DNA of 64,000 nucleotides from Saccharopolyspora gloriosae (GTDB taxonomy: Bacteria > Actinomycetota > Actinomycetes > Mycobacteriales > Pseudonocardiaceae): positions 4,465,501-4,529,500 of the forward strand of contig NZ_JACHIV010000001.1 in NCBI RefSeq assembly GCF_014203325.1, given 5' to 3'. The translations under genes were made by a program, and so were the position numbers. This document shows, piece by piece, positions 1-64,000 of this stretch. Each line of letters begins with the position of its first letter. The stretch's first letter is position 1. Under the pieces are notes generated by a model. It was not told where the DNA came from. It saw only the letters and a list, made by a program, of their open reading frames with translations, and did not search any database.

Positions 1-1599
1 GGCCTGCTTGACGCGGCCCGCGAAGTGCGCGCCGAGCTCGTCGAGCAGGTCGGAGTCCACGGCGATGCCCGCGGCCTCCAGCTCGTCGATCACCGCGAGC
101 AGCGGCAGTTCGAGGTCGGTGAGCAGGCCGCGGCTGTCGATGCGGTCCAGTTCCGCGTCGAGCGCGTCGGCGAGCTCGCCCACCGCTCGGGCCTTGACGA
201 GTTCCGCATTGGCGGCGTCGGCCTTGTCCTGCTCCTCGTCGGCGAGCAGGGACAGCTGCCCGTCACCGCTGTCCTGCTCGGCGCGCAGCTCCCGCTGCAG
301 GTAGCGCACCACCAGGTCGGGCAGGTCGAACGAGCGCTGCCCCGGCCGCACCAGGTAGGCGGCGAGCGCGGTGTCGCTGGTCAGCCCCGCCAGCGCCCAG
401 CCGCGACCGCGCAGGGCGTGCAGCGGGCCCTTGACGTCGTGCGCGGCCTTCGGCAGCGCCGGGTCCGCCAGCCACTCCCCCAGCGCCTTGTCGTCTTCGG
501 GGGTCAGCTCGGTCGCGTCGGCGTAGGTGCCCGCGCCGTCCGCGTTCACCAGGGCGATCCCCTGCAGATCACCCGCACCGGTCGTCCAGGTCCCGCTGAA
601 CGCCAACCCGATCCGCCGCCCGTCCCGGGCGTGCCGGTCCAGCCAGCCCGCGAGCTCACCCGGCGCGACCGCGCCACCGGTGACCTCGAAGCCCTCTTCC
701 ACTTCGGGTTCCGCCGCGGACAGCGTCGAGAACAGCCGTTCCCGCAGCACCCGGAACTCCAGGTCGTCGAACAGCTTGTGCACCGCGTCCCGGTCCCACT
801 GGGCCATCGCCAGGTCGTCCGGGGTGACCCCCAGCGGCACGTCGTGCTCGAGCTGGGTGAGCTCGCGGTTGAGCTGCACCGAGGCCAGGTTCGCCCGCAG
901 CGCCTCACCGGCCTTGCCCTTGACCTCGTCGGCGCGGTCGATGAGCCCCGCCAGCGAGCCGAACTGCTGGATCCACTTGGTGACGGTCTTCTCCCCGACA
1001 CCGGGGATCTTCGGCAGGTTGTCCGACGGGTCGCCGCGCAGCGCCGCGAAGTCCGGGTACTGCTCGGGCGAGAGGCCGTACTTGTCCTCGACCGCCTGCG
1101 GCGTGAACCGGGTGAGCTCGGAGACGCCCTTCGTCGGGTACAGCACGGTGACCTTGTCGGTGACCAGCTGCAACGCGTCCCGGTCCCCGGTACAGATCGC
1201 CACGGAGAAGCCTTCACCGGTGGCCTGCGTGGTGAGCGTCGCGATGACGTCGTCGGCCTCGTAGTTGTCCTTGCTCAGCACCGGCACCGACAGCGCCCCG
1301 AGCACGTCCTGGATCAAGCTCACCTGGCCCTTGAACTCGTCCGGGCTGGCGCTGCGGTTGGCCTTGTACTCGGTGAACTTCTCGCTGCGGAACGTCTTGC
1401 GGGACACGTCGAACGCGACCGCGAAATGGGTGGGCTGCTCATCGCGCAGCAGGTTGATCAGCATCGAGGTGAAGCCGTAGACCGCGTTGGTGTGCTGGCC
1501 CGTGCCGGTTTGGAAGTTCTCCTTCGGCAGGGCGTAGAACGCTCGATAGGCCATGGAATGGCCGTCGATCAACAGCAGACGTCGGTCTTCGGAAGCCAT
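1..1599 (-). CDS. polA: DNA polymerase I, N-terminal part (runs off the window)
   Basis: The first 533 residues of DNA polymerase I are visible. Residues 1-290 are the 5'-3' exonuclease (flap) domain: an N-terminal LLLIDGHSMAYRAFYALP block, then YEADDVIATL, CTGDRDALQLV, RGDPSDNLPKIPGVGEKT (helix-hairpin-helix) and related acidic motifs. Residues about 300-480 correspond to the 3'-5' exonuclease fold, which in actinobacterial PolI usually lacks proofreading residues. The visible end (LPLLAVIDELEAAGIAVD) is the entry to the polymerase domain, which lies outside the window. ATG at 1599 is preceded directly by an in-frame GTG (1602), so the start is uncertain by one codon. The enzyme removes RNA primers and fills gaps in replication and repair. 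It is divergent from the thioesterase gene, and polA next to a pdtaR-type gene is conserved gene order in mycobacteria. Confidence 0.97.
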   Translation of the reverse strand, partial: MASEDRRLLLIDGHSMAYRAFYALPKENFQTGTGQHTNAVYGFTSMLINLLRDEQPTHFAVAFDVSRKTFRSEKFTEYKANRSASPDEFKGQVSLIQDVLGALSVPVLSKDNYEADDVIATLTTQATGEGFSVAICTGDRDALQLVTDKVTVLYPTKGVSELTRFTPQAVEDKYGLSPEQYPDFAALRGDPSDNLPKIPGVGEKTVTKWIQQFGSLAGLIDRADEVKGKAGEALRANLASVQLNRELTQLEHDVPLGVTPDDLAMAQWDRDAVHKLFDDLEFRVLRERLFSTLSAAEPEVEEGFEVTGGAVAPGELAGWLDRHARDGRRIGLAFSGTWTTGAGDLQGIALVNADGAGTYADATELTPEDDKALGEWLADPALPKAAHDVKGPLHALRGRGWALAGLTSDTALAAYLVRPGQRSFDLPDLVVRYLQRELRAEQDSGDGQLSLLADEEQDKADAANAELVKARAVGELADALDAELDRIDSRGLLTDLELPLLAVIDELEAAGIAVDSDLLDELGAHFAGRVKQA

Positions 1600-1665
1600 C
1601 ACGTCGCGGGAGTCTAGGCTGACCCACCGACAGCGCGTGCGGCGAGGCACGAGGAGGGGTGGACC

Positions 1666-2103
1666 GTGACGGCGACCGAGAACGAGCAGCCCGTGAACGA
1701 TGCGATGGCCAAGGTCCTGAACCCGGATCCGGACCAGTTGCAGTACCGGATGGGCATCGAATACGTCGAATGGTCACCCGAACGTGTGGTCGCGACGATG
1801 CCGGTCGAGGGCAACAAGCAGCCCTACGGACTGCTGCACGGGGGCGCGAACGCGGTGCTGGCCGAATCGGTCGGCTCGATCGCCTCGGCGCTGCACGCGG
1901 GAGAGGGCCGGATCGCGGTGGGGCTGGAACTGTCCTGCACGCATCACCGCTCGGCCACGGAAGGCGTCGTCACCGGTGTCGCGCTGCCCCTGCACCGGGG
2001 CCGCAGCACCGCGACGTACGAGATCGTCGTCACCGATGAGCAGGGCAGGCGCACCTGCACGGCACGCCTGACCTGCGTCATCCGCGATCAGCCGAAGGGC
2101 TGA
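1666..2103 (+). CDS. PaaI-type hotdog-fold thioesterase
   Basis: A 145-residue single-domain hotdog protein. The PYGLLHGGANAVLAESVGS stretch (about residues 51-70) is the family signature: the HGG region forms the acyl-CoA pocket and the following Glu/Ser-bearing helix carries the catalytic acid. The later VGLELSCTHHRSATEG and TYEIVVTDEQGRRTCTARLTC strands complete the fold. Family members hydrolyse acyl-CoA or aryl-CoA thioesters in the cytosol; the substrate cannot be read from sequence. The GTG start is chosen because AGGAGG lies 8 nt upstream. It is divergent from polA, and its stop codon directly abuts the stop of the convergent pdtaR gene with no intervening base. An equivalent gene sits in the mycobacterial polA-pdtaR neighbourhood, so this is conserved chromosome rather than acquired DNA. 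Confidence 0.9.
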   Translation: MTATENEQPVNDAMAKVLNPDPDQLQYRMGIEYVEWSPERVVATMPVEGNKQPYGLLHGGANAVLAESVGSIASALHAGEGRIAVGLELSCTHHRSATEGVVTGVALPLHRGRSTATYEIVVTDEQGRRTCTARLTCVIRDQPKG

Positions 2104-2715
2104 TCACTCCAAGTTCTCGAGCACCGCCTGGGCCACGGCCTTCATCGTGGTCCGGCGGTCCATCGCGGTCCGCTGCAGCCAGCGGAACGACTCGGGCTCG
2201 GAGAGGTTGTGCTTGCTCATGAGCAGCCCCTTGGCGCGTTCGATCGTCTTGCGCGCCTCCAGCCGCTCGCTGAGGTCCGCGACTTCCGCCTCCAACGCCT
2301 GCACCTCGGTGAACCGGGACACCGCGAGTTCCACGGCCGGCACCAGGTCGCGCTTCGCGAACGGCTTGACCAGGTAGGCCATCGCCCCCGCGTCCCGCGC
2401 ACGTTCCACCAGGTCGCGCTGGCTGAAAGCGGTGAGGATCACCACGGGCGCGATGCGCTCGCCCGCGATGTTCGAAGCGGCTTCGATGCCGTCCATCTTC
2501 GGCATCTTGATGTCCAGGATCACCAGGTCGGGCCGCAGCTCCTCGGCCAGCCGCACGGCTTCTTGCCCGTCCCCGGCCTCACCGACGACCTGGTATCCCT
2601 CTTCTTTGAGCATCTCAACCAGATCGAGCCTGATCAACGCCTCGTCCTCGGCCACGAGTACGCGACGTTCGACGGGCTTGGCCTCGCCTGGGTCCTCGGC
2701 AGCCGGCGTGGTCAC
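2104..2715 (-). CDS. pdtaR: ANTAR-domain response regulator, PdtaR type
   Basis: A 203-residue two-domain regulator. The receiver domain has the acidic pair in VLVAEDEALIRLD, the phosphoacceptor Asp in DLVILDIKMPKMDG, the switch Thr in VVILTAFS and the Lys in AYLVKPF. A short coiled linker (EVQALEAEVADLSERLEARK) leads to a C-terminal ANTAR RNA-binding domain (KTIERAKGLLMSKHNLSEPESFRWLQ). ANTAR regulators bind paired hairpins in mRNA and prevent termination after phosphorylation by a PdtaS-type kinase, which is not in this window. An upstream GTG at 2742 would add nine residues, but the GTG at 2715 has a near-perfect AGGAGG five bases upstream and gives a length like that of the mycobacterial protein, so it is preferred. 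It is convergent with the thioesterase gene. Confidence 0.94.
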   Translation of the reverse strand: MTTPAAEDPGEAKPVERRVLVAEDEALIRLDLVEMLKEEGYQVVGEAGDGQEAVRLAEELRPDLVILDIKMPKMDGIEAASNIAGERIAPVVILTAFSQRDLVERARDAGAMAYLVKPFAKRDLVPAVELAVSRFTEVQALEAEVADLSERLEARKTIERAKGLLMSKHNLSEPESFRWLQRTAMDRRTTMKAVAQAVLENLE

Positions 2716-2941
2716 CGGGTCCTCCTGGGGTAGTTCTGACACGGTCCAGTGCGTTCAGCACCGGGAAAATCCAGCTTACCGGCCACCCCCGCGCGCTGAG
2801 ATGACCAGGGAGGGTGACCATCCTGACACCGATTTCCACCACGTGACACCCGTGCTACCAGCAGGGTTCGCCCCCGCACCCACTACGCCAACCCCCCACC
2901 TGCGCACGGTGATCACCACTCCCGTAAGCTGGCCGTGCTCA

Positions 2942-3018
2942 GCCCCCGTAGCCCAATCGGCAGAGGCGGCGGACTCAAAATCCGTACAGTGTCAGTTCGA
3001 CTCTGACCGGGGGCACCA
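2942..3018 (+). tRNA. tRNA-Leu(CAA) with short variable arm, CCA encoded
   Basis: A full cloverleaf can be folded: seven perfect acceptor pairs (GCCCCCG at 2942 with CGGGGGC at 3008), a D arm, an anticodon stem GCGGA/TCCGT enclosing CTCAAAA, a five-base variable loop, and a T arm GTCAG/CTGAC around TTCGACT. The anticodon CAA (2976-2978) reads UUG leucine codons, and the CCA end is encoded at 3016-3018. Leucine tRNAs normally have a long class II variable arm, so this short-arm form is notable. It stands alone. A decayed integrase follows within about 100 bp, consistent with use of this tRNA as a phage or ICE attachment site. Confidence 0.93.
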
Positions 3019-3119
3019 GCTTTCACCAGCGGAAACAACCGAAATCTGGATCATTTGTAGTTCGCTGGGTGCAGCCTTGGGCGCGATTATGCTCAAGCTC
3101 TATTCCTGCTTTTCGCTCA

Positions 3120-3573
3120 GAACCCGCGAGCGCGGAGCGCGCCACTGGCTTCCGGGCGGTCGTGTACGCGGGCGTCGATCCGGTCACCGGCAAGCGGGTC
3201 TACCTACGCGAGACGATCAAGGGCACCGACGCCGCGCGCAACTTCGACGCTGCCGCGCTCGCTGCGACGGCACGCCCCAGATCGAGAAGCACACCCGCGA
3301 CGGCGAGCACGATTGCGCCGAGCCCGGCTGCAAGCCGCACGTGTGCACGCCGATGGGCAACTCCACGGTCCGGCAGATCCACGCGATCCTCAGCGGCACG
3401 CTGGACGCGGCTCAGCGCTGGGACTGGATCAGCTCCAACCCAGCGCGCATCGCCCGGAAACCAAAGCAGAAGCGCCCCGAACCCGATCCGCCGACTCCCG
3501 CCGAGGCAGCGCGACTCTCGGAGCGCGCGTTCGAGATGGACGACGACTGGGGCACGCTCGTGTGGCTCGCCAT
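3120..3573 (+). pseudogene. Tyrosine recombinase (phage integrase) remnant
   Basis: Two pieces of an actinophage-type integrase are visible in different frames. The first (about 3120-3275) reads FRAVVYAGVDPVTGKRVYLR, the N-terminal arm-binding beta strands. The second (about 3273-3573, shifted frame) reads GNSTVRQIHAILSGTLDAAQ, RWDWISSNPARIA and PPTPAEAARLSERA, ending at DDWGTLVWLAM, the core-binding domain leading to the catalytic domain. Sequence that should link the two pieces is missing, and the catalytic Arg/His/Arg/Tyr region is cut off where the first catalytic Arg (GARRGE) would be expected. The gene therefore cannot make a working recombinase. Its place just after tRNA-Leu supports an old integration event. 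The roughly 110 bases after the break (to 3690) have an open frame with no recognisable homology. Confidence 0.8.
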
Positions 3574-3712
3574 GGGACGAGGAGTCCACGGCGACGGCGT
3601 TGCGCGAGGCGAGCAAGGAAAGCGGCTGGGAGGCGGTCGGGGAGTCCGAGCATCTGGCGAGCTTCGAACTGACGAGAAATGCGGCTGATACCGGCGAAAT
3701 ATGGAGCAGTAG

Positions 3713-5206
3713 TCACGCAGTTCCTATGTCCGCATTTTCCCAACCTCGAGGCAGTTTTGGCAATCCGATCAACACATCAAGATTCATATGATCTTTCAGT
3801 AGAGATCTAAGATTTCTCCCATCGATCAGCTCAATGCGCCCACTTCTTTGTGCAAATTCACGACTGTCTTTTCCGAACCAACTGGTCGCAACGAGGACAC
3901 CCTTGGTGGCACTTTTGTCGTACATGGCTCCACTCAAGGCATACACCGACTCCGGGTCGACTCTGTCTTTGTATCGTTTTGCCTGGATTATGCACAGCCC
4001 ACTTAGGATCGGATCAGTGTTATAGGCAAAAACATCGACACCGCCATCTCGGCTCATCTGGACGTTCTCCGCCACCATGCCAATCTTCTCGAAAAGCTGC
4101 CGGATCAAGTACTCGAACTCGTTAGGCTTGAGGGAGAGCAAGTCCATTCTGCTATCCAGTCCCGCAACAACATCCATTCCTTCCACTGTCTTATACCGCG
4201 AAAGATCAAATTCGACTACCGGCCGAACCGGTTCCAGGTCGTGAGGATGCTGCGAGACAATGGCATTCAAGCGACGCAAGCAAGCTTGCGAATCGAACTC
4301 CTCTGAATCAATGACAAGAGAGTCAAAAAAATCACGCTCAATGTGCACGCTGATCAGGCACGGACGTATGACCTGACCAGTGGCAGGGTCCACCGCAGAT
4401 ACATACCCATTCAGAACTACATCTGTTACGAGCGGGACCGGCGAGGCATCGAACGTCTCAGCAATACCCCGTATCGCAGTCCTGGATAACACCCGACCAT
4501 ACGCTTCCTGCACCTCTGCCGTCTTGAGCGGGACAGGTTGAATTTCTCCTTTGCTTTTTACGTGTTTGTATTCCGCTACTTTCGGGACCACCTTCTGAGG
4601 CGGGAGCTCGTATTCCACGATTAACTCCCTAGATTCAGGATGATACTCGACCAGGGCTTTAGGTCGCGGAAAATCAAACGCGAATTCGCTGGCCGTCAAA
4701 ACTTTAGAAACTTCCTTTGACAAGCCATCTGGACCTTCGCGATTGAAAGCTTCAGATATAATAGATGCCGGTCCTCCTGAAAGATTACGGGCACGGTCGG
4801 TGAGCACTGACTCTAGCCTGCTCCTGAGTACAGATATGTTTTTCGTCTTGACTTGGGCCTCGGTTTCGAGCTGCTCGATTTTCCTACTCTTATCTTCTCG
4901 CGCTCGTTCGGCCTCTTTCCGCTTACGTGCGCGCGCGTCTGCCTCAGCCCTGCGTTGACGCGAAAGTCGTTCCTTCTCCTTCTCGGCGGCAACTCTCTTT
5001 CGGGTCCGCTCTTGCTGCTCGACCTGCCTCTGCGCGGCCAAACGCTGTTGCTCTTCTTCCCGTTGGCGCCGCCTCTGTTTTTGCTCCTGTTCCTTTCTAA
5101 TCTTTCTCTGTTCTTGCTCAGCCAGGCGCTGCTGTCGTTCTTGCTCCTTCTTCCGGCGAACATGCGCTTGCCACAACGTTTCAGCCAGCGATTTTTTCTT
5201 CGCCAC
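3713..5206 (-). CDS. Coiled-coil protein with C-terminal Mrr-type restriction endonuclease domain
   Basis: A 497-residue protein. Residues about 1-130 are a very charged Lys/Arg/Glu/Gln coiled coil. Residues about 130-350 form a middle region I cannot assign (it includes FDFPRPKALVEYHPESREL and a repeated IxxPCLISVHIERDFFDSL-like segment). The C-terminal about 140 residues are an Mrr-like PD-(D/E)XK domain: LKPNEFEYLIRQLFEKIGM, catalytic Asp391 in DGGVDVFAY and Gln408-x-Lys410 in IIQAKRYKD. Such domains cleave DNA, often modified DNA. The GTG at 5206 is chosen over the ATG at 5284 because GGGAG lies just upstream. The gene is visibly richer in A and T than its neighbours and uses rarer codons, a sign of transfer. 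It is divergent from the vWA/PP2C/kinase operon, so joint function is possible but unproven. Confidence 0.82.
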   Translation of the reverse strand: MAKKKSLAETLWQAHVRRKKEQERQQRLAEQEQRKIRKEQEQKQRRRQREEEQQRLAAQRQVEQQERTRKRVAAEKEKERLSRQRRAEADARARKRKEAERAREDKSRKIEQLETEAQVKTKNISVLRSRLESVLTDRARNLSGGPASIISEAFNREGPDGLSKEVSKVLTASEFAFDFPRPKALVEYHPESRELIVEYELPPQKVVPKVAEYKHVKSKGEIQPVPLKTAEVQEAYGRVLSRTAIRGIAETFDASPVPLVTDVVLNGYVSAVDPATGQVIRPCLISVHIERDFFDSLVIDSEEFDSQACLRRLNAIVSQHPHDLEPVRPVVEFDLSRYKTVEGMDVVAGLDSRMDLLSLKPNEFEYLIRQLFEKIGMVAENVQMSRDGGVDVFAYNTDPILSGLCIIQAKRYKDRVDPESVYALSGAMYDKSATKGVLVATSWFGKDSREFAQRSGRIELIDGRNLRSLLKDHMNLDVLIGLPKLPRGWENADIGTA

Positions 5207-5586
5207 ACGTGCTCCCTGAATCTCGATGCCACTGTCAGCCCAAGTGAATCTACATCGAAACACCGACAGGAACTTTCGATACACCAGCCCAAAGCGGCGA
5301 TCGACATTAAGTCAAGACCCAAACGGGTGCACACATTGCCACCAACAGGCAAGGAAAGTTGCTGAAGAAATTAAATTCTTAAGGAAACACGTCCTCTGAC
5401 GATGCGCGTCCTGGGTGCGAACCTCCGCCCAAGTTGCTCGCAGAGCCACGTCTCCGTCACCGGTCCGCGCCCGTTGCCGCGCTACCGGCACGGCCAAGAC
5501 TTTGCTCCGCGTTAGAGCGTCTACGAGCCCATTGCCGGGGCACCGTGTGGAGGGGGCCTGGGTCAGGTCAAAGAGTCGACCGAAGC
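5207..5586. other. Divergent intergenic region, no gene seen
   Basis: The 380 bases separate the leftward nuclease gene from the rightward vWA gene. The left part is AT-richer, with a TTAAATTCTTAAGG tract near 5370, and could hold promoters for both directions. Long frames run through it but none has a convincing start or ribosome site. I see no clear palindrome or RNA gene. Confidence 0.4.
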
Positions 5587-6825
5587 ATGGGCCTCGTCCA
5601 CACCGAGACTTCTTCCCTCGACGAGGCGTCGCTGGCGCACGAACTCTTCCGAGGCGACAAGGTCGATGGCCGGGCCGGTGGCCCTGCCGAAGGGATGACG
5701 CTCTTCCAGGCCGGGCGATGGCTTCGTCTGCAGGACGAGCAAAGCCGCGCTGAGGATCTGCTCGGCCGTTCTGGCGTGCCGAGCTCCGGGACGAGCATGC
5801 CCGGGTTCACCTTCCGTCGTGATTCGCTTGCGTTCGGTAACCACAGTCGAGCGAAGATCGCTACCATCCCGGGCACTGGATGCGTCCAGATCATCCGACG
5901 AGGCAGCGCCCGTCGACTCGGGGACGGCTTGCCACACACTTGGGGAGAGGTCTTGTACACAGCGGAGATCAATCGACGGCGTCCGGCCTGCTTGCTCCTG
6001 CTCATCGATCAATCCTTTTCCATGTCCGAGCAGTGGGAGCAGAACGGTCCGTCCAAGGCGCACATGCTCGCACTGAGCGTCAACCGCTTGCTCGGGAATG
6101 CGGTCATCCAGTGCAGCAAGGGCGACAACCGGATCCTCGACTACTTCGAGGTCGGCGTGATCGGCTACGGCGCCGACGTGCGGTTCGCGCTGCACGGTGC
6201 GAGCGGCGAGCGTCCGCTGCTTCCGATCAGCGAGGTCGGCGACAACCCGCAACGCGTCGACGACGTGATGCGCAAGGAACCCGACGGGGCCGGCGGCATC
6301 ATCCACGTGCCGATGGCCACGCCCGTCTGGGTCGACCCGGTCACGAATGGCGCAACGCCGATGGTGGAAGCTCTCGGTGTTGCCGCGGAGGTCTTGACGG
6401 AATGGGCAGCCGAGCACCCGACCAGCTTCCCGCCGATCGTCATCAATTTGACCGACGGGATGAGCACCGACGGTGACCCGCAGTCGGTCGCGAGCCGGAT
6501 CCGTTCGGTGAAGACGAACGATGGCCCAGCACTCATGTTCAACGTCCACCTCTCGAGCGCGTCGATGGCCGAGGTTCTGCTCCCGAACGTCTCGGATGGG
6601 CTCCCGGACGACTTCGCGGCACGGCTGTTCGCGATGTCCAGCGAACTGCCCGTGCAGATGGCCGAGGCTGCGTCCGCACTGGGCTACCGGCTGCAACCGG
6701 GCGCCCGCGGATTCCTGTACAACGCGCAGGCGACATCGGTCATCGAGTTCCTCGACATCGGCACCCGGCCGATCACACCCGGAGGTCCGCCGGAACTGCC
6801 CGCGGGTCCGATGTCGAACGCATGA
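5587..6825 (+). CDS. von Willebrand factor A domain protein (TerY-like), first gene of signalling triad
   Basis: With this start the protein has 412 residues. The vWA domain begins near residue 130: PACLLLLIDQSFSM carries the MIDAS DxSxS (Asp141, Ser143, Ser145), NGATPMVEALG supplies the MIDAS Thr, and INLTDGMSTDGDP supplies the second Asp (Asp290). vWA domains of this kind bind a divalent metal and act as protein-interaction switches. The first 120 residues have no recognisable fold, and the true start may be internal; TTG at 5953 follows a purine-rich GGGGAGAGG but with tight spacing. The stop overlaps the next ATG (ATGA), so it is translationally coupled to the PP2C gene. vWA plus PP2C plus kinase matches the TerY-P triad described in comparative studies of tellurium-resistance-linked systems. 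Confidence 0.8.
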   Translation: MGLVHTETSSLDEASLAHELFRGDKVDGRAGGPAEGMTLFQAGRWLRLQDEQSRAEDLLGRSGVPSSGTSMPGFTFRRDSLAFGNHSRAKIATIPGTGCVQIIRRGSARRLGDGLPHTWGEVLYTAEINRRRPACLLLLIDQSFSMSEQWEQNGPSKAHMLALSVNRLLGNAVIQCSKGDNRILDYFEVGVIGYGADVRFALHGASGERPLLPISEVGDNPQRVDDVMRKEPDGAGGIIHVPMATPVWVDPVTNGATPMVEALGVAAEVLTEWAAEHPTSFPPIVINLTDGMSTDGDPQSVASRIRSVKTNDGPALMFNVHLSSASMAEVLLPNVSDGLPDDFAARLFAMSSELPVQMAEAASALGYRLQPGARGFLYNAQATSVIEFLDIGTRPITPGGPPELPAGPMSNA

Positions 6826-7547
6826 GCACATCACCGGATCCCGTGGTTCGCGCACCTCTCGACGTCGTCATCCGCACGGTCCCGAAACGGGGAAATGCGG
6901 CTGAGGAGAACGAAGACAGCGCGGCTGGGGACGCTGAAGGTGGTCGTTTCGCCGTCGCCGACGGCGCCTCGACCACCGCTCGTTCCGAGGTCTGGAGCGC
7001 GATGCTGGCCGAGTCGTTCGTCAACGGCGAAGATCCGCTCGCGGACGATGTGCTCACCAGGTTGCGCAGAGATTGGTGGGCCCGCGTCAACGAACTAGAT
7101 CTCGCATGGCACGCCAAGGCGAAGCTGGCAGGAGGGGCGGCAGCGACCTTCCTGGGCGTGGTGGTCGAGGCGGATCGGTACGCCCTGTCTTCCGTCGGCG
7201 ACTCCTGCATGTTGCACCTCGCCGAGCAGAAGCTGCTGTCCGCGGCACCGCTGACCGAGTGGTCGGCGTTCTCGAGGTTCCCCGAGGCAGTGCACACCAG
7301 ATCAGACATTGCTGTTTCCCCTGCTGAGATCCGGTCGGTCAGCGGCACGCTCAGCGAGGGCGACGTGTTGCTCCTCGCTACGGACGCCGTAGCCAAGCAC
7401 CTCCTGCGGCACCACAGCGAGACCGGCGCGTTACCACCGATCCTCGACCACCTAGCGGATGAAGACGAGTTCGCCGACTTCATCGAGCGGGAACGAGAGC
7501 GAGGGCTCGACAACGACGATTCGACGGTATGTGTGGTGTGGACGTGA
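6822..7547 (+). CDS. PP2C-family serine/threonine phosphatase, second gene of triad
   Basis: A 241-residue single-domain PP2C phosphatase. The metal-binding acidic residues are in place: EENEDS near residue 32, FAVADGAS (Asp47), SSVGDS (Asp127), LLLATDAV and the C-terminal DNDDSTVCV. AGGAAATFLGVVV is the usual central beta strand. PP2C enzymes use two metal ions to remove phosphate from Ser/Thr, and here the obvious partner is the kinase encoded immediately downstream. No transmembrane segment or sensor domain is present, so it should be cytosolic. Its ATG overlaps the vWA stop (ATGA) and its own stop overlaps the GTG of the kinase gene (GTGA), so all three proteins are probably made in fixed proportion from one mRNA. 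Confidence 0.92.
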   Translation: MSTSPDPVVRAPLDVVIRTVPKRGNAAEENEDSAAGDAEGGRFAVADGASTTARSEVWSAMLAESFVNGEDPLADDVLTRLRRDWWARVNELDLAWHAKAKLAGGAAATFLGVVVEADRYALSSVGDSCMLHLAEQKLLSAAPLTEWSAFSRFPEAVHTRSDIAVSPAEIRSVSGTLSEGDVLLLATDAVAKHLLRHHSETGALPPILDHLADEDEFADFIERERERGLDNDDSTVCVVWT

Positions 7548-9247
7548 AACTCCCGCAGCTCATCGACTACCAGCAGGCCGTGCAGGCGAAGCTGTTCGCT
7601 GACCCGGCCCTGCGCCACGGCACACCGATAACCAATCCGCTCAAGCAGGCCACCGTCGTCAGCGGCGGGTTCGCGTTGACTTTCAGGGTCGAGGTTCCCG
7701 CCGCCGGGGGTTCCCGAAAGCAGTTCGCGGTCCGCTGCTTCCACAAGCAGGGCACTCGTTTGGAGGAGCGGTACGCCGCCGTCGCCGACTTCATCGGTCA
7801 GCACCGGAAGAACCTCGACTTCCTCACCGACGTCGCGTACGTGCCAGCAGGCATCCAGGTGAACGGGAATCTCTTCCCCATCGTCCGGATGCCCTGGGTC
7901 GGAGGTGAGCGGCTCGACGCCTGGGTGGAAGACCACATCGAGGAACCGCACCGGCTCGACCGGGTTCGTCAGCAGGTGAAACGGGCTGCCCATCGACTGC
8001 GCGCCGCCGGGGCGGCGCACGGCGATCTGCAGCACGGCAACATCTTGGTCGACCAGCACGACCACATCCACCTGGTCGACTACGACGGGATGTACTTGCC
8101 GGTGCTGTCGACCCTCGGCGCGGCCGAACGCGGGCATCCTGACTACCAGCACCCCGACCGCGGGGAGAGCTTCGGCGATCACCTGGACGTGTTCGCGGCG
8201 TACGTGATCGACCTGTCGTTGGAAGCGCTCAAGCACGAACCGAGGTTGTGGCAGGACTTCAACACCGGCGAGAACCTCATCTTCGAGTCGGCCGACTTCG
8301 CCGATCCGGGGCGCTCCGAGCTGTTCGCGAAGCTGACCTGCATCTCTGCGGTGGAGGAACGAGTGCGCCGGCTTCGCCAGGCGTGCGAGGCGGAATTCAC
8401 CACGATGCCTGCGATTCTCTCAGGTGAGCGAACGAGTGCCACGCCCAGCCGCTCGACCAGGCCGAAGCGGCCCGCCGGCCCTCGCGCCCTCGACGCGCAC
8501 GATCACGTCGTTCTCCACGGACGCATCGGCGACCGCGTCACGATCGTCGGTAAGGTCCTCGGCACGCGCATCCACCACCCGTCCCGGACCACGTTCATCA
8601 ACTTCGGTGACTGGAAGAACGGCAAGACCTTCCGGATCGTGGGCTGGGGTCCCGTCACCTCGCGCTTGGAGCAGCGTTACGGCACTGATGCCACGAGGCT
8701 CCGCGGATCGTGGGTGACCCTCTCCGGGATGATCGCGTCGTACAAGGACCGGCCGCAGATGGTGCTGGATCGGGTCCAGACGCTGCGGGTGCTCCGCGAG
8801 GCGGACGCGGAACGACTCCTGGCACCACCCGAACCCCGAGCTGAGCCCACGCCTCAGAACGCGCCACGAGCGGCGCCGGAGCCGGCGGCATCGGAACCAG
8901 CGGCCCCGAAGACGCGGCAGTCCGCAGCACCCGTCGACGGCTTCCACCGCTGGAAAGCACCACCGAAGCCCCAGAAGAAGGACGACCTGGACCAGCGCCT
9001 CGATCAGATGTACTCGTCCAGTTCCTCCCGCACCCCCAGAACAACGTCCCCGCCTCCAGCACAACCTCCCCCGGGCCCTGCGAACCACCGCAGGTACCCG
9101 CTGCCGTCACCACCGCCCGCACCGGCAGCATCCCCGCCTGCCGCTCAACCGAGCGCTCCGCAGAAGCCGCCTAGTCGAGGTCTCCGGGACAGGTGGTTCG
9201 ACATGTGCGACCAGCTGGCGAACCTGCTTGACCGGTGGCGCAAGTGA
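7544..9247 (+). CDS. Atypical protein kinase fused to OB-fold domain and Pro-rich tail, third gene of triad
   Basis: A 567-residue multidomain protein. Residues about 1-280 are a divergent kinase: the catalytic loop reads HGDLQHGNILV (Asp161, Asn166) and the metal loop VDYDGMYLP (Asp179), followed by HPDYQHP and a helical lobe. I do not see a standard glycine-rich loop; the N-lobe strands appear around VVSGGFALTFRV and KQFAVRCF. Residues about 315-425 resemble a nucleic-acid-binding OB fold (VTIVGKVLGTR, TFINFGDW, KTFRIVGWG, WVTLSGMI). A Pro/Ser/Ala-rich linker (430-540) ends in a short amphipathic RDRWFDMCDQLANLLDRWRK. The start is GTG 7544 because it gives a GTGA overlap with the PP2C stop; ATG 7529 is possible. 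Kinase fused to an OB fold suggests phospho-signalling tied to DNA or RNA, but no substrate can be named. Confidence 0.85.
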   Translation: MKLPQLIDYQQAVQAKLFADPALRHGTPITNPLKQATVVSGGFALTFRVEVPAAGGSRKQFAVRCFHKQGTRLEERYAAVADFIGQHRKNLDFLTDVAYVPAGIQVNGNLFPIVRMPWVGGERLDAWVEDHIEEPHRLDRVRQQVKRAAHRLRAAGAAHGDLQHGNILVDQHDHIHLVDYDGMYLPVLSTLGAAERGHPDYQHPDRGESFGDHLDVFAAYVIDLSLEALKHEPRLWQDFNTGENLIFESADFADPGRSELFAKLTCISAVEERVRRLRQACEAEFTTMPAILSGERTSATPSRSTRPKRPAGPRALDAHDHVVLHGRIGDRVTIVGKVLGTRIHHPSRTTFINFGDWKNGKTFRIVGWGPVTSRLEQRYGTDATRLRGSWVTLSGMIASYKDRPQMVLDRVQTLRVLREADAERLLAPPEPRAEPTPQNAPRAAPEPAASEPAAPKTRQSAAPVDGFHRWKAPPKPQKKDDLDQRLDQMYSSSSSRTPRTTSPPPAQPPPGPANHRRYPLPSPPPAPAASPPAAQPSAPQKPPSRGLRDRWFDMCDQLANLLDRWRK

Positions 9248-9430
9248 CTCCGCGGCGACACCGTCCCCATCAGCGCGCAACGTCGTTCCGACGAAGCGAT
9301 GCTGATCTCGCCGCCGCATTGCACGAGCGTGTGCGAGAAGCGGTCTTCGTTCTCGGCGACGGTGCAGATGTTCTGCGGTGGACCGCTTACGTCAGCGGGT
9401 GTGGACGATCGCCGGCGGCACGCCCGCCCG

Positions 9431-10303
9431 TCAGGCGCCGGGTCTGCGGGCGACTCCGGCCCAGATCGAGGATTGTGCCGGTTCTGAGAACTTCAGCTTC
9501 CGGGAGTGGTTCGGGCTGTAGTCCTCGGGGTGCCACTCCCAGGTCCAGGCCATTCCGGGGTCCATCAGCTCGAAATCGCCGAACAGGTCGCGGATCTCAT
9601 CGCGGGTCCGCCAGATCACCGGGCTCGACGACGCGTCGTACATGCGCTTGATCCCGGCGAGGTTCTCCTCCATGCCGGGGGGTAATCCGTCGTCGGTCAG
9701 GTGCGAGATCGCCAGGTACGAGCCCGGTGACAGCAATTCGCGGTAGCGCTTCATCACGGTCGGTGAGATGTCGACGCCGTCCGGGCCGGGTTGCTGCACG
9801 TGCAGGACCGCGATCAGCAGGACGGCGATGGGCTCGTCCATGTCCAGCACGCCGGTTTCGATGGCGCGCTGCCACAACTTGTTGGGGTTGCGGAAATCGG
9901 CGTTGATGGCCGCGTGGCGGTCCGGGTCGCCGTGCTTCTCCAGCAGCATCTGCGAGTGCGCCACGGCGACCGGTTCGTTGTCGACGTAGACGACCCGCGA
10001 GTCGAGATCGAGCTCGTCGGCGATGGAGTGCGTGTTGCCCATGGTCGGCACGCCCGAGCCGATGTCGATGAACTGCCGGACTCCGTGGGCGACCAGGCGG
10101 CGCACCGCTCGGTGCAGGAACAGCCGGTTGCTGATGGCGATCGGGCGCAGCACCGGGTACTCGTCGAGCACGCTCTGCCCGAAGCCCCGGTCGATGGCCC
10201 AGTTGGCCTTGCCGCCGAGGTAGAAGTCGTAGACGCGCGCGACGCTGGGCTTGCTCAGATCGACGCTCTGCGGAGGGAACGGGTCCTCATCCATCTTGCT
10301 CAT
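9431..10303 (-). CDS. SAM-dependent methyltransferase, DUF574 (PF04672) family
   Basis: A 290-residue protein of the actinobacteria-specific S-adenosyl-methyltransferase group. It opens with SVARVYDFYLGGKANWAID, the family hallmark, then has an FIDIGSGVPTMGNTHSIA motif (SAM-binding loop), VVYVDNEPVAVAHS (acidic residue for the ribose) and PIAVLLIAVLHV. Proteins of this family occur in many copies in Streptomyces-like genomes and their substrates are mostly unknown. ATG 10303 is preferred because AGAAGG lies 9 nt upstream; ATG 10309 is too close to that site. The gene is transcribed leftward and alone, about 180 bp beyond the end of the kinase gene. No partner gene is apparent. Confidence 0.9.
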   Translation of the reverse strand: MSKMDEDPFPPQSVDLSKPSVARVYDFYLGGKANWAIDRGFGQSVLDEYPVLRPIAISNRLFLHRAVRRLVAHGVRQFIDIGSGVPTMGNTHSIADELDLDSRVVYVDNEPVAVAHSQMLLEKHGDPDRHAAINADFRNPNKLWQRAIETGVLDMDEPIAVLLIAVLHVQQPGPDGVDISPTVMKRYRELLSPGSYLAISHLTDDGLPPGMEENLAGIKRMYDASSSPVIWRTRDEIRDLFGDFELMDPGMAWTWEWHPEDYSPNHSRKLKFSEPAQSSIWAGVARRPGA

Positions 10304-10427
10304 TCGCATGATCCTTCTATCCCGGCCGGGCGATCGGCAACACATCGTAGCTTTGTGATCATCCTCGGTGAACGGCGCACGCGGGTCGCGGGCTCGACCT
10401 GGTCAGAGGACCTCCGGGGAGCGGTGG

Positions 10428-10453
10428 AGGGCACGTCCCGAGGGACGTGCCCT
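10428..10453. terminator. Strong GC hairpin terminator
   Basis: A perfect inverted repeat, GGGCACGTCCC and GGGACGTGCCC separated by two bases (an A-T pair extends it), lies downstream of the leftward chorismate mutase gene. There is no long T run, as is usual for high-GC actinomycetes. Confidence 0.7.
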
Positions 10454-10555
10454 TCTCCTCGCTTGCACGGTCAGGTGTCACCCGTTGATGTGGCTCCCTC
10501 CGGCGACGTCCACCGCGGAGGGGTCTCGCGCCGGCGTTCCTCGGTGCGCGCCGGG

Positions 10556-11137
10556 TCAGCGAGCGCAGATCGAGTGGAGCGCTTCGTCCAGGGCCGCGCG
10601 GTGGATCTGGTCGAGGTCGGCCGACTCGGTCGCTACCGCTCGGTCCAGGGTCGGGGCGCAGTCCGGGGCCTCCCGCAGGGGTTCCGCCGCTTCGAGGGCG
10701 GTGATGATCTCAGTGCCGATGCGGTCGAGTTCGGGACGGATCGTGGTGAGGTCCGGCTTCCCCGACGGCCGCAGGGCGGGTTGCGCAGCCCACTGGCGCA
10801 GCAGGTCGTTCTGCACCTGGGTGCTCGCGGTGATCTGGTCCTGGAAGACCTGCGCCGCCCACTCGGGGTCCACTCCGGCGCGGGCGGCATCGGCACGGGC
10901 TCCGTCGATGACGACGGCTTCGCGGGCCGGGTCGGTGACGGCCTTGCCGGTGCCGAACTTCGAGGCGGCGACCTGGTCGGAGAGCACCGCCCGCTCCTCC
11001 GCCAGCCGCACGAGGTCGGTGACGCCGTCCGCACCCGCCACCGGCTGCGCGGCCGCGGGTTCCGCCGGTGCCCCGCACCCCGCCAGCAGCAGCGCGGCGA
11101 CGAACACGGCGGCAGGGGTGATCTCGACTCGCTTCAC
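10556..11137 (-). CDS. Secreted lipoprotein chorismate mutase (AroQ gamma type)
   Basis: A 193-residue exported protein. The signal peptide ends in a lipobox LLAGC with Cys21, so the mature protein is probably lipid-anchored outside the membrane. The remainder is all-alpha and matches periplasmic/secreted AroQ chorismate mutase: VTDLVRLAEERAVLSDQVA (catalytic Arg region, first long helix), KFGTGKAVTDPARE (Lys in the active site), then DQITASTQVQNDLLRQW. These enzymes convert chorismate to prephenate; the exported form is known from Mycobacterium tuberculosis, and its role outside the cell is unclear. GTG 11137 is chosen because AGGAGGAA lies 4 nt upstream. A long upstream in-frame stretch reaching 11839 is read-through over the neighbouring gene and is not coding. 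A hairpin terminator follows. Confidence 0.88.
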   Translation of the reverse strand: MKRVEITPAAVFVAALLLAGCGAPAEPAAAQPVAGADGVTDLVRLAEERAVLSDQVAASKFGTGKAVTDPAREAVVIDGARADAARAGVDPEWAAQVFQDQITASTQVQNDLLRQWAAQPALRPSGKPDLTTIRPELDRIGTEIITALEAAEPLREAPDCAPTLDRAVATESADLDQIHRAALDEALHSICAR

Positions 11138-11316
11138 GTTCTTCCTCCTCGGGGAACCACGACGATCCGCGGTGCACACGAGCGTGCCGTGATCATCGTC
11201 CTCCCCGTCCGCTCCCGGCGCCACGATCGATCCCGGTCGGGACAACCCTCGCCGCCGGACGGACCACGGACCGCACCCATCGACTCCTGGCGGATGCGGC
11301 CCGCGGCGGCCGGGCG

Positions 11317-11805
11317 TCACGCGGGCAGCAGCGGCCAGACCGTGATCGTGCTCTTGAGCTCGGCCCGCTCCGGCCATTGCGCGGCGACGTACTGCGGATC
11401 GATGCTGTCGGCCGTCGGCAGGGCGAACAGGGCCGCCGTGGGCACCTGCGCGGTGGGTTCGGCGTTCGGGTCCTGGGTGATCCTCGCCCGGCCCGGCGAG
11501 TCCGCGGTGATGCGGACCTCGGGCGAGTGCTCGCCGGGATTGTCGATGTCGACGGGCAGCTGGTCGCTGATGAAGTGGAACGACATCGCGTGCGGGTAGC
11601 CCTGCAGCACGCAGTCGGTGGCCGGGTCGGCGGCGGTGAAGTCGAGGGCGAACTCCTCGGGCGAGGCCTGGTCGACGGTGACCCGGAGGTCGTCGGGGCC
11701 GCACCAGTCGTCCTCGGCGGCGACGGCCGCGCCGGTGCCGACGACCGCGGTGGCGGCGACGGTGGCGGTCACGGCCAGGAAAGCGGCGCTGCGACGGATG
11801 TTCAT
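11317..11805 (-). CDS. Secreted DUF4232-like protein
   Basis: A 162-residue protein with a clear Sec signal peptide (Arg-rich start, hydrophobic core to about residue 29, AVAAED cleavage region). The mature part follows the DUF4232 pattern common in actinobacterial secreted proteins: WCGPDDLRVTVDQ, a Cys in DCVLQGYPHAMSF, strands with charged residues, and a Trp near the C terminus (ITVWPLLPA). The two Cys (C...DDL and DC.L.GYP) probably form a disulphide. The function of this family is unknown. An AGGAGG site lies a few bases before the ATG. It is transcribed leftward, 179 bp upstream of the chorismate mutase gene, and may or may not share a transcript with it. Confidence 0.78.
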   Translation of the reverse strand: MNIRRSAAFLAVTATVAATAVVGTGAAVAAEDDWCGPDDLRVTVDQASPEEFALDFTAADPATDCVLQGYPHAMSFHFISDQLPVDIDNPGEHSPEVRITADSPGRARITQDPNAEPTAQVPTAALFALPTADSIDPQYVAAQWPERAELKSTITVWPLLPA

Positions 11806-11965
11806 GCGTGTCCTCCTCGGGACGAACCTTCTCGATCACCCGGTGGACGCCGATGCGGACCGCGCGGATGCCGTCGCGTCGGGCTCGTCACGTCGGAGCA
11901 ACCTGGGAGGCTTAGGAACGTCCGCAATGCGACCTGATCCGGCTGGTGCGCGCCGTGACGAAGGC

Positions 11966-11988
11966 GGCCCGGCGAAGTCAACCGGGCC
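11966..11988. terminator. Hairpin downstream of the GH128 gene
   Basis: GGCCCGG (11966) pairs with CCGGGCC (11982) over a nine-base loop, about 30 bp beyond the stop of the leftward GH128 gene. It is probably the terminator of the thaumatin/GH128 operon. Confidence 0.5.
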
Positions 11989-12018
11989 CCGGGAAGACGC
12001 TGCCGCAGCCGGGAACCC

Positions 12019-12831
12019 TCACCGTCCCGCGTCGCGGTAGGTGGTGCCGGTGAGGTTGGGGGCGGTGCCGTCGTAGAGGCCGGTGGGGCTGGTTTCGGTG
12101 GAGAGCGTGAACCAGGAGTAGCGCTCCACGAACGGGAGTCCTTCGAGCATCTCGGTGGAGTTGCGGACGAAGTCGGCCTGCTCCTGCTCGCTCGGGTAGC
12201 GCGGCTGCCCGCCGGAGAAGTCGATGAGCGCGTATTCGGTGAGCCAGACCGGTTTCCCGTAGCGGTCGTGGACGGCTTGGACGTAGCTGCGCAGGTGTTC
12301 GGTCGCCTCCGGGGAGAAGTCCGCGCCGTACCAGTGCAGCGGGATGAAGTCGACCTGCAGACCTCGTTCGGCGGCCCCCTGCATGAACCGGTCGAGCCAG
12401 CCGCCGTCCAGGTCGGCGCCGGTGGCGACTCCGGGCGCGCTCAGGCGCATCCCGGTCTCCTGCAGCTGCGGCCACAGGTCGAGGGCCTGCTCGACGGTCA
12501 TGTCGGCCTGTTCGGCCATGTCGGGTTCGTTGAACGCCAGCAGGGTGGAGCCGGAGTCTTTCGCCGCGTCGAGGGACTGCTGGTTCACCTCGTCGGCGCC
12601 CCAGATCATCGGGACGAACTCGGTGCCTTCGGGCGCGGGGACGTCCTGGTCGTCGGCGGACCAGTCGTAGAACCAACTCACCCCGACGTCGCCCAGTGCT
12701 TCGTCGACGCCGGCGACGTCGTTGACGCTGACGCCCTTCTTGGCGGCGTCCTCGGCCGCGGAGGTCGCGGGAACCAGCAGCAGGGTCACGACCGTCGCCA
12801 GCGCGGGCAGCAGCGATTTCCGGGTGAACAT
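12019..12831 (-). CDS. Secreted glycoside hydrolase family 128 (beta-1,3-glucanase type)
   Basis: A 270-residue protein with a signal peptide (residues 1-25, AATSAAED-like end) and one GH128 (Asl1-like) barrel. Key features: GVSWFYDWSA (strand 1 with substrate Trp), FVPMIWGAD, the acid/base Glu102 in LLAFNEPDM, DFIPLHWYG, and the nucleophile Glu199 in PVWLTEYAL, ending with WFTLS and GLYD. GH128 enzymes cut beta-1,3-glucan, a fungal wall polymer. Its ATG overlaps by one base the stop of the thaumatin-like gene (TGATG), so the two are co-translated and probably co-secreted. Both products fit attack on fungal cell walls. The longer upstream in-frame extension is not coding. Confidence 0.88.
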   Translation of the reverse strand: MFTRKSLLPALATVVTLLLVPATSAAEDAAKKGVSVNDVAGVDEALGDVGVSWFYDWSADDQDVPAPEGTEFVPMIWGADEVNQQSLDAAKDSGSTLLAFNEPDMAEQADMTVEQALDLWPQLQETGMRLSAPGVATGADLDGGWLDRFMQGAAERGLQVDFIPLHWYGADFSPEATEHLRSYVQAVHDRYGKPVWLTEYALIDFSGGQPRYPSEQEQADFVRNSTEMLEGLPFVERYSWFTLSTETSPTGLYDGTAPNLTGTTYRDAGR

Positions 12832-13580
12832 CAGATCCCCTCGTGGAAGGTCACGGTGAAGCCGTCGCAGGACGGGCAGTTGCGCATGACGTCGTTGCCG
12901 GGTTCCTGGTCGTGCTTGGACCACGCGTACGCCCGGGGGCAGTGCTCCTGCACCGCGTCGCTGTAGGGCGTCCGCTCGTCCCGGCTGGGGTTGGTGCACA
13001 GCTGCGGCTGCCCGTCCGCGCCGTCGGTGAGGTTCTCCGGCGGGCAGTGCTCCAGGAGCGGTTCGGAGCAGCCGACCTGTTCGCACTGGCCGGAGTCGGG
13101 CGGCGGTTCGGCGCCGGTGGGTTCGATCGTGATCGGCAGGGCCACCGCGTTGACGTAGCTGACGTTGTACCAGGGCGCCCCGGCATCGTTCGGGTCGAAG
13201 TTGAACTCGGCCAGGCCGGTCGGCTGCTCGCCCGTGGTGCAAGTGCCGGGTTCGGTCCCGCAGTCCCCCACGGCGCAGTGGAACGATTCGCCGGGCTCGC
13301 CGGAGCAGTCCTGGCGCGCGAAGAACTTGCCGCGCCAGTACTGCGGTTCGCCGGACTCCGGGACGGTGATCGTCGCCGATTCGCCGTCGGCCAGCACCGG
13401 CAGGTCGGTGAGCTGCTGCGAGCCGTCCGCGTTCACGTTGGCGCCGATCCACAGCGTCTCGCCGGAGCGGTTGGCGAACGTGATCGTGCGGTCGGCGGTC
13501 GACGTTCCCTGGGCCGTCGCCGCTCCTGCGCCGAACAGCAGCAGGAGTGCGACCGCGAGCAAGGACGCTGTTTTCCGCAT
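12831..13580 (-). CDS. Secreted thaumatin-like protein
   Basis: A 249-residue exported protein with a signal peptide ending near ATAQG. The mature part has the thaumatin architecture: ITFANRSGETLWIGANVNADG near the N terminus, the WRGKFFARQDC motif, GDCG and TGLAEFNFDP, then many cysteines consistent with the disulphide-rich fold (CEQVGC, EHCPPENL, LCTNP, EHCPRAYAW, NCPSCDGF). Plant thaumatin-like (PR-5) proteins bind or cut beta-1,3-glucan and permeabilise fungi; bacterial members are sparsely studied. It is the first gene of a two-gene operon with the GH128 glucanase. A GAGAGGG ribosome site sits close to the ATG. An antifungal or fungal-feeding role is inferred from the pairing. Confidence 0.85.
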   Translation of the reverse strand: MRKTASLLAVALLLLFGAGAATAQGTSTADRTITFANRSGETLWIGANVNADGSQQLTDLPVLADGESATITVPESGEPQYWRGKFFARQDCSGEPGESFHCAVGDCGTEPGTCTTGEQPTGLAEFNFDPNDAGAPWYNVSYVNAVALPITIEPTGAEPPPDSGQCEQVGCSEPLLEHCPPENLTDGADGQPQLCTNPSRDERTPYSDAVQEHCPRAYAWSKHDQEPGNDVMRNCPSCDGFTVTFHEGI

Positions 13581-13807
13581 GAGCCCTCTCGGAGTGGTCC
13601 GGGGATTTCGACCTCATCGTAGGACGCGCACGACCCGTCGATTCGCCTGAAGTTTTCCCGTATTTCGCGGCGACGACGACGTCGGAATTCATCCTTGCGG
13701 CGGTTTCGGCGAATGCGGACGCCGGTTTTCACCTTGGTCGCGGCGGGGTTTCCCGGGACTTCGCGCAACCACGTCCTCGGCGATCATGAGACGTTAGGAT
13801 CGCGGCC

Positions 13808-15472
13808 ATGTGGTCGTTGCCGTGGGCCGATGTGCTGGTGGGCGGGCAGGGGCGGTCATGGCGGACCGTTCCGCAGGAGCGATCGGTGCTCGTGGTGGTG
13901 CACACGGTGACCGCGGCGACCCGGCTGTTCGACGTGCTCGGGCTCTGGTCCGGCGATCACCGCGTGCAGACCGCCTTCACCTGCACTCGGACCAGTGCTT
14001 TCACCAGCGGGACGGAAGAATTCCTGCGGGAGCGGGGAATTGAGCCGATCCCGTGGGAGCAGGCGGTGGAACGCGAATTCGACCTCGCCGTCGCCGCCAG
14101 CTACGGCGGCCCGCTGCACGCGCTCCGCGCACCGTTGATCATTCTTCCGCACGGAATGGGGTACAACAAGTTCGCGCCCGGCGACCGGCATCGGGAATCC
14201 GCTCGCAACCCCGTTTTCGGCCTCTCCGAATCCACCTTGGTGCACGACGGCCGTCTCGTTCCGTCCGTCGCGGTCCTGTCCCACGCCGAGCAGCGGGATC
14301 GGCTGCGGGAGTACTGCCCGGAAGCGCTCGACGTCGCGCTGATCGCCGGTGACCCGTGCTTCGACCGGATGCTGGCGAGCCGTCCGCTGCGCGAGACCTA
14401 CCGGCAGCGGTTCGGCGCCGGCCCGGACCGGCGCGTCGTCGTGGTCTCCTCCACGTGGGGCGGGGAATCGCTGCTCGCCCGCTGCCCGTCGCTCGTCGCC
14501 CGGCTCGCCCGGCGCCTGCCGCTCGACGAGTACCGGATCGTCGTGGCGCTGCACCCGAACATCTGGTCCGCGCACACGCCGTGGCAGGTCCGCGGCTGGA
14601 CCGACGAGTGGACGCGCGCCGGTGCCACCGTCCTGCCACCGCACGAGGGGTGGCGCGCGGCGCTGGTCGCCGCGGACGTCACCATCGGCGACCACGGCTC
14701 GGTCACCTTCTACTCGGCGGCGCTCGGCGTGCCGGTGCTGCTGGCCTCCGCTCCGGTGGAGGCCGTCGACGCCGTCTCCCCGATCGCCCGCTTCCTGCGC
14801 GCCGCGCCGCGGCTCGATCCGGACGGTGATCTGCCCGCCCAGCTAGAGTCGGCGATCTCCGCGCACGCGCCGGAGCGCTACGACTCCATCGTCGAGCACA
14901 CCACCTCGGTCCCGGGCGAATCGGCGCGGCTGCTGCGATCCACCGTGTACGAGCGGCTCAAGCTCGACGAGCCGCTCTTCGAGGCCGAGACCACCGCCGT
15001 GCCCGTCCCGCCCGCGGCCCCGGCCGGGCCGAGCAGCCAAGTCGTCCATCTCGAAGTCCACCGGCACCGAGCCGTGGCGACGCGGCTGCCCGCCGAATCG
15101 CTGCGGGAGGCGCAGCGGCTGCCCGCCGACGCGGTGCTCGTCGCCACCACCTCCGAACCGACCCGCCGCTGGCTGGAGTGGGCCGAGATCCTGCTGCACG
15201 ACGATCGCTGCGCCGATCCGCGGCAGTGGATCCGCGCCACGCTCGCCCGGCTGCCGACCGCGACGCTCGCGGTGACGCGCGACGAGGCGGGGCGCTGGGT
15301 GGTGGGCGGTCGCGACACGCCCCTCGTTCGCTTCACCGGCCCGGACGATCTCGGCCCGGTGTTCGCCGCCTTCGTGCACCACCGGATCGCATCGGCGGAG
15401 CAGAGCCTGCCCCCGTCGGTGACCTTCCGGCTCGGCAGGCGGGTCGCCTCCGCGCGGGTGGAGGTGGACTGA
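13808..15472 (+). CDS. GT-B-like protein resembling CDP-glycerol glycerophosphotransferases
   Basis: A 554-residue protein of unassigned function. The first about 370 residues look like a GT-B/TagB-type fold: LVVVHTVTAATRLFDVLG, PLIILPHGMGYNKFAP, VALIAGDPCFDRML, VVVVSSTWGGESLLA, YRIVVALHPNIWS and the donor-site-like ADVTIGDHGSVTFYSAALG. The C-terminal about 170 residues are a separate alpha/beta region with no clear motif. No signal peptide or membrane helix is visible. Similar actinomycete proteins are annotated as hypothetical or translation-factor-like. It has its own promoter region (about 225 bp upstream) and an AGGA site 8 nt before the ATG, and it converges with the NB-ARC gene with only 10 bp between stops. 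A sugar- or polyol-phosphate transferase is possible but unproven. Confidence 0.7.
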   Translation: MWSLPWADVLVGGQGRSWRTVPQERSVLVVVHTVTAATRLFDVLGLWSGDHRVQTAFTCTRTSAFTSGTEEFLRERGIEPIPWEQAVEREFDLAVAASYGGPLHALRAPLIILPHGMGYNKFAPGDRHRESARNPVFGLSESTLVHDGRLVPSVAVLSHAEQRDRLREYCPEALDVALIAGDPCFDRMLASRPLRETYRQRFGAGPDRRVVVVSSTWGGESLLARCPSLVARLARRLPLDEYRIVVALHPNIWSAHTPWQVRGWTDEWTRAGATVLPPHEGWRAALVAADVTIGDHGSVTFYSAALGVPVLLASAPVEAVDAVSPIARFLRAAPRLDPDGDLPAQLESAISAHAPERYDSIVEHTTSVPGESARLLRSTVYERLKLDEPLFEAETTAVPVPPAAPAGPSSQVVHLEVHRHRAVATRLPAESLREAQRLPADAVLVATTSEPTRRWLEWAEILLHDDRCADPRQWIRATLARLPTATLAVTRDEAGRWVVGGRDTPLVRFTGPDDLGPVFAAFVHHRIASAEQSLPPSVTFRLGRRVASARVEVD

Positions 15473-15482
15473 GCGCGGCGGC

Positions 15483-17549
15483 TCAGCCGCGCCGCTGCTC
15501 GGCGAGGACCTGTTCGGCCTGGTCGAGGAATCCCCAGGTGCGGTAGATCGACGCGGCGCGCTCGAAGTGCTCGCGCGCCTCGTCCGGGGCATCGGCGGCG
15601 ACGGCGCGAGCGCCGAGCGCGTGGTGGATCTGGGCGATCTCGAAGTGGCGGTTCTCGCCGGTCATGTGCCGCAGCGCCGCGTGCAGATCGGCCTGCGCCT
15701 GCTCCGGGTGGCCCAGCTCCACCGCCCGGATTCCGCGCCACAGCAACGACTTGTGCTCGTTGTGCACGTCCGGTTCGGGCAGCGACCGGAACCCCTCGAC
15801 GGCTTCGCCGAGCAGTGCCACGGCCGCGTCCGGGTGCTCCACCGAACCGAGGTGCATCTTCGCCAGGGACGTGCGGCGCTGGTCGTCGATCTCCGCGGCC
15901 AGTGCGAGGTTGTGCCGCAGGAGTTCCCGCGACGCGTCCCGGTCGCCCTGCTCCCGGCGGGCGATGCCGAGCGATTCGACCGCCGTGGCCGCCAGTTCCG
16001 GGAGGTCCTGCTCGCGCGCGATCCGCTCGGCGCGGGCGAACAGTTCCGCGGCCTTGTCCCGTTCGCCGCGGTGCCGGAAGGCGAAACCCCGTTGCACGAG
16101 CGCGAGTCCGGCCGCGAACGGGTGCCCGTGGTCGTCGGCGACGGCGACGGCGTGCTCGTTGACGGCGTCCATGTCGTCGAGGTGCTTGGCCCGCTCGTGG
16201 AACGGCCACAGCGCCACCGCCAACCGGCACACCTCGGCGTCGCCGTCGTCGTGCAGCAGCCCGGCGACCGCGCGGAGGTTGGCGCGTTCGGCCTCCAGCC
16301 ACGCCTCCGGTTCGGACACCGACCCGGTCAGATCCAAGTCCGGCCAGAGCCGTTGCAGCCAGCCGCGTTGCGGCATCACCGCGTTGCCCGCCGGAACGGC
16401 CGTGTCCACGTAGAACCGCAGGAACCGCGCTCGCACTGCGGGATCGGTGCCGAGCCGGCGCGCGTGGGCGCGCACCAGCCCGTCCACGAAGAACCGGCCC
16501 CGCGCGCCTTCCTGCACCAGACGTGCGTCCACCAGCCGGTCCAGGCCGTCGCGGACGTCGTCCTCGCTCGCTCCCAGCGCCGCGACGAACGCGGGCACGC
16601 CCACGTCACCGGAACCGGGGTGCCGGCCGAACGCCGCGTAGAGCAGGCGATCGCGATCGTCGAGCCGGTCGACGGCGGTGTTGAGCACGGCGGTCACCGA
16701 CAGGGACTCGTCGCGGGACAGCACGGCCAGGCGCCGGTCCTCGCGAGCCAGTTCCCGCACGAGCCGGTCGACGGGGCGCTGCGGCCGGTCCGCCAGCAGC
16801 GCTCCCGCCACGCACAGCGCCAGCGTGGACCCCTCGCACCGCTCCACGAGCGCGTCGACGTTCTCCGGTTCCGCTTCCGGTCGCGGGTCGTCGGCGGGCA
16901 GGATCCGCTGCAGCAGCAGCCGCGCGGATTCCGGGCTCAGCGGATCGAGCTCGACGTACGCCGCTTTCTCCCGCTGCCGCAACGCCCCCAGCGGACCGGC
17001 CTCGGTGACCAGGACGACCGAGCGGCCCTCCCCCGGCAGGAACCAGCGGACCTGCGCGGCGGTGACCGCGTCGTCGACGACGACCACGACGTTCTTGCCG
17101 GTGCTCCAGGAGCGGAAGAAGTTGGACCGGCCCTGCACCGTCGCGGGGATCTCCGACGCGGTGTAGCCGACGGCGATGAGGAAGTCGCGCAGCGCTTCGC
17201 TCTCCGCGCCGGATTCGCCGTCGGTTCCGGACAACCGCGCGTAGAACCGGCCCGCGAACTCGCCACCGTGGTCGGCGACCCAGCGGAACGCCGTCTCGCT
17301 CTTGCCGCCGCCGAGCGGGCCGCGGACCACGACGACCCGAGGTGCCGCGTCGCCGGATTCCGCGAAGCGGACGGCTTCGGTGATCGCCCGGAGCTGGCGC
17401 TCGTTGTTGGTGTAGGACCGGGTCGGCTGCGGCACCTGCCTGGGCGGGTGCTCGGCGGGCCGGGACGGGGCGTAGAAGTGGATGCCGCCCTCGACGTGCC
17501 CGGCCTGCGCGACCGCGTGGGCCGATCCGTCGAAGCTGTTGCCGGTCAC
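15483..17549 (-). CDS. NB-ARC/TPR STAND NTPase with N-terminal RHIM-like motif
   Basis: A 688-residue signal-transduction NTPase. The first 28 residues contain a short motif AVAQAGHVEGGIHF that recurs in altered form in the two NACHT proteins of this window. The nucleotide-binding domain has Walker A GPLGGGKS (Lys83) and Walker B VVVVVDDA (Asp159-Asp160), then the winged-helix region (DRLLYAAFGRHPGSGDVGV). From about residue 400 there are TPR-like helical repeats (HPFAAGLALVQRGFAFRHRGERDKAAELFARAE and similar) that probably sense a ligand or partner. There is no DNA-binding domain and no catalytic effector domain, so the N-terminal motif may recruit one in trans. GTG start with AGGGGG upstream. 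It is convergent with the GT-B-like gene. Confidence 0.88.
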   Translation of the reverse strand: MTGNSFDGSAHAVAQAGHVEGGIHFYAPSRPAEHPPRQVPQPTRSYTNNERQLRAITEAVRFAESGDAAPRVVVVRGPLGGGKSETAFRWVADHGGEFAGRFYARLSGTDGESGAESEALRDFLIAVGYTASEIPATVQGRSNFFRSWSTGKNVVVVVDDAVTAAQVRWFLPGEGRSVVLVTEAGPLGALRQREKAAYVELDPLSPESARLLLQRILPADDPRPEAEPENVDALVERCEGSTLALCVAGALLADRPQRPVDRLVRELAREDRRLAVLSRDESLSVTAVLNTAVDRLDDRDRLLYAAFGRHPGSGDVGVPAFVAALGASEDDVRDGLDRLVDARLVQEGARGRFFVDGLVRAHARRLGTDPAVRARFLRFYVDTAVPAGNAVMPQRGWLQRLWPDLDLTGSVSEPEAWLEAERANLRAVAGLLHDDGDAEVCRLAVALWPFHERAKHLDDMDAVNEHAVAVADDHGHPFAAGLALVQRGFAFRHRGERDKAAELFARAERIAREQDLPELAATAVESLGIARREQGDRDASRELLRHNLALAAEIDDQRRTSLAKMHLGSVEHPDAAVALLGEAVEGFRSLPEPDVHNEHKSLLWRGIRAVELGHPEQAQADLHAALRHMTGENRHFEIAQIHHALGARAVAADAPDEAREHFERAASIYRTWGFLDQAEQVLAEQRRG

Positions 17550-17765
17550 CGTCGATCCCCCTGCCGTCCGAAGATCACCGGGGCCACCCTAGCGCGAGGT
17601 GACCGTCCGCGACCACGACATCACCGAACCCGCCCCGCCGGTGCCGGCACGTCCGTCGAACCGGTCCGCGTTCGGCGGCGGCGTCGGGCCACCGAGGCTG
17701 GACGGCGTCGAGCGCGAAGTGGTTCTCTCGACGCGAGAACCGTCCGGACCGCACGGGGAGGGCTC

Positions 17766-17879
17766 ATGACCCACCGGCCGGAATCGCCGTCGAGCGCCGT
17801 ACCCGGGCACCTCACGCAGGAGCGGCTGGAGATCCGGCTCCGGATCATCTCGGACGAACTGCCGGGCAAGACCTCATGA
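17766..17879 (+). CDS. Possible 37-residue small protein
   Basis: ATG 17766 is preceded by GGAGGG at suitable spacing and opens a 37-codon frame whose second half (LTQERLEIRLRIISDELPG) looks like a regular charged amphipathic helix. It ends 19 bp before the thiolase ATG and could be translated first in that operon. No homologue is recognised. The strong ribosome site is the main support. Confidence 0.35.
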   Translation: MTHRPESPSSAVPGHLTQERLEIRLRIISDELPGKTS

Positions 17880-17898
17880 CCACGACGGAGGTAGCAGG

Positions 17899-19119
17899 AT
17901 GACCCGCGACGCGGTGATCGTCGAACCGGTCCGCACGCCGGTGGGGCGCTACGGCGGGGTGTTCTCCCGGATTCCGGCGGCGGAACTCGCCTCGACCGCG
18001 ATCCGGGCGGTCCTGGACCGCAGCGGGGTGCCCGCCGAGCAGGTCGACGACGTCCTGTTCGGCCAGTGCTATCCGAACGGGGAGGCTCCGGCGATCGGCC
18101 GCGTCGCCGCGCTCAACGCGGGACTTCCCGTCGAGGTGCCCGGCATGCAGGTCGATCGCCGCTGCGGATCGGGATTGCAGGCCGTGCTCGACGCGGCGAT
18201 GCGGGTGCAGACCGGGGTCGCCGACGTCGTGCTCGCGGGCGGCGCGGAGAGCATGAGCCTGGTCGAGTTCTACTCCGACCAGATGCGCTGGGGCGTGCGC
18301 GGCGGCGGGATCGAACTGCACGACCGGCTCGTCCGGGCCCGGCTCACCGCCGGAGGCGAGCACCACCCGGTGCCGGGCGGGATGCTCGAAACGGCCGAGA
18401 ACCTGCGCCGGGAGCACACGATCCCGCGCGCGGAGCAGGACCGGCTGGCCCTGCGGTCGCACCGGCGGGCCGTGGCCGCGATCGACGACGGCCGCTTCGC
18501 CGAGGAGATCGTGCCGGTCACCGTCCCCGGCAAGCGCGGACAGGGCGACGCCCTCGTCGACCGCGACGAGCATCCCCGCGCCGACGCGTCGGAAGAATCC
18601 CTGGCAGCGCTGCGGCCGGTGCTGCGCGCGCAGGACCCCGAGGCCACCGTCACCGCGGGCAACGCCAGCGGGCAGAACGACGGCGCCGCCGCGTGCCTGG
18701 TGATGAGCCGCGCGAAGGCCGACGAGCTCGGGCTCACGCCGATGGCGCGGCTGGTGTCGTGGGGCGTGGCCGGGGTCGCGCCGCGCACGATGGGCATCGG
18801 GCCGGTGCCCGCCACCGCGAAGGCGCTGGCGCGGGCGGGGCTGGCGCTCGCCGACCTGGACCTGATCGAGCTCAACGAGGCGTTCGCGGCGCAAGTGCTC
18901 GCCTGCACCCGCGAATGGGAGTTCGGCGACGGCGACTTCGACCGCCTCAACGTCAACGGTTCCGGTATCTCCCTCGGCCACCCGGTGGGCGCGACCGGGG
19001 TGCGGCTCCTGACGACGCTGCTGCACGAGATGCGCCGCCGCGAGAGCCGCTACGGCTTGGAGACCATGTGCATCGGCGGCGGCCAGGGCCTGGCCGCGAT
19101 CTTCGAGCGGATCTCATGA
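17899..19119 (+). CDS. Thiolase / acetyl-CoA C-acyltransferase
   Basis: A 406-residue degradative-type thiolase. The acyl-accepting Cys89 lies in [13 protein letters not shown]. The second-half motifs are intact: [22 protein letters not shown], the GHPVGATG His and the general-acid Cys in MCIGGGQG. Thiolases cleave 3-ketoacyl-CoA with free CoA or run the reverse condensation. The ATG follows GGAGG. Its stop overlaps the ATG of the CoA-transferase gene (ATGA), so the products are probably made together; pairing with a CoA transferase of the Mct/CaiB family suggests catabolism of a branched or dicarboxylic acyl chain rather than bulk fatty-acid oxidation. Substrate chain length cannot be read from sequence. 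Confidence 0.93.
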
Positions 19120-20324
19120 GCCCGCTGGAGGGCGTGCGGATCGTCGAGTGCGCGAGCTTCGTCGCCGGGCCCTCGGCCTGCCTCGCGCTCGGCCAGCTCG
19201 GCGCGGACGTGATCAAGGTCGATCCGCTCGGCGGAGCCGCCGACCAGCACCGCTGGCCGCTGGCCCCGAGCGGGCGCAGCCTCTACTGGACCGCGCTGAA
19301 CAAGGGCAAGCGGTCGCTGGCGGTGGACCTGCGCTCGGACGAGGGCAAGGAGCTCGTGACCGCGCTGATCACCGCGCCCGGCCCGGAATCCGGCGTGCTC
19401 GTGAACAACAGCGTCGGTCGCCGGTGGCTCGCGCACGAGGTGCTGACCGCCCGGCGCCCCGACCTGATCCACCTGCGGGTGCAAGGACATCCCGACGGCA
19501 GACCCGCCGTGGACTACACGGTCAACGCCGAAGTGGGCGTGCCCGGCATCACCGGCGACGAGCAGGGTGCGGCGCCGGTCAACCACGTGCTGCCCGCCTG
19601 GGACCTGATCACCGGCATGACGGCGGCGACCGGGGTGCTGGCCGCGCTGCGCGAGCGCGCGGCGACCGGCCGCGGCTCCTGCGTCGAACTGGCGCTGGCG
19701 GACGTCGCCACGGCCGGGGTCGCCAACCTCGGCTGGCTCGCCGAAGCGGAGCTGCGCGGCGGCGACCGGCCCCGCCACGGCAACCACGTCTACGGCAGCT
19801 TCGGCGTGGACTTCGAGACCGCCGACCACCAGCGCGTCATGGTCGTCGCGCTCACCGGGGGCCAGTGGACGGCGCTGCAGGAGGCGACCGGCACGACCGA
19901 CGTGTTCGCGGCCCTGGCGGAACCGCTCGGCGCGGACCTCGGCCAGGAGGCCGACCGCTACCGGCTGCGCGAGACCATCGCCGCGATCCTGCGGCCCTGG
20001 TTCGCCGCGAGGACCTTGGCGCAGGTCCGGGAGCGCTTCGACGCGGGGCGAGTGCTGTGGAGCCGCTACCGGGGCATGGCCGACGTCGTCGCCGAACACC
20101 GCGCGTCCGCAACGGAAACGGTGCTGACCTCCGTCGACCAACCCGAGATCGGGCCGTCGGTCGCCGCCCGCTCCCCGCTGCGCTGGGACGGCGAGTACGA
20201 CGACGCCTCCCCCGCGCCGCGCTTGGGCGAGCACACCGACGACGTGCTCACCGAAGTGCTCGGCTTGAGCCCGGCGGAACTGGGCGGGCTGCACGACCGC
20301 GGCGTCATCGCGGGAACCGGCTGA
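19116..20324 (+). CDS. Class III CoA-transferase family protein, 2-methylfumaryl-CoA isomerase (Mct)-like
   Basis: A 402-residue CaiB/BaiF-type protein. The N-terminal half reads [33 protein letters not shown] and HRWPLAPSG, then [17 protein letters not shown], a pattern I associate with 2-methylfumaryl-CoA isomerase, an intramolecular CoA transferase of the 3-hydroxypropionate cycle, more than with formyl-CoA transferase. [18 protein letters not shown] holds the expected catalytic Asp. The C-terminal small domain ends near [15 protein letters not shown], typical of the class. The enzyme would move CoA between carboxylates through an aspartyl-CoA anhydride. It is coupled to the thiolase gene by a 4-base ATGA overlap. 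The substrate assignment is tentative; no other 3-hydroxypropionate-cycle gene is in the window. Confidence 0.8.
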
Positions 20325-20378
20325 CCGACGTCGCGGTCCTACATCGTGAACGGTGTGAAAAAAGAACGCGCAAAATCT

Positions 20379-20402
20379 TGATCGGTTCCAGACTGCCGAT
20401 CA
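20379..20402. promoter_or_regulatory. Palindromic operator in front of the Fur-family gene
   Basis: TGATCGG and CCGATCA form a perfect 7-bp inverted repeat with a 10-base spacer, ending two bases before the ATG of the Fur-type regulator. The surrounding sequence is unusually AT-rich for the window. Autoregulation by the Fur protein is the simplest reading. Confidence 0.55.
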
Positions 20403-20404
20403 GA

Positions 20405-23084
<2,680 letters not shown>

Positions 23085-23117
23085 TTTTCGGGCTCTTTCT
23101 GCTTTGGTGTCCGGGTA

Positions 23118-23345
23118 ACGGAACCTCAGTCGGTCTCTCGCTGCGGGATCTTTTTCCCAAGTGGCTCCGCCACGAGGGAAAAAGCTGTCCTCGCGAGAGA
23201 CCGACTGAGAACCCGCCGGTGGTCGGCTTTTCGACGTGGGCTATGTGCTTCGCACATACAGGCACGGCCTCCGGCCGCAAGGCAGACGGGGCTTCGCCCG
23301 CCCCAAGGCACGGCTTCGCCGCAAGGCACGGCCTTCGGGCGGGCG
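23118..23345 (+). repeat. Palindromic repeat element, copy A (with hairpin array)
   Basis: After katG lies a long palindrome. Outer arms CTCAGTCGGTCTCTCGC (23125-23141) and GCGAGAGACCGACTGAG (23193-23209) are perfectly complementary over 17 bp. Inside are CTTTTTCCC/GGGAAAAAG and GTGGC-TCC-GCCAC. The interior is nearly identical in all four copies, while the arms differ. Downstream are a hairpin TATGTGC-TTC-GCACATA (23242-23258) and about four tandem small hairpins that each begin GGCA and end AA (about 23261-23345). The 35 bases 23234-23268 are identical to the reverse complement of 42842-42876 in copy C. Not protein coding. Confidence 0.9.
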
Positions 23346-23367
23346 GTGGGATCGGTTTCTTGTTGTG

Positions 23368-23402
23368 AACGGGCCTTCACTGCGGGTGGGTGGGGGCCCG
23401 TT
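23368..23402. terminator. Hairpin upstream of ilvA
   Basis: AACGGGCC (23368) pairs with GGCCCGTT (23395) over a 19-base G-rich loop, about 105 bp before the ilvA start. It could end katG-side transcription or act as an ilvA attenuator; no leader gene is convincing. Confidence 0.4.
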
Positions 23403-23506
23403 TCGCGTTGTGGGAACGTGACCCCCCGGCGCGGGGGTGGGCGGGCGGTGGCGCATGCTCGTGCTGCGTTCCCATTTCCCAGAACCAAGGCCAGGAGGTC
23501 AACGCC

Positions 23507-24760
23507 GTGTCGTCTAGCCCCGTGGGCGCCGCCGACGTGGACGCCGCCGCAGAGCGGTTCGCCGCAGCGATCCCCACGACCCCGCTGCACCGCAACGAGC
23601 GGCTGTCCGCTCGCCACGGGCTCGACGTGTGGATCAAGCGCGAGGACCTCACCCCGGTCCGGTCCTACAAGGTCCGCGGCGCCTACAACTTCATCGCCCA
23701 GCTCTCGCCCGAGCAGCGCGAACGCGGTGTCGTGTGCGCCAGCGCGGGCAACCACGCCCAGGGCGTCGCGTTCGCCTGCGAGGCGCTGGGCGTCACCGCC
23801 CGCGTGTACCTGCCGCGCACCACACCGCGGCAGAAGCGGCAGCGGGTGGCCCGCTTCGGCGGGCGCCACGTCGAGGTCATCGTGCACGGCGACACCTACG
23901 ACGACGCCGACGCCACGGCCCGCGCCCACGCGGCGGAGACCGGCATGACGCTGATCCCCGCGTTCGACGACCCGCGCACCATCGCCGGGCAGGGCACCGT
24001 GATCCGCGAGGTCGTCGAGCAGCTCGGCTCCGCGCCGGACGCGGTGATCGTGCCCGTCGGCGGCGGTGGGCTGCTCGCGGGCACGCTGTCGTGGCTGCGC
24101 GAGACGCACCCGGAGGTCCGCGTCATCGGTGCCGAGCCGCAGGGCGCGGCGAGCATGGCGCTCGCCCTGGACCGCGGCGAACCGTCGCCCGTTGAGGACC
24201 TCGATCCGTTCGTGGACGGCGCGGCGGTGCGCGTCGTCGGCCGCCACCCGCACGCCATCGCGGCGGCGGAACCGCCCGAACTGGTGGCCGTGCCGGAAGG
24301 CCAGATCTGCGTCGAGATCCTCGACCTGTACCAGAACGACGGCATCATCAGCGAACCCGCGGGCGCGCTGTCGCCCTCCGCGCTCGCCCAGGACCTCGGC
24401 CTGGCACCCGGCTCGACGGTGGTGTGCCTGCTCTCCGGCGGCAACAACGACGTCAGCCGCTACGCCGAGATCGTGGAGCGGGCGCTCGTGTTCGAGGGCC
24501 GCAAGCACTACTTCCTCGTCGAGTTCCCGCAGGAACCGGGCGCGCTGCGGCGCTTCCTGGACGACGTACTCGGCCCGGACGACGACATCGCGCTGTTCGA
24601 GTACGTCAAGCGCAACAACCGCGAGACCGGCCCCGCGCTGGTCGGGATCGAACTCGGCGCCCCCGAGAACCTCGACCCCATGCTCAAGCGGATGGACGCG
24701 ATCCCGCACCGCATCCAGCAGGTCCCCCCGGACAGCCCGCTGTTCCACTTCCTGGTGTGA
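23507..24760 (+). CDS. ilvA: Threonine ammonia-lyase (threonine dehydratase)
   Basis: A 417-residue PLP enzyme. The N-terminal fold-type II domain includes TPLHRNERLSARHGLDVWIK, the PLP-binding Lys in PVRSYKVRGAYNF, CASAGNHAQGVA, the phosphate-binding glycine loop VPVGGGGLLAG, and the Ser/Gly motif LLSGGNND near the C-terminal end of that domain. The last about 85 residues form one ACT-like regulatory domain (KHYFLVEFPQEPGALRRFLDDVL), shorter than the double domain of E. coli IlvA, as is common in Gram-positive enzymes. It deaminates threonine to 2-oxobutyrate, the first committed step to isoleucine. GTG 23507 is chosen because AGGAGG lies 8 nt upstream. It is transcribed alone, with a GC hairpin after the stop. 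Confidence 0.95.
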   Translation: MSSSPVGAADVDAAAERFAAAIPTTPLHRNERLSARHGLDVWIKREDLTPVRSYKVRGAYNFIAQLSPEQRERGVVCASAGNHAQGVAFACEALGVTARVYLPRTTPRQKRQRVARFGGRHVEVIVHGDTYDDADATARAHAAETGMTLIPAFDDPRTIAGQGTVIREVVEQLGSAPDAVIVPVGGGGLLAGTLSWLRETHPEVRVIGAEPQGAASMALALDRGEPSPVEDLDPFVDGAAVRVVGRHPHAIAAAEPPELVAVPEGQICVEILDLYQNDGIISEPAGALSPSALAQDLGLAPGSTVVCLLSGGNNDVSRYAEIVERALVFEGRKHYFLVEFPQEPGALRRFLDDVLGPDDDIALFEYVKRNNRETGPALVGIELGAPENLDPMLKRMDAIPHRIQQVPPDSPLFHFLV

Positions 24761-24771
24761 GTTCGCTGGGT

Positions 24772-24798
24772 GCGGCCTCCTCCGGCGGAGGGGGCCGC
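24772..24798. terminator. ilvA terminator hairpin
   Basis: GCGGCC (24772) pairs with GGCCGC (24793), with CCTCC/GGAGG pairing inside, 12 bp after the ilvA stop. A typical high-GC terminator stem. Confidence 0.6.
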
Positions 24799-24895
24799 GC
24801 CTGGCCCGCCCAGCCGTGCACGGGCTCGTGCACTATGCCGTTTCGGTGAAATCCGGTGGTACGAACCTGTTTTCACCGAGCAAGTGCGGCCGGAT

Positions 24896-24930
24896 GATGT
24901 TCAGCTGCGCCCCGTTGTGGGATCTTGTGC
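24896..24930 (+). promoter_or_regulatory. Conserved upstream element of NACHT gene 1
   Basis: TTGTGGGATCTTGTG (24916-24930) is repeated exactly before the second NACHT gene (30026-30040). GATGTT lies 20 bp before it here and 19 bp before it there, with a similar C-rich spacer. The element ends 39 nt before the ATG here and 40 nt there. It is probably a shared promoter or regulator site. Confidence 0.65.
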
Positions 24931-24969
24931 CTTCGCGCGCCGTGCGCGTCGCTGCCCGAGGAGGCGTGG

Positions 24970-27141
24970 ATGCCGGATCCAGCGCCCCGCCACGATCCCG
25001 GTGCACGAGCGCCGCAGCCGGAGAGCACCGTCATCAGCGTCGCCAGCACGACGGGCGACGTCGTGCAGGTCGGGCAAGCCCGCGACATCAGGATCATCCA
25101 CGAGCACGTCCATCCCGCCCACGGACCGCTCGTCGAACCGCTCCGCGCTTTCACCGCCGCGGTCCGCGACCGGTGGGACGGCGAGTCGGAGCGGATTCCG
25201 ATTCAGGTGCGCTGGCAAGAAGCACCGGAAGAGCTGACGGATCACCGCGCGAACATGCGTGATCGCGACGGTGCCGACCCGCCCGACCCGGCCGGCACGC
25301 TGGACCGGATCGCGGAGGTCTTCCGGAGAACGCCGGACGGGCGGCTCGTGGTCCTGGGCGGACCCGGCGCGGGCAAGACCTTCCTCGCCACCCGGTTCGT
25401 GCTCGACGTGCTGGACCTGGTGAAGGATCGCCACGACGACCTGGCCGTTCCGATCATCTTCGACCTCGGTTCATGGGACCCCACCGCACGCTCGCTCAGG
25501 GAGTGGATGCTCGATCGGCTGGGGCTCGACTTCCCGCGATCGGACACGGACACGCTGTTCCGGGCCGGTCACGTGCTGCCCGTGCTCGACGGCTTCGACG
25601 AGATCGCGGAGGGACTGCGGGACGTCGCGCTGAAAGCGATCAACGAATACCGGGGCCCGCTGCTGCTGACGAGCCGCCCGGCGGAGTACGCGGCGGCGGT
25701 CGAGACCACAAAAGCGCTGGAAAAGGCGACGGTGGTGCAGCTGTGCGAGCTCACCCGGGACGAGGCGACCGACCACCTGTGGCGCACCGCGAAGAAGCGG
25801 ATGAACCACGACGGGAGCACCCGGACCGGCTGGGATCCGGTGTTGCGAGCGCTGCGCGAGCACCCGGACACTCCCGCATGCCGGGCGCTCACCGCGGCGT
25901 TGAGCTCGCCGCTGATGGTCTGGCTCGCCCGGACCATCTACGCCTACGGCAACGATCCGGAGGAACTGCTGGACACGACGCGGTTCGGCGACCGGGAGGC
26001 GCTGGAGGACCACCTCCTGAGCAGCCTCGTACCCACGGTCTTCGACCCGATCCCCGGCGGGCACTCCGAGAAGGCCTCCCGCAGGTGGGACCCCGCGTAC
26101 GCCGAGCGCCGGCTGCGCCACCTCGCACGGCACCTGCAACGGCTGCACGACGCGCAGGACCTCGCCTGGTGGCAGGTTTCGCGGAGCATGCACCGCGCCT
26201 CCCGCGCCCTCGTGATCGCCCTCGTGATCGGGCTGACCGTCTTCCTGGCCGTATTCCCCATGCACGTGGCGATCGGCCTGTGGGCCGGGCTGGACCTCGG
26301 CGAAGCGCTGCGGACGAGCAGGACTTCCGGTCTCCTCAACGCGGGCGCCGCCGGTATCGCGTTCGGCATCGCCTACGCAGCGGTGATCACCCTCGGCCGC
26401 GCGGGCACGGAACCCTCTCGGATGCGGTTGCCGCTGCACGGCGGCGGGAGTGTGCAGCGGAGCTCCGGCAAGCGGATCGCGACCCGGATCGCCGTGGCCG
26501 CGCTGCTCGGGATCGGGTTCGGCTTCGTGGGCGGAGCCGGCTCGCGCCTGGTGCTGGCCTGGCTGGAGAACCCGCTGCACCTGACGGCCTTCTGGGTGGA
26601 CGGCGTGCTGTACGCGATCATGTACGGGACCGGTTCCGCGGTGGTCTTCGGGACGGCCGCTCTGCTGGAGGCGCCCATCAGGACCGAGTCGGCCGCCGAC
26701 CCCATCAGCCTGCTGCGCAGCAACCGCGTCACGACGCTGCAGATGCTGCTCGTCTTCGGGCCGGCGTTCGGCGTCGTCGTCGGGCTCAGCGGGAGCGCGC
26801 TGGTCGCGCTGTTCGGCGGGAACCTCTGGGGCGTCCCGCTGTACTGGAACGCCATCGCGATGATCCAGTACGCGGCGGTGGGCGCGGTCGGCGGCGGGCT
26901 CGCGGCCGCCCTCAGCTTCACCGCGTGGGGCGAGTGGCTCGTGTTCGGCAGGCTTTGGCTGCCGCTGGCGGGACGATTGCCATGGCGGACGGTCACTTTC
27001 CTGCACGACGCCCACCGGCTCGGCGTGCTGCGCACGCACGGTTCGGTGTACCAGTTCCGGCACGGGCGCCTGCGCGACCACCTCGCGGCGACCGAGCACG
27101 CCATGAGCCGCGAGGGGAACGGCTCCAGGTCAGCGCCGTGA
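24970..27141 (+). CDS. Membrane-anchored NACHT STAND NTPase 1
   Basis: A 723-residue protein. Residues about 26-43 carry an RHIM-like stretch, TTGDVVQVGQARDIRII, with the tetrad Val32-Gln33-Val34-Gly35. The NACHT domain has Walker A LGGPGAGKT (Lys136), FDLGSW, the acidic DGFDE motif (Asp207-Glu211) and LLLTSRP (sensor Arg). Residues about 410-670 hold six predicted membrane helices, the first at RALVIALVIGLTVFLAVF. The cytosolic C-terminal tail LGVLRTHGSVYQFRHGRLRDH resembles the end of many actinobacterial NACHT proteins. STAND NTPases act as oligomerising switches, many in phage defence or regulated cell death. ATG 24970 has AGGAGG upstream; ATG 24925 is rejected for lack of one. It is convergent with the P450 gene and paralogous to the protein at 30081. 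Confidence 0.88.
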   Translation: MPDPAPRHDPGARAPQPESTVISVASTTGDVVQVGQARDIRIIHEHVHPAHGPLVEPLRAFTAAVRDRWDGESERIPIQVRWQEAPEELTDHRANMRDRDGADPPDPAGTLDRIAEVFRRTPDGRLVVLGGPGAGKTFLATRFVLDVLDLVKDRHDDLAVPIIFDLGSWDPTARSLREWMLDRLGLDFPRSDTDTLFRAGHVLPVLDGFDEIAEGLRDVALKAINEYRGPLLLTSRPAEYAAAVETTKALEKATVVQLCELTRDEATDHLWRTAKKRMNHDGSTRTGWDPVLRALREHPDTPACRALTAALSSPLMVWLARTIYAYGNDPEELLDTTRFGDREALEDHLLSSLVPTVFDPIPGGHSEKASRRWDPAYAERRLRHLARHLQRLHDAQDLAWWQVSRSMHRASRALVIALVIGLTVFLAVFPMHVAIGLWAGLDLGEALRTSRTSGLLNAGAAGIAFGIAYAAVITLGRAGTEPSRMRLPLHGGGSVQRSSGKRIATRIAVAALLGIGFGFVGGAGSRLVLAWLENPLHLTAFWVDGVLYAIMYGTGSAVVFGTAALLEAPIRTESAADPISLLRSNRVTTLQMLLVFGPAFGVVVGLSGSALVALFGGNLWGVPLYWNAIAMIQYAAVGAVGGGLAAALSFTAWGEWLVFGRLWLPLAGRLPWRTVTFLHDAHRLGVLRTHGSVYQFRHGRLRDHLAATEHAMSREGNGSRSAP

Positions 27142-27148
27142 GGCGGGC

Positions 27149-27184
27149 GGCGTCCGGACGCGGATCGCGCCGCGCCCGGACGCC
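27149..27184. terminator. Bidirectional terminator between NACHT 1 and P450 genes
   Basis: GGCGTCCGG (27149) and CCGGACGCC (27176) form a perfect 9-bp stem, placed between the convergent stops at 27141 and 27190. Confidence 0.65.
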
Positions 27185-27189
27185 GTTGA

Positions 27190-28410
27190 TCACCGGTTCG
27201 CCGCGCCCCAGCTGATCGGCATCTTCGAAGGGCCGCGGGTGGACAGGCCGTCCTTCCACTCGACGCCCTCCTCCCCCGCGGCCAAGCGCAGGTCCGGCAG
27301 GCGGCGCAGCAAGGTGTCCAGCGCGACCTGCAGCTCCATCCGGGCCAGCGGCGCGCCGAGGCAGTGGTGCGCGCCGTGCCCGAAGCCCACGTGCGAGGCC
27401 TCCTCGCGCAGCAGGTCCAGCACGTCCGGCTCGGAGTAGACGGCCGCGTCGCGGTTGGCCGAAGCCGTGCTCGGCAGCACCGCCTCCCCTGCCTTGACCG
27501 TCACCCCGCCCAGCTCGACGTCCTCCAGCGCGTAGCGCGGGATGCCCGCGCCGTTGCCGAGCGGGACGTAGCGCAGCAGTTCCTCCACGGCGCGCGGGAT
27601 CAGCGCGGGGTCGTCGCGCAGCCGGGCCAGCTGGTCGGGGTGCTGAAGCAGCACGTAGACGAAGTTCGGGATCTGCGAGGCGGTCGTCTCGTGCCCGGCG
27701 ACCAGGATCGCCTCGGCCAGCGAGAGCATCTCGTCCTCGGTGAGGCGGTCGTCGTCATCGCGGGCGGCGACCAGCGCGCTGAGCAGGTCGTCGCGCCCGT
27801 CGTCGTGGCGGCTCTCGCGGCGCTCGGCGATCAGCCTGGCCATGTACTCCCGCAGCAGGCCGACGCATTCGACGACCTCGTCCAGGGTGAACTTGGTCGT
27901 GGACAGGAAGGCGTCCGACCACACCCGGAAGTCCTTGCGGTCCTCGTAGGGCACGCCCAGCAGCTCGCAGATCACGGTGATCGGCAGCGGCAGCGCGAAG
28001 TCCTCGACCAGGTCGGCGGGCGTGCCGCGTTCGACCATCCCGTCGACGAGGCCGTCGGCGATCTCCTGCGCGCGCGAGCGCAGGCCTTCGACGCGGCGCT
28101 GGGTGAACGCCTTCATGACCAGTCGGCGCAACCGGCTGTGCTCCGGCGGGTCCATGCTCATGATGTTGCCGCTGGAGCCCTGGATCGGTCGCATCCGCGC
28201 CTCGTCGCGCCCGGCCCCCGCGGCGCGGCTGAACCGCTTGTCGCCGAGCACGAGCTTGACGTCCTCGTAGCGGCTGGCCAGCCAGCCCGGTTCCCCGTAC
28301 GGCAACCGCACCCGGATCAGCGGCTGCTCGCGCAGCTCCTCGAACAGGGGCTCCGGGTCCAGCCGTTCCGGTTCGCTGAACGGGAAGGACTTCGGCTCCG
28401 CGGTGGTCAT
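27190..28410 (-). CDS. Cytochrome P450
   Basis: A 406-residue soluble bacterial P450, normal length. The I-helix oxygen-activation motif AGHETTAS, the K-helix ExxR (EELLR) and the haem loop GFGHGAHHCLGAPLAR with the axial Cys are all present. The N-terminal SMDPPEHSRLRRLVMKAFTQRR is the standard C-helix region. Such class I enzymes hydroxylate small molecules and need a ferredoxin and reductase; none is encoded next to it. ATG 28410 has GGAG seven bases upstream; the upstream ATG 28449 is not supported. It lies between the two NACHT paralogues, transcribed leftward behind palindromic repeat copy B. Substrate unknown; CYP107/CYP105-like by general appearance only. Confidence 0.95.
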   Translation of the reverse strand: MTTAEPKSFPFSEPERLDPEPLFEELREQPLIRVRLPYGEPGWLASRYEDVKLVLGDKRFSRAAGAGRDEARMRPIQGSSGNIMSMDPPEHSRLRRLVMKAFTQRRVEGLRSRAQEIADGLVDGMVERGTPADLVEDFALPLPITVICELLGVPYEDRKDFRVWSDAFLSTTKFTLDEVVECVGLLREYMARLIAERRESRHDDGRDDLLSALVAARDDDDRLTEDEMLSLAEAILVAGHETTASQIPNFVYVLLQHPDQLARLRDDPALIPRAVEELLRYVPLGNGAGIPRYALEDVELGGVTVKAGEAVLPSTASANRDAAVYSEPDVLDLLREEASHVGFGHGAHHCLGAPLARMELQVALDTLLRRLPDLRLAAGEEGVEWKDGLSTRGPSKMPISWGAANR

Positions 28411-28512
28411 CCACGACTCCTGTGGTCGAACGTTCGGGACTCCGACCACGCTAACAGATAAGTCAGACGACTGTCTTACTGATGTCTTTGCTTGGCTTGA
28501 GTAGTGGGGCGG

Positions 28513-28677
28513 GTGGCGGAACCTCAGCGTTCTTCTCGCTGCGGGATCTTTTTCCCAAGTGGCTCCGCCACGAGGGAAAAAGCTGTCCTCGCGAGAAGAA
28601 CGCTGAGAACCCGCGGGTGGTCGTTCTGCTTTGGTGGTCGCTGCTCAGCGGCTTCGCCGCTGACAAGAGAACGACCA
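28513..28677 (+). repeat. Palindromic repeat element, copy B
   Basis: Outer arms CTCAGCGTTCTTCTCGC (28523-28539) and GCGAGAAGAACGCTGAG (28591-28607) are fully complementary over 17 bp but differ from copy A. The inner CTTTTTCCC/GGGAAAAAG and GTGGC-TCC-GCCAC stems are the same as in copy A. A second structure follows: TGGTCGTTCT (28618) pairs with AGAACGACCA (28668), enclosing CAGCGGC-TTC-GCCGCTG (28646-28662). That hairpin is shared with copy D but absent from A and C. The rest of the 28411-28786 gap shows only the P450 ribosome site and upstream sequence. Not coding. Confidence 0.9.
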
Positions 28678-28786
28678 ACAACGCACTCACCTGGGACGAC
28701 AAGATCAACGGGTCGAACGGTCGCGGAAGCGGCTCGCCGCCGCACCCGAGCGGGGGCGGCGGCGAGCCGGTCGGCGGCGCTGGAGA

Positions 28787-29866
28787 TCAGGGGTGTTGGA
28801 GGCGCTGCATGAGCAGGCCGACGTAGTCGTCCAAGTCGGCCTGGATGCAGGGGTCCTGGCCGTGCTTGCCGTTGCAGCCCTCACCCCAGCCGCTGCCGTC
28901 GCCGTAGTCGACGAAGCGGTGCGGAATCCCGGCCGCCGTCAACTGCCCGGACATGACCATGGCGGTGTCCCGGACCCACGCCTCGCCCAGCGCCAGGACC
29001 GGGTCCTCGGCCAGGTTCCCGCCGTTGCCCGCGTAGAACGCCACGCCCATCCCGCGCAGCGGTTCGACGTGGTGCGCCGGGCTCTGCGCGTTCCACACCC
29101 CGTCCAACGGCCACACCGGCGAACCGAAGATAGCGTCCGGCGGATCCAGCGGAGCACCCATCTCGGTCAGCTGCGTGGACCCGACGATGGCGCCCCGCAT
29201 CCGCGGGTCGAGCAGGTCGAGGTCTCCGGAGAAGCTGCCGACGTGGCCGAACAGCTCCGGCCGGTGCTCGGCGTAGTGGAACGCACCGAAACCGCCCATC
29301 GAATGCCCCGAGATCGACCGGCCCTCCCGCGAGGCGATGGTGCTGAGGTTGGCGTCGACCAGCGGGATCAGCTGGTCCAGGTGGAAGGACTCCCAGTTCT
29401 GCTTGCCCGAGGCGCCGGGGGCGACCCAGTTCGAGTACCAGCCGCGCCCGCCCCCGTTCGGCGTCACGGTGATCAGCGGGGCGTCTTCGGTCGCCCGCTC
29501 GGTCAGCGTCTGGTAGCGCGCCGAGATCGGCTGCTCCGGGGCGCCGTGCAGCAGGTAGTTCACCGGGTAGCGCACGCCCGGGTCGTACTCCTCTGGCAGC
29601 ACGACCAGCACCACGTGCTCCCCGGAGACCTGGTCGCCGATCGGCGGGTGCTCCGGGACCTGGTCGGTGGCGACGGTCATCGTGAACGTGCGGTGGTTCT
29701 CGTCGACCCACTCCGGCTGTTCGAGCACGGTGATGCCGAAGCCGTCGTCGAAGCGCGGCGGCGCGTCGGCCGCGGTCGCGGCGGGTGCGGCGAGCGCCGA
29801 CGCCGCGGTGAGGCAGCACAGCGCGGCGGCGCAGCGGCGCGCGGTGGTGCGCATGGGCGTTCTCAT
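28787..29866 (-). CDS. Secreted esterase-D/mycolyltransferase-fold hydrolase (PF00756)
   Basis: A 359-residue exported alpha/beta hydrolase. After a signal peptide (about residues 1-33, ending TAADAPP) the protein shows VVLPEEYDPGVRYPVNYLLHG, VTPNGGGRGWYSNW and the nucleophile elbow SISGHSMGGFGAFHYA (Ser in GHSMGG). An acidic residue (SFSGDLDLLD region or later) and a C-terminal His (IPHRFVDYGDGS) would complete the triad. This is the fold of antigen 85 mycolyltransferases and S-formylglutathione hydrolases; a mycolyltransferase is possible in a mycolate-bearing host but not implied. ATG 29866 lies behind a GGGGGAA site; ATG 29854 is an in-frame alternative. Copy B of the palindromic repeat lies beyond its stop. 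Extracellular esterase is the safe call. Confidence 0.88.
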   Translation of the reverse strand: MRTPMRTTARRCAAALCCLTAASALAAPAATAADAPPRFDDGFGITVLEQPEWVDENHRTFTMTVATDQVPEHPPIGDQVSGEHVVLVVLPEEYDPGVRYPVNYLLHGAPEQPISARYQTLTERATEDAPLITVTPNGGGRGWYSNWVAPGASGKQNWESFHLDQLIPLVDANLSTIASREGRSISGHSMGGFGAFHYAEHRPELFGHVGSFSGDLDLLDPRMRGAIVGSTQLTEMGAPLDPPDAIFGSPVWPLDGVWNAQSPAHHVEPLRGMGVAFYAGNGGNLAEDPVLALGEAWVRDTAMVMSGQLTAAGIPHRFVDYGDGSGWGEGCNGKHGQDPCIQADLDDYVGLLMQRLQHP

Positions 29867-30006
29867 CCGGGTTCCCCCATCCGGTGATGTCCCGCCTCCC
29901 CTGACGGGATCAGCGACAGCAGACCAGCACCGCACCGCCCTGCACAGCTGCCAGTCGGGTGAGGGCGGCGCCAGTCCCTGGTTTCGGGGAGAACTCGGCC
30001 CGAATC

Positions 30007-30040
30007 GATGTTGCTCCGCCCCGGATTGTGGGATCTTGTG
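30007..30040 (+). promoter_or_regulatory. Conserved upstream element of NACHT gene 2
   Basis: GATGTT (30007), a C-rich spacer, and TTGTGGGATCTTGTG (30026-30040) repeat the arrangement found before NACHT gene 1, at nearly the same distance from the start codon (40 nt). Conservation of sequence and spacing outside the coding region supports a shared regulatory role. Confidence 0.65.
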
Positions 30041-30080
30041 ATCTCCGGAGTGCGGGGAGACGCTTGTCGAGGGGGCGCCC

Positions 30081-32168
30081 ATGCCGCAGCGGGACGAGCA
30101 GGACGCCATCCACAACGAGACCAGCGGCCACGTCGGCGGCGACGTCCACCACTTCGGCGCGGTCCACGGATCGGTCCACTTCACCCGGCAGCCACCGGAG
30201 GACGCTCCGCTGCTGCGGACGCTGGCCCGCGAGGTACGCGTGCGGTGGGAGCTGGAGGAGCGCAGGCGACTCGTCCTGCAGGAGCTCCCGATGCGCTGGT
30301 ATTCCGCTCCCGCGCAGGCATCGGAAGGCGGAGCCGGTCGCGACGATCCTCGCGAGGTGGGCGAGATCGCGCGGTTCTTCCGGGACATCGCCCCGCGCCG
30401 ATTGGTGGTCCTCGGCGACGCGGGCGTCGGGAAATCCGTGCTGTGCATGCGTTTCGTGCTCACCACTCTGGAGCGGCGAAGCCCGGACGACGCGGTGCCG
30501 GTGCTGTACTCGCTGGGTTCGTGGAACCCGAGCGCGATGTCCCTGCAGGATTGGCTGATCGAGCGGCTGTCGAAGGACTACCCGCTGCCCGGCGGCGTGG
30601 CGGACGCGCGGAACCTGGTGCTGGACGAGAAGGTGCTGCCCGTCCTGGACGGCTTCGACGAGATCCCCGACGAGCTGCACGCCGCCGCGCTGCGGCACCT
30701 CGGCGAGTACCGCAAGCGGTTCGTGCTGACCAGCCGCACCTGCGCCTACCGGGAAGCGCTGCGGGAAGCGGGGGCGTTGCCCGACGCGGAGGTCGTGGTG
30801 CTCACCGAACTCGACCGCGACGACCTCGCGGCGACGCTCCCGAGCACCACCGCCTTCCCCGGCGCGGACCCGTGGGAGCCGGTGCTGCGGCGGCTGCGCG
30901 AGGCACCGGACGAACCCGCCTGCGCCGAACTCGCCTCCGTGCTGCGCAATCCGCTGATGATGTCGCTGGCGCGCACCGTCTACCGCAGGCACCGGGAGCC
31001 GGACGAGCTGCTGGACACCGCGCGCTTCCCCACCAGCGCCGCGCTGCAGGCGCACCTGCTGGAGGAGTTCTTGCCCACGGCGTACCGCAACGAACCGGAG
31101 CTCTGGCCGAAGGGGCAGCACCGGCCGTGGCCCGAGCAGCGCCCGCAGCACTGGCTCGCGCACCTCGCCCGGCACGTGCGGGACTCGCGAGGTCAGGAGC
31201 TGGCCTGGTGGCGGGTCGGCGAGATGCTGGGCGCCGGTACCCGTTCGCTGGTGATCGCCCTGCTCAGCGCACTGGTGATCGCCGTGCTCGTCACGGTGGT
31301 GCACGGCGCGATCTACCTCGTCCCCGGTGGCAGGCCCCCGCTGTGGTCGCTGGCCGAGGCGCTGCGCGACGCCGGGTTCAACGGGCCGCTGGCCGGGTTC
31401 GCCGTGGGCGGCGCCCACTGGATCGCGCACCTCGCGGGCAGGGGCATCCCGGAACCGTCCAGGATGCGGCTGCTGTTCCGGGCCTCCCCCGGCGAGCAGC
31501 GGCTCCCGCGCAACGGGCACTGGCTGGCCGCTCGGGCGCTGCTGGCGGTCGTGGCGGCAGCGCTGTTCGGCTTCGCGGCCAGGTTCACCGAAGCGGTGGT
31601 CCGAGCGCTGCGGCACGAGCCGGACGCGCTGCTGGGCGGCTGGGTGGAGGGCGCGCTGTTCGCGGCCATGTTCGGCGCGGGCACCCTGATCGCCGTCGGC
31701 GCGGTCTCGCTGCTGGAGGCTCCCGTCGACGTGCGCACGACCGCCGAGCCGATCGAACTGCTGCGGTCGAACCGGCGCATCACGCTCGGCACCGTCGCCG
31801 TGTTCGCCGTCGTCTTCGGGATCGTCGTCGCCCTCACCGGGTTCGCCGCGCACGCGCTGTCCGGCGGGTCGCTGTGGGGATTCCGGCTGGAATGGGACGT
31901 GTGGGAGGCGGTTCGGCTGGGGTTGCTGAGCTCGTTCGGCGGAGGGATCTCGATCGCGCTCGGTTTCACCGCCTGGGGCCAGTGGATCGCGTTCGGCCGG
32001 ATCTGGCTGCCGCTGGTGGGCCGGTTGCCGTGGCGGACCGCGGCGTTCCTGGAGGACGCCAGGGACCGCCAGGTGCTGCGCACGCACGGGGCGCACTACC
32101 AGTTCCGGCACGAGCGCCTGCTCAGCCACCTCGCCCCGCCCGATCGGGTCAGCGCGGTCGCACGGTGA
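30081..32168 (+). CDS. Membrane-anchored NACHT STAND NTPase 2
   Basis: A 695-residue paralogue of the protein at 24970. The N-terminal motif is GGDVHHFGAVHGSVHF (residues 19-34), equivalent to the VQVG region of NACHT 1. The NTPase has Walker A GDAGVGKS (Lys118), SLGSWNPSAMSLQDW, LPVLDGFDEIPDE (Asp190) and FVLTSRTCAYREA. The shared NPLMMSLARTVYRRHREPDEL and LLDTARF motifs follow, then six membrane helices (about residues 385-650) and the C-terminal tail VLRTHGAHYQFRHERLLSHLA. ATG start with GAGGGGG upstream. The last 20 bases overlap, in convergent orientation, the end of the MCE gene. Domain order and tail identity to NACHT 1 show a gene duplication. Role inferred: membrane-sited switch NTPase, possibly anti-phage. 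Confidence 0.88.
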   Translation: MPQRDEQDAIHNETSGHVGGDVHHFGAVHGSVHFTRQPPEDAPLLRTLAREVRVRWELEERRRLVLQELPMRWYSAPAQASEGGAGRDDPREVGEIARFFRDIAPRRLVVLGDAGVGKSVLCMRFVLTTLERRSPDDAVPVLYSLGSWNPSAMSLQDWLIERLSKDYPLPGGVADARNLVLDEKVLPVLDGFDEIPDELHAAALRHLGEYRKRFVLTSRTCAYREALREAGALPDAEVVVLTELDRDDLAATLPSTTAFPGADPWEPVLRRLREAPDEPACAELASVLRNPLMMSLARTVYRRHREPDELLDTARFPTSAALQAHLLEEFLPTAYRNEPELWPKGQHRPWPEQRPQHWLAHLARHVRDSRGQELAWWRVGEMLGAGTRSLVIALLSALVIAVLVTVVHGAIYLVPGGRPPLWSLAEALRDAGFNGPLAGFAVGGAHWIAHLAGRGIPEPSRMRLLFRASPGEQRLPRNGHWLAARALLAVVAAALFGFAARFTEAVVRALRHEPDALLGGWVEGALFAAMFGAGTLIAVGAVSLLEAPVDVRTTAEPIELLRSNRRITLGTVAVFAVVFGIVVALTGFAAHALSGGSLWGFRLEWDVWEAVRLGLLSSFGGGISIALGFTAWGQWIAFGRIWLPLVGRLPWRTAAFLEDARDRQVLRTHGAHYQFRHERLLSHLAPPDRVSAVAR

Positions 32169-33474
32169 CCTGGGTGTCGCGCAGGACCGGGCCGAGCAGC
32201 AGGCTCGACCACGGCGGCGCCGGGGCCGCGTCCGGGGAGGGCGCGAGGATGCCGGCGATCAGGTCGCGCTCCGCCGGGGAGTTCGCCACCCCGAGGTCCG
32301 GCGCGGACGCGCCGCCCGAGGCCGAGGACGGCGTGGTCGCACCGGGCAGCAGCCCCTCGGTCCCGGTCCTGGCTGCGGGCGGCGGGTTCGAGCCGTCGAC
32401 GACCGGGCCGTCCGGCGGGTACTGGGGCGCGTGCTCGAACTCGTAGCAGCGCGGCCCGCGCTCGTCGCCGAGCTCCGGTTCCTCGCCCGGCACGTACGCG
32501 CCCCGGTTCGGCGTGATCTCCAGCGTGACGTGGGCTCCCGGCTCGTCGGTGCCCACGCCGAACAGCTCGTCGACCCGGGGGATGATCCCGGCGGCCTGCG
32601 CGAACATGCAGGGGTACTGCGGCGAGTACTTCGCGAGCACGTCCAGCGTCGGCCGCGACGTGGCGTTGAGCCGGATCAGGTCCTGGGAGTGGGCCGCCAG
32701 GAAACCGGTCAGGTCGTTCGAGGTCGTGGTCAGCTGCGCGGTCATCGCGCTGAGGGCTTCGCGCTGCTCGGCCAGCGTCCTGGCCGTGGTGCTCACGTCG
32801 CCGAGCGCTCGCAGGACGTCCGGCGCGGCCTGCTCGTAGGTCTCGGCGACGCCCACCACCTGCCGCAGGTTCTCCTGCAGCTGCGGCAACGACGGGTTCA
32901 GCTCGGCGACGTAGCGGTTCAGGTCGGTGATCGTCTCGCCGACCTGCTCGCCACGCCCGTCGAGCGCGCGGCTCAGGCCGTTGAGCGTCGTGGCCAGGTC
33001 CTGCGGGTGCACCGCTTGCAGCAGCGGCATCGTGTCGGCGAGCACCTGCTCCAGTTCGACCGAGGCCTGCGCGCCGTCCTGGGTGATGACGTCGCCCGCG
33101 GCGAGGTGCCGCGCCGAGCGCTGTGCGGGCAGTTCGAGGGAGACGTAGCGCTCGCCGAACAACGTCCTGGGCAGCAGCCGCGCGGTCACGTTCGCGGGGA
33201 TCTGCTCGACCTCGTCGGGGTCCAGCTCCAGCCGCATCCGGGCGCCGCCGTCGGCCGCGGTGACATCGCCGACCTGGCCGATGATCAGGCCGCGGACCTT
33301 GACGTCGGCTTCGGGCAGGATCTGGTTGCCGGTCGCTCCGGTGCGCAGCACGACGTCCACGCTGCGGGTGAAGGCGCCGCGGTACGCGCCGATGCACACC
33401 GCCGCGGCCAGCACCATGACCAGGAGGAAGGCCACGCCCAGCGCTCGTCGCCGCAGAGCCACCAGTGAACTCAT
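32149..33474 (-). CDS. Solitary MCE-family (MlaD-domain) lipid-transport protein
   Basis: A 441-residue protein with an N-terminal membrane anchor (GVAFLLVMVLAAAVCIGAYR) and an MCE/MlaD domain: VRGLIIGQVGDVTAADGG (the conserved VRGVxVGxV motif) and LLPRTLFGERYVSLELP. A long helical needle-like region follows (residues about 170-310, LDRYVAEL-type and TLAEQREALSAMTAQL segments), then a Pro/Gly/Ser-rich C terminus of about 100 residues. MCE proteins in actinobacteria form six-protein lipid importers with YrbE permeases; here a single mce gene stands alone, without yrbE or other mce genes within the window. ATG 33474; ribosome site weak. Its end overlaps the NACHT 2 gene by 20 bp in convergent orientation. 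A separate YrbE partner elsewhere is likely. Confidence 0.85.
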   Translation of the reverse strand: MSSLVALRRRALGVAFLLVMVLAAAVCIGAYRGAFTRSVDVVLRTGATGNQILPEADVKVRGLIIGQVGDVTAADGGARMRLELDPDEVEQIPANVTARLLPRTLFGERYVSLELPAQRSARHLAAGDVITQDGAQASVELEQVLADTMPLLQAVHPQDLATTLNGLSRALDGRGEQVGETITDLNRYVAELNPSLPQLQENLRQVVGVAETYEQAAPDVLRALGDVSTTARTLAEQREALSAMTAQLTTTSNDLTGFLAAHSQDLIRLNATSRPTLDVLAKYSPQYPCMFAQAAGIIPRVDELFGVGTDEPGAHVTLEITPNRGAYVPGEEPELGDERGPRCYEFEHAPQYPPDGPVVDGSNPPPAARTGTEGLLPGATTPSSASGGASAPDLGVANSPAERDLIAGILAPSPDAAPAPPWSSLLLGPVLRDTQVTVRPR

Positions 33475-33814
33475 CGCAGGCCCCTTTGCCTTCGACTTCG
33501 CTTCATCCGGGCGGGCGGCGAACCCCGGGAGCCTCGCCTCGACGCGTCGCCCGGACTCCGCTGCGAGCGGAACGGATGCGGCGGATGACGAGCGCCCAGC
33601 CTCACGAGGTATTGCCTGTTTGTCAACAGCGCCCGGATACCGCTCGCGCCGGGGAAAACCGCGAGTGATCGGCGGAGCACGCTCAGAACTACCATACCCG
33701 GCACCCGCGCACGATGGATTCGCGTCCAACTCGCCAGCGCGTCGTGCTTTCGAGTCCACCGGACCCACGAAGCACCCGCGCACGCTTTTTGCGGCCATCA
33801 CGCAGTTCCCCAAT

Positions 33815-33852
33815 ATTGACACCTTGTCAATAAACCTGCCGCGTCCTACGCT
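33815..33852 (+). promoter_or_regulatory. Promoter with palindromic operator for enoyl-CoA hydratase
   Basis: A perfect palindrome ATTGACA-CCT-TGTCAAT (33815-33831) overlaps a -35-like TTGTCA (33824), which is followed after 17 bp by TACGCT (33847-33852). Predicted transcript start is about 30 bp before the GTG. The TTGACA/TGTCAA half-sites resemble those before the monooxygenase gene at 45.5 kb. The rest of 33475-33881, a divergent region of about 400 bp, shows no gene or other clear site. Confidence 0.55.
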
Positions 33853-33881
33853 GTGCCCCTCGGACGAGACAGGGAGCGCGA

Positions 33882-34742
33882 GTGGACTACGAAGAGATCC
33901 GCTACGAGATCGACGGGCCGGTCGCGACGATTTCGCTGAACCGCCCGCAGGCTCGCAACGGCTACACCGTGCGCATGGCCGACGAGCTGGCCGCGGCGTT
34001 CGACCGCGCGGACCGGGACGAGGACGTGCGCGTCGTCGTGTTCACCGGCGAGGGCAAGGACTTCTGCGTCGGCGCCGACCTCTCTGCGGGCGGGTTCGAC
34101 GTCAGCGAACCGGGCGCCGAAGGCCAGGACGACTGGAAGGAACCCGCGGGCCGCTGCGCGCTGCGGATCTTCGCGATGAACAAGCCCGTCATCGCGGCGA
34201 TCCGGGGCGCCGCCGTCGGCGCCGGGGCCAGCATCACGCTCGCCTGCGACTACCGGCTGGCCGCGAAAGACTCGCGGTTCGGCTTCGTGTTCTCCCGCCG
34301 CGGCATCTACCCCGAGGGCGCCTCCACCTGGTTCCTGCCCCGGCTGGTCGGCCTCGGCACCGCCCTGGACTGGATGATCAGCGGCCGGCTCTTCGACGCC
34401 GCCGAAGCCCGCGACGCCGGGCTGGTGCACGCCGCGCACGAACCGGACCAGGTGCTCGACGAGGCGTACTCGCTCGCCCGCGACCTCGCGGCCAACACCG
34501 CTCCGGTCTCGATCGCCGTGATCCGCCAGATGCTCTACCGGCTCAGCGCGCTGGAATCCCCCTACGACGTGCAGCGCGTCGACTCCCGGCTGATCGCGGG
34601 GTTGCCGACGAACGAGGACGCGGCGGAAGGGGTCATGTCCTTCCTGGAACGGCGGCCTCCGCGATTCCCGGGGACGGTCGCGAAGGACCTGCCGGGATTC
34701 CTGCCGTGGCTCGACGACGGCACGGCGCCTCGATCGGCGTGA
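33882..34742 (+). CDS. Enoyl-CoA hydratase/isomerase family protein
   Basis: A 286-residue crotonase. N-terminal ATISLNRPQARNGYTVRM is the usual opening strand/helix; DFCVGADLSAGG and RGAAVGAGASITLACDYR supply the two oxyanion-hole glycines. SRRGIYPEGASTWFLPRLVG places a Glu at the catalytic hydratase position. The C-terminal trimerisation helices end with RRPPRFPGTVAKDLPGF. The enzyme would hydrate a trans-2-enoyl-CoA in a beta-oxidation-like pathway. GTG start with AGGGAG upstream. It has its own palindrome-bearing promoter and is followed by a TetR gene in the same direction 109 bp on, which may regulate it. Substrate unresolved. Confidence 0.92.
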   Translation: MDYEEIRYEIDGPVATISLNRPQARNGYTVRMADELAAAFDRADRDEDVRVVVFTGEGKDFCVGADLSAGGFDVSEPGAEGQDDWKEPAGRCALRIFAMNKPVIAAIRGAAVGAGASITLACDYRLAAKDSRFGFVFSRRGIYPEGASTWFLPRLVGLGTALDWMISGRLFDAAEARDAGLVHAAHEPDQVLDEAYSLARDLAANTAPVSIAVIRQMLYRLSALESPYDVQRVDSRLIAGLPTNEDAAEGVMSFLERRPPRFPGTVAKDLPGFLPWLDDGTAPRSA

Positions 34743-34851
34743 GCGTTGTTCGTCATCGGTCAACAGCCGGAACCCGCTGTGCCACAACCCGCTCCACCAC
34801 TTGCGCTGCACGACTCGGCTCGGTCGTTGACCTGCGGATAAGGTGGCGGGC

Positions 34852-35481
34852 ATGAGTGTGCAGTCCTCGACGCCACGCCGGCGGCTCGACCCCGACGAGC
34901 GGAAAGCGGAGATCCTCCTCGCCGCGCGGCGGCTGTTCGGCACCGGCACCTACGCCTCGGTGTCCACGACCGACCTCGCCAACGAAGCGGGAGTCGCCCG
35001 AGGACTGATCAACCACTACTTCGGCGGCAAGCGCGGCCTGTACCTCGAAGTGGTCCGGCAGATGATGGTGATCCCGGCGCCGGTGACCGAGCACCTGCCC
35101 AAGACGACCGTCGAGCAGCGCTTGGCCATCAGCATCGACCGCTGGCTCGACGTCGTGGAGCGCAACAAGGAGATGTGGCTGACCGCGATCGGCCCCGAAG
35201 CCATCGGGCGCGACCCGGAGGTCGAGGAGATCCTCGCGGAGGGCGACGAGATCGCGGCCGACCGCGTGCTGGAAGCGGCGATGATGGCCGACGTCACCGA
35301 GGGCCGCGAGGTGCTGCGCGCGATCATCCGCTCCTACGGGAGCATGATCCGCGCGGCGTCCAGGGAATGGCTGGTCCGCGGCACCCTGTCCCGCAGCGAC
35401 CTGCACGTCATGCTCACTGACGTCATCCTGCACGTCCTCACGACGACGTTCCCCAACGTCCTCGCCGCCCGATCGGAATGA
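34852..35481 (+). CDS. TetR-family transcriptional regulator
   Basis: A 209-residue repressor. The N-terminal helix-turn-helix reads RKAEILLAARRLFGTGTYASVSTTDLANEAGVARGLINHYFGGKRGLYLEVV, the standard TetR DNA-binding domain. The C-terminal about 150 residues are the ligand-binding/dimer domain, with no motif that names a ligand. ATG 34852 is preferred over GTG 34843 because the AAGG site is better placed. Located between the enoyl-CoA hydratase gene (same strand) and the convergent esterase gene of the long catabolic series, it is a candidate regulator of either, through the TTGACA-type palindromes near 33.8 and 45.5 kb. That assignment is inference. Confidence 0.92.
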   Translation: MSVQSSTPRRRLDPDERKAEILLAARRLFGTGTYASVSTTDLANEAGVARGLINHYFGGKRGLYLEVVRQMMVIPAPVTEHLPKTTVEQRLAISIDRWLDVVERNKEMWLTAIGPEAIGRDPEVEEILAEGDEIAADRVLEAAMMADVTEGREVLRAIIRSYGSMIRAASREWLVRGTLSRSDLHVMLTDVILHVLTTTFPNVLAARSE

Positions 35482-35620
35482 CCGGCGCCGCCCGTCACGG
35501 TGTGGACGACCTCCGCGATGTCGTTCCCGCCCGGCCTGGCCCGGCGGAGAACCCGTTGCAGCGCAGGGCAAGCCGAGCTGATCGGACGCACGCGACCGCG
35601 CCGGCGGGACCTGCCCGTAG

Positions 35621-36778
35621 CTAGCCGTGACCGGTGGGGCGCGCGGCGAAGTACGCGAGTTCGCGCACGGCGGCACGGGCTTCGGGCAGGAGCGCGGCGA
35701 GCAGGGTGAAGGCGTGCATCTGGCCGTGCCAGACGCTCAGGTCGCACGGGACTCCCGCCTGCCGCAGGCGCCGGGCCATCAGTTCGCCATCGCTGCGGAG
35801 CAGGTCGAGGGAGCCGACCTGGATCAGCACCGGCGGCAGCTCGCGGAGGTCCGCGTAGCAGGGGGACAGCTCCGGAGCGTTCGGTTCCACGTCCACCGCG
35901 CACATCCGCGCCACGTCGGCGGCGGCCCGCGCGGGCAGGAACGGGTCCAGGAGCCGGTTCGCGGTGTAGGACGGGCCGGTCGCGGCGAGGTCCAGCCAGG
36001 GTGACGTCGCGGCGATCCCGGCCGGGCGCGGCAGCCCGCGCTCCCGCGCCCGCAGGGCGACCGCGAACGCCAGGTTCGCGCCCGCCGAATCCCCGGCCAG
36101 CACGACGTCCTCGCCGGTGCGGCCCTGGTCCAGCAGCCACCGGTAGGCGTCGACGCAGTCCTGCACGCCGTCGTCGACCCGGTGCTCCGGGACCATCCGG
36201 TAGTTCACCGCCAGCACGGGAGACCCGGTCAGCGCCGACAGCCGGGCCACCTGCGCGCGCCAGAGCCGGGCCGAGCCCAGCACGAATCCGCCGCCGTGCG
36301 CGTAGAGGACCGCCCGCCGCGTCCCGGTGTCGCGGCCGGTGCGGACCAGGTCGGCGTGGCAGCCGGGCAGCGGGATCCGCCGCACCGTCGTGCCGAACGG
36401 GACGGGCCCGAGCAGCGGGGCGAGCCCGCCGGTGATGCCGCGTGCGCGGCGCAAGGTCTCGGGAGTGACCGGAGTCCGTTCGAGCAGCGGGCGGAGCGTC
36501 CGGCGCAACGCGGCGGCGAGCACCCGCGAACGCACCGACCCGCGGAGCGCACCGGGCACGCCGGGGCGGCCGGGCTCCTCGGACTCCTCGACCCGACCGG
36601 ACTCAACCGGCCGACCTGGCGCACCGGGCACGCCGGGGCGATCAGGATCACCGGACGTATCGAGCCGCCCAGCCCCACCTGGCCCACCAGGTTCCCCGGA
36701 CGGTTCTCCGATTCGATCGTCCACATCGGACTGGACCCGGCGGGATCTCGCGCCCCGAGCCGTCTCGTCGTCGGTCAT
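35621..36778 (-). CDS. HSL-type alpha/beta hydrolase (LipR-like) with collagen-like N-terminal extension
   Basis: A 385-residue hormone-sensitive-lipase-family esterase. The HGGGF oxyanion motif (YAHGGGFVLGSARLW), the nucleophile GDSAGANLAFAVA and the C-terminal QVGSLDLLRSDGE and WHGQMHAFTLL (Asp and His) form a complete active site. It resembles mycobacterial LipR of the mymA cluster. Residues about 23-80, before the domain, are Gly/Pro/Glu/Arg-rich with collagen-like spacing (SGEPGGPGGAGR, RPGVPGAPGRP, RPGVPGALRG) and have no counterpart in usual family members. The ATG at 36778 has GGAG upstream. It is the last gene of the leftward series, 30 bp after the acyl-CoA ligase gene. Role: hydrolysis of an ester, perhaps the product of the Baeyer-Villiger enzyme. 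Confidence 0.88.
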   Translation of the reverse strand: MTDDETARGARSRRVQSDVDDRIGEPSGEPGGPGGAGRLDTSGDPDRPGVPGAPGRPVESGRVEESEEPGRPGVPGALRGSVRSRVLAAALRRTLRPLLERTPVTPETLRRARGITGGLAPLLGPVPFGTTVRRIPLPGCHADLVRTGRDTGTRRAVLYAHGGGFVLGSARLWRAQVARLSALTGSPVLAVNYRMVPEHRVDDGVQDCVDAYRWLLDQGRTGEDVVLAGDSAGANLAFAVALRARERGLPRPAGIAATSPWLDLAATGPSYTANRLLDPFLPARAAADVARMCAVDVEPNAPELSPCYADLRELPPVLIQVGSLDLLRSDGELMARRLRQAGVPCDLSVWHGQMHAFTLLAALLPEARAAVRELAYFAARPTGHG

Positions 36779-36808
36779 GACGGACTCCGCTCTCGCCCGC
36801 CGCCCCCG

Positions 36809-38620
36809 TCAGCTCCGCGCCGCCGCGACCGCTTCGGTCGCGGGTTCGTGCACGTCGTCCGGCCGCGGATCGGCGTAGAGCCCGTCGATCTCGGCGGCGT
36901 ACTTCGTCGCGATCGGCTTGCGGCGCAACTTCATCGTGGGGGTGAGCTCGGCACCGCCCGGTTCCCAGAACTCCGGCACGATCCGGAACCGCTTGACCTG
37001 CTCGACGCGGGCCAGGTTCGCGTTGCCCGCGGCGACCGCCGCCGACACCAGCGCGACGACGTCGGGGCGCCGGGACAGCTCGGCGGCGTCCCGCTCGTGC
37101 GCGGCCACCGCTTCGGGGTCGAGCACGATCAGCGCGGTGTTGTACGGCCGGGCGTCGCCGATCGCCGCCACGGCACCGATGAGCGGGGAGCACGCCACGA
37201 CGGCGTTCTCGATGTTCGTCGGGGACATGTTCTTGCCGGTGGCGCTGATGATCAGCTCCTTCTTCCGGTCGATGACGGTGATGTAGCCGTCGTCGTCGAC
37301 CGCGACCACGTCGCCGGTGGACAGCCAGCCTTCCGGGCTGATCGCCTCGGCGGTCTTCGCGGGCTCGCCGCGGTAGCGCTTCATCACCAGCGGCCCGCGC
37401 AGCAGCAGTTCGCCGTCGGCGGCGACCGACATCTCCATGCCGGGCAGGACCTTGCCCACGGTTCCGAGCTTGACCGGGTCGGCGGGCGCCATGCTGGCGA
37501 TGCAGGTCACCTCGGACATGCCCCACGCCTCGGAGATCTTCAGCCCGAGCGCGCCGAAGAACGCCAGCGTCTCCGGGGAGATCGGGGCGGCGCCGGACAT
37601 GGCCCACTTCAGCTCGGTGAAGCCGAGGCGGGCGCGCAGCAGCGCGAGCACCTCGTCGGCGCGCGCGTGCTCGGCCGCCAGTTCTGGTGGCACCGGTTCG
37701 CCTGCGCGCAGCAGCGCGAACCGGCGGTGCCCGACGTCGAGCGCCCACCGCAGGTGCGCTTGGCGCTCCTCGTCGGGCTCGCCGTCGACGGCCGCTTCGA
37801 CGGCGGCCTTCAACTTCTCCCACACCCGGGGAACCGCGCCCCAGATGGTGGGCAGGCAGTCCGGGATCGCGGCGGCGATCCGGCGTCCGTCGGCGACCGC
37901 GGTGATCTGGGTGCCGAACACCAGGTGCAGGTACAGCGCGGTCAACCGGTCCGCGATGTGCGCGGAGGGCAGGAAGGACGTGATCCGGTCGCCGAACTCG
38001 ATGGGCTGGACCTGCCCGATCGCGCGCGCCTCGAACAGCAGCGCCTCGTGGGTGGCCTCGACGCCCTTGGGGTCGCCGGTGGTGCCCGAGGTGTAGATCA
38101 GCGTGGCGACGTCGTCGGCCCGCACGGCCCGCCAGGCCGCGTCGAAGTCGAAGTCCGGCGCGGCGCGCTCCGTCAGCTGCGCCAGCGTGATCGTGCCCGC
38201 AGGCTGCTCCCCCGGCTCCGCGTCGACCACGACGATCGCCGTCAGCGACGCCCCGGATTCCTGGATGCGCTCGACGTGCTGCGCCTCGCAGACCACGACG
38301 TCGGCTCCGGCGTTGCCGAGCACGTAGGAGATCGTGCTCGGGGTGAGCGTGTTGTAGAGGGAGAACGAGGTGGCGCCCACGTGCAGCGCGCCGACGTCCA
38401 CCGGGTAGAACTCGACGCGGTTGGCCATCATCAGCGCCACCGTGTCGCCGCGTCCCACGCCGAGCGCGGCGAAGCCGCCCGCGACCTCGCGCACCTGGTC
38501 GGCGTAGTCGCGCCAGGTCAGCTCCTGGGTGCCGCCGACGGTCCGCAGCGCGACGGCGTCGGGGTTCACGGCGGCGGTCCGCTGGAACGCCGCGCACAAC
38601 GTGGCCGGTTCCCCGGTCAT
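36809..38620 (-). CDS. Long-chain acyl-CoA synthetase (AMP-binding, FadD type)
   Basis: A 603-residue adenylate-forming enzyme. The AMP-binding P-loop LIYTSGTTGDPKGVEATH, the SFLPSAHIADRLTALYL segment, WAMSGAAPIS, the EAWGMSEV (Y/W-GxTE-like) motif, WLSTGDVVAVDDDGYITVIDRKKE with the hinge Asp, and the C-terminal Lys region TPTMKLRRKPIATKY are all present. It activates a carboxylic acid with ATP and joins it to CoA. ATG 38620 has GAGGAGG upstream at good spacing. It lies between the SDR and esterase genes on the same strand, 52 and 30 bp away. In this setting it would activate the acid made by the aldehyde dehydrogenase. It looks closer to long-chain FadD15-type ligases than to FadD13. Confidence 0.93.
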   Translation of the reverse strand: MTGEPATLCAAFQRTAAVNPDAVALRTVGGTQELTWRDYADQVREVAGGFAALGVGRGDTVALMMANRVEFYPVDVGALHVGATSFSLYNTLTPSTISYVLGNAGADVVVCEAQHVERIQESGASLTAIVVVDAEPGEQPAGTITLAQLTERAAPDFDFDAAWRAVRADDVATLIYTSGTTGDPKGVEATHEALLFEARAIGQVQPIEFGDRITSFLPSAHIADRLTALYLHLVFGTQITAVADGRRIAAAIPDCLPTIWGAVPRVWEKLKAAVEAAVDGEPDEERQAHLRWALDVGHRRFALLRAGEPVPPELAAEHARADEVLALLRARLGFTELKWAMSGAAPISPETLAFFGALGLKISEAWGMSEVTCIASMAPADPVKLGTVGKVLPGMEMSVAADGELLLRGPLVMKRYRGEPAKTAEAISPEGWLSTGDVVAVDDDGYITVIDRKKELIISATGKNMSPTNIENAVVACSPLIGAVAAIGDARPYNTALIVLDPEAVAAHERDAAELSRRPDVVALVSAAVAAGNANLARVEQVKRFRIVPEFWEPGGAELTPTMKLRRKPIATKYAAEIDGLYADPRPDDVHEPATEAVAAARS

Positions 38621-38672
38621 GGCAACCTCCTCGAGGAGTTCTTCCGGAACGGCCCGCAGCGGGCCGGGGGGC

Positions 38673-39605
38673 TCAACGACCTTCGGGTGCGCCCGCTCGC
38701 CGCCGGTCCGTCCTGGCTTCGAGGTCGCGGACGAACCGGTGGCTGCGCGCGTCCGAGACGAGCACCGCGTCGATGAGCACGTTGAGCAACCCGCGCAGCA
38801 GCCCCCACGGCTGCCAGGCGCGCGGAACGGTGGTGCTGCCCGCGCGCCGGGAGATCGCATCGGCGACCGAGCGCGCCGCGCGCTGCGCGGAGATGCGGCG
38901 GCGCAGCGGCCGGGGCAGCCGCGAGTTCAGCTCCGCCCCGAGGTCGTCCTCGTCCAGCGTGGCCTGCGCGAGGCGGGTGTCGACGATGCCGAAGTACGCG
39001 ACTCCGGCGGTGGCGCCGTGCCCGGCGAGCTCCAGCCGCAGGATGCGGCCCAGCTGCTCGGACGCGGCCTTGCTGACCACGTACGCGGCTCCGCCGAGCG
39101 CGGGTGAGAAGGCTGCCGCCGAGGACACCACGACGATGTGGCCGCGCCGCGCGATCACCTCGTCGATCGCCGGGCGCACGGTGTTGAACACGCCCATCAG
39201 GTTGATGTCGATGACCCGGTCGAAGTCCGCCGGATCGATCTGGCGCAGCGTCGCGGGCGGCGGTGTCACTCCGGCGTTGGCCACGACCACGTCGATGCCG
39301 CCCGCCGCCGCGGCGATCTCGCGCACGGCGGTGTCCATGGCGGCGCGGTCCCGGACGTCGGCGGCGGTCGTCACGACCCGCTCCCCGCCCAGCGCCGCCT
39401 CGGCGGCGCGCAGCGCCACGGCGTTGACGTCGATCAGCGCGACCACGGCGCCCTTGCCGTGCAGGATGCGGGCGAGGGCGAAGCCGATCCCGTCCGCGCC
39501 GCCGGTGATCACGACGACCTTGCCCGCGACGTCGTAGTGCATTCCGCCGGGCAGCGGTATCCCGAGGTCCCGCAGGGCCGCGGCGACGCGGTTCGCAGTG
39601 GACAC
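38673..39605 (-). CDS. Short-chain dehydrogenase/reductase
   Basis: A 310-residue classical SDR with a C-terminal extension. VVVITGGADGIGFALA is the TGxxxGxG cofactor motif; LIDVNA suggests an acidic residue after strand 2 and so NAD preference; VVVANAG, VVVSSAAAFS (catalytic Ser) and AYVVSKAA (Tyr-x3-Lys) complete the active site. The last about 60 residues (RRRISAQRAARSVADAI and on) are longer than in the smallest SDRs, as in mycobacterial SadH-type enzymes. The start is GTG 39605; only one base separates it from the aldehyde dehydrogenase stop at 39607, so translation is coupled. Likely alcohol/ketone interconversion in the same pathway. Confidence 0.92.
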   Translation of the reverse strand: MSTANRVAAALRDLGIPLPGGMHYDVAGKVVVITGGADGIGFALARILHGKGAVVALIDVNAVALRAAEAALGGERVVTTAADVRDRAAMDTAVREIAAAAGGIDVVVANAGVTPPPATLRQIDPADFDRVIDINLMGVFNTVRPAIDEVIARRGHIVVVSSAAAFSPALGGAAYVVSKAASEQLGRILRLELAGHGATAGVAYFGIVDTRLAQATLDEDDLGAELNSRLPRPLRRRISAQRAARSVADAISRRAGSTTVPRAWQPWGLLRGLLNVLIDAVLVSDARSHRFVRDLEARTDRRRAGAPEGR

Positions 39606-39606
39606 G

Positions 39607-41094
39607 TCAGCGCCTCCCGTGCAGCAGTCGGACGAGCACCCGGATCAGCCGATCCACGCGCGGGCCGCGCCGGAACGTCGTGACCGGCAGCGGAGCGCGG
39701 AAGCGCCGCCGCGTCATCGAGCGCGCGTAGGTGAACTCCTTGAGCCCTTCCGGTCCGTGCACCCGGCCGAACCCGGAGTCGCCGACCCCGCCGAGCGGCA
39801 GGTTCGGGATCGCGGCGAAGCCGACGTAGGAGTTCACCGCGACCGCGCCGGAGCGGATCCGCGCGGCGATCCGGGTGCCGTTGCGTCGGGAGAACACAGT
39901 CAGCCCCAGCGCGTACCGGCTCGCGTTCGCGCGCTGCACCGCTTCGTCGGCGTCGCGCACCTTCGCGATCGTCATGGTCGGCCCGAAGGTCTCCTCCGTC
40001 ACCGCGAGGCAGTCCTCGGGCGCGTCGAGCAGGATCGTCGGCTGCACCACGCGGCCGTCGATCGCGTCCAGGCCGCCGAGCGCGACGCGCGCTCCCCTGT
40101 CGAGTGCGTCGGCGATGTGGGCGCGGACGACGTCGACCTGGCCGGGTGTGGTCATCGGGCCGAACCGGGCTTCCGGGCCGGTGCCCGCGCGGATCGTGCG
40201 GGCCAGCGCGACGACCTCGGCGACGAACTCGTCGTGCACGGCCCGGTGCACGTAGACCCGTTCGACGCCGAGGCAGGTCTGGCCGGCGTTCGACGTCGCT
40301 CCCCACACCGCCGCGTCGGCCGCCGCCGCGACGTCGGCGTCGGCGTCCACGATCAGCGCGTCCTTGCCGCCGCACTCCATGAGCACCGGCGTGAGCGTCG
40401 CCGCGCACGCGGCCAGCACCTGCTTGCCGGTGGCGGTGGACCCGGTGAACCCGATCTTGTCGACGCCGGAGCGGCACAGCGCAGCGCCGGTGCCGCCGTC
40501 GCCGGTGAGCAGTTGCAGCACGGGCTGTTCGGGGACGACCGCCGCGAAGGCGTCGACCAGCCACGCGCCGACGCCGGGCGTGTGCTCGCTCGGCTTGTAG
40601 ACCACGGCGTTGCCCGCGGCGAGCGCGAACGACAACGAGCCCAGCGGGGTGAACACCGGGTAGTTCCACGGTCCGATGACGCCGACCGCGCCCAGCGGCC
40701 GATGCGCCACGCTCGCCGCCTCGTTGAGCATCAGCAGGCTGGAGCGGACGGTGTGCGGGCCGAGCACCTTCTTCGCGTTCCGCGCCGCCCAGGCGAGGTG
40801 TTCCAGCGCCATCACGACTTCGAGCATCGCGTCGGCCCGCGGTTTGCCGGTCTCCGCGCGCACCAGCTCGGCGAGCTCATCGCTGCGGCGGGCGATGATG
40901 CCGCGCCACCGGTCGAGCCTGCGGGCGCGTTCGGCGAAGCCCAGCCAGTCCCACCAGGTTCCCGCCAGGCGGGCCCGGCTCACCGAGGCCGCGACGTCGG
41001 CGGGGCCGTGCACCGGGTAGGTGCCGATCACCTCGCCGGTGAGCGGACTGCGGACGTCGAACACGTCCGGCGCGGTGGTCGTGCCCGCCGTCAT
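39607..41094 (-). CDS. Aldehyde dehydrogenase family protein
   Basis: A 495-residue NAD(P)-dependent aldehyde dehydrogenase. The fold and active site are intact: PLGAVGVIGPWNYPVFTPLG (with the active-site Asn), KPSEHTP, GFTGSTATGKQV (nucleotide binding), the general-base Glu in LMECGGKDALIV, the nucleophile Cys in NAGQTCLGVERV, and EETFGPTMTI. A C-terminal tail of about 40 basic residues (RRRFRAPLPVTTFRRGPRVD) extends past the usual end and may touch membranes, as in membrane-associated fatty aldehyde dehydrogenases. It would oxidise an aldehyde to an acid for the acyl-CoA ligase. The ATG overlaps the stop of the SRPBCC gene (ATGA), and the SDR gene starts one base after its stop. Confidence 0.94.
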   Translation of the reverse strand: MTAGTTTAPDVFDVRSPLTGEVIGTYPVHGPADVAASVSRARLAGTWWDWLGFAERARRLDRWRGIIARRSDELAELVRAETGKPRADAMLEVVMALEHLAWAARNAKKVLGPHTVRSSLLMLNEAASVAHRPLGAVGVIGPWNYPVFTPLGSLSFALAAGNAVVYKPSEHTPGVGAWLVDAFAAVVPEQPVLQLLTGDGGTGAALCRSGVDKIGFTGSTATGKQVLAACAATLTPVLMECGGKDALIVDADADVAAAADAAVWGATSNAGQTCLGVERVYVHRAVHDEFVAEVVALARTIRAGTGPEARFGPMTTPGQVDVVRAHIADALDRGARVALGGLDAIDGRVVQPTILLDAPEDCLAVTEETFGPTMTIAKVRDADEAVQRANASRYALGLTVFSRRNGTRIAARIRSGAVAVNSYVGFAAIPNLPLGGVGDSGFGRVHGPEGLKEFTYARSMTRRRFRAPLPVTTFRRGPRVDRLIRVLVRLLHGRR

Positions 41095-41591
41095 CGCGCG
41101 CCTCCCGTCGCGCGGCGGGCGGCACCGTCGGCCCAGCTCCGCGTCACCTTCCGCAGCAGCGGACGGGAGAGCGCCAGCACGGGGGCGAGCCACCCGGCCG
41201 GTTCCACCGCGAAGGTCCAGGTGAACCGCGTCCCGCTCGCGATCGGTTCCAGCGCGACGTCCTCGGCGAAGCGGCGGAGACCCGGCCGGTTCGCGGCTTC
41301 GACGCCGAACGTCATCCGGCTGCCCTCGTCCCAGCGGTAGAACCGCTCCCGAAGCGAGGCCGCGCCGCGCCCGACGGTGACGGTCCGGGTGGTGCCGACG
41401 CCGAAGGGCCGCGGCGAGGTCCACTCCGCGCCGGTGATCGCGCGGGAGAACGACACCAGCGCGTCGTCGGCGGTGAACGCCTCCCACACCTGGCCGGGCG
41501 GGACCGGCACCTCGACGGTGTGTGCGAAGCGGAACCTGGCCGAGCGCAGGAAGTCGTCGTCCGACTCGGCGAGCGGATACCAGCGGGTCAT
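41091..41591 (-). CDS. SRPBCC-fold (polyketide cyclase/START-like) protein
   Basis: A 166-residue protein with the helix-grip fold of the polyketide cyclase/dehydrase and lipid-transport group: FRFAHTVEVPVPPGQVWEAFTADD at the N terminus, ITGAEWTSPRPFGVGTTRTVTV, then TRFTWTFAVEPAGWLAP. The family holds lipid-binding proteins and cyclases with a deep hydrophobic cavity; no catalytic residue can be assigned. ATG 41591 has GGAAGG upstream. It lies between the reductase and aldehyde dehydrogenase genes, coupled to the latter by a 4-base overlap, which suggests it carries or channels the hydrophobic substrate of this pathway. Function beyond that is unknown. Confidence 0.82.
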   Translation of the reverse strand: MTRWYPLAESDDDFLRSARFRFAHTVEVPVPPGQVWEAFTADDALVSFSRAITGAEWTSPRPFGVGTTRTVTVGRGAASLRERFYRWDEGSRMTFGVEAANRPGLRRFAEDVALEPIASGTRFTWTFAVEPAGWLAPVLALSRPLLRKVTRSWADGAARRATGGAR

Positions 41592-41616
41592 GGGGCAGCC
41601 TTCCACGGTGGACTGA

Positions 41617-42705
41617 TCACAGGTCGAGGGTGAGCCGTTCGCCGGCCGAGCGGGACACGCAGATCAGCATCGAATCCGCGCGTTCGCCGTCGAGCAGCAG
41701 CTTGTCGCGGTGCTCGACCTCCCCGTCGAGCACGCGGACCTTGCACGTACCGCAGAACCCCTGCTGGCACGAGTACGCGATGCCCGGCAGCTCCCGGCGG
41801 ATCGCGGCGAGGGCGGACTCGTCGGACGGGACGGCGACGGTGGTCCCGGTCCGTTCGAGGTGCACGTCGAACGGCCTGCCGTCGCGCACCGGCAGCGCCG
41901 AGAAGCGCTCGGTGTGCAGCGATCCGGTGGGATTGATCTCCCGCATCAGGCCGCGCGCGGTGGTCATCAGCGGCGTCGGGCCGCACAGGTAGACCGCCGC
42001 GCCGGGCGCGGCTTCCGGGAGGATCGCCGTGATGTCCGGCAATCCGTGCTCGTCGTCCGGGCGGACGTCGACGACGCCGCTGTCGTAGCGGGAAAGTTCG
42101 TCCAGGAACGGCAGCCCGTCCCGCGTTCGTCCTAAGTAGACCAACCGCCATGGTGCACCGCGCCGGTGGCATTCCCGCACCATCGGCAGGATCGGCGTGA
42201 TCCCGATGCCCCCGGCGACGAACAGGTAGGACTCCGCTTCGATCAGCCGGAACGCGTTGCGCGGCCCGCGGATCGTGATCCGGTCGCCCGCGGCGAGCTC
42301 GTCGTGCACCTCGCGCGAACCGCCGAGCCCGTCGGCGAGCCTGCGCACCGCGATCCGGTAGCGGTACCGGTCCGCCGGGTCGCCGCACAACGAGTACTGC
42401 CGCTGCTTGCCGGAGGGCAGGAAGACGTCGACGTGCGCGCCCGGAACCCAGCTCGGCAGCCGCGCGCCCGCCGGTTCGGAGAGCGTCACGCTGACGACGT
42501 CGGCCGCCTCCGCCCGCACCTCGTTGACGACGAGTCCGAGGTCGAATCCGCCGCGGCGCACCGGATTCGGCCGCGACAGCAACGGCGCCACACCGCTCTC
42601 CGCGAACACCCTGCGGTAAGCGGCGCTGAACCCGCCGATGGCCCGCAACACCGGCCCCGGTGCGAACCCGGAACCGGAACACCCCGCCTGCTCGATCATG
42701 GTCAT
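41617..42705 (-). CDS. Flavin/2Fe-2S oxidoreductase (ferredoxin-NADP reductase fused to ferredoxin)
   Basis: A 362-residue electron-transfer protein. The FAD-binding barrel (QRQYSLCGDP, the RxYS motif) is followed by the NAD(P) domain (LFVAGGIGITPILPMV, VYLCGPTPLM). The C-terminal about 85 residues are a plant-type 2Fe-2S ferredoxin, CQQGFCGTC plus a fourth Cys in MLICVS. Such phthalate-dioxygenase-reductase-type proteins pass electrons from NAD(P)H to an oxygenase or desaturase. The obvious partner here is the di-iron PF10118 protein just upstream, across repeat copy C. ATG 42705 has GAGGGAA upstream; ATG 42699 is possible. The N-terminal about 50 residues (FSAAYRRVFAESGVAPLL) are a helical extension also seen in desaturase-linked reductases. 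Confidence 0.92.
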   Translation of the reverse strand: MTMIEQAGCSGSGFAPGPVLRAIGGFSAAYRRVFAESGVAPLLSRPNPVRRGGFDLGLVVNEVRAEAADVVSVTLSEPAGARLPSWVPGAHVDVFLPSGKQRQYSLCGDPADRYRYRIAVRRLADGLGGSREVHDELAAGDRITIRGPRNAFRLIEAESYLFVAGGIGITPILPMVRECHRRGAPWRLVYLGRTRDGLPFLDELSRYDSGVVDVRPDDEHGLPDITAILPEAAPGAAVYLCGPTPLMTTARGLMREINPTGSLHTERFSALPVRDGRPFDVHLERTGTTVAVPSDESALAAIRRELPGIAYSCQQGFCGTCKVRVLDGEVEHRDKLLLDGERADSMLICVSRSAGERLTLDL

Positions 42706-42814
42706 CGTCTTCCCTCAGAACCCGTCATCGATCTCGTCGTCCCAGATGAACCGCGCGCGACACCCAACGCCTCGCCAACGGCGAACCAAGAGCGAACCCA
42801 ACCCGCGCCTCACG

Positions 42815-42997
42815 GCCGAAGTCCGTGCCTTGGGCGGCGAAGCCGTGCCTGTATGTGCGAAGCACATAGCCCACGTCACAAAGCCCTCACCCGCGGGTTC
42901 TCAGGTGTCTTCTCGCGAGGACGGCTTTTTCCCTCGTGGCGGAGCCACTCGGGAAAAAGATCCCGCAGCGAGAAGACACCTGAGGTTCCGCCACCCG
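42815..42997 (-). repeat. Palindromic repeat element, copy C (reverse orientation)
   Basis: On the minus strand this copy has arms CTCAGGTGTCTTCTCGC and GCGAGAAGACACCTGAG (plus-strand 42968-42984 and 42900-42916), perfectly complementary over 17 bp and different from the arms of A, B and D. Inner stems match the other copies apart from single changes. On its downstream side (42842-42876) is the 35-base hairpin segment identical to copy A, then two small GGCACGG hairpins. It fills most of the 324-bp gap between the PF10118 and reductase genes and lies 3' of the PF10118 gene in the same orientation relative to it as copy A to katG. Not coding. Confidence 0.9.
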
Positions 42998-43029
42998 ACC
43001 ACCAAAGAAGAACGAGCCGGAAAACCCGA

Positions 43030-43944
43030 TCATCCGTTGGCCGCCGGGGATTGGGCCAGGTAGCGCACGGCGGCGTCCATGCTTCCCAGCTGCGACGGGT
43101 GGAATCGCGGGTTGAGGTACTTCGGGATCTCGGTCACGAACAGCGCGATGTTCGGCACGACCCCGCGCCGCATGGCGCTGAGCAGCTGCAGGAACCAGAA
43201 CCGGCCCTTGTCCTTCGACGGGTCGGCCTTGAACAGGTAGTGCAGCGACGACAGCAGCAGCACCAGCAGCGTGAAGCTCGCCAGCAGCGCCGTGCGCACG
43301 CGCCGGGCGTAGCTGCCGTCGACGTACATGAACGCGTCGAAGGCGACGTTGCGGTGCTCGACCTCTTCGGCGCCGTGCCAGCGGACGAGGTCCAGCATCG
43401 TCGGGTGCATCCCCTTGCGCTCCAGCACGTTCGCGTTCAGCAGCCACTCACCGATCACCGCGGTGTAGTGCTCCAGCGCCGCGAACATGCCGAGCCGCTC
43501 GCACAGCCACGCGTGCTTGGCGCGGCCCTTGAGGCCGCGGTCGCCGAGGACGTGGTCGACCATCCACTCCAGCTTCCGCGTCATCGGCTCGGTGTTCAGG
43601 CCGATCGAGGACAGGTGCTCGCGCGCACCCTCGTGCGAGGAGGCGTGCGTGGCCTCCTGGCCGACGAAACCCACGACTTCCTCGTGCAGCCGCGGATCCT
43701 TGATCAGCGGCAGTGCTTCGGCGAGCGCGTTCGACATCGCCCGTTCGCCTTCCGGCAGCACCAGGTGCATGAAGTTGATGGTGTGCGTGGCGAGCGGCTC
43801 ACCGGGGATGTAGTGCATCGGCACCCCGTCCCACGAGAACTCCACGTCGCGCGGCGCGATCACGTGCGCCTCTTCGGTGTAGCGGCGGGCGCCGCGCGGG
43901 TCGACGACCGGTTTCCTGCCGATGCGGGGAAGTCGGAACATCAT
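43030..43944 (-). CDS. PF10118-family predicted metal-dependent hydrolase (ferritin-like di-iron protein)
   Basis: A 304-residue protein. The N-terminal PRDVEFSWDGVPMHYIPG and HTINFMHLVLPEGERAMSNA are family hallmarks. Metal ligands appear as Glu in LPEGER, ExxH in GQEATHASSH, Glu in AALEHYTA and ExxH in WHGAEEVEHRN, the ferritin-like four-helix pattern for a di-iron centre. A hydrophobic segment (TALLASFTLLVLLLSSLHYLF) suggests membrane contact. Although labelled hydrolase, the fold and the adjacent 2Fe-2S reductase fit an oxygenase or desaturase-like reaction. ATG 43944 overlaps the stop of the monooxygenase gene (ATGATG), so it is coupled to that gene. No enzyme of the family has a firmly known reaction that I can name. 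Confidence 0.85.
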   Translation of the reverse strand: MMFRLPRIGRKPVVDPRGARRYTEEAHVIAPRDVEFSWDGVPMHYIPGEPLATHTINFMHLVLPEGERAMSNALAEALPLIKDPRLHEEVVGFVGQEATHASSHEGAREHLSSIGLNTEPMTRKLEWMVDHVLGDRGLKGRAKHAWLCERLGMFAALEHYTAVIGEWLLNANVLERKGMHPTMLDLVRWHGAEEVEHRNVAFDAFMYVDGSYARRVRTALLASFTLLVLLLSSLHYLFKADPSKDKGRFWFLQLLSAMRRGVVPNIALFVTEIPKYLNPRFHPSQLGSMDAAVRYLAQSPAANG

Positions 43945-45473
43945 GACGTCCTTTGACTCGAGGAGATCGCGCTGCGCTCGGCGGCGCTGCTGGTGTGGTA
44001 GTCGGCCAGCTCGGCCTCGCGCGTTCGGGAGCGGAACGCCCGGTTGAATCCGGGGTAGAAGACGAAGTTGCGCCCGGCGTCGTTGAGGTAGTAGCTGCTG
44101 CATCCCCCGACGTTCCACACCGAGTTGCGCAGGCCGTGCTCGACCTCGTCGGCGAAGGACTGCTGCACCTCGGGTTTGACGTCGATGCTCGCCAGCTCTC
44201 GCCGTTCGATCTGGCGCAGGCAGCTCATGATGTAGGCGACCTGCGCTTCGATCGTCACGACCTGCGAGGTGTAGACGACGGAGTTCGGCCCGAGCAGGAA
44301 GAAGAAGTTGGGGAATCCGCTGATGGTGGTGCCCAGGTAGGCCTGCGCGTCGCCCTGCCACACCTCGTTGATGCTGCGGCCGTTCTTCCCCCGCACGCGG
44401 TCGAAAACGGGGTTGTCGGTCATCCGGAAGCCGGTGCCCATGATGATGGTGTCGAGCTCGTGCAGCGTTCCGTCGCCGGTGACGATCCCGTTCTCCCGCA
44501 CTTCTGCGATGCCGGAGGTGACCACGTCGACGTTGGGCGCCGCCAGCGCCGGGTAGTACTTGTTGGAGAACGTGGGCCGCTTGCAGCCGAAGGAGTAGTG
44601 CGGCGTGAGCTTGGCCCGCAGCTCGCGGTCGCGGACTTGGCGGCGCAGGTGCGCGCGACCGAGCCATTCCATGCCCTTGAGCAGGCCGGGCCGGTGCACG
44701 AATCCGGGAACGAGCGCTTCCTGCACGAGGTCGAAGCACTCCCGCGCGAACCGCTGCACGGCGGGGAACCGCCGGAACACGCGCTGCTCGAAGCGGGTCA
44801 TGCGGCGGTCGGGGTGCGGCATGATCCAGGTCGGCGTGCGCTGGAAGACGGTCAGCTCCCCGGCCACCGGCTGCACTCGGGGGATGATCTGGACCCCGGA
44901 GGCACCGGTTCCGATGATCGCGACCCGTTCGCCGGCGAGGTCGTGCTCGTGGTCCCACTGGGCCGTGTGGAAGACCTTCCCCTGGAAGCGCTCCAGGCCG
45001 GGCAGGTCCGGGACGGAGGGTTCGCTGAACGGTCCGGTGGCGCCGACGAGCACCTGCGCCTGCCAGGCCCCCTTGTCCGTCACCACGTTCCAGTGCTGCT
45101 CGTCCTCGTCCCAGGCGGCGTCGAGCACTTCGTGCTCCATCCGCAGGTGCGGGACGAGGTCGAAGTCCTCGGCGCAGCGCCGCAGGTAGTCCTTGATCTC
45201 CGGCTGCAGCGGGTAGAGCCTGCTCCACTCGGGGTTCGGCGCGAAGGAGAACGAGTACAGGATCGACGGGATGTCGCACTGCGCGCCGGGGTAGGTGTTG
45301 ACCTCCCAGGTGCCGCCGACTTCCGCGGCTCGTTCCAGCAGCACGAAGTCGTCGATCCCGGCGCGCTTGAGCATGATCGCCGTGCCGAGTCCGCCGAAGC
45401 CGGCGCCGACGATCGCCACCCGCACCCGCCGTTGACGATCGGCGGTGTCGCCCGTTTCCCCAGAGCTGCCCAT
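43941..45473 (-). CDS. Flavin-containing (Baeyer-Villiger-type) monooxygenase
   Basis: A 510-residue class B flavoprotein monooxygenase. Two Rossmann motifs are present: VAIVGAGFGGLGTAIML (FAD) and VAIIGTGASGVQIIP (NADPH). The fingerprint between them, FQGKVFHTAQWDH, fits the Baeyer-Villiger pattern FxGxxxHTxxWP except for Asp in place of Pro. GTWEVNTYPGAQCDIPSILY and the C-terminal GPNSVVYTSQV and NVGGCSSYYL are typical of EthA/MymA-like enzymes. It would insert oxygen into a ketone to give an ester, or oxidise a heteroatom. ATG 45473 with GGAGG upstream is chosen; the frame further upstream crosses the promoter. It is the first gene of the leftward series and is preceded by tandem palindromic operators. 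Confidence 0.93.
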   Translation of the reverse strand: MGSSGETGDTADRQRRVRVAIVGAGFGGLGTAIMLKRAGIDDFVLLERAAEVGGTWEVNTYPGAQCDIPSILYSFSFAPNPEWSRLYPLQPEIKDYLRRCAEDFDLVPHLRMEHEVLDAAWDEDEQHWNVVTDKGAWQAQVLVGATGPFSEPSVPDLPGLERFQGKVFHTAQWDHEHDLAGERVAIIGTGASGVQIIPRVQPVAGELTVFQRTPTWIMPHPDRRMTRFEQRVFRRFPAVQRFARECFDLVQEALVPGFVHRPGLLKGMEWLGRAHLRRQVRDRELRAKLTPHYSFGCKRPTFSNKYYPALAAPNVDVVTSGIAEVRENGIVTGDGTLHELDTIIMGTGFRMTDNPVFDRVRGKNGRSINEVWQGDAQAYLGTTISGFPNFFFLLGPNSVVYTSQVVTIEAQVAYIMSCLRQIERRELASIDVKPEVQQSFADEVEHGLRNSVWNVGGCSSYYLNDAGRNFVFYPGFNRAFRSRTREAELADYHTSSAAERSAISSSQRTS

Positions 45474-45502
45474 CGCCTGCCTCCTCGTTGATGCGCGACG
45501 TC

Positions 45503-45556
45503 GGTCCTCGGACGATATTTTTGACATCAAACAATGTCAACATCACTTGATGTCAA
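45503..45556 (-). promoter_or_regulatory. Promoter with tandem operators for the monooxygenase series
   Basis: On the minus strand, TTGACA (45535-45540 complement) is followed after 17 bp by TATCGT, a good sigma-70-type promoter. It overlaps a perfect inverted repeat TTGACAT-N6-ATGTCAA (45521-45540) and a third half-site ATGTCAA at 45550-45556, 16 bp from the second. Another half-site, GATGTCAA, lies at 45677. A TetR gene reads toward this region from the right (45796-46443). The remaining part of the 45474-45795 gap holds no gene. Confidence 0.65.
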
Positions 45557-45795
45557 CTTTTGAACCTGATCGACAGGACCCTGACGTGCGAATACACCGG
45601 ACGAGCAAGCACTCCCGAGCGAGCCGCCGCCCGTGATCCGGCTCACCGGAAATGAAGCATCCTCGGCTATTAGCACGATGTCAATAACTGGAGCGGTTCA
45701 CCGCCGCGACGAAGCCGGAGCCGGGAATTCGCGGGCGCGCACCCGCGTCGACGCCCCACCGGGAGCGGGTCAGCAGGACCGTCCGATGTGGACGA

Positions 45796-46443
45796 TCAAC
45801 GCGAGGTCGCGCGCCCCGCGCTCTCGATCACCTGGGAGACGTGCTCGACGAACCGTTCGCGCGGCACGTCGATCCGCTCCTCCAGCCAGGCCTGGTAGAG
45901 CTGCGCCAGCGAGCCGAAGATCGCCAGCGCGTTGAGCCGCACGTCCTGCTCGTCGGCCTGCTCGCCGCCGAGCTCGGCGCCGCGCATCAGGGCCGCGATC
46001 GTCACGGTGAACTCCGCGACGAGCTCCCGCCCCCGCTCCGCGAGCTCCGGCGCGGCCAGCGACTCGATGAACAGCACGCGGCCCCGGCGCGGGTCGGAGG
46101 TGACGAACTCGGTGAACGCGCCCACCAGGTACCGGACCGCGTCGAGCTGCTGCGCCGGCGCCCGCTCGGCCGCGGCCAGCAGCACCTCCCGCGCCTGCTC
46201 GACCGTCGCGTCCAGCACCGCGATCAGCAGCGCCTCGCGGTTGGCGAAGCTCTCGTAGAAGTACCGCTCCGTGAGGCCCGCTTCCCGCGAGACCCCGCGC
46301 ATCGTGACGGACTTCGCGCCGTCGCCGCCCATCAGCGCGAACCCGGCCGCGACGAGCTGGTCGCGGCGCCGGGCCTGCCGCTCCGACGCGTCCACGCCCC
46401 GCCACACTCGGTGGGGGGCGGCGGAATCCGGGCGGCCGACCAT
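45796..46443 (-). CDS. TetR-family transcriptional regulator
   Basis: A 215-residue TetR-type protein. The helix-turn-helix is in RRDQLVAAGFALMGGDGAKSVTMRGVSREAGLTERYFYESFANREALLIAVLD. The effector domain follows, with no diagnostic ligand motif. ATG 46443 opens the protein; the longer frame to 46512 lacks a ribosome site. It lies upstream of the monooxygenase series on the same strand, with the TTGACAT/ATGTCAA operators in between, and is the best candidate for the repressor that binds them. It may also be co-transcribed into the series. Confidence 0.92.
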   Translation of the reverse strand: MVGRPDSAAPHRVWRGVDASERQARRRDQLVAAGFALMGGDGAKSVTMRGVSREAGLTERYFYESFANREALLIAVLDATVEQAREVLLAAAERAPAQQLDAVRYLVGAFTEFVTSDPRRGRVLFIESLAAPELAERGRELVAEFTVTIAALMRGAELGGEQADEQDVRLNALAIFGSLAQLYQAWLEERIDVPRERFVEHVSQVIESAGRATSR

Positions 46444-46589
46444 CCGCCCATCCTGGCACGTCACGGTCGCGAACCCCGCCGGTACCGCCGACACGGGTGA
46501 GGTCGTGCACACCCGCTCCAGGCATCAGCCCGACCGCGCACCGCGATTCCCCGCGGCGACCGGTCTCAGGCCCCCGGCGGAGTCCGGGG

Positions 46590-47282
46590 TCAGTCGTGCG
46601 CGACGTACACCGTGTTCGAACCCCGCGGCCCGCCGTAGGGGTTGTCGAAGTCGACCACGTGCGCCCGGACGGTCCCGAAGACCTCCGACAGGGCCGCGAT
46701 GAACTCCTCCGCGGGCGGATCATCCGACCACAGCGCGAAAACCCCGCCCCGCTCCAGATGTTCGGCCAGCAGGCGCAGGCCGGACGGCCGGTAGAAGTCG
46801 GCGTGCCCGGCGTCGAGCACGTTGGTCGGCGAGTGGTCGATGTCGAGCAGGATCGCGTGGTAGCGCCGCTGCGGAGGTTCGGCGGCCCAGGCGAAGAAGT
46901 CGCGGTGCTCGAAGCGGACCCGCGGGTCGGCGTTGAGCTCGTGCCCCAGCGGCAGCAGCTCCCGCCGGTGCCAGTCGATCACCGCCCCCAGCGCCTCCAC
47001 CACCTCCAGCGAGCGCACCCGCTCGTCGGCGAGCGCGGCCTGCGCGGTGCAGCCGAGCCCGAGCCCGCCCACCAGCACGTCGAGCTCCGATCCGGTGACG
47101 GCGGCCAGCCCCAGCCGGGCCAGTTCCTCCTCGGCCACGGTGAACGCGCTCGACATCAGGAACTCGTCGCCGAGCTTGACCTCGTACACGTCCGCACCGA
47201 GCGCCGGATCGAGCCTGCGACGCAGGCTGACCTCGCCGATCGGCGTGTCCTGCCAGTCGAGCTCTTCGAAACGTCGTCCCAC
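46590..47282 (-). CDS. Spermidine-synthase-like SAM-fold protein
   Basis: A 230-residue Rossmann protein of the spermine/spermidine synthase superfamily. DVLVGGLGLGCTAQAAL matches the nucleotide-binding glycine motif, SLEVVEALGAVIDWHRREL places the acidic residue of strand 2, and YHAILLDIDHSPTNVL holds the catalytic-region Asp. VFALWSDDPPAEEFIAALSEVF and the C-terminal NTVYVAHD strand complete the fold. It is shorter than bona fide spermidine synthases and lacks their N-terminal tetramer domain, so polyamine synthesis is not implied; many actinobacterial relatives are uncharacterised methyltransferase-like proteins. GTG 47282 has GGGAGG upstream; the long upstream in-frame extension is not coding. 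Stands alone, leftward. Confidence 0.8.
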   Translation of the reverse strand: MGRRFEELDWQDTPIGEVSLRRRLDPALGADVYEVKLGDEFLMSSAFTVAEEELARLGLAAVTGSELDVLVGGLGLGCTAQAALADERVRSLEVVEALGAVIDWHRRELLPLGHELNADPRVRFEHRDFFAWAAEPPQRRYHAILLDIDHSPTNVLDAGHADFYRPSGLRLLAEHLERGGVFALWSDDPPAEEFIAALSEVFGTVRAHVVDFDNPYGGPRGSNTVYVAHD

Positions 47283-47481
47283 GCGCCGGCCTCCCTCTCC
47301 CCTGTTCGCCCCCACCCTGAACCATCCGGCGCCCGCCGGTCCGGGCGGGCTCTCCGGGCTCGGGCACCAGTCGGGTGGGCTGTCGTTCAGGGGACCCCCG
47401 GGCGGGTGAGCGCGCTGGCAACGGGTCCGGCTCCGTGGAACCTTGCCCGCGGAATTGATCCCGGGAGCAAGGAGCGGACCG

Positions 47482-47697
47482 ATGCGTCTCGCAGCAGCGA
47501 ACCGAGCAGCGATCGTCGCCGGAACCACGGCAGTGCTGATGTGCTCCGCGCTGGGCCTCGCCCAGGCCGAGCCGGAGCAGAACAACACCACCACACCGCT
47601 CGACCTGATCGCGGGCGGGATCCAGGCCGGAGCGGGCGTCGCCAACGATTTCGCCGACGCCCTCAGCGGCGACTCCGGCTCGACCACCTCCGAGTAG
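47482..47697 (+). CDS. Small secreted protein, unknown function
   Basis: A 71-residue protein with an Arg-containing start and hydrophobic core (AAIVAGTTAVLMCSALGLAQA) that reads as a Sec signal peptide cleaved near AQA-EPE. The mature part is only about 40 residues, with LDLIAGGIQAGAGVANDFADAL, a glycine/alanine-rich amphipathic stretch, and an acidic Ser/Thr tail. No family is recognised. ATG 47482 has AAGGAG seven bases upstream, the main evidence that it is a real gene. No operon partner. Confidence 0.6.
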   Translation: MRLAAANRAAIVAGTTAVLMCSALGLAQAEPEQNNTTTPLDLIAGGIQAGAGVANDFADALSGDSGSTTSE

Positions 47698-47932
47698 CGC
47701 ACCGGGTGCGCCGCGCGCCACCGGCGCGGCGCACCCCCGCCGCACCGGGTTGCAGCGTCGGCGACCGGCGGACCGATCCGGACCGGAAAATCCGCACCAC
47801 CGCCGTGAACAGCCGTTTTCCACCCTCCACGTTGTACAGACCACCCGGTGCGGCGCCGCGGCCCGACAGACTGGGCACCAGCGTCGCGCGAGCGACGCCG
47901 CGAAGGTCGTCGCCGACCGCACCGGAGGGCCC

Positions 47933-48298
47933 ATGGGTTCGCTCGTCCAAGCGTGGTTCGTGGCCGTCGCGCTGCTCCTGCTGGGCGGCTCCGCGCTCGT
48001 CCAGTCCGGGCCGATCGGCGCCGACCCGCTGGTGGTCCGCTGCGGCGACCAGGTCATGCGCCCCGACCAGTCCTGCCACATCGTCGCCGGGGACGGCACC
48101 GGCCGGTCGGTCGGCTACGCGGAGCAGCGCGCGATCCAGCAGGTCGCGCACGGCTGGAACCTGGTCCGCTCGGTCCTCGGCGGGGCCGTGTTCCTGTTCG
48201 GCGCCGGACTCGCGGCGACCCTCATCGTCGTGAAGCGCCCCCTCGACGGCGCCGTCCTCACCCGGCTGCACGGGCGCACGCTGCGCCCGCACCGTTGA
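47933..48298 (+). CDS. Small membrane protein, unknown function
   Basis: A 121-residue protein with two predicted membrane helices, AWFVAVALLLLGGSALVQ near the N terminus and LGGAVFLFGAGLAATLIVV near residue 90. The loop between has a Cys pair (VVRCGDQVMRPDQSCHIV) with spacing that could form an extracytoplasmic disulphide. The pattern is common in actinobacterial genomes as an uncharacterised protein; I know no function. ATG 47933 has GGAGGG close upstream. The stop lies one base from the stop of the convergent ammonia-lyase-family gene. Confidence 0.7.
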   Translation: MGSLVQAWFVAVALLLLGGSALVQSGPIGADPLVVRCGDQVMRPDQSCHIVAGDGTGRSVGYAEQRAIQQVAHGWNLVRSVLGGAVFLFGAGLAATLIVVKRPLDGAVLTRLHGRTLRPHR

Positions 48299-48299
48299 C

Positions 48300-49745
48300 T
48301 CAGAACCGGACCAGGTCGTCCAGCACGGTTCCCGCGCGGCCGATGTCCTCGGTGAGCGGACGGTCCTCCACGCTTGGGTCCAGCGTCTCCGCAGCGAGCT
48401 CGTAGGCCGCGCGCACCGGCAGGTCCACCAGGTCCGCTTCCCGCATCCGCAGCGCGCGGACCGCCGCGACCAGTTCGCAGGCGAGCAGCCGCCGGTACGC
48501 GACGGCCGCCGCCGTCGTCGCCCGCGCGGCCTGCGTGGAGAAGCTCGCGTGGTCCTCCAGGCCCCGTGAGACCACGGCCGTGCCGAGCGTCGCGGGCAGC
48601 GCCGCGTGGCGCAGCTCCGCGAGCGCGTCGTGCGCGACGTATTCGAGGATCATCACTCCCGAACTGCCCGCCGGACCGGCCGCGAGGAACGGGCGCAACC
48701 CGGTGAACTCCGGCTCGACGAGGTCCCCGAGGCGTGCGGCCGACAACTCCGCGACCTGGTGCACGGTGGCCCGGACCCAGTCCAGCGCGGAGGCCACGTA
48801 CGCGGTGTGGAAGTGCGCGTGGTGGTAGGCGTCGCGGTGCACCACCGAGATCATCGGGTTCTCGGTGCCCGCGTTGATCTCGATGGCCAGCACGTCCCGC
48901 AGGTAGTGCACCGCGTCCACGGCCGCGCCCTGCACCTGCGGGTACGCGCGCAGCCCGAACGGGTCCTGGATGCGCCTGCCCGGTTTCGGCGTGCTGTCCA
49001 GGCCGAGCAGCCGCCGCATCTCCGCCGCGCACCCGACCTGGCCGGCGTGCGGCCGGGCCTCGTGCACCGGCGTCGCGTAGGCCTCCGGGTTGCCGTCCAG
49101 CGCGACGTAGGTCAGCGCCGCGACCACGTGGCTGGCGCGGGTGAGCCGTTCCAGGTCGAGCGTCGCCAGGGTCGCTTCGGACAGGGTGGCCGCGTTGCTG
49201 CTCATGAACGCCAGCGCGTCGCCCTTGAGGATCTCCACCGGGGCGACGTGCCCGGTCAGCCACGGCCGCTCGCCGACGAGCGCGAGCGCCGTCTCCGCCA
49301 GCGGTGCCAGGTCACCGGTGCCGATGGCGCCGAGCCGGTGCACCAGCGGAGTCGCGCCCACCCGCACCGCCTCGGCCAGCGCCGTGATCAGCGCGGGACT
49401 GATCCCGGCGCGACCCGCGACGAGCTGGTTGAGGCGGATCAGCAGCATTCCCCGGGTCTGCGCCACCGACATGGGTTCCCCGCTGCCGCCCGCGTGGCTG
49501 CGCAGCAACCGCAACGCGTGCTCCGCGGACTCCCCGTCGCCCACGAGGTCGTCCTTGTTGGCGCCCACGCCCGTCGTCCTGCCGTACACGACGCGCTCGG
49601 TGCTGAGCTCGTCGGCGAGCCGCCACGAGTGCTCCGCCACCCGCAGGGCCGCCGTGGACAGGTCGATCTGCAACGGCCCCGTCGCCCACGCCGCGTCGGC
49701 CACATCAGCGCACCGCAACGTGCGGCCGTCAACCCGGATCACCAT
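48300..49745 (-). CDS. HAL/PAL-family ammonia-lyase with altered MIO triad
   Basis: A 481-residue member of the aromatic amino acid lyase family. Family landmarks are present but drifted: VVYGRTTGVGANKDDL (Tyr54, the catalytic Tyr region), NQLVAGRAGIS (Ser of the canonical SG is Ala), RIQDPFGLRAYPQVQG, EINAGTENPMI and SRGLEDHASFS. The MIO-forming tripeptide, normally Ala-Ser-Gly at 142-144 in HutH, is Gly142-Thr143-Gly144 here (AIGTGDLAPLAE). The His-rich YHHAHFH replaces the usual GGNFH. It may still form a prosthetic group or be a lyase-like protein with another role; urocanate production cannot be assumed. ATG 49745 has GAGGAG close upstream; GTG 49760 lacks one. No hut or other linked gene nearby; it converges with a small membrane protein. 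Confidence 0.85.
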   Translation of the reverse strand: MVIRVDGRTLRCADVADAAWATGPLQIDLSTAALRVAEHSWRLADELSTERVVYGRTTGVGANKDDLVGDGESAEHALRLLRSHAGGSGEPMSVAQTRGMLLIRLNQLVAGRAGISPALITALAEAVRVGATPLVHRLGAIGTGDLAPLAETALALVGERPWLTGHVAPVEILKGDALAFMSSNAATLSEATLATLDLERLTRASHVVAALTYVALDGNPEAYATPVHEARPHAGQVGCAAEMRRLLGLDSTPKPGRRIQDPFGLRAYPQVQGAAVDAVHYLRDVLAIEINAGTENPMISVVHRDAYHHAHFHTAYVASALDWVRATVHQVAELSAARLGDLVEPEFTGLRPFLAAGPAGSSGVMILEYVAHDALAELRHAALPATLGTAVVSRGLEDHASFSTQAARATTAAAVAYRRLLACELVAAVRALRMREADLVDLPVRAAYELAAETLDPSVEDRPLTEDIGRAGTVLDDLVRF

Positions 49746-49937
49746 CGTCTCCTCTGCCACTGGTCCGTCGGAACGGCCCCAGTATGGACAGCTCGCGCGG
49801 CGCTCCGGCTCGCGCGGAGTTCCGGATCACCGGCCGGTTCGCCGCACCGGCCCGCGGGCAGCGGTAGGTTCGGCGGTGCCCGCCGATCAGGAGGCCGCCC
49901 CGCCCCGGGGAAGCCACAACGCAAGCAGGAGATCCGA

Positions 49938-50240
49938 GTGCTCGTCCTCGTCGCATCCCTCCAGGTCAAGCCCGGTCGCCGAGACGACTTCCTGACCGCG
50001 ATCAAAGCCGACGCGCAGGCCTCCGTCGCCGGCGAACCGGGCTGCGTGAGCTTCGACGTCGTCGTCGACACCGAGGACGACCACCACTTCGTCCTCTACG
50101 AGGTCTACCTCGACCAGGCCGCGCTCGAAGCGCACCGCGCCTCGCCGCACTTCGCGGCCTGGACCGAAGCCGCCGCCGAGGTCCTCGTGCCGGACGGCCG
50201 GAAGGTCACCATCACCGAACGACTCCTGCACGAGTCCTGA
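49938..50240 (+). CDS. Antibiotic biosynthesis monooxygenase (ABM)/YgiN-like protein
   Basis: A 100-residue dimeric alpha/beta-barrel-type protein: LVLVASLQVKPGRRDDFLTAIKADAQAS, EPGCVSFDVVVD, HHFVLYEVYLDQAALEAH and SPHFAAWTEAA are the canonical blocks, with the conserved His of HFVLYE and HRASPHF. Members include cofactor-free quinol/anthrone oxygenases and haem-degrading proteins, plus many of unknown role. GTG 49938 has GGAG upstream. It is divergent from the lyase gene, about 190 bp away, and ends shortly before palindromic repeat copy D. Without context its substrate cannot be guessed. Confidence 0.87.
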   Translation: MLVLVASLQVKPGRRDDFLTAIKADAQASVAGEPGCVSFDVVVDTEDDHHFVLYEVYLDQAALEAHRASPHFAAWTEAAAEVLVPDGRKVTITERLLHES

Positions 50241-50275
50241 ATCCTCTCAGCGTGGCCTTCGTAGTTGGTCGCTCA

Positions 50276-50432
50276 GCGGAACCTCAGGTGCTTCCTCGCT
50301 GCGGGATCTTTTTCCCAAGTGGCTCCGCCACGAGGGAAAAAGCTGTCCTCGCGAGGAAGCAGCTGAGAACCCGCCGGTGGTCGTTTTGCTCGGGCTGGTC
50401 ACTGCTCAGCGGCTTCGCCGCTGACAAGACGA
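50276..50432 (+). repeat. Palindromic repeat element, copy D
   Basis: Arms CTCAGGTGCTTCCTCGC (50283-50299) and GCGAGGAAGCAGCTGAG (50351-50367) pair over 17 bp with a single mismatch. The interior is the same as in copies A and B. The following hairpin CAGCGGC-TTC-GCCGCTG (about 50405-50421) is shared with copy B. It fills the gap between the convergent ABM and P450 genes and may also stop transcription from both sides. Not coding. Confidence 0.9.
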
Positions 50433-50448
50433 AGACCGTTCCGCCTGA

Positions 50449-51663
50449 CTACCAGGTCACCGGGAGTTCGTGGACTCCGTAGACGGCGCCGTCGTGCTTG
50501 AACGGGATCTGCTCGATGTCCGTCGCGAGCCGCAGGCCGGGGATGCGGCGGTAGAGGGTGCCGTAGACGACCTGCAGTTCCATCCGGGCGAGGCCCTGGC
50601 CCAGGCACTGGTGCACGCCGAAGCCGAAGGCCACGTGGCTGCGGGCGTCGCGGTCGATGTCGAGGCGGTCGGGGTCGTCGAACACGGCGGGGTCGCGGTT
50701 GCCGATGTCGTTGGGCACGACCAGCCCGTCACCGGCGCGGATGACCTCACCGCCGATCTCGATGTCCTCCAGCGCGACCCGGCGGCGGCCGTTGTGCGTG
50801 ATGTTCAGGTAGCGCAGCAGTTCGTCGACGGCCGAGGCGACCTGCTTCGGGTCGTCGGTGTCGCGCAGCACGGCGAGCTGCTCGGGGTGGCGCAGCAGCG
50901 CCAGCGTGCCGAGCGCGATCATGTTCGCGGTGGTCTCGTGCCCCGCCAGCAGCAGGAGCACGCCCATCTGCGCGGCCTCGGCGCGGGTGATCTCGCCCGC
51001 TTCGACCCGTTCGGCGAGCCGGGAGAGCAGGTCGTCACCGGGCTCGGCGAGCTTCGCGCCCACCAAGTCGTCCAGGTAGGCCTCCAGCCGCCCGTGCGCG
51101 GCCATCCGCTCGTCCGGCGGCACGGCCAGGCTGATGAGCATCTTGCTGTTGTCCTGGAAGAAGTCGTGGTCCGAGTAGGGCACGCCCAGCAGCTCGCAGA
51201 TCACCAGCGACGGCACCGGCAACGCGAAGTCCCGCACCAGGTCGGCCGGTTTCGGACCGGCCAGCATCGCGTCGATCCGGTCGTCGACGATCCGCTGCAC
51301 GGCGGGCCGCAGCGCTTCGGTGCGCTTGATGGTGAACGGGCTGGCCACCATCCGCCGCAGCCGCGCGTGCTCGGGATCGTCCATCAGGATGAAGCCGATG
51401 CGCGGCCCGCCGGGACGGACCGGTGCGGAGCTCGGATAGCCGGGCCGGGTGATGTCGGCGCTCACCCGCGAATCCCCCAGCAGCGCCCGCTGTTCCGCGT
51501 AGCGCGTCACCAGCCACGGCGTGCTGCCGTCCCACAACCGCACCTTCGCCAGCGGCGCCTCTTCCTGCAACGGCCGCAGCGCGGGCGGCGGGTCGAACGG
51601 GCATCCGGCGGCCCGCTCCATCGGGTATTCCGGGACGTCCGACCGGTTCACCGTGCTCGTCAT
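50449..51663 (-). CDS. Cytochrome P450 (CYP105-like)
   Basis: A 404-residue soluble P450. Motifs: LMDDPEHARLRRMVASPFTIKR in the C-helix region, the I-helix LLLAGHETTANMIALG, the K-helix ExxR (DELLRYL), and the haem loop AFGFGVHQCLGQGLARMEL with the axial Cys. Overall it resembles CYP105-type enzymes that hydroxylate xenobiotics and natural products with outside ferredoxin partners; no ferredoxin gene follows it. ATG 51663 has GAGGAG upstream; the longer frame to 51738 is not supported. A TetR gene lies 138 bp upstream on the same strand and probably controls it. It ends beside palindromic repeat copy D. Confidence 0.95.
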   Translation of the reverse strand: MTSTVNRSDVPEYPMERAAGCPFDPPPALRPLQEEAPLAKVRLWDGSTPWLVTRYAEQRALLGDSRVSADITRPGYPSSAPVRPGGPRIGFILMDDPEHARLRRMVASPFTIKRTEALRPAVQRIVDDRIDAMLAGPKPADLVRDFALPVPSLVICELLGVPYSDHDFFQDNSKMLISLAVPPDERMAAHGRLEAYLDDLVGAKLAEPGDDLLSRLAERVEAGEITRAEAAQMGVLLLLAGHETTANMIALGTLALLRHPEQLAVLRDTDDPKQVASAVDELLRYLNITHNGRRRVALEDIEIGGEVIRAGDGLVVPNDIGNRDPAVFDDPDRLDIDRDARSHVAFGFGVHQCLGQGLARMELQVVYGTLYRRIPGLRLATDIEQIPFKHDGAVYGVHELPVTW

Positions 51664-51801
51664 CGTGCTCCTCTTTCCGTCCTGCAACGTCGGCCCCGCG
51701 CGCCCGGTCGAAAAACCTTTCCACGCGGGAGGATTCATCCGGTCATGGACACTGTCGATCCACAGTGGCCGGACGGTTCGCGAGCTCCGGCGACGCTCGG
51801 G

Positions 51802-52452
51802 TCACGAGCTCGTCGTGATCGGGGCCAGCCACAGCCCGCAGAGCGCGTCGATCAGCCCGGCCGCGGCGTCGCTCCAGCTGGCCCGCGGCGTCCCGACGCC
51901 CTCGGCCAGCGCGCGCTCCCGCTCCGCGGACATGTGCACCATGAGCTGCCGCGCCATGTCGCCCCGCTCCGCGCGCACCTCGTCGGCCATCGCGGGCAGG
52001 CACCGGTGCAGCCCGTCGATGATCTGGCGCAGCGACGGAGCGCTCAGCGCTTCCTCCACCATGATCGGGCGCAACGCCGGATCGGTCATCACCTGCGCCC
52101 CGAACCTCGCGAACCAGGTCGGATTCCCCAGTTCCGCGAGGTGTTCCAGGCTCGGCCGCACCAAGCACGCCACCCAGTCCCGCACCCCCGCGTCACCACC
52201 GAGCTCGGCGACCATGCCGACCCGGATCGCTTCGACGGGCGCCGAGCGCTTGCGCACGATCGCCCGCACCAGGTCCGCCTTGGTGCCGAAGTGGTAGCCG
52301 ACGGCCGCGTTGTTGCCCTGCCCCGCGGCCTCGCTGACCTGGCGGTTCGACACGGTGATCACGCCGTGCTCGGCGAACATCCGCTCCGCCGCGACCAGGA
52401 TCGACTCCCTGGTCTCCCCGACCCGCTCACCCCGCACCGTGCGGTCCGCCAT
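51802..52452 (-). CDS. TetR-family transcriptional regulator
   Basis: A 216-residue repressor. N-terminal RESILVAAERMFAEHGVITVSNRQVSEAAGQGNNAAVGYHFGTKADLVRAI is a TetR helix-turn-helix with an extended loop. The C-terminal domain (PSLEHLAELGNPTWFARFGAQV onward) is the effector/dimer region. It belongs to the group that carries GNNAAVGYHFG in the recognition helix, typically controlling a neighbouring oxidase or transporter gene. ATG 52452 is supported by GGAGGG upstream. Same strand as the P450 gene and directly upstream of it; an operon is plausible. Confidence 0.92.
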   Translation of the reverse strand: MADRTVRGERVGETRESILVAAERMFAEHGVITVSNRQVSEAAGQGNNAAVGYHFGTKADLVRAIVRKRSAPVEAIRVGMVAELGGDAGVRDWVACLVRPSLEHLAELGNPTWFARFGAQVMTDPALRPIMVEEALSAPSLRQIIDGLHRCLPAMADEVRAERGDMARQLMVHMSAERERALAEGVGTPRASWSDAAAGLIDALCGLWLAPITTSS

Positions 52453-52601
52453 CCCCACAACCCTCCTCGAACCGCGCTCTCCCACTCCACCCCAGTCAAC
52501 CGCCCACCCATTATTAAGTCAAGCGACTGATCAAAAACGCGGGAGCTCGCACCGATAACCCGTCGACACGAGCGGACGACGGGAAGCCAGTTCATGTCAC
52601 G

Positions 52602-52663
52602 TTGACAACAAACCTGAGCCCGGCTTAGCCTCGACTTCGAGAGCTATTTGTCAGTGCGACAAA
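52602..52663 (+). promoter_or_regulatory. Promoter and NrtR-type operator before small membrane protein
   Basis: TTGACA (52602) is followed after 17-18 bp by TTAGCC/TAGCCT (52625), giving a start point near 52637. Just downstream is TTTGTCAGTGCGACAAA (52647-52663), a 6-bp inverted repeat. A closely related sequence, TTTGTCACTTCGACAGAAA, lies at 53556-53574 before the NrtR-like gene. The common pattern TTTGTCAnnnCGACAnAAA suggests both are bound by NrtR. Confidence 0.6.
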
Positions 52664-52675
52664 AAGGGGTCATCG

Positions 52676-52894
52676 ATGCAGATCCACTGCTCGTTGCGGC
52701 TCGCGACTCGAACGGTCGTCGCGGCTTTCCTCGCCGGAGCCGTGCTCGGCGGCACGTTCACCGGGTACTCGCTCGGCGCCGCGCAGCCGCCACCGCCCGC
52801 TGCGCGGGACTCGTCCGCGGAGCCCGATCAGGACCTGGCGTTGCGCGACCACATCATCGGCGGGACCAACGACTCCGCGGGACCGGCCCGGTAG
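52676..52894 (+). CDS. Small exported or membrane protein, possible NrtR target
   Basis: A 72-residue protein. After a short basic start there is one hydrophobic segment (VVAAFLAGAVLGGTFTGYSLG) that could be a signal peptide or anchor, then a polar tail rich in Pro, Ala and Asp. No family is recognised. Support comes from a well-placed promoter, an operator-like palindrome and an AAAGGGG ribosome site before ATG 52676. Its last 67 bases overlap the end of the convergent NrtR-like gene, which is unusual and lowers confidence that the full length is used. Confidence 0.5.
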   Translation: MQIHCSLRLATRTVVAAFLAGAVLGGTFTGYSLGAAQPPPPAARDSSAEPDQDLALRDHIIGGTNDSAGPAR

Positions 52895-53538
52895 AGCGCG
52901 GCCGGGCGGCCGTTCGCCGAGGACCGCCTGCCGCCGGTGGGGATCACGAAGCCGTCCGCGTCGGTGACCTTCCGGTGGAAGTTGGGCTTGTCGAGCTCGA
53001 CCTCCCACACGGCCTCGTACACCGCGCGGAGGTCGCCGATGGTGAACTCCGCACCGCAGAAGGCCGTGGCGATGGTGGTGAACTGCAGCTTCCGCCCGGC
53101 CGCCCGCACCGCGTCGCGCAGGATGGCGTCGTGGTCGAACGCGAGCCCGGTCTCCCGCGCCTCGGCGACCGGGGTCCAGCTCGCCGCACGCGCGTCCGAG
53201 CCCGCCGCGGGCAGCGGCAGGTCGGGCGCGATGGCGAGGAACGCGCAGGTGATCACCCGCGGATCGCGGGGATCACGATCGGGAGCGGAGTACGTCCCGA
53301 CCTGCTCCAGGTGCAGTTCGTCGGCCGCGATCCCCGTTTCCTCCCGGAGTTCGCGGGCCGCCGTCTCCTCCAGGCTCTCCCCGCCGCGCAGGAAACCCCC
53401 CGGCAGCGCGAGCCGGCCCGCGAACGGCGGCACGCCCCGCTCCACCAGCAGAACGCACAACTCGCCGGAGCGGATGGTCAGGATCACGAGGTCCGCGGTG
53501 ACCGCGACCTGCTGCCGAGCACGAGACACACGAGGCAC
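52828..53538 (-). CDS. nrtR: NrtR-family Nudix-like transcriptional regulator
   Basis: A 236-residue protein: an N-terminal Nudix domain (ALPGGFLRGGESLEETAARELREETGI, a full Nudix box GX5EX7REUXEEXGU) and a C-terminal winged helix (AVYEAVWEVELDKPNFHRKV, ending GGRRSSANGRPAALYR). This two-domain layout is that of NrtR, a repressor of NAD metabolism genes in many bacteria, whose Nudix domain senses ADP-ribose. The Nudix box seems complete, so hydrolase activity is not excluded. GTG 53538 is the start. An operator-like palindrome lies 18-36 bp upstream and another in front of the small gene at 52676. No nad, pnc or transporter gene for NAD precursors is next to it. Confidence 0.88.
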   Translation of the reverse strand: MPRVSRARQQVAVTADLVILTIRSGELCVLLVERGVPPFAGRLALPGGFLRGGESLEETAARELREETGIAADELHLEQVGTYSAPDRDPRDPRVITCAFLAIAPDLPLPAAGSDARAASWTPVAEARETGLAFDHDAILRDAVRAAGRKLQFTTIATAFCGAEFTIGDLRAVYEAVWEVELDKPNFHRKVTDADGFVIPTGGRRSSANGRPAALYRAGPAESLVPPMMWSRNARS

Positions 53539-53555
53539 ACCCGGAACCCTACGCT

Positions 53556-53574
53556 TTTGTCACTTCGACAGAAA
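53556..53574 (-). promoter_or_regulatory. NrtR autoregulatory operator
   Basis: TTTGTCACTTCGACAGAAA is a near-palindrome ending 18 bp before the nrtR start and matches the site at 52647 in the outer bases. Autoregulation is the simplest reading. Confidence 0.55.
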
Positions 53575-53717
53575 CCGGAAGCGGCGGCGCGCGGCGATCG
53601 AGCGAAGATCCCGCGGAAGATCGGGTGAGTGTGACTTCTGACGTAGAACACCGCGTGCGAGCGGTCTTGAATGAGGTGAGCAACAGCCGGATTCGTTCTA
53701 CCGCAAGGAGGTTCTCC

Positions 53718-53945
53718 ATGATGGCAACGACTTCCCCGCACCGAACCGAAGACCGGCACCACCGTCGGCACACCGGGCTGGGCCCGTTCCTGTGGTCCGC
53801 GCTGATCGTCGCCGCGGCGATCACCGAGACCTGGCAGTCCCCTGCCGAGCGGGGATTCGCGCTGCTCGCCCTGGTGCTGGTGGGCGTCGGCACGCTCGCC
53901 GTCGTCGTCCTGAAGCTCCGCGCCGGGGACGAGGACGAGCGGTGA
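53718..53945 (+). CDS. Small two-helix membrane protein
   Basis: A 75-residue protein with a His/Arg-rich cytosolic start (SPHRTEDRHHRRHTG), two membrane helices (PFLWSALIVAAAITETW and FALLALVLVGVGTLAVVVL) and a short acidic tail. The function is unknown. The ATG at 53718 has a strong AAGGAGG six bases upstream. A second ATG follows one codon later. The gene converges with the YdjM-like gene, separated by a hairpin. Confidence 0.65.
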   Translation: MMATTSPHRTEDRHHRRHTGLGPFLWSALIVAAAITETWQSPAERGFALLALVLVGVGTLAVVVLKLRAGDEDER

Positions 53946-53962
53946 TCCCGGGTTCCGCGCGA

Positions 53963-54001
53963 GATCCCGAGATCGCGCGCAACGCGTGCGGTCTCGGGAT
54001 C
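53963..54001. terminator. Bidirectional terminator hairpin
   Basis: GATCCCGAGA (53963) and TCTCGGGATC (53992) form a perfect 10-bp stem with a 19-base loop between two convergent genes. Confidence 0.65.
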
Positions 54002-54009
54002 GGCTCACC

Positions 54010-54852
54010 TCAGCCCAGCGTGCGGGCGAGTTCCGCTGCGTCGGGGATGAGCAGGACCGCTACGAGGATCAGGCAGATCAGCTCGATGGTGCGCTCGATG
54101 CGCTTGCCGCCGCGGGAACCGACGCTCCAGCGCATCGACTTCGGCAGCACGTGGCCGCGTCGCCAGCGCGCGCCGGAGCAGCGGGCGCCGGACTTGCGGC
54201 TGCACTTCGCGCAGCGGCGGCGGATCGGGAACGTCCAGCAGATGCCGCTGCGCGTGGCCGAGTCCCCCACCGAGTGCACCACCATGCCCATCGTGATCGA
54301 CAATCCGGCGAACCAGCCGAGTTCGGCCATCGCTCCGGCCACCGCGAGCGACCAGGTGATCGCACCCGCCGCGAGCAGCGCCACCGGGTCCTGATCGGTG
54401 CACAGCCTGCGGCGGACCCAGCGCGGCCCGGAGCGGGACAGGGCGCTGATCCCGGGCGCCAGCACCATGATCATCGCGATGCCCGTCACCCACGGGGTCA
54501 GCAGCGCGCCGAGTCCGACGAGCAGTCCCAGCGATGCCGCGAATATCGGCGTGTGCACCAGGCCGCGGTGTTCGCCGTCGCCCCTCGGGTCGTGCGGCAA
54601 CCGGGTCTTGCCGTAGGTGGTGCGGGCCAGGAACTGGAAGCACTCCCCGACGAGCGCGGTGACTCGGCCGCCGCTGCGGTAGGCCGTCGCGCCGTCGGCG
54701 TCGAGGTCGGGCAGCAACGCGGCGCCCGCGCCCAGCAGTGCGCCCACCGCCGTCCCCGCCACCCCGAGGTCCGCGCCGGTGAGCGCACCGACCGTGCTGC
54801 TCGACACCGCTCCCGCCAACGCTCCGGTGCACGCGTGGCCGCCCGCTTCCAT
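54010..54852 (-). CDS. YdjM/YfhO-type membrane-bound metal-dependent hydrolase (PF04307)
   Basis: A 280-residue membrane protein. The N-terminal HACTGALAGAV, then AALLPDLDADGATAYRSGG and the EHRGLVHTPIFAA segment supply the conserved His, Asp-Leu-Asp and HRG...H motifs of the family (the LPDxD and HRGxTHS signature, here HRGLVHT). Several hydrophobic segments follow (LGLLVGLGALLTPWVTGIAM and others), then a Cys-rich RRCAKCSRKSGARC stretch that could bind metal but is not usual for the family. Members are linked to LexA-regulated or membrane-stress responses in other bacteria, with no certain reaction. ATG 54852 is the only good start; its ribosome site is short-spaced. Leftward and alone. Confidence 0.78.
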   Translation of the reverse strand: MEAGGHACTGALAGAVSSSTVGALTGADLGVAGTAVGALLGAGAALLPDLDADGATAYRSGGRVTALVGECFQFLARTTYGKTRLPHDPRGDGEHRGLVHTPIFAASLGLLVGLGALLTPWVTGIAMIMVLAPGISALSRSGPRWVRRRLCTDQDPVALLAAGAITWSLAVAGAMAELGWFAGLSITMGMVVHSVGDSATRSGICWTFPIRRRCAKCSRKSGARCSGARWRRGHVLPKSMRWSVGSRGGKRIERTIELICLILVAVLLIPDAAELARTLG

Positions 54853-55082
54853 GGTCCTGTTCGCTCCCTCCGCCACGGCGCAGCGGCCGTGCGGGCGAAC
54901 GCGACGCTCGGCCGAACGGCGTAGCGCCGGAAACCAGGGCCGACGGTTTTCCGTTGCGGCCCAAGGAACATTGAACATGATCTTGAAGCGGAGCGGCGCG
55001 GCAGCGGTCGAATTCACCCGCAACGACGCACGGCGGCGGAGGGATTTCCCTTGCACAGCGGCGAACGGGGGACGACGCGGAC

Positions 55083-55487
55083 CTACTCGCGCACCGGATG
55101 GCCGGTGGTGACGTCGACGTGCCCGGGAACCTCGTCGTGGTCGTCGCCGACCGAGAGCGTTCCCGTCGGCTCCACCAGCAGCACCGCCGCACCGCCGGCC
55201 GACGAGGGCTTGTGGAACGTGCCGCGCGGCACCACGAACACCGATCCGCGCGGCAGCGTCACGGTCCGCTCACCCTCCCGCTCGCGCAGCGCGATGTCGA
55301 TTTCGCCGTCCAGCACCAGGAAGAACTCGTCGGTCTCCAGGTGCACGTGCCACACGTGCTCGCCGTGGAACCGGGCCAGCCGGATGTCGTAGTCGTTGAG
55401 GTAGGCGATGATCCGCGGGCTCCACACGGCGTCGAATCCGTCCAGCGCGGTCTTGAGGTCGATCGGGTTCGTGGTCACGACCGCCAT
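55083..55487 (-). CDS. Cupin-domain protein
   Basis: A 134-residue single cupin barrel. Motif 1 reads GEHVWHVHLETDEFFLVLDGE (two His and a Glu for the metal), and motif 2 GSVFVVPRGTFHKP (third His, Pro-Arg-Gly). Such small cupins bind a divalent metal and may act as isomerases, dioxygenases or sensor-like proteins; nothing in the sequence picks one. ATG 55487 opens it. It is divergent from a GlxA-type AraC regulator whose start lies 44 bp away, so that regulator very likely controls this gene. No operon partner downstream. Confidence 0.85.
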   Translation of the reverse strand: MAVVTTNPIDLKTALDGFDAVWSPRIIAYLNDYDIRLARFHGEHVWHVHLETDEFFLVLDGEIDIALREREGERTVTLPRGSVFVVPRGTFHKPSSAGGAAVLLVEPTGTLSVGDDHDEVPGHVDVTTGHPVRE

Positions 55488-55530
55488 CCTCGGCTGGTCC
55501 GCGAGCCACCACGAGTGCTAGGAATCGCAC

Positions 55531-56520
55531 ATGCCGCAAGAATCCTCGCACCGGGTCGTGGTGCTGGTCGACGAAGGCTCGAACCCGTTCGAAATGGGCG
55601 TGGCCACCGAGCTGTTCGGCCTGCGCCGCCCCGAACTGGACCGCCCCTGGTACGAGTTCGCGATCTGCGCGGCGCGGCCCCGGGTGCGGATGCACCTGGG
55701 CATGTTCACGCTCTCCGACGTCGCCGGTCCGGAGGCCGCGGACGCGGCGGACACGCTGATCGTGCCCAACCGGCCCGATCCGGAAACGCCCGCCTCGCCC
55801 GCGGCGCTGGCCGCGGTCGAACGCGCCGCGCGGCGCGGAGCCCGCCTGGTGAGCTTCTGCACCGGAGCCTTCACCCTCGCCGAAGCGGGCGTGCTCGACG
55901 GGCGGCGGGCCACGACGCACTGGCGTTGGGCCGCGGAGTTCGCGCGGCGATTCCCCTCGGTGCGCCTGGAACCGGACGTGCTCTACGTCGACGACGGCGA
56001 CGTGCTCACCGCGGCGGGCAGCGCGGCGGCGCTGGACCTCGGACTGCACCTGATCAACCGCGACCACGGTGCCGAGATCGCCAACGCCGTGAGCAGGCGG
56101 CTCGTGTTCACCGGCCACCGCGACGGCGGCCAGCGCCAGTTCGTGGAACGGCCGGTGCCGGACGTGCCGGACACGTCGCTGGCGCCCGCCCTGGACTGGG
56201 CCCGAGCGCACCTGGACCGGCCGCTGACCGTGGCGGACCTGGCGGCGCGGCTCGCGACGAGCCAGGCGACGCTGCACCGGCGGTTCCGCGCGGAGCTGGG
56301 CACGACACCGCTCGCCTGGCTCACCACCGAGCGGATCGCGCTGGCCTGCCGCCTCATCGAACGCGGCGAGCTCGGCTTGGACCGCGTCGCCGCGTCCAGC
56401 GGCTTCGGCACCTCCGCCAACCTCCGCGCCCGCTTCCGCGAGCACACCGGCCTCACCCCGTCGTCCTACCGCCGCCGGTTCGGGACGACTCCCGCGGAGC
56501 CGGTGCCGGAGCGAGGATGA
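55531..56520 (+). CDS. GlxA-type regulator (DJ-1/PfpI domain with AraC helix-turn-helix)
   Basis: A 329-residue two-domain regulator. Residues 1-190 form a DJ-1/PfpI class I glutamine-amidotransferase-like domain; VSFCTGAFTLAEAG has the nucleophile-elbow Cys and TTHWRWAAEFARRFP the family His region. The C-terminal about 110 residues are AraC helix-turn-helices (LTVADLAARLATSQATLHRRF and VAASSGFGTSANLRARFREHTG). GlxA-like proteins respond to small molecules and often control nitrogen or secondary metabolism genes. It is divergent from the cupin gene, 44 bp between starts, the usual arrangement of regulator and target. The ligand cannot be inferred. Confidence 0.92.
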   Translation: MPQESSHRVVVLVDEGSNPFEMGVATELFGLRRPELDRPWYEFAICAARPRVRMHLGMFTLSDVAGPEAADAADTLIVPNRPDPETPASPAALAAVERAARRGARLVSFCTGAFTLAEAGVLDGRRATTHWRWAAEFARRFPSVRLEPDVLYVDDGDVLTAAGSAAALDLGLHLINRDHGAEIANAVSRRLVFTGHRDGGQRQFVERPVPDVPDTSLAPALDWARAHLDRPLTVADLAARLATSQATLHRRFRAELGTTPLAWLTTERIALACRLIERGELGLDRVAASSGFGTSANLRARFREHTGLTPSSYRRRFGTTPAEPVPERG

Positions 56521-56597
56521 CGCGAAGTGCGTTCAGCGCCAAGGGAATGCAGCGGCAAGCGGCGGCGGACGCGCCGGGCGCCCGCCGCCGCGCACCG

Positions 56598-58805
56598 CTA
56601 CTCGTCGGCGAGCGGCTCCGCGCTGATCTTGCGCAGCATCAGCCCGCTGGCCGACGCCGCCAGCGCCGCGACCAGCAGGCCGAGCACGATCGGCGCCAGG
56701 ATCGCCGGTGTCAGCGTGGTGCTCTGGTCCAGGACGCTCAGCAGTCCGAGGCAGACGCCGGTGCCTCCCGCGGTCGCGATGCCCGCCGCGACCAGCGCCG
56801 GGAGCGCCGCCTCGACGTGCAGGGCGCGGACCAGCACCCGGCTCTGCGTGCCGGCGGCGATCAGCGCCCCCAGCGTGCGGCGCCGATCGATGACCGACCC
56901 CGCGGCCGTGATCGCCGCGCTGCCCGCCGCGAGCACCGACGCGATCGACAAGCCGATCACCGTGATCCGGTGCAGGTCCCCGGTCTGGACGTCCCCGGCG
57001 ACGTTGCGCGACTCGATCGACTCGATGTCCGCACCGGGGATCGTGCGCGCCATGGCGGTGCGCACCGTGATCCGGTCCGCTCCGGTGGGCGGGAGCACGG
57101 ACAACGTGGCCTGCTCCGAGCCTTCCATCGCGGGCATCGCGCCCGGGTCGATGAGCACGGTGTCCAGGTTCGGCTCGGCGATGACCGGGGTTCCGGGCGG
57201 CAGCGGCGTGGCGGGCGGCCGATCGGAGCCGCTCGTGCTCGGGGTGACGGTGAGTTCCGACGTCGGCTGCCCGCTCGGCATGTGGACGCCGGGCGGCCCC
57301 TCGCACGAAGGCCGGAAGGGAGTCACCTCACGAGCGGCGCGGCAGTCGATGACCAGGCCGAAGGTGGACGAGTCGCCGGCCCCGCCGATCAGGACCTGCT
57401 CGTAGTCGGCGACGGTGGCCCGCACGCCCTGCGCCGCCAGTTCCTCGGTGAGGCGTTGGCGCAGTTCGGGTGCTCGGCTGCTGGGCACGTCCGCGAGGAT
57501 CACGCCCTCCTCATCCCAGCTGCCCATCGAATTCGGCCCGGCGGTCATCGCGGGCAACGCCGTCAGCGCCATCGATCCGATGAACACCGCGAGCACCATG
57601 CCGGACGACGACCGGTAGGCGCTCTTCGGGTCGCTGACCAGCCGCCTGCCCGCCAGCAGCACCGACGGACCGCGCCACACCCGCGCGAACAGCCGACCGA
57701 TGGTGGCGGTGATCCAGGGCCCGATCAGCGAGAACGACCACGCCACCGCGGCGATCGGCAGCACGAGGACCAGGAATCCCGCGCCGTCGTCGTACTTCAC
57801 CATGCCGAGCACGAACAGCGCGGCGACCACCGCGATGATCAGCAGCCGCCACGCCTTGGGCCTGCCGCGCTGCTGCCCGGTGGCCGCGCTCAGCGGCGCG
57901 CGCACGACCCGGCCGGCGCCCAGCACGGACGAGGCCACCACGAGCGCCGGAACGCCGATCGCCACGCCCAGGACCGCCCAGATCGACGGGGTGATGTCGC
58001 TGACGAACCAGGTGCCGTTGCCCCAGGGGATCATCGCGATGAGGTACCGCAGCGGCCAGGTCAGCAGCACTCCCGCCGCGGTGCCGACCACCGCGGCCAG
58101 TCCGGTCTCCGCGGCGACCGTCGAGACCACTTGGGACGGAGTCGCACCCGCCATCCGCAACGACGCCATCCTGCGTTCCCGGCGCGCCGCGGTCAGCCGC
58201 GACGCCGAGGCGACCAGCACGAGGCTGGGTGCGGCGAGCACGAACAGGCCGAACAACGCCATCGGTTGCAGCAGCAGGTCCTCGGACGCCGCCTGGATCG
58301 TCACCGAGGAGTACGGGTTGGCGACGGCGGCGGCCTCGTCCAGCGCGCCTTGCGGGTGCCCGACGATCGCGACGAGCTGTTCCGGGTAGCGCAGCAGCCC
58401 CGGGTCGATCGTGCCCGCGATGCGCTGCGGGAAGCGGTCGGCCAGTTCGCCGTCCGGCAGCGCGGCGGCCTTCTCCGCGAGCGCCGGGGACAGCAGCGCC
58501 TCGCCGGGAGCCGGGAATTCCGGGGCCTTCCCACCGCCGGTGGCGCCGGAGACGTCCAGCCGGGTGATCATCTCGCCGCGCACGTAGTCCTGGGAGGCGA
58601 GTTCCACCCCGCCCGTGTCGGACACGCCCTGGTGCCCGTCCTGCCAGGAGGAGCGGTCGGTGCGCGCCTGCGCTGCGTTCGGCAGCGCGGTGAGGATCAG
58701 CACCAGCGCGGTCGCCACCATCACACCGGCGGCGGTCAGGATCGCCGAGGTTCGGGTGCGGGAGTCGTGCCGCAGCACCCGCACGGCCAGCTGCAAGGGG
58801 TTCAT
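56598..58805 (-). CDS. ABC transporter permease of the FtsX/MacB type
   Basis: A 735-residue membrane protein with duplicated FtsX-like permease units. An N-terminal membrane helix (AILTAAGVMVATALVLILTA) precedes an extracytoplasmic domain, a cluster of four helices with the LTAARRERRMASLRMAGATPSQVVSTVAAETGL coupling region, a second extracytoplasmic domain and a C-terminal helix set with GSVIDRRRTLGALIAAGTQSR. Residues in the second domain are Pro/Ser/Thr-rich near TPSTSGSDRPPATPLPPG. Such permeases drive mechanotransmission or export of lipids, peptides or drugs. ATG 58805 overlaps the stop of the ATPase gene (ATGA), so the two are a coupled operon. Substrate unknown. Confidence 0.9.
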   Translation of the reverse strand: MNPLQLAVRVLRHDSRTRTSAILTAAGVMVATALVLILTALPNAAQARTDRSSWQDGHQGVSDTGGVELASQDYVRGEMITRLDVSGATGGGKAPEFPAPGEALLSPALAEKAAALPDGELADRFPQRIAGTIDPGLLRYPEQLVAIVGHPQGALDEAAAVANPYSSVTIQAASEDLLLQPMALFGLFVLAAPSLVLVASASRLTAARRERRMASLRMAGATPSQVVSTVAAETGLAAVVGTAAGVLLTWPLRYLIAMIPWGNGTWFVSDITPSIWAVLGVAIGVPALVVASSVLGAGRVVRAPLSAATGQQRGRPKAWRLLIIAVVAALFVLGMVKYDDGAGFLVLVLPIAAVAWSFSLIGPWITATIGRLFARVWRGPSVLLAGRRLVSDPKSAYRSSSGMVLAVFIGSMALTALPAMTAGPNSMGSWDEEGVILADVPSSRAPELRQRLTEELAAQGVRATVADYEQVLIGGAGDSSTFGLVIDCRAAREVTPFRPSCEGPPGVHMPSGQPTSELTVTPSTSGSDRPPATPLPPGTPVIAEPNLDTVLIDPGAMPAMEGSEQATLSVLPPTGADRITVRTAMARTIPGADIESIESRNVAGDVQTGDLHRITVIGLSIASVLAAGSAAITAAGSVIDRRRTLGALIAAGTQSRVLVRALHVEAALPALVAAGIATAGGTGVCLGLLSVLDQSTTLTPAILAPIVLGLLVAALAASASGLMLRKISAEPLADE

Positions 58806-59509
58806 CCCGCCACCGCCGGTGCACCGGTCGCGATGAGGCCGTCGCGGATCTCCACGACACGGCTGCACCGGGCGGCCAGCTCGCGGTCGTGGGTGACCAC
58901 GACGACCGCGGCACCCGTTCGGCTCGCGCTGTCGGCCAGCGCGCGCATCGTCGCTTCGCCGGTGCGGGTGTCCAGCGCGCCGGTCGGCTCGTCGGCGAAG
59001 ATCACCTTCGGGTCGTGCGCCATCGCCCGCGCGATCGCCACCCGCTGGGCCTGGCCGCCGGAGAGCTGTCCGGGAAGCCGTTGCTCCATGCCGCCCAGGC
59101 CCAGCGCCGCCAGCCACTCGCGGGCGGTGCCGGTGGCGGTGCGCCGGTCGGTGCCGCCGAGCAGCAGGGGCAGCGCCACGTTCTCCTCCGCGGTCAGCTC
59201 GCCGACGAGCATGCCCTGCTGGAACACGAAGCCGAATTCGTGGCGCCGCAGCTCGCTGCGCTTGGTCTCGGAGAGCTGGTCGACGCGGCGCGCGCCGAAG
59301 ACGACCTCCCCGCGGTCCGGGCGCAGGATTCCGGCGAGCACGTGCAGCATCGTGGTCTTGCCGGAGCCGGACGGGCCCACGATCGCCAGCACCTCACCGG
59401 CTCGAACCTCGATGTCCGCGCCGCCCAGCGCCCAGTGCTCGCCGTACTGCTTCGCCAAGCCGTGGCCCGCCAGCACCGTCCGGCTCGCCGGTATGTGCCC
59501 CTGCTGCAT
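58802..59509 (-). CDS. ABC transporter ATP-binding protein (MacB/LolD type)
   Basis: A 235-residue ATPase. Walker A GPSGSGKTTMLHVLAGI, Q-loop GFVFQQGML, signature LSGGQAQRVAIARAMA, Walker B VIFADEPTGALD and the H-loop His in VVVTHDREL are complete. EFGFVFQQGMLVGELTAEENVALPLLLGG is the typical LolD/MacB consensus. It powers the permease encoded next, from which it is separated by a 4-base overlap. ATG 59509 has GAGGGG upstream. The pair forms a two-gene exporter-type operon with no obvious periplasmic partner or cargo gene. Confidence 0.95.
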   Translation of the reverse strand: MQQGHIPASRTVLAGHGLAKQYGEHWALGGADIEVRAGEVLAIVGPSGSGKTTMLHVLAGILRPDRGEVVFGARRVDQLSETKRSELRRHEFGFVFQQGMLVGELTAEENVALPLLLGGTDRRTATGTAREWLAALGLGGMEQRLPGQLSGGQAQRVAIARAMAHDPKVIFADEPTGALDTRTGEATMRALADSASRTGAAVVVVTHDRELAARCSRVVEIRDGLIATGAPAVAG

Positions 59510-59841
59510 GTCGTGTTCCCCTCGGTCCCGATGCGCGCCGTGCGGCGCAGGAAGTCGATCGGGGGAAACGTTCGCAGCGGAGGAGGAGCGCGCACCTCAT
59601 CCGACAGGCCGCGCGGGGTCGGCTGATCGGCCGGAGCTCCTGGTCCATCAGGCCAGGTGGAGCGTTCAACCATGCCGCTGCGACGGGGTTTCCGGCCGGC
59701 TGCCGGTGCGAACCCGAGCCGGGCCGGCGTCGCGCGGGCAGGCTCCGCGCGACCTCGCGGAACCCGTTTTCGGGGAAGTGCTCGGCCCCGGCCGGAACCC
59801 GTTGCGCCGCAACGATTCGAAGCGCACCGCCGGTGCCGGTG
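59510..59841. other. Intergenic region, nothing convincing
   Basis: The 332 bases between the start of the ABC ATPase gene and the end of the sugar porter gene hold only read-through frames. I see no tRNA-like fold, no repeat copy and no convincing palindrome. The promoter of the ABC operon probably lies in the left part. Confidence 0.4.
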
Positions 59842-61194
59842 CTACCCCGCCAGTTCGAGGTCTTCGAGGCTGCGGCGGGAGGTCTCCCGCACGCAGAAGT
59901 ACGTGAACACCAGTGCCAGCACGGCGAAACCGGCGAAGATGCCGAACACCGCGCCCGCGCCGAACACCAGCAGCACCGGGAAGAACTGGGACACCAGCAG
60001 GTTCGCCGTCCAGTTCACGAACGAACCGACGCCGACGCCCATCGTGCGCACCCGCAGCGGGAACTGCTCGGGCAGCAGCACCCACATCAGCGGTCCCCAG
60101 CTCAGCGAGAACGCGACCTTGAACACCGCCAGGCAGATCACCGCCCCCGCCGCACCGGCCACGCCCCCGAGCAGCTCACCGCCGAACAGCACCGCGAGCA
60201 CCGTCATGCTCAGCAGCATCGCGGTGCCACCGATCAGCAGCAGCCTCCGCCGCCCCACCGAATCCACGACGCGCGCGGTGACGAGGGTGGTGACGATGGA
60301 CAGCGCACCGAGCCCCACGCTGTTGAGCAGGGCGGCGCTGTCACCGAAACCGGCCGCCTGCAAGATCGTCGGCGCGTAGTAGACGATCGTGTTGATGCCG
60401 ATGAACTGCTGAAGCAGGGCGAGCCCCACAGCGATCAGCAGCGGGCGCCGCAGCGCGGGCGTCAGCAGTTCGCGCCACCGCGCGCGGTCACCGGCCGGTT
60501 CGGCTTCCTTCGTGCGCTGGATGTCGGCGAGCACCCCGTCGGCTTCCTCCTCGCCGACCTGCGTGCCGAGCACTCGCCGCGCCTCGTCGGGCCTGCCGTG
60601 GGCGACGAGCCAGCGCGGTGTCTCCGGCGAGCGGGACACCCCGATGAGCAGCAGCAACGACGGGATCAGCGCGATGCCGAGCATCCAGCGCCACGCGCCC
60701 CACGGCGACAGCAGCAGGCTCGTCAGGTAGGCGGCGAAGATGCCGATGGCGATCATGAGCTGGTTCAGCGTGGCGATGCCGCCGCGGTTGCGGGTGGGCG
60801 CCAGTTCCGAGAGGTAGGTCGGCACCACCACCGAGGCGATGCCGACGGCGAGACCACCGAGCACCCGCGCGGCGACCAGCGTCGCGACTCCCGGCGCGAC
60901 CGCCATCCCGATCGCGGAGAGCCCGAACACCGCCGCGGCCAGCTGCAGGATCGGCCGCCGCCCCCACCGCTCCGCCAGCGCGCCCGCCACCAGGCTGCCG
61001 AGGATGGCGCCGAACATCAGCGAGCTCACCACCAGGCCCTTCGTCCACGGCGTCAGCTGCAGCGCAGGGCCGATGAACAGCAGCGACCCCGCGGCGATGC
61101 CCTGGTCGTACCCGGCGAGGATGCCGCCGAAGGAGCCGAAGAAGAACACGGACCGCGCCGCGGCGGACGGACTCGACGATCGGGACTCGGACAT
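59842..61194 (-). CDS. MFS sugar porter (SP family)
   Basis: A 450-residue twelve-helix transporter of the sugar porter family. Signatures: GGILAGYDQGIAAGSLLF (helix 1), ALAERWGRRPILQLAA (the RxGRR loop 2-3 motif), SPETPRWLVAHGR (PESPRWL motif), LQQFIGINTIVYYAPTI (helix 7, sugar binding), DSVGRRRLLLIGG (second RxGRR), and LMWVLLPEQFPLRVR. It would take up a sugar or polyol with protons. ATG 61194 has GGAGAG upstream. It is divergent from a ROK regulator gene, with an inverted-repeat operator between, so substrate uptake is likely under ROK control. The sulfatase gene beyond suggests a sulfated sugar or its desulfated product, but this is inference. Confidence 0.93.
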   Translation of the reverse strand: MSESRSSSPSAAARSVFFFGSFGGILAGYDQGIAAGSLLFIGPALQLTPWTKGLVVSSLMFGAILGSLVAGALAERWGRRPILQLAAAVFGLSAIGMAVAPGVATLVAARVLGGLAVGIASVVVPTYLSELAPTRNRGGIATLNQLMIAIGIFAAYLTSLLLSPWGAWRWMLGIALIPSLLLLIGVSRSPETPRWLVAHGRPDEARRVLGTQVGEEEADGVLADIQRTKEAEPAGDRARWRELLTPALRRPLLIAVGLALLQQFIGINTIVYYAPTILQAAGFGDSAALLNSVGLGALSIVTTLVTARVVDSVGRRRLLLIGGTAMLLSMTVLAVLFGGELLGGVAGAAGAVICLAVFKVAFSLSWGPLMWVLLPEQFPLRVRTMGVGVGSFVNWTANLLVSQFFPVLLVFGAGAVFGIFAGFAVLALVFTYFCVRETSRRSLEDLELAG

Positions 61195-61314
61195 GTGGAG
61201 CTCTCCACTTCCGGTGGTGGCACGGCGCCGCGTGCGCAGCGGCCGTGATCAGTGCGATGGAGAGTGGCACCGGCGATGATTTGCGTCAACACTCCGTCAG
61301 AATGTGGACCGCTT

Positions 61315-61336
61315 TTTGACGAAGCACGTTCGTAAA
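61315..61336. promoter_or_regulatory. ROK operator between the MFS and ROK genes
   Basis: TTTGACGAA and TTCGTAAAC form an inverted repeat, perfect over ACGAA-N5-TTCGT (61319-61333), with a similar outer T/A run. It lies 32 bp before the ROK ATG in the divergent region. A ROK-type dimer would be expected to bind here. Confidence 0.55.
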
Positions 61337-61364
61337 CGGACGATCGGCGGGTTACGCTGCGGCC

Positions 61365-62582
61365 ATGACCGACCCCGCCCCGACCGCGCTGCACCGGTTG
61401 CGCCAGAGCAACGCCGAGCGCGTGCTCGGTTGCCTGCGCAGGCACGGCGAGTTGAGCCGCGCCGAGGTCGCCGAACACAGCGGGCTGTCCCGCACGACGC
61501 TCTCGACGATCCTCGGCGACCTGATCCGGCGCGGAGTGGTCGTGGAGACCGAGCTCCCGCCGTCGAACCGCCGCGGTCGCCCCACCGGCGGCCTGGCGCT
61601 CAACCCCGGCGCGGGCCAGTACCTCGGCCTTGAGCTGGGGCGCAACCGGATCAGGCTGGTGCTGGCCGACGCCGCGCACCGCGTGCAGGCCCGCGACGAC
61701 CTGTCCTACGGCTCGGCGCGCGGCGCGGCCGACCGGTTGGCGCTGGCCGAGCGCGCCGTGCGGGAGGCCGCCGACCGCCACGGCATCACGCTGGGCACGC
61801 TCGCCGGGATCGGCGTGGGCTCCACCGGCCCCGGTGAGCTGGTGCTCGCGCCCGCCGCCGGGCTGGCGGAACCCGACGGGCTGCGCGGGCGGGAGCTGAT
61901 CGCCGACCGGCTGGCCCGCGCGTTCGAGGTGCCGGTGGGCGTGGACAACAACACGCGGCTCACCGCCCTCGCCGAAGCCACCTGGGGCGCCGCCGCGGGG
62001 GCGTCCGACCTGCTCTACGCGCACTTCTCGCACGGCACCGGCGGTGGCCTGATCATCGGCGGGCAGCTGATCCGCGGCACCGGCGGGGTCGCCGCCGAAC
62101 TCGGGCACCTGTGCGTCGACGACACCGGCCCGGAGTGCTGGTGCGGCGGGCGCGGCTGCCTGGAGCGCTACGCCTCGGTGCCCGCGGTGCTGCGCGCGAC
62201 CGGGCACCGGCGCTGGGCGGTGCTGCGGGACGCGCTGGCCGGCGACGGCGCCGAATCCGAGGTGGTCCGCACGGCCGGGGAGCACGCCGGGGCGGCGCTG
62301 GCGGCGATGTGCACGGCGGTGAACGCGGGCCGGGTGGTGCTCGGCGGCGAGCTCGCCGAGCTGGGCGAACCGTTCCTGCGCCCGCTGCGCGAGTCGTTCG
62401 CGCGGCGCGCGATGCGGTCGCTGCGCGGCGGCGTCGAGTTCGGCACCGCGGGCACCGCACCGTGGGGCGGCGCGCTGGGCGGGCTGGCCCTCGCGCTGCA
62501 CGAATCTCCCCTGCTGGCCCGCTATCCGCTGCCGCAGCACCCCGAGCAGGCCGCCGCGCCGGACGCCGAATCCGGCCGTTGA
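61365..62582 (+). CDS. ROK-family transcriptional regulator
   Basis: A 405-residue repressor. The N-terminal winged helix (NAERVLGCLRRHGELSRAEVAEHSGLSRTTLSTILGDLI) is followed by a ROK sugar-kinase-like domain: GLELGRNRIRLVLAD (phosphate-binding strand), VGVDNNTRLTALAE, GTGGGLIIGGQLIRG and the zinc motif GHLCVDDTGPECWCGGRGCLE (CxCGxxGCxE type). Such proteins bind sugars or sugar phosphates and release DNA. The ATP site motifs look degenerate compared with true kinases. The gene is divergent from the MFS porter and 38 bp before the sulfatase, so it probably controls both. Confidence 0.93.
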   Translation: MTDPAPTALHRLRQSNAERVLGCLRRHGELSRAEVAEHSGLSRTTLSTILGDLIRRGVVVETELPPSNRRGRPTGGLALNPGAGQYLGLELGRNRIRLVLADAAHRVQARDDLSYGSARGAADRLALAERAVREAADRHGITLGTLAGIGVGSTGPGELVLAPAAGLAEPDGLRGRELIADRLARAFEVPVGVDNNTRLTALAEATWGAAAGASDLLYAHFSHGTGGGLIIGGQLIRGTGGVAAELGHLCVDDTGPECWCGGRGCLERYASVPAVLRATGHRRWAVLRDALAGDGAESEVVRTAGEHAGAALAAMCTAVNAGRVVLGGELAELGEPFLRPLRESFARRAMRSLRGGVEFGTAGTAPWGGALGGLALALHESPLLARYPLPQHPEQAAAPDAESGR

Positions 62583-62620
62583 CCCGACCCCGCCCGACGC
62601 TTCCCGCCGAGGAGATCTCC

Positions 62621-64000
62621 GTGCCGCGCAACATGCTCTTCCTGATGACCGACCAGCACCGGATCGACACGATCGGCTGCTACGGCGACCCGACCGCCGT
62701 GCGCACCCCGAACCTGGACGCGCTCGCCGCGGGCGGCACCCGCTTCGACAACTGCTTCACCCCCACCGCGATCTGCACGCCCGCCCGCGCGAGCCTGCTC
62801 ACCGGCTACGCGCCGTTCCGGCACAAGCTGCTGGCGAACTACGAGCGCAACGTGGGTTACCTGGAAGATCTGGCGCCCGATCAGTTCACCTTCGCGGAAT
62901 GCCTCGCCGAGCGCGGCTACAACCTGGGCCTGCTCGGCAAGTGGCACGGCGGGGTGCGGCGCAACGCGGCCGACTACGGATTCCAGGGGCCGGACCTGCC
63001 GGGCTGGCACAACCCCGTCGACCACCCGGATTACCTGGCGTACCTGGAGGAGCACGACCTCCCGCCGTACTCGATCCGGGACGAGGTGCGCGGCACCGCG
63101 CCGAACGGCAACCCCGGGAACCTGCTCGCCGCGCGGCTCGACCAGCCGGTGGAAGCGACGTTCGAGCACTACCTGACCACGCGCACCATCGAGATGCTGC
63201 ACCGCTTCGCCGCCGACGAGTCCACTTCGGACACACCGTTCTTCTTGGCGACGCACTACTTCGGCCCGCACCTGCCGTACCTGCTGCCGGATTCCTACTA
63301 CGACATGTACGACCCGGCGCAGATCGAACTGCCGCGCTCGATCCAGGAGACCTTCGAGGGCAAACCGCCGGTGCAGCGCAACTACAGCGCGCACTGGGCG
63401 TTCGACACCATGTCGCCGGAGGACAGCCGCAAGCTCATCGCCGTCTACCGGGGTTACGTGACGCTCATCGACGAGCAGATCGGCCGGTTGCGCGACGCCA
63501 TCGACGAGCTCGGGCTCAGCGACAGCACCTCGATCATGTTCACCGCCGACCACGGCGAGTTCACCGGCGCACACCGGCTGCACGACAAGGGACCGGCGAT
63601 GTACGACGACATCTACCGCATCCCCGGAATCGTGTCCGTGCCCGGCCAGTCCCCGCAGGTGCGGGACGAGTTCGTCAGCCTCACCGACTTCACCGCGACC
63701 ATCCTGGAACTGGCCGGGGAGGACGCCGCCCCCGCCGTGGACAGCCGGAGCCTGCTGCCGCTGGTGCGCGGCGAGCACCCCGAGTGGGCGCCGGACCTGG
63801 TCGCCGAGTACCACGGCCACCACTTCCCGTACCCGCAGCGGATGCTGCGCGACGCCCGCTACAAGCTGGTGATCAACCCCGAGTCGCACAACGAGCTCTA
63901 CGACCTGGAACTCGACCCCGACGAGCTGCACAACCGCTACGAGCAGCCCGAGGTCCGCGAGGTCCGCAACGCGATGCTGCGCCGCCTCTACACGCTGCTG
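62621..64000 (+). CDS. Type I sulfatase, N-terminal part (runs off the window)
   Basis: The first 460 residues of a sulfatase are visible; no stop occurs before the window ends. The start MLFLMTDQHRIDTIGCYGD holds the metal-binding Asp residues, CTPARASLLTG (Cys52) is the CxPxR site that a formylglycine-generating enzyme converts to formylglycine, LLGKWH supplies Lys and His, and FTADHGEFTGAHRLHDKG the later Asp-His pair. No signal peptide precedes it, so it should act in the cytosol. It resembles choline-sulfatase/arylsulfatase-type enzymes that hydrolyse sulfate esters. GTG 62621 has GGAG seven bases upstream. It follows the ROK gene in the same direction, 38 bp away. No formylglycine-generating-enzyme gene is in the window. 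Confidence 0.92.
   Translation, partial: MPRNMLFLMTDQHRIDTIGCYGDPTAVRTPNLDALAAGGTRFDNCFTPTAICTPARASLLTGYAPFRHKLLANYERNVGYLEDLAPDQFTFAECLAERGYNLGLLGKWHGGVRRNAADYGFQGPDLPGWHNPVDHPDYLAYLEEHDLPPYSIRDEVRGTAPNGNPGNLLAARLDQPVEATFEHYLTTRTIEMLHRFAADESTSDTPFFLATHYFGPHLPYLLPDSYYDMYDPAQIELPRSIQETFEGKPPVQRNYSAHWAFDTMSPEDSRKLIAVYRGYVTLIDEQIGRLRDAIDELGLSDSTSIMFTADHGEFTGAHRLHDKGPAMYDDIYRIPGIVSVPGQSPQVRDEFVSLTDFTATILELAGEDAAPAVDSRSLLPLVRGEHPEWAPDLVAEYHGHHFPYPQRMLRDARYKLVINPESHNELYDLELDPDELHNRYEQPEVREVRNAMLRRLYTLL

Follow-up and report, generated by a model that had tools for sequence, protein, structure and literature searches.

Four palindromes lie between genes in the 64,000-nt stretch of DNA analysed here (the window; bases 4465501-4529500 of the single-contig, 6.83-Mb source genome, G000). 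The middle of their outer stems differs from copy to copy while the two arms go on matching each other, which raises the question of what these repeats are and what keeps their arms complementary. We addressed it by comparing G000 with five further genomes of the genus (G001-G005; Saccharopolyspora-like) and by wider searches.

A conserved unit larger than its arms

All four palindromes are found where the original prediction had placed them, at ~23.1, 28.5, 42.9 and 50.3 kb (Table 1). In the window CTTTTTCCC has 8 occurrences, where shuffles predict 0.08. Every copy has 17-bp arms of the pattern CTCAG-N7-CTCGC. As had been described from the window, the 7-bp middles differ, and the arms pair perfectly in three copies while the fourth, at 50.3 kb, has a single mismatch (G.G). 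The conserved core that had been described with them holds for the window and for the main group of copies in G000, but it understates what is conserved and overstates how firmly: the conserved unit exceeds the arms, extending leftward of CTCAG by ~45 bp and rightward by as much as 100 bp or more, with additional small hairpins on the right side, and the inner stems vary in the relatives.

Table 1 Features of the four copies (positions in the window).
Feature	Positions	Strand	Core position	7-bp middle	Remarks
Copy 1 hairpin unit	23116..23218	+ (structured strand = minus)	23150-23184	TCGGTCT	Arms 23125-23141 / 23193-23209; site also occupied in G005 (CCGGTCT) and G003 (TGAGCCT)
Copy 1 conserved left flank	23085..23115	+			Begins directly after upstream TGA 23082-23084
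Copy 1 right flank, type II	23210..23345	+			Extra small palindromes: GCTATGTGC-TTC-GCACATAC at ~23240-23259, then GGCACGGC...GCCGC units
Copy 2 hairpin unit	28514..28616	+	28548	CGTTCTT	Type I right flank, GCTCAGCGGCTTCGCCGCTGAC next
Copy 3 hairpin unit	42891..42993	-	42925 (minus orientation)	GTGTCTT	Core NN = GA; type II right flank
Copy 4 hairpin unit	50274..50376	+	50308	GTGCTTC / CTGCTTC	3' of the stop of an ORF ending at 50240

Downstream, the type II right flanks carry small palindromes of the TTCG type in arrays, GCTATGTGC-TTC-GCACATAC and GGCACGGC-TTC-GCCGC (23240-23345 in the window), and at one site these show a paired change between species, TATGTGC/GCACATA vs TATGCGC/GCGCATA. Beside copy 2, at 28457-28478, lies a near-palindrome, GATAAGTCAGACGACTGTCTTA, which is retained with small changes in four genomes and resembles a repressor operator.

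Copies in the genome, the genus and the family

The exact core CTTTTTCCCNNGTGGCTCCGCCACNNGGGAAAAAG is present 193 times in G000 (106 + 87), 116 times in G003, 38 in G005 and 20 in G004, and is absent from G001 and G002. A loosened core gave the set of own copies used below, which comprises 159 G000 copies and not all of the 193. Their 17-bp arms are perfect in 122/159, carry one mismatch in 26/159 and more in 11/159, some of these through indels, and 27 distinct 7-mers are found among own copies with agreeing arms. Some copies join two alleles, such as CCGGTCT/TTGCTTC (L010) and CTGTCTT/CGGCTTC (L019 of G005). In others the unit is inverted relative to its outer flanks (L003, L029 of G005 and L060), and in G003 two cores (925186 and 3714286) are inverted within intact arms.

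A structural subfamily is ~15 nt longer (L058:16390, L073:2535, L124:821, L136:1033); its left internal loop is longer and different, with for example TGCGCCCCTGGCCGGGTGTCACAG or TGCCCGCTTTCCTGGTGTGGCCG in place of TGCGGGAT. Orientation in G000 seems clustered, mostly plus at 2.15-2.95 Mb, and the listed AA and GA copies are all minus at 4.9-5.2 Mb, a pattern that the direction of the genes could explain.

A covariance model matches six of six genus genomes, with at least 150 matches each in G000, G003 and G005, 149 in G004, 48 in G001 and 43 in G002, numbers that are not copy counts because a palindrome can score on both strands. A strict, strand-specific pattern returned 132 units in G003, 81 in G004, 50 in G005, 11 in G002 and 10 in G001. 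In a sample of the Pseudonocardiaceae, a family of soil bacteria, matches occur in 28/120 genomes and 12/46 genera. The class-wide search matched 2/394 genomes, namely G000 and G038, which belongs to the same family; with scoring limited to 10 candidates per genome, it indicates only weakly that the element is absent from the rest of the class.

Among named genomes, 36 matching stretches were found, all from Saccharopolyspora sp. NFXS83, and plasmids, phages and viral contigs gave no match to copy 1 or to one exact pattern. At gathering score, Rfam has no match to the element and only a tRNA in the window; below threshold, the best hits at copy 1 are miRNA hairpin models (E 0.019). We found no description of this repeat family in the titles and abstract openings returned by searches of the open-access PMC literature.

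The stems change in pairs

For the genus, the 104 distinct combinations of arms and core whose spacers measure 49-53 nt were aligned without reference to structure; five off-register rows (indels) were dropped, which slightly favours pairing, and one window copy was added, giving 100 distinct rows. Paired cells make up 96.8% of this alignment against 90.2% when shuffled, both sides change at 14 pairs, and double-change cells number 272 against 83.6 in shuffles. None of 500 shuffles reached any of the five measures used, and the covariation score is higher than in 500/500 shuffles and in every slid control. The strong paired change that had been proposed from four copies is thus borne out. Stem letters that keep changing in hundreds of copies, with both sides still matching, suggest a hitherto unrecognised group of small mobile elements whose persistence depends on folding as a single strand.

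A wider alignment of the bottom strand combined 20 genus rows with 26 further loci (L174-L199), 24 of them from other genera. In these 46 rows pairing in the basal helix of 23 pairs reaches 98.3%, with double changes in 14 of them, and the covariation score is 0.383 vs 0.130 when shuffled; the measure of further pair types is unexceptional, being reached by 106/500 shuffles. The inner helix fits at 69.0%, having been drawn from one core and being poorer for other cores. Perfect 7-bp middles are present in 176/250 of the relatives' units, as found with a pattern that fixes the surrounding blocks (250 of the 252 listed arm pairs were used, including 100 of the 132 from G003; two G004 rows were dropped).

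The inner stems, too, change in a paired manner in relatives and also in some of the minor copies of G000, where the alternative cores CGATTTC/GAAATCG, CGTTTTCACC/GGAGAAAACG, CATTTTTCC/GGAAAAATG and GTAG/CTAC are found. The core is not intrinsically invariant, and the claim of a loop side better conserved than the stem applies to the main copy group of G000 but fails across the relatives. Certain imperfections are themselves conserved and stay uncorrected in nearly all 100 rows: AAC opposite AAC, a TGC bulge and GGGAT/GTCCT.

The bottom strand is the folded form

The mismatches that remain in the arms are unevenly distributed. Read on the top strand, G000 copies with up to 3 mismatches have 18 A.C, 6 G.T and 16 other mismatches (p = 0.02), and the relatives' units with up to 2 mismatches have 60 A.C, 11 G.T and 11 other (p = 3e-9). 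When distinct arm combinations are counted once, A.C exceeds G.T by 37 to 11 in the relatives (p = 2e-4) and by 16 to 3 in G000. Because the copies are related, all these p-values overstate independence. L174-L199 show the same excess, with 21 A.C, 0 G.T and 6 other at up to 4 mismatches with two indel rows set aside, or 20 A.C, 2 G.T and 10 other when counted on the alignment with the indel rows included. A top-strand A.C is a bottom-strand G.T, which still pairs, and the bottom strand is therefore the folded form.

On the bottom strand, the conserved AAC opposite AAC of the top likewise becomes G.U, U.U and U.G. That strand also folds more stably in 25/26 of the L174-L199 loci, by a mean of 8.2 kcal/mol with RNA and 3.4 with DNA parameters, and in 67/100 genus rows, where the mean is only 1.5 kcal/mol. 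The folding that matters is that of the bottom strand.

Copies often lie behind stop codons

Position relative to genes was examined for 154 own copies, with gene calls that are approximate (the caller was trained on GC3-selected ORFs). None extends more than 30 nt into a called gene. The flanking gene pairs are +- at 74 copies, ++ at 49, -- at 24 and -+ at 3, with four undetermined. The left neighbour is co-directional in 125/154, with a median of 44 nt from its stop to CTCAG; at 99/154 the stop is 20-60 nt before CTCAG, and the other 55 lie outside this distance from a called co-directional stop. Such placement is found in 43/49 ++ pairs vs 2/24 -- pairs. It extends to L174-L199, where the stop of a co-directional gene starts 25-54 nt before CTCAG in 22/26, behind varied upstream genes; L192, L194 and L195, three of the 22, are a single orthologous site. 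In other genera one copy separates the genes for ATP-synthase B and delta, and another lies between ftsQ and a Mur ligase gene.

A TGA/TGAT insertion motif was considered and rejected. The stop is TGA in 87/99 copies vs 590/668 background genes; stop-codon types thus match the background, which argues against a stop motif as the target, and no motif stands out, although G and T are more frequent after the stop than in the background. In the window, the gene upstream of locus 3 ends sooner than its G003 counterpart, and its old end lies beyond the element, so insertion is not always exactly behind a native stop.

Gain, decay and replacement at individual sites

Comparison of the window loci with the relatives shows that occupancy differs between genomes. 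The element at locus 1 is common to G000, G005 and G003. Locus 2 is a clean empty site in G005, and in G003 and G004 the element is missing next to the shared left flank, with the right side rearranged. At locus 3 it is missing in G003, the sole relative that aligns there. At locus 4 it is missing in G005 and G003 and, next to the shared left flank, in G004; the convergent stops here are 12 nt apart in G005 vs 208 in G000. Elsewhere, the L055 insert sits, by eye, between a native stop and a native terminator-like hairpin, and the site of L106 is occupied in G005 (L022) by a copy that has decayed and carries an internal deletion. Copies of the element are mobile, and some sites are recently gained.

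The element's ends are not sharp, and no clear target duplication was seen by eye in 9 sites, one of them a decayed copy; a tenth site did not align. An autonomous parent split into halves was also sought and rejected: among the 43 half-matches listed, none has a gene between the halves, and by eye they are copies in decay, copies truncated by deletions, complete copies that the half pattern had overlooked, and chance matches in genes.

Orthologous sites occupied in both genomes mostly have different arms, most of them self-matching; such sites were drawn from DNA fetched for holding copies and do not give a fair count of shared sites. In 15 G000-G005 pairs the flanks are 84-99% identical, mostly ~95%, while the 7-mers differ at a mean of 3.73 positions vs 3.71 when shuffled (P = 0.54), with one identical pair. 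Over ~170 bp, 19 ortholog pairs have an identity of 0.889 vs 0.849 for paralogs; orthologs are thus slightly more alike than average paralogs, so overwriting is partial. The best paralog exceeds the ortholog in 18/19, in what is a best-of-many comparison. Common alleles are species-specific: TTGGTCT in G003 (27/100) and CGGCTTC in G005 (17/50), with CGTTCTT (20/159) and TCGGTCT (19/159) common in G000.

Linkage within the element, measured as normalised mutual information excess in the 145/159 own copies with regular ends, is 0.84 between the left and right arms and 0.25 between the left and right outer flanks. The arms are linked to right-flank type at 0.33 / 0.24, and the left arm to the left flank at 0.13. 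With sites inside the hairpin, the left arm has linkages of 0.105 (core dinucleotide) and -0.03 (C/T site). Either the arms travel as a pair without the intervening sites, or those single sites mutate often.

One copy, behind gatB, has been kept in three species of one genus, with surroundings that are 85-86% similar and paired changes in its stem; the neighbour in L194 has a Pfam GatB match. The covariance model, with stricter filters, found no other copy in these genomes, so copying between paralogs is not needed there. At this site selection or templated correction is at work in place.

Search for a mobilizing enzyme

Profile searches with PF01797 (Y1 transposase, RAYT-type) returned 0 matches in G000 and G004, both rich in copies, with a positive E. 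coli control. The absence of a RAYT gene from the window thus extends to the whole of G000. PF00078 (reverse transcriptase) had 0 matches in G000, G001, G002 and G004, a result on which a retroelement of the group II or retron type was rejected. Neither profile matches in G000, in keeping with the earlier view that this is no ordinary IS. Among 120 family genomes, Y1 genes are present in 11/28 with the element vs 11/92 without (p = 0.004), and reverse transcriptases in 7/28 vs 45/92 (p = 0.03). A Y1 enzyme as a past partner of the element is possible, as is a shared ecology.

Explanations for the paired stems

With moderate confidence, we read the repeats as a small, non-coding, non-autonomous mobile element of the Pseudonocardiaceae, REPIN/MITE-like, whose bottom-strand hairpin is the substrate for copying. 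It would measure ~190-250 bp, including a hairpin of ~100 nt, and would spread via the single-stranded bottom-strand hairpin, for which ssDNA is likelier than RNA because at many copies no called gene transcribes from that side. A candidate recombinase, belonging to the host or to a mobile element, would recognise the conserved blocks (CTCAG, CTCGC and the TGCGGGAT/CTGTCCTC internal loop), and the 7-bp stretch between them could take any sequence provided that pairing is kept. Resident copies would be repeatedly overwritten by copies from the same genome, which would give each species its own stem alleles at shared sites, and poorly paired copies would be bad donors, lost over time. We regard as unlikely a dispersed single-strand recombination system, with bottom-strand hairpin sites behind stops at which a recombinase would insert copies and rewrite both arms together while sparing the hairpin middle, each species renewing its whole set of sites.

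The arms could instead be kept matching by hairpin-templated DNA synthesis, in which a polymerase switches between arms and copies a mutation across, so that palindromy would come from the mechanics of mutation and not from selection. Such switching reportedly makes the two arms alike and inverts the spacer between them (PMC8604942). It would account for arms that co-change (0.84) around a nearly unlinked dinucleotide and C/T site (0.105 and -0.03) and for the frequency of one-mismatch copies (26/159), several of which join two known alleles, and the inverted units (L003, L029, L060) and the two inverted G003 cores fit it equally well. However, the conserved imperfections remain uncorrected in nearly all 100 rows, a strand-specific excess of one wobble type is not expected from it, and allele sets shared across sites would require copying between loci as well. 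We consider this explanation a real possibility, if an improbable one; templated correction may contribute to arm matching. Less can be said for a structured host RNA, in which the transcribed bottom strand would fold as a 3' UTR, antisense or small RNA with a cellular function and mobility would be secondary. The tolerance of G.U-type pairs on one strand, a structure conserved over 12 genera and the gatB site kept vertically in three species are all as such an RNA would have them, but matches per genome vary from 1 to at least 150 between relatives, sites have been gained recently, and at 49/154 copies (the ++ pairs) the flanking genes run opposite and no called neighbour transcribes the bottom strand, which together make this quite unlikely.

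That the element is a REPIN and owes its mobility to a RAYT (REP-associated Y1 transposase) would agree with the enrichment of Y1 genes in element-bearing genomes and with its REPIN-like blocks and compensating spacer (PMC3116915). Against it, neither G000 nor G004 has a PF01797 match despite their many copies; this reading is already contradicted for G000, barring a diverged or recently lost RAYT, and we hold it to be highly improbable. Intrinsic terminators of the upstream genes would also place a palindrome shortly 3' of stop codons, but the two copies from other genera that interrupt the ATP-synthase and mur-fts gene strings lie between co-directional genes, L055 retains its native terminator-like hairpin (by eye) downstream of the insertion, and the non-pairing mismatches sit on the top (mRNA) strand. 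The original prediction had dismissed a plain terminator, and we too find this barely credible.

Relation to known elements and significance

REPINs combine conserved blocks with a hairpin spacer that varies and compensates (PMC3116915). Like REPIN/REP sequences as described there, the element is extragenic, high in copy number and non-autonomous, with compensatory stem changes; unlike them, it has no RAYT-type (PF01797) match in G000, a longer unit, frequent placement behind stops, a strand-specific wobble and stems that are replaced at orthologous sites. GTAG, of the GTAG/CGTC REP foot tag, is present by eye in some left flanks. ERIC, RUP and NEMIS/Correia are palindromic or stem-loop intergenic repeats of ~100-170 bp that are thought to be mobile (PMC2229807). 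The element resembles these bacterial MITEs in being small, palindromic and intergenic, with element-free sites in relatives (window loci 2-4), and differs in that no terminal repeats or target duplication are defined, in its restriction to one bacterial family in the samples searched and in the freedom of its stem letters.

In integrons, the attC site lies behind the cassette ORF, and its core motifs (R-box) are GTTRRRY / RYYYAAC. The element shows a structure asymmetry in favour of the bottom strand and often lies behind an ORF, but occurs as single dispersed chromosomal copies, not in cassette arrays, and no integrase is tied to it; the attC motifs are absent by eye, the element's ends being GCGGAAC and AACCCGC (alignment A1). 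attC sites are variable in sequence, are recognised by their folded structure and recombine through the bottom strand (PMC2727003). Quasipalindrome correction by template switching (PMC8604942) offers a further likeness in matching arms and possible spacer inversion; by itself it leaves the conserved imperfections, the strand bias and the alleles shared between loci unexplained. We file the element as a variant of small palindromic mobile repeats, REPIN-like without its transposase and with an attC-like bottom-strand fold behind an ORF.

Taken together, the copies document hundreds of natural paired mutations within a single DNA hairpin, and close relatives have copies at shared sites. They make several questions testable: which of the two strands is the active one in a small palindromic repeat, whether perfect palindromes are kept by selection or by templated copying, and how such repeats move without a RAYT or a reverse transcriptase. 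For comparisons between strains, the arms of such repeats serve poorly as markers of particular sites.
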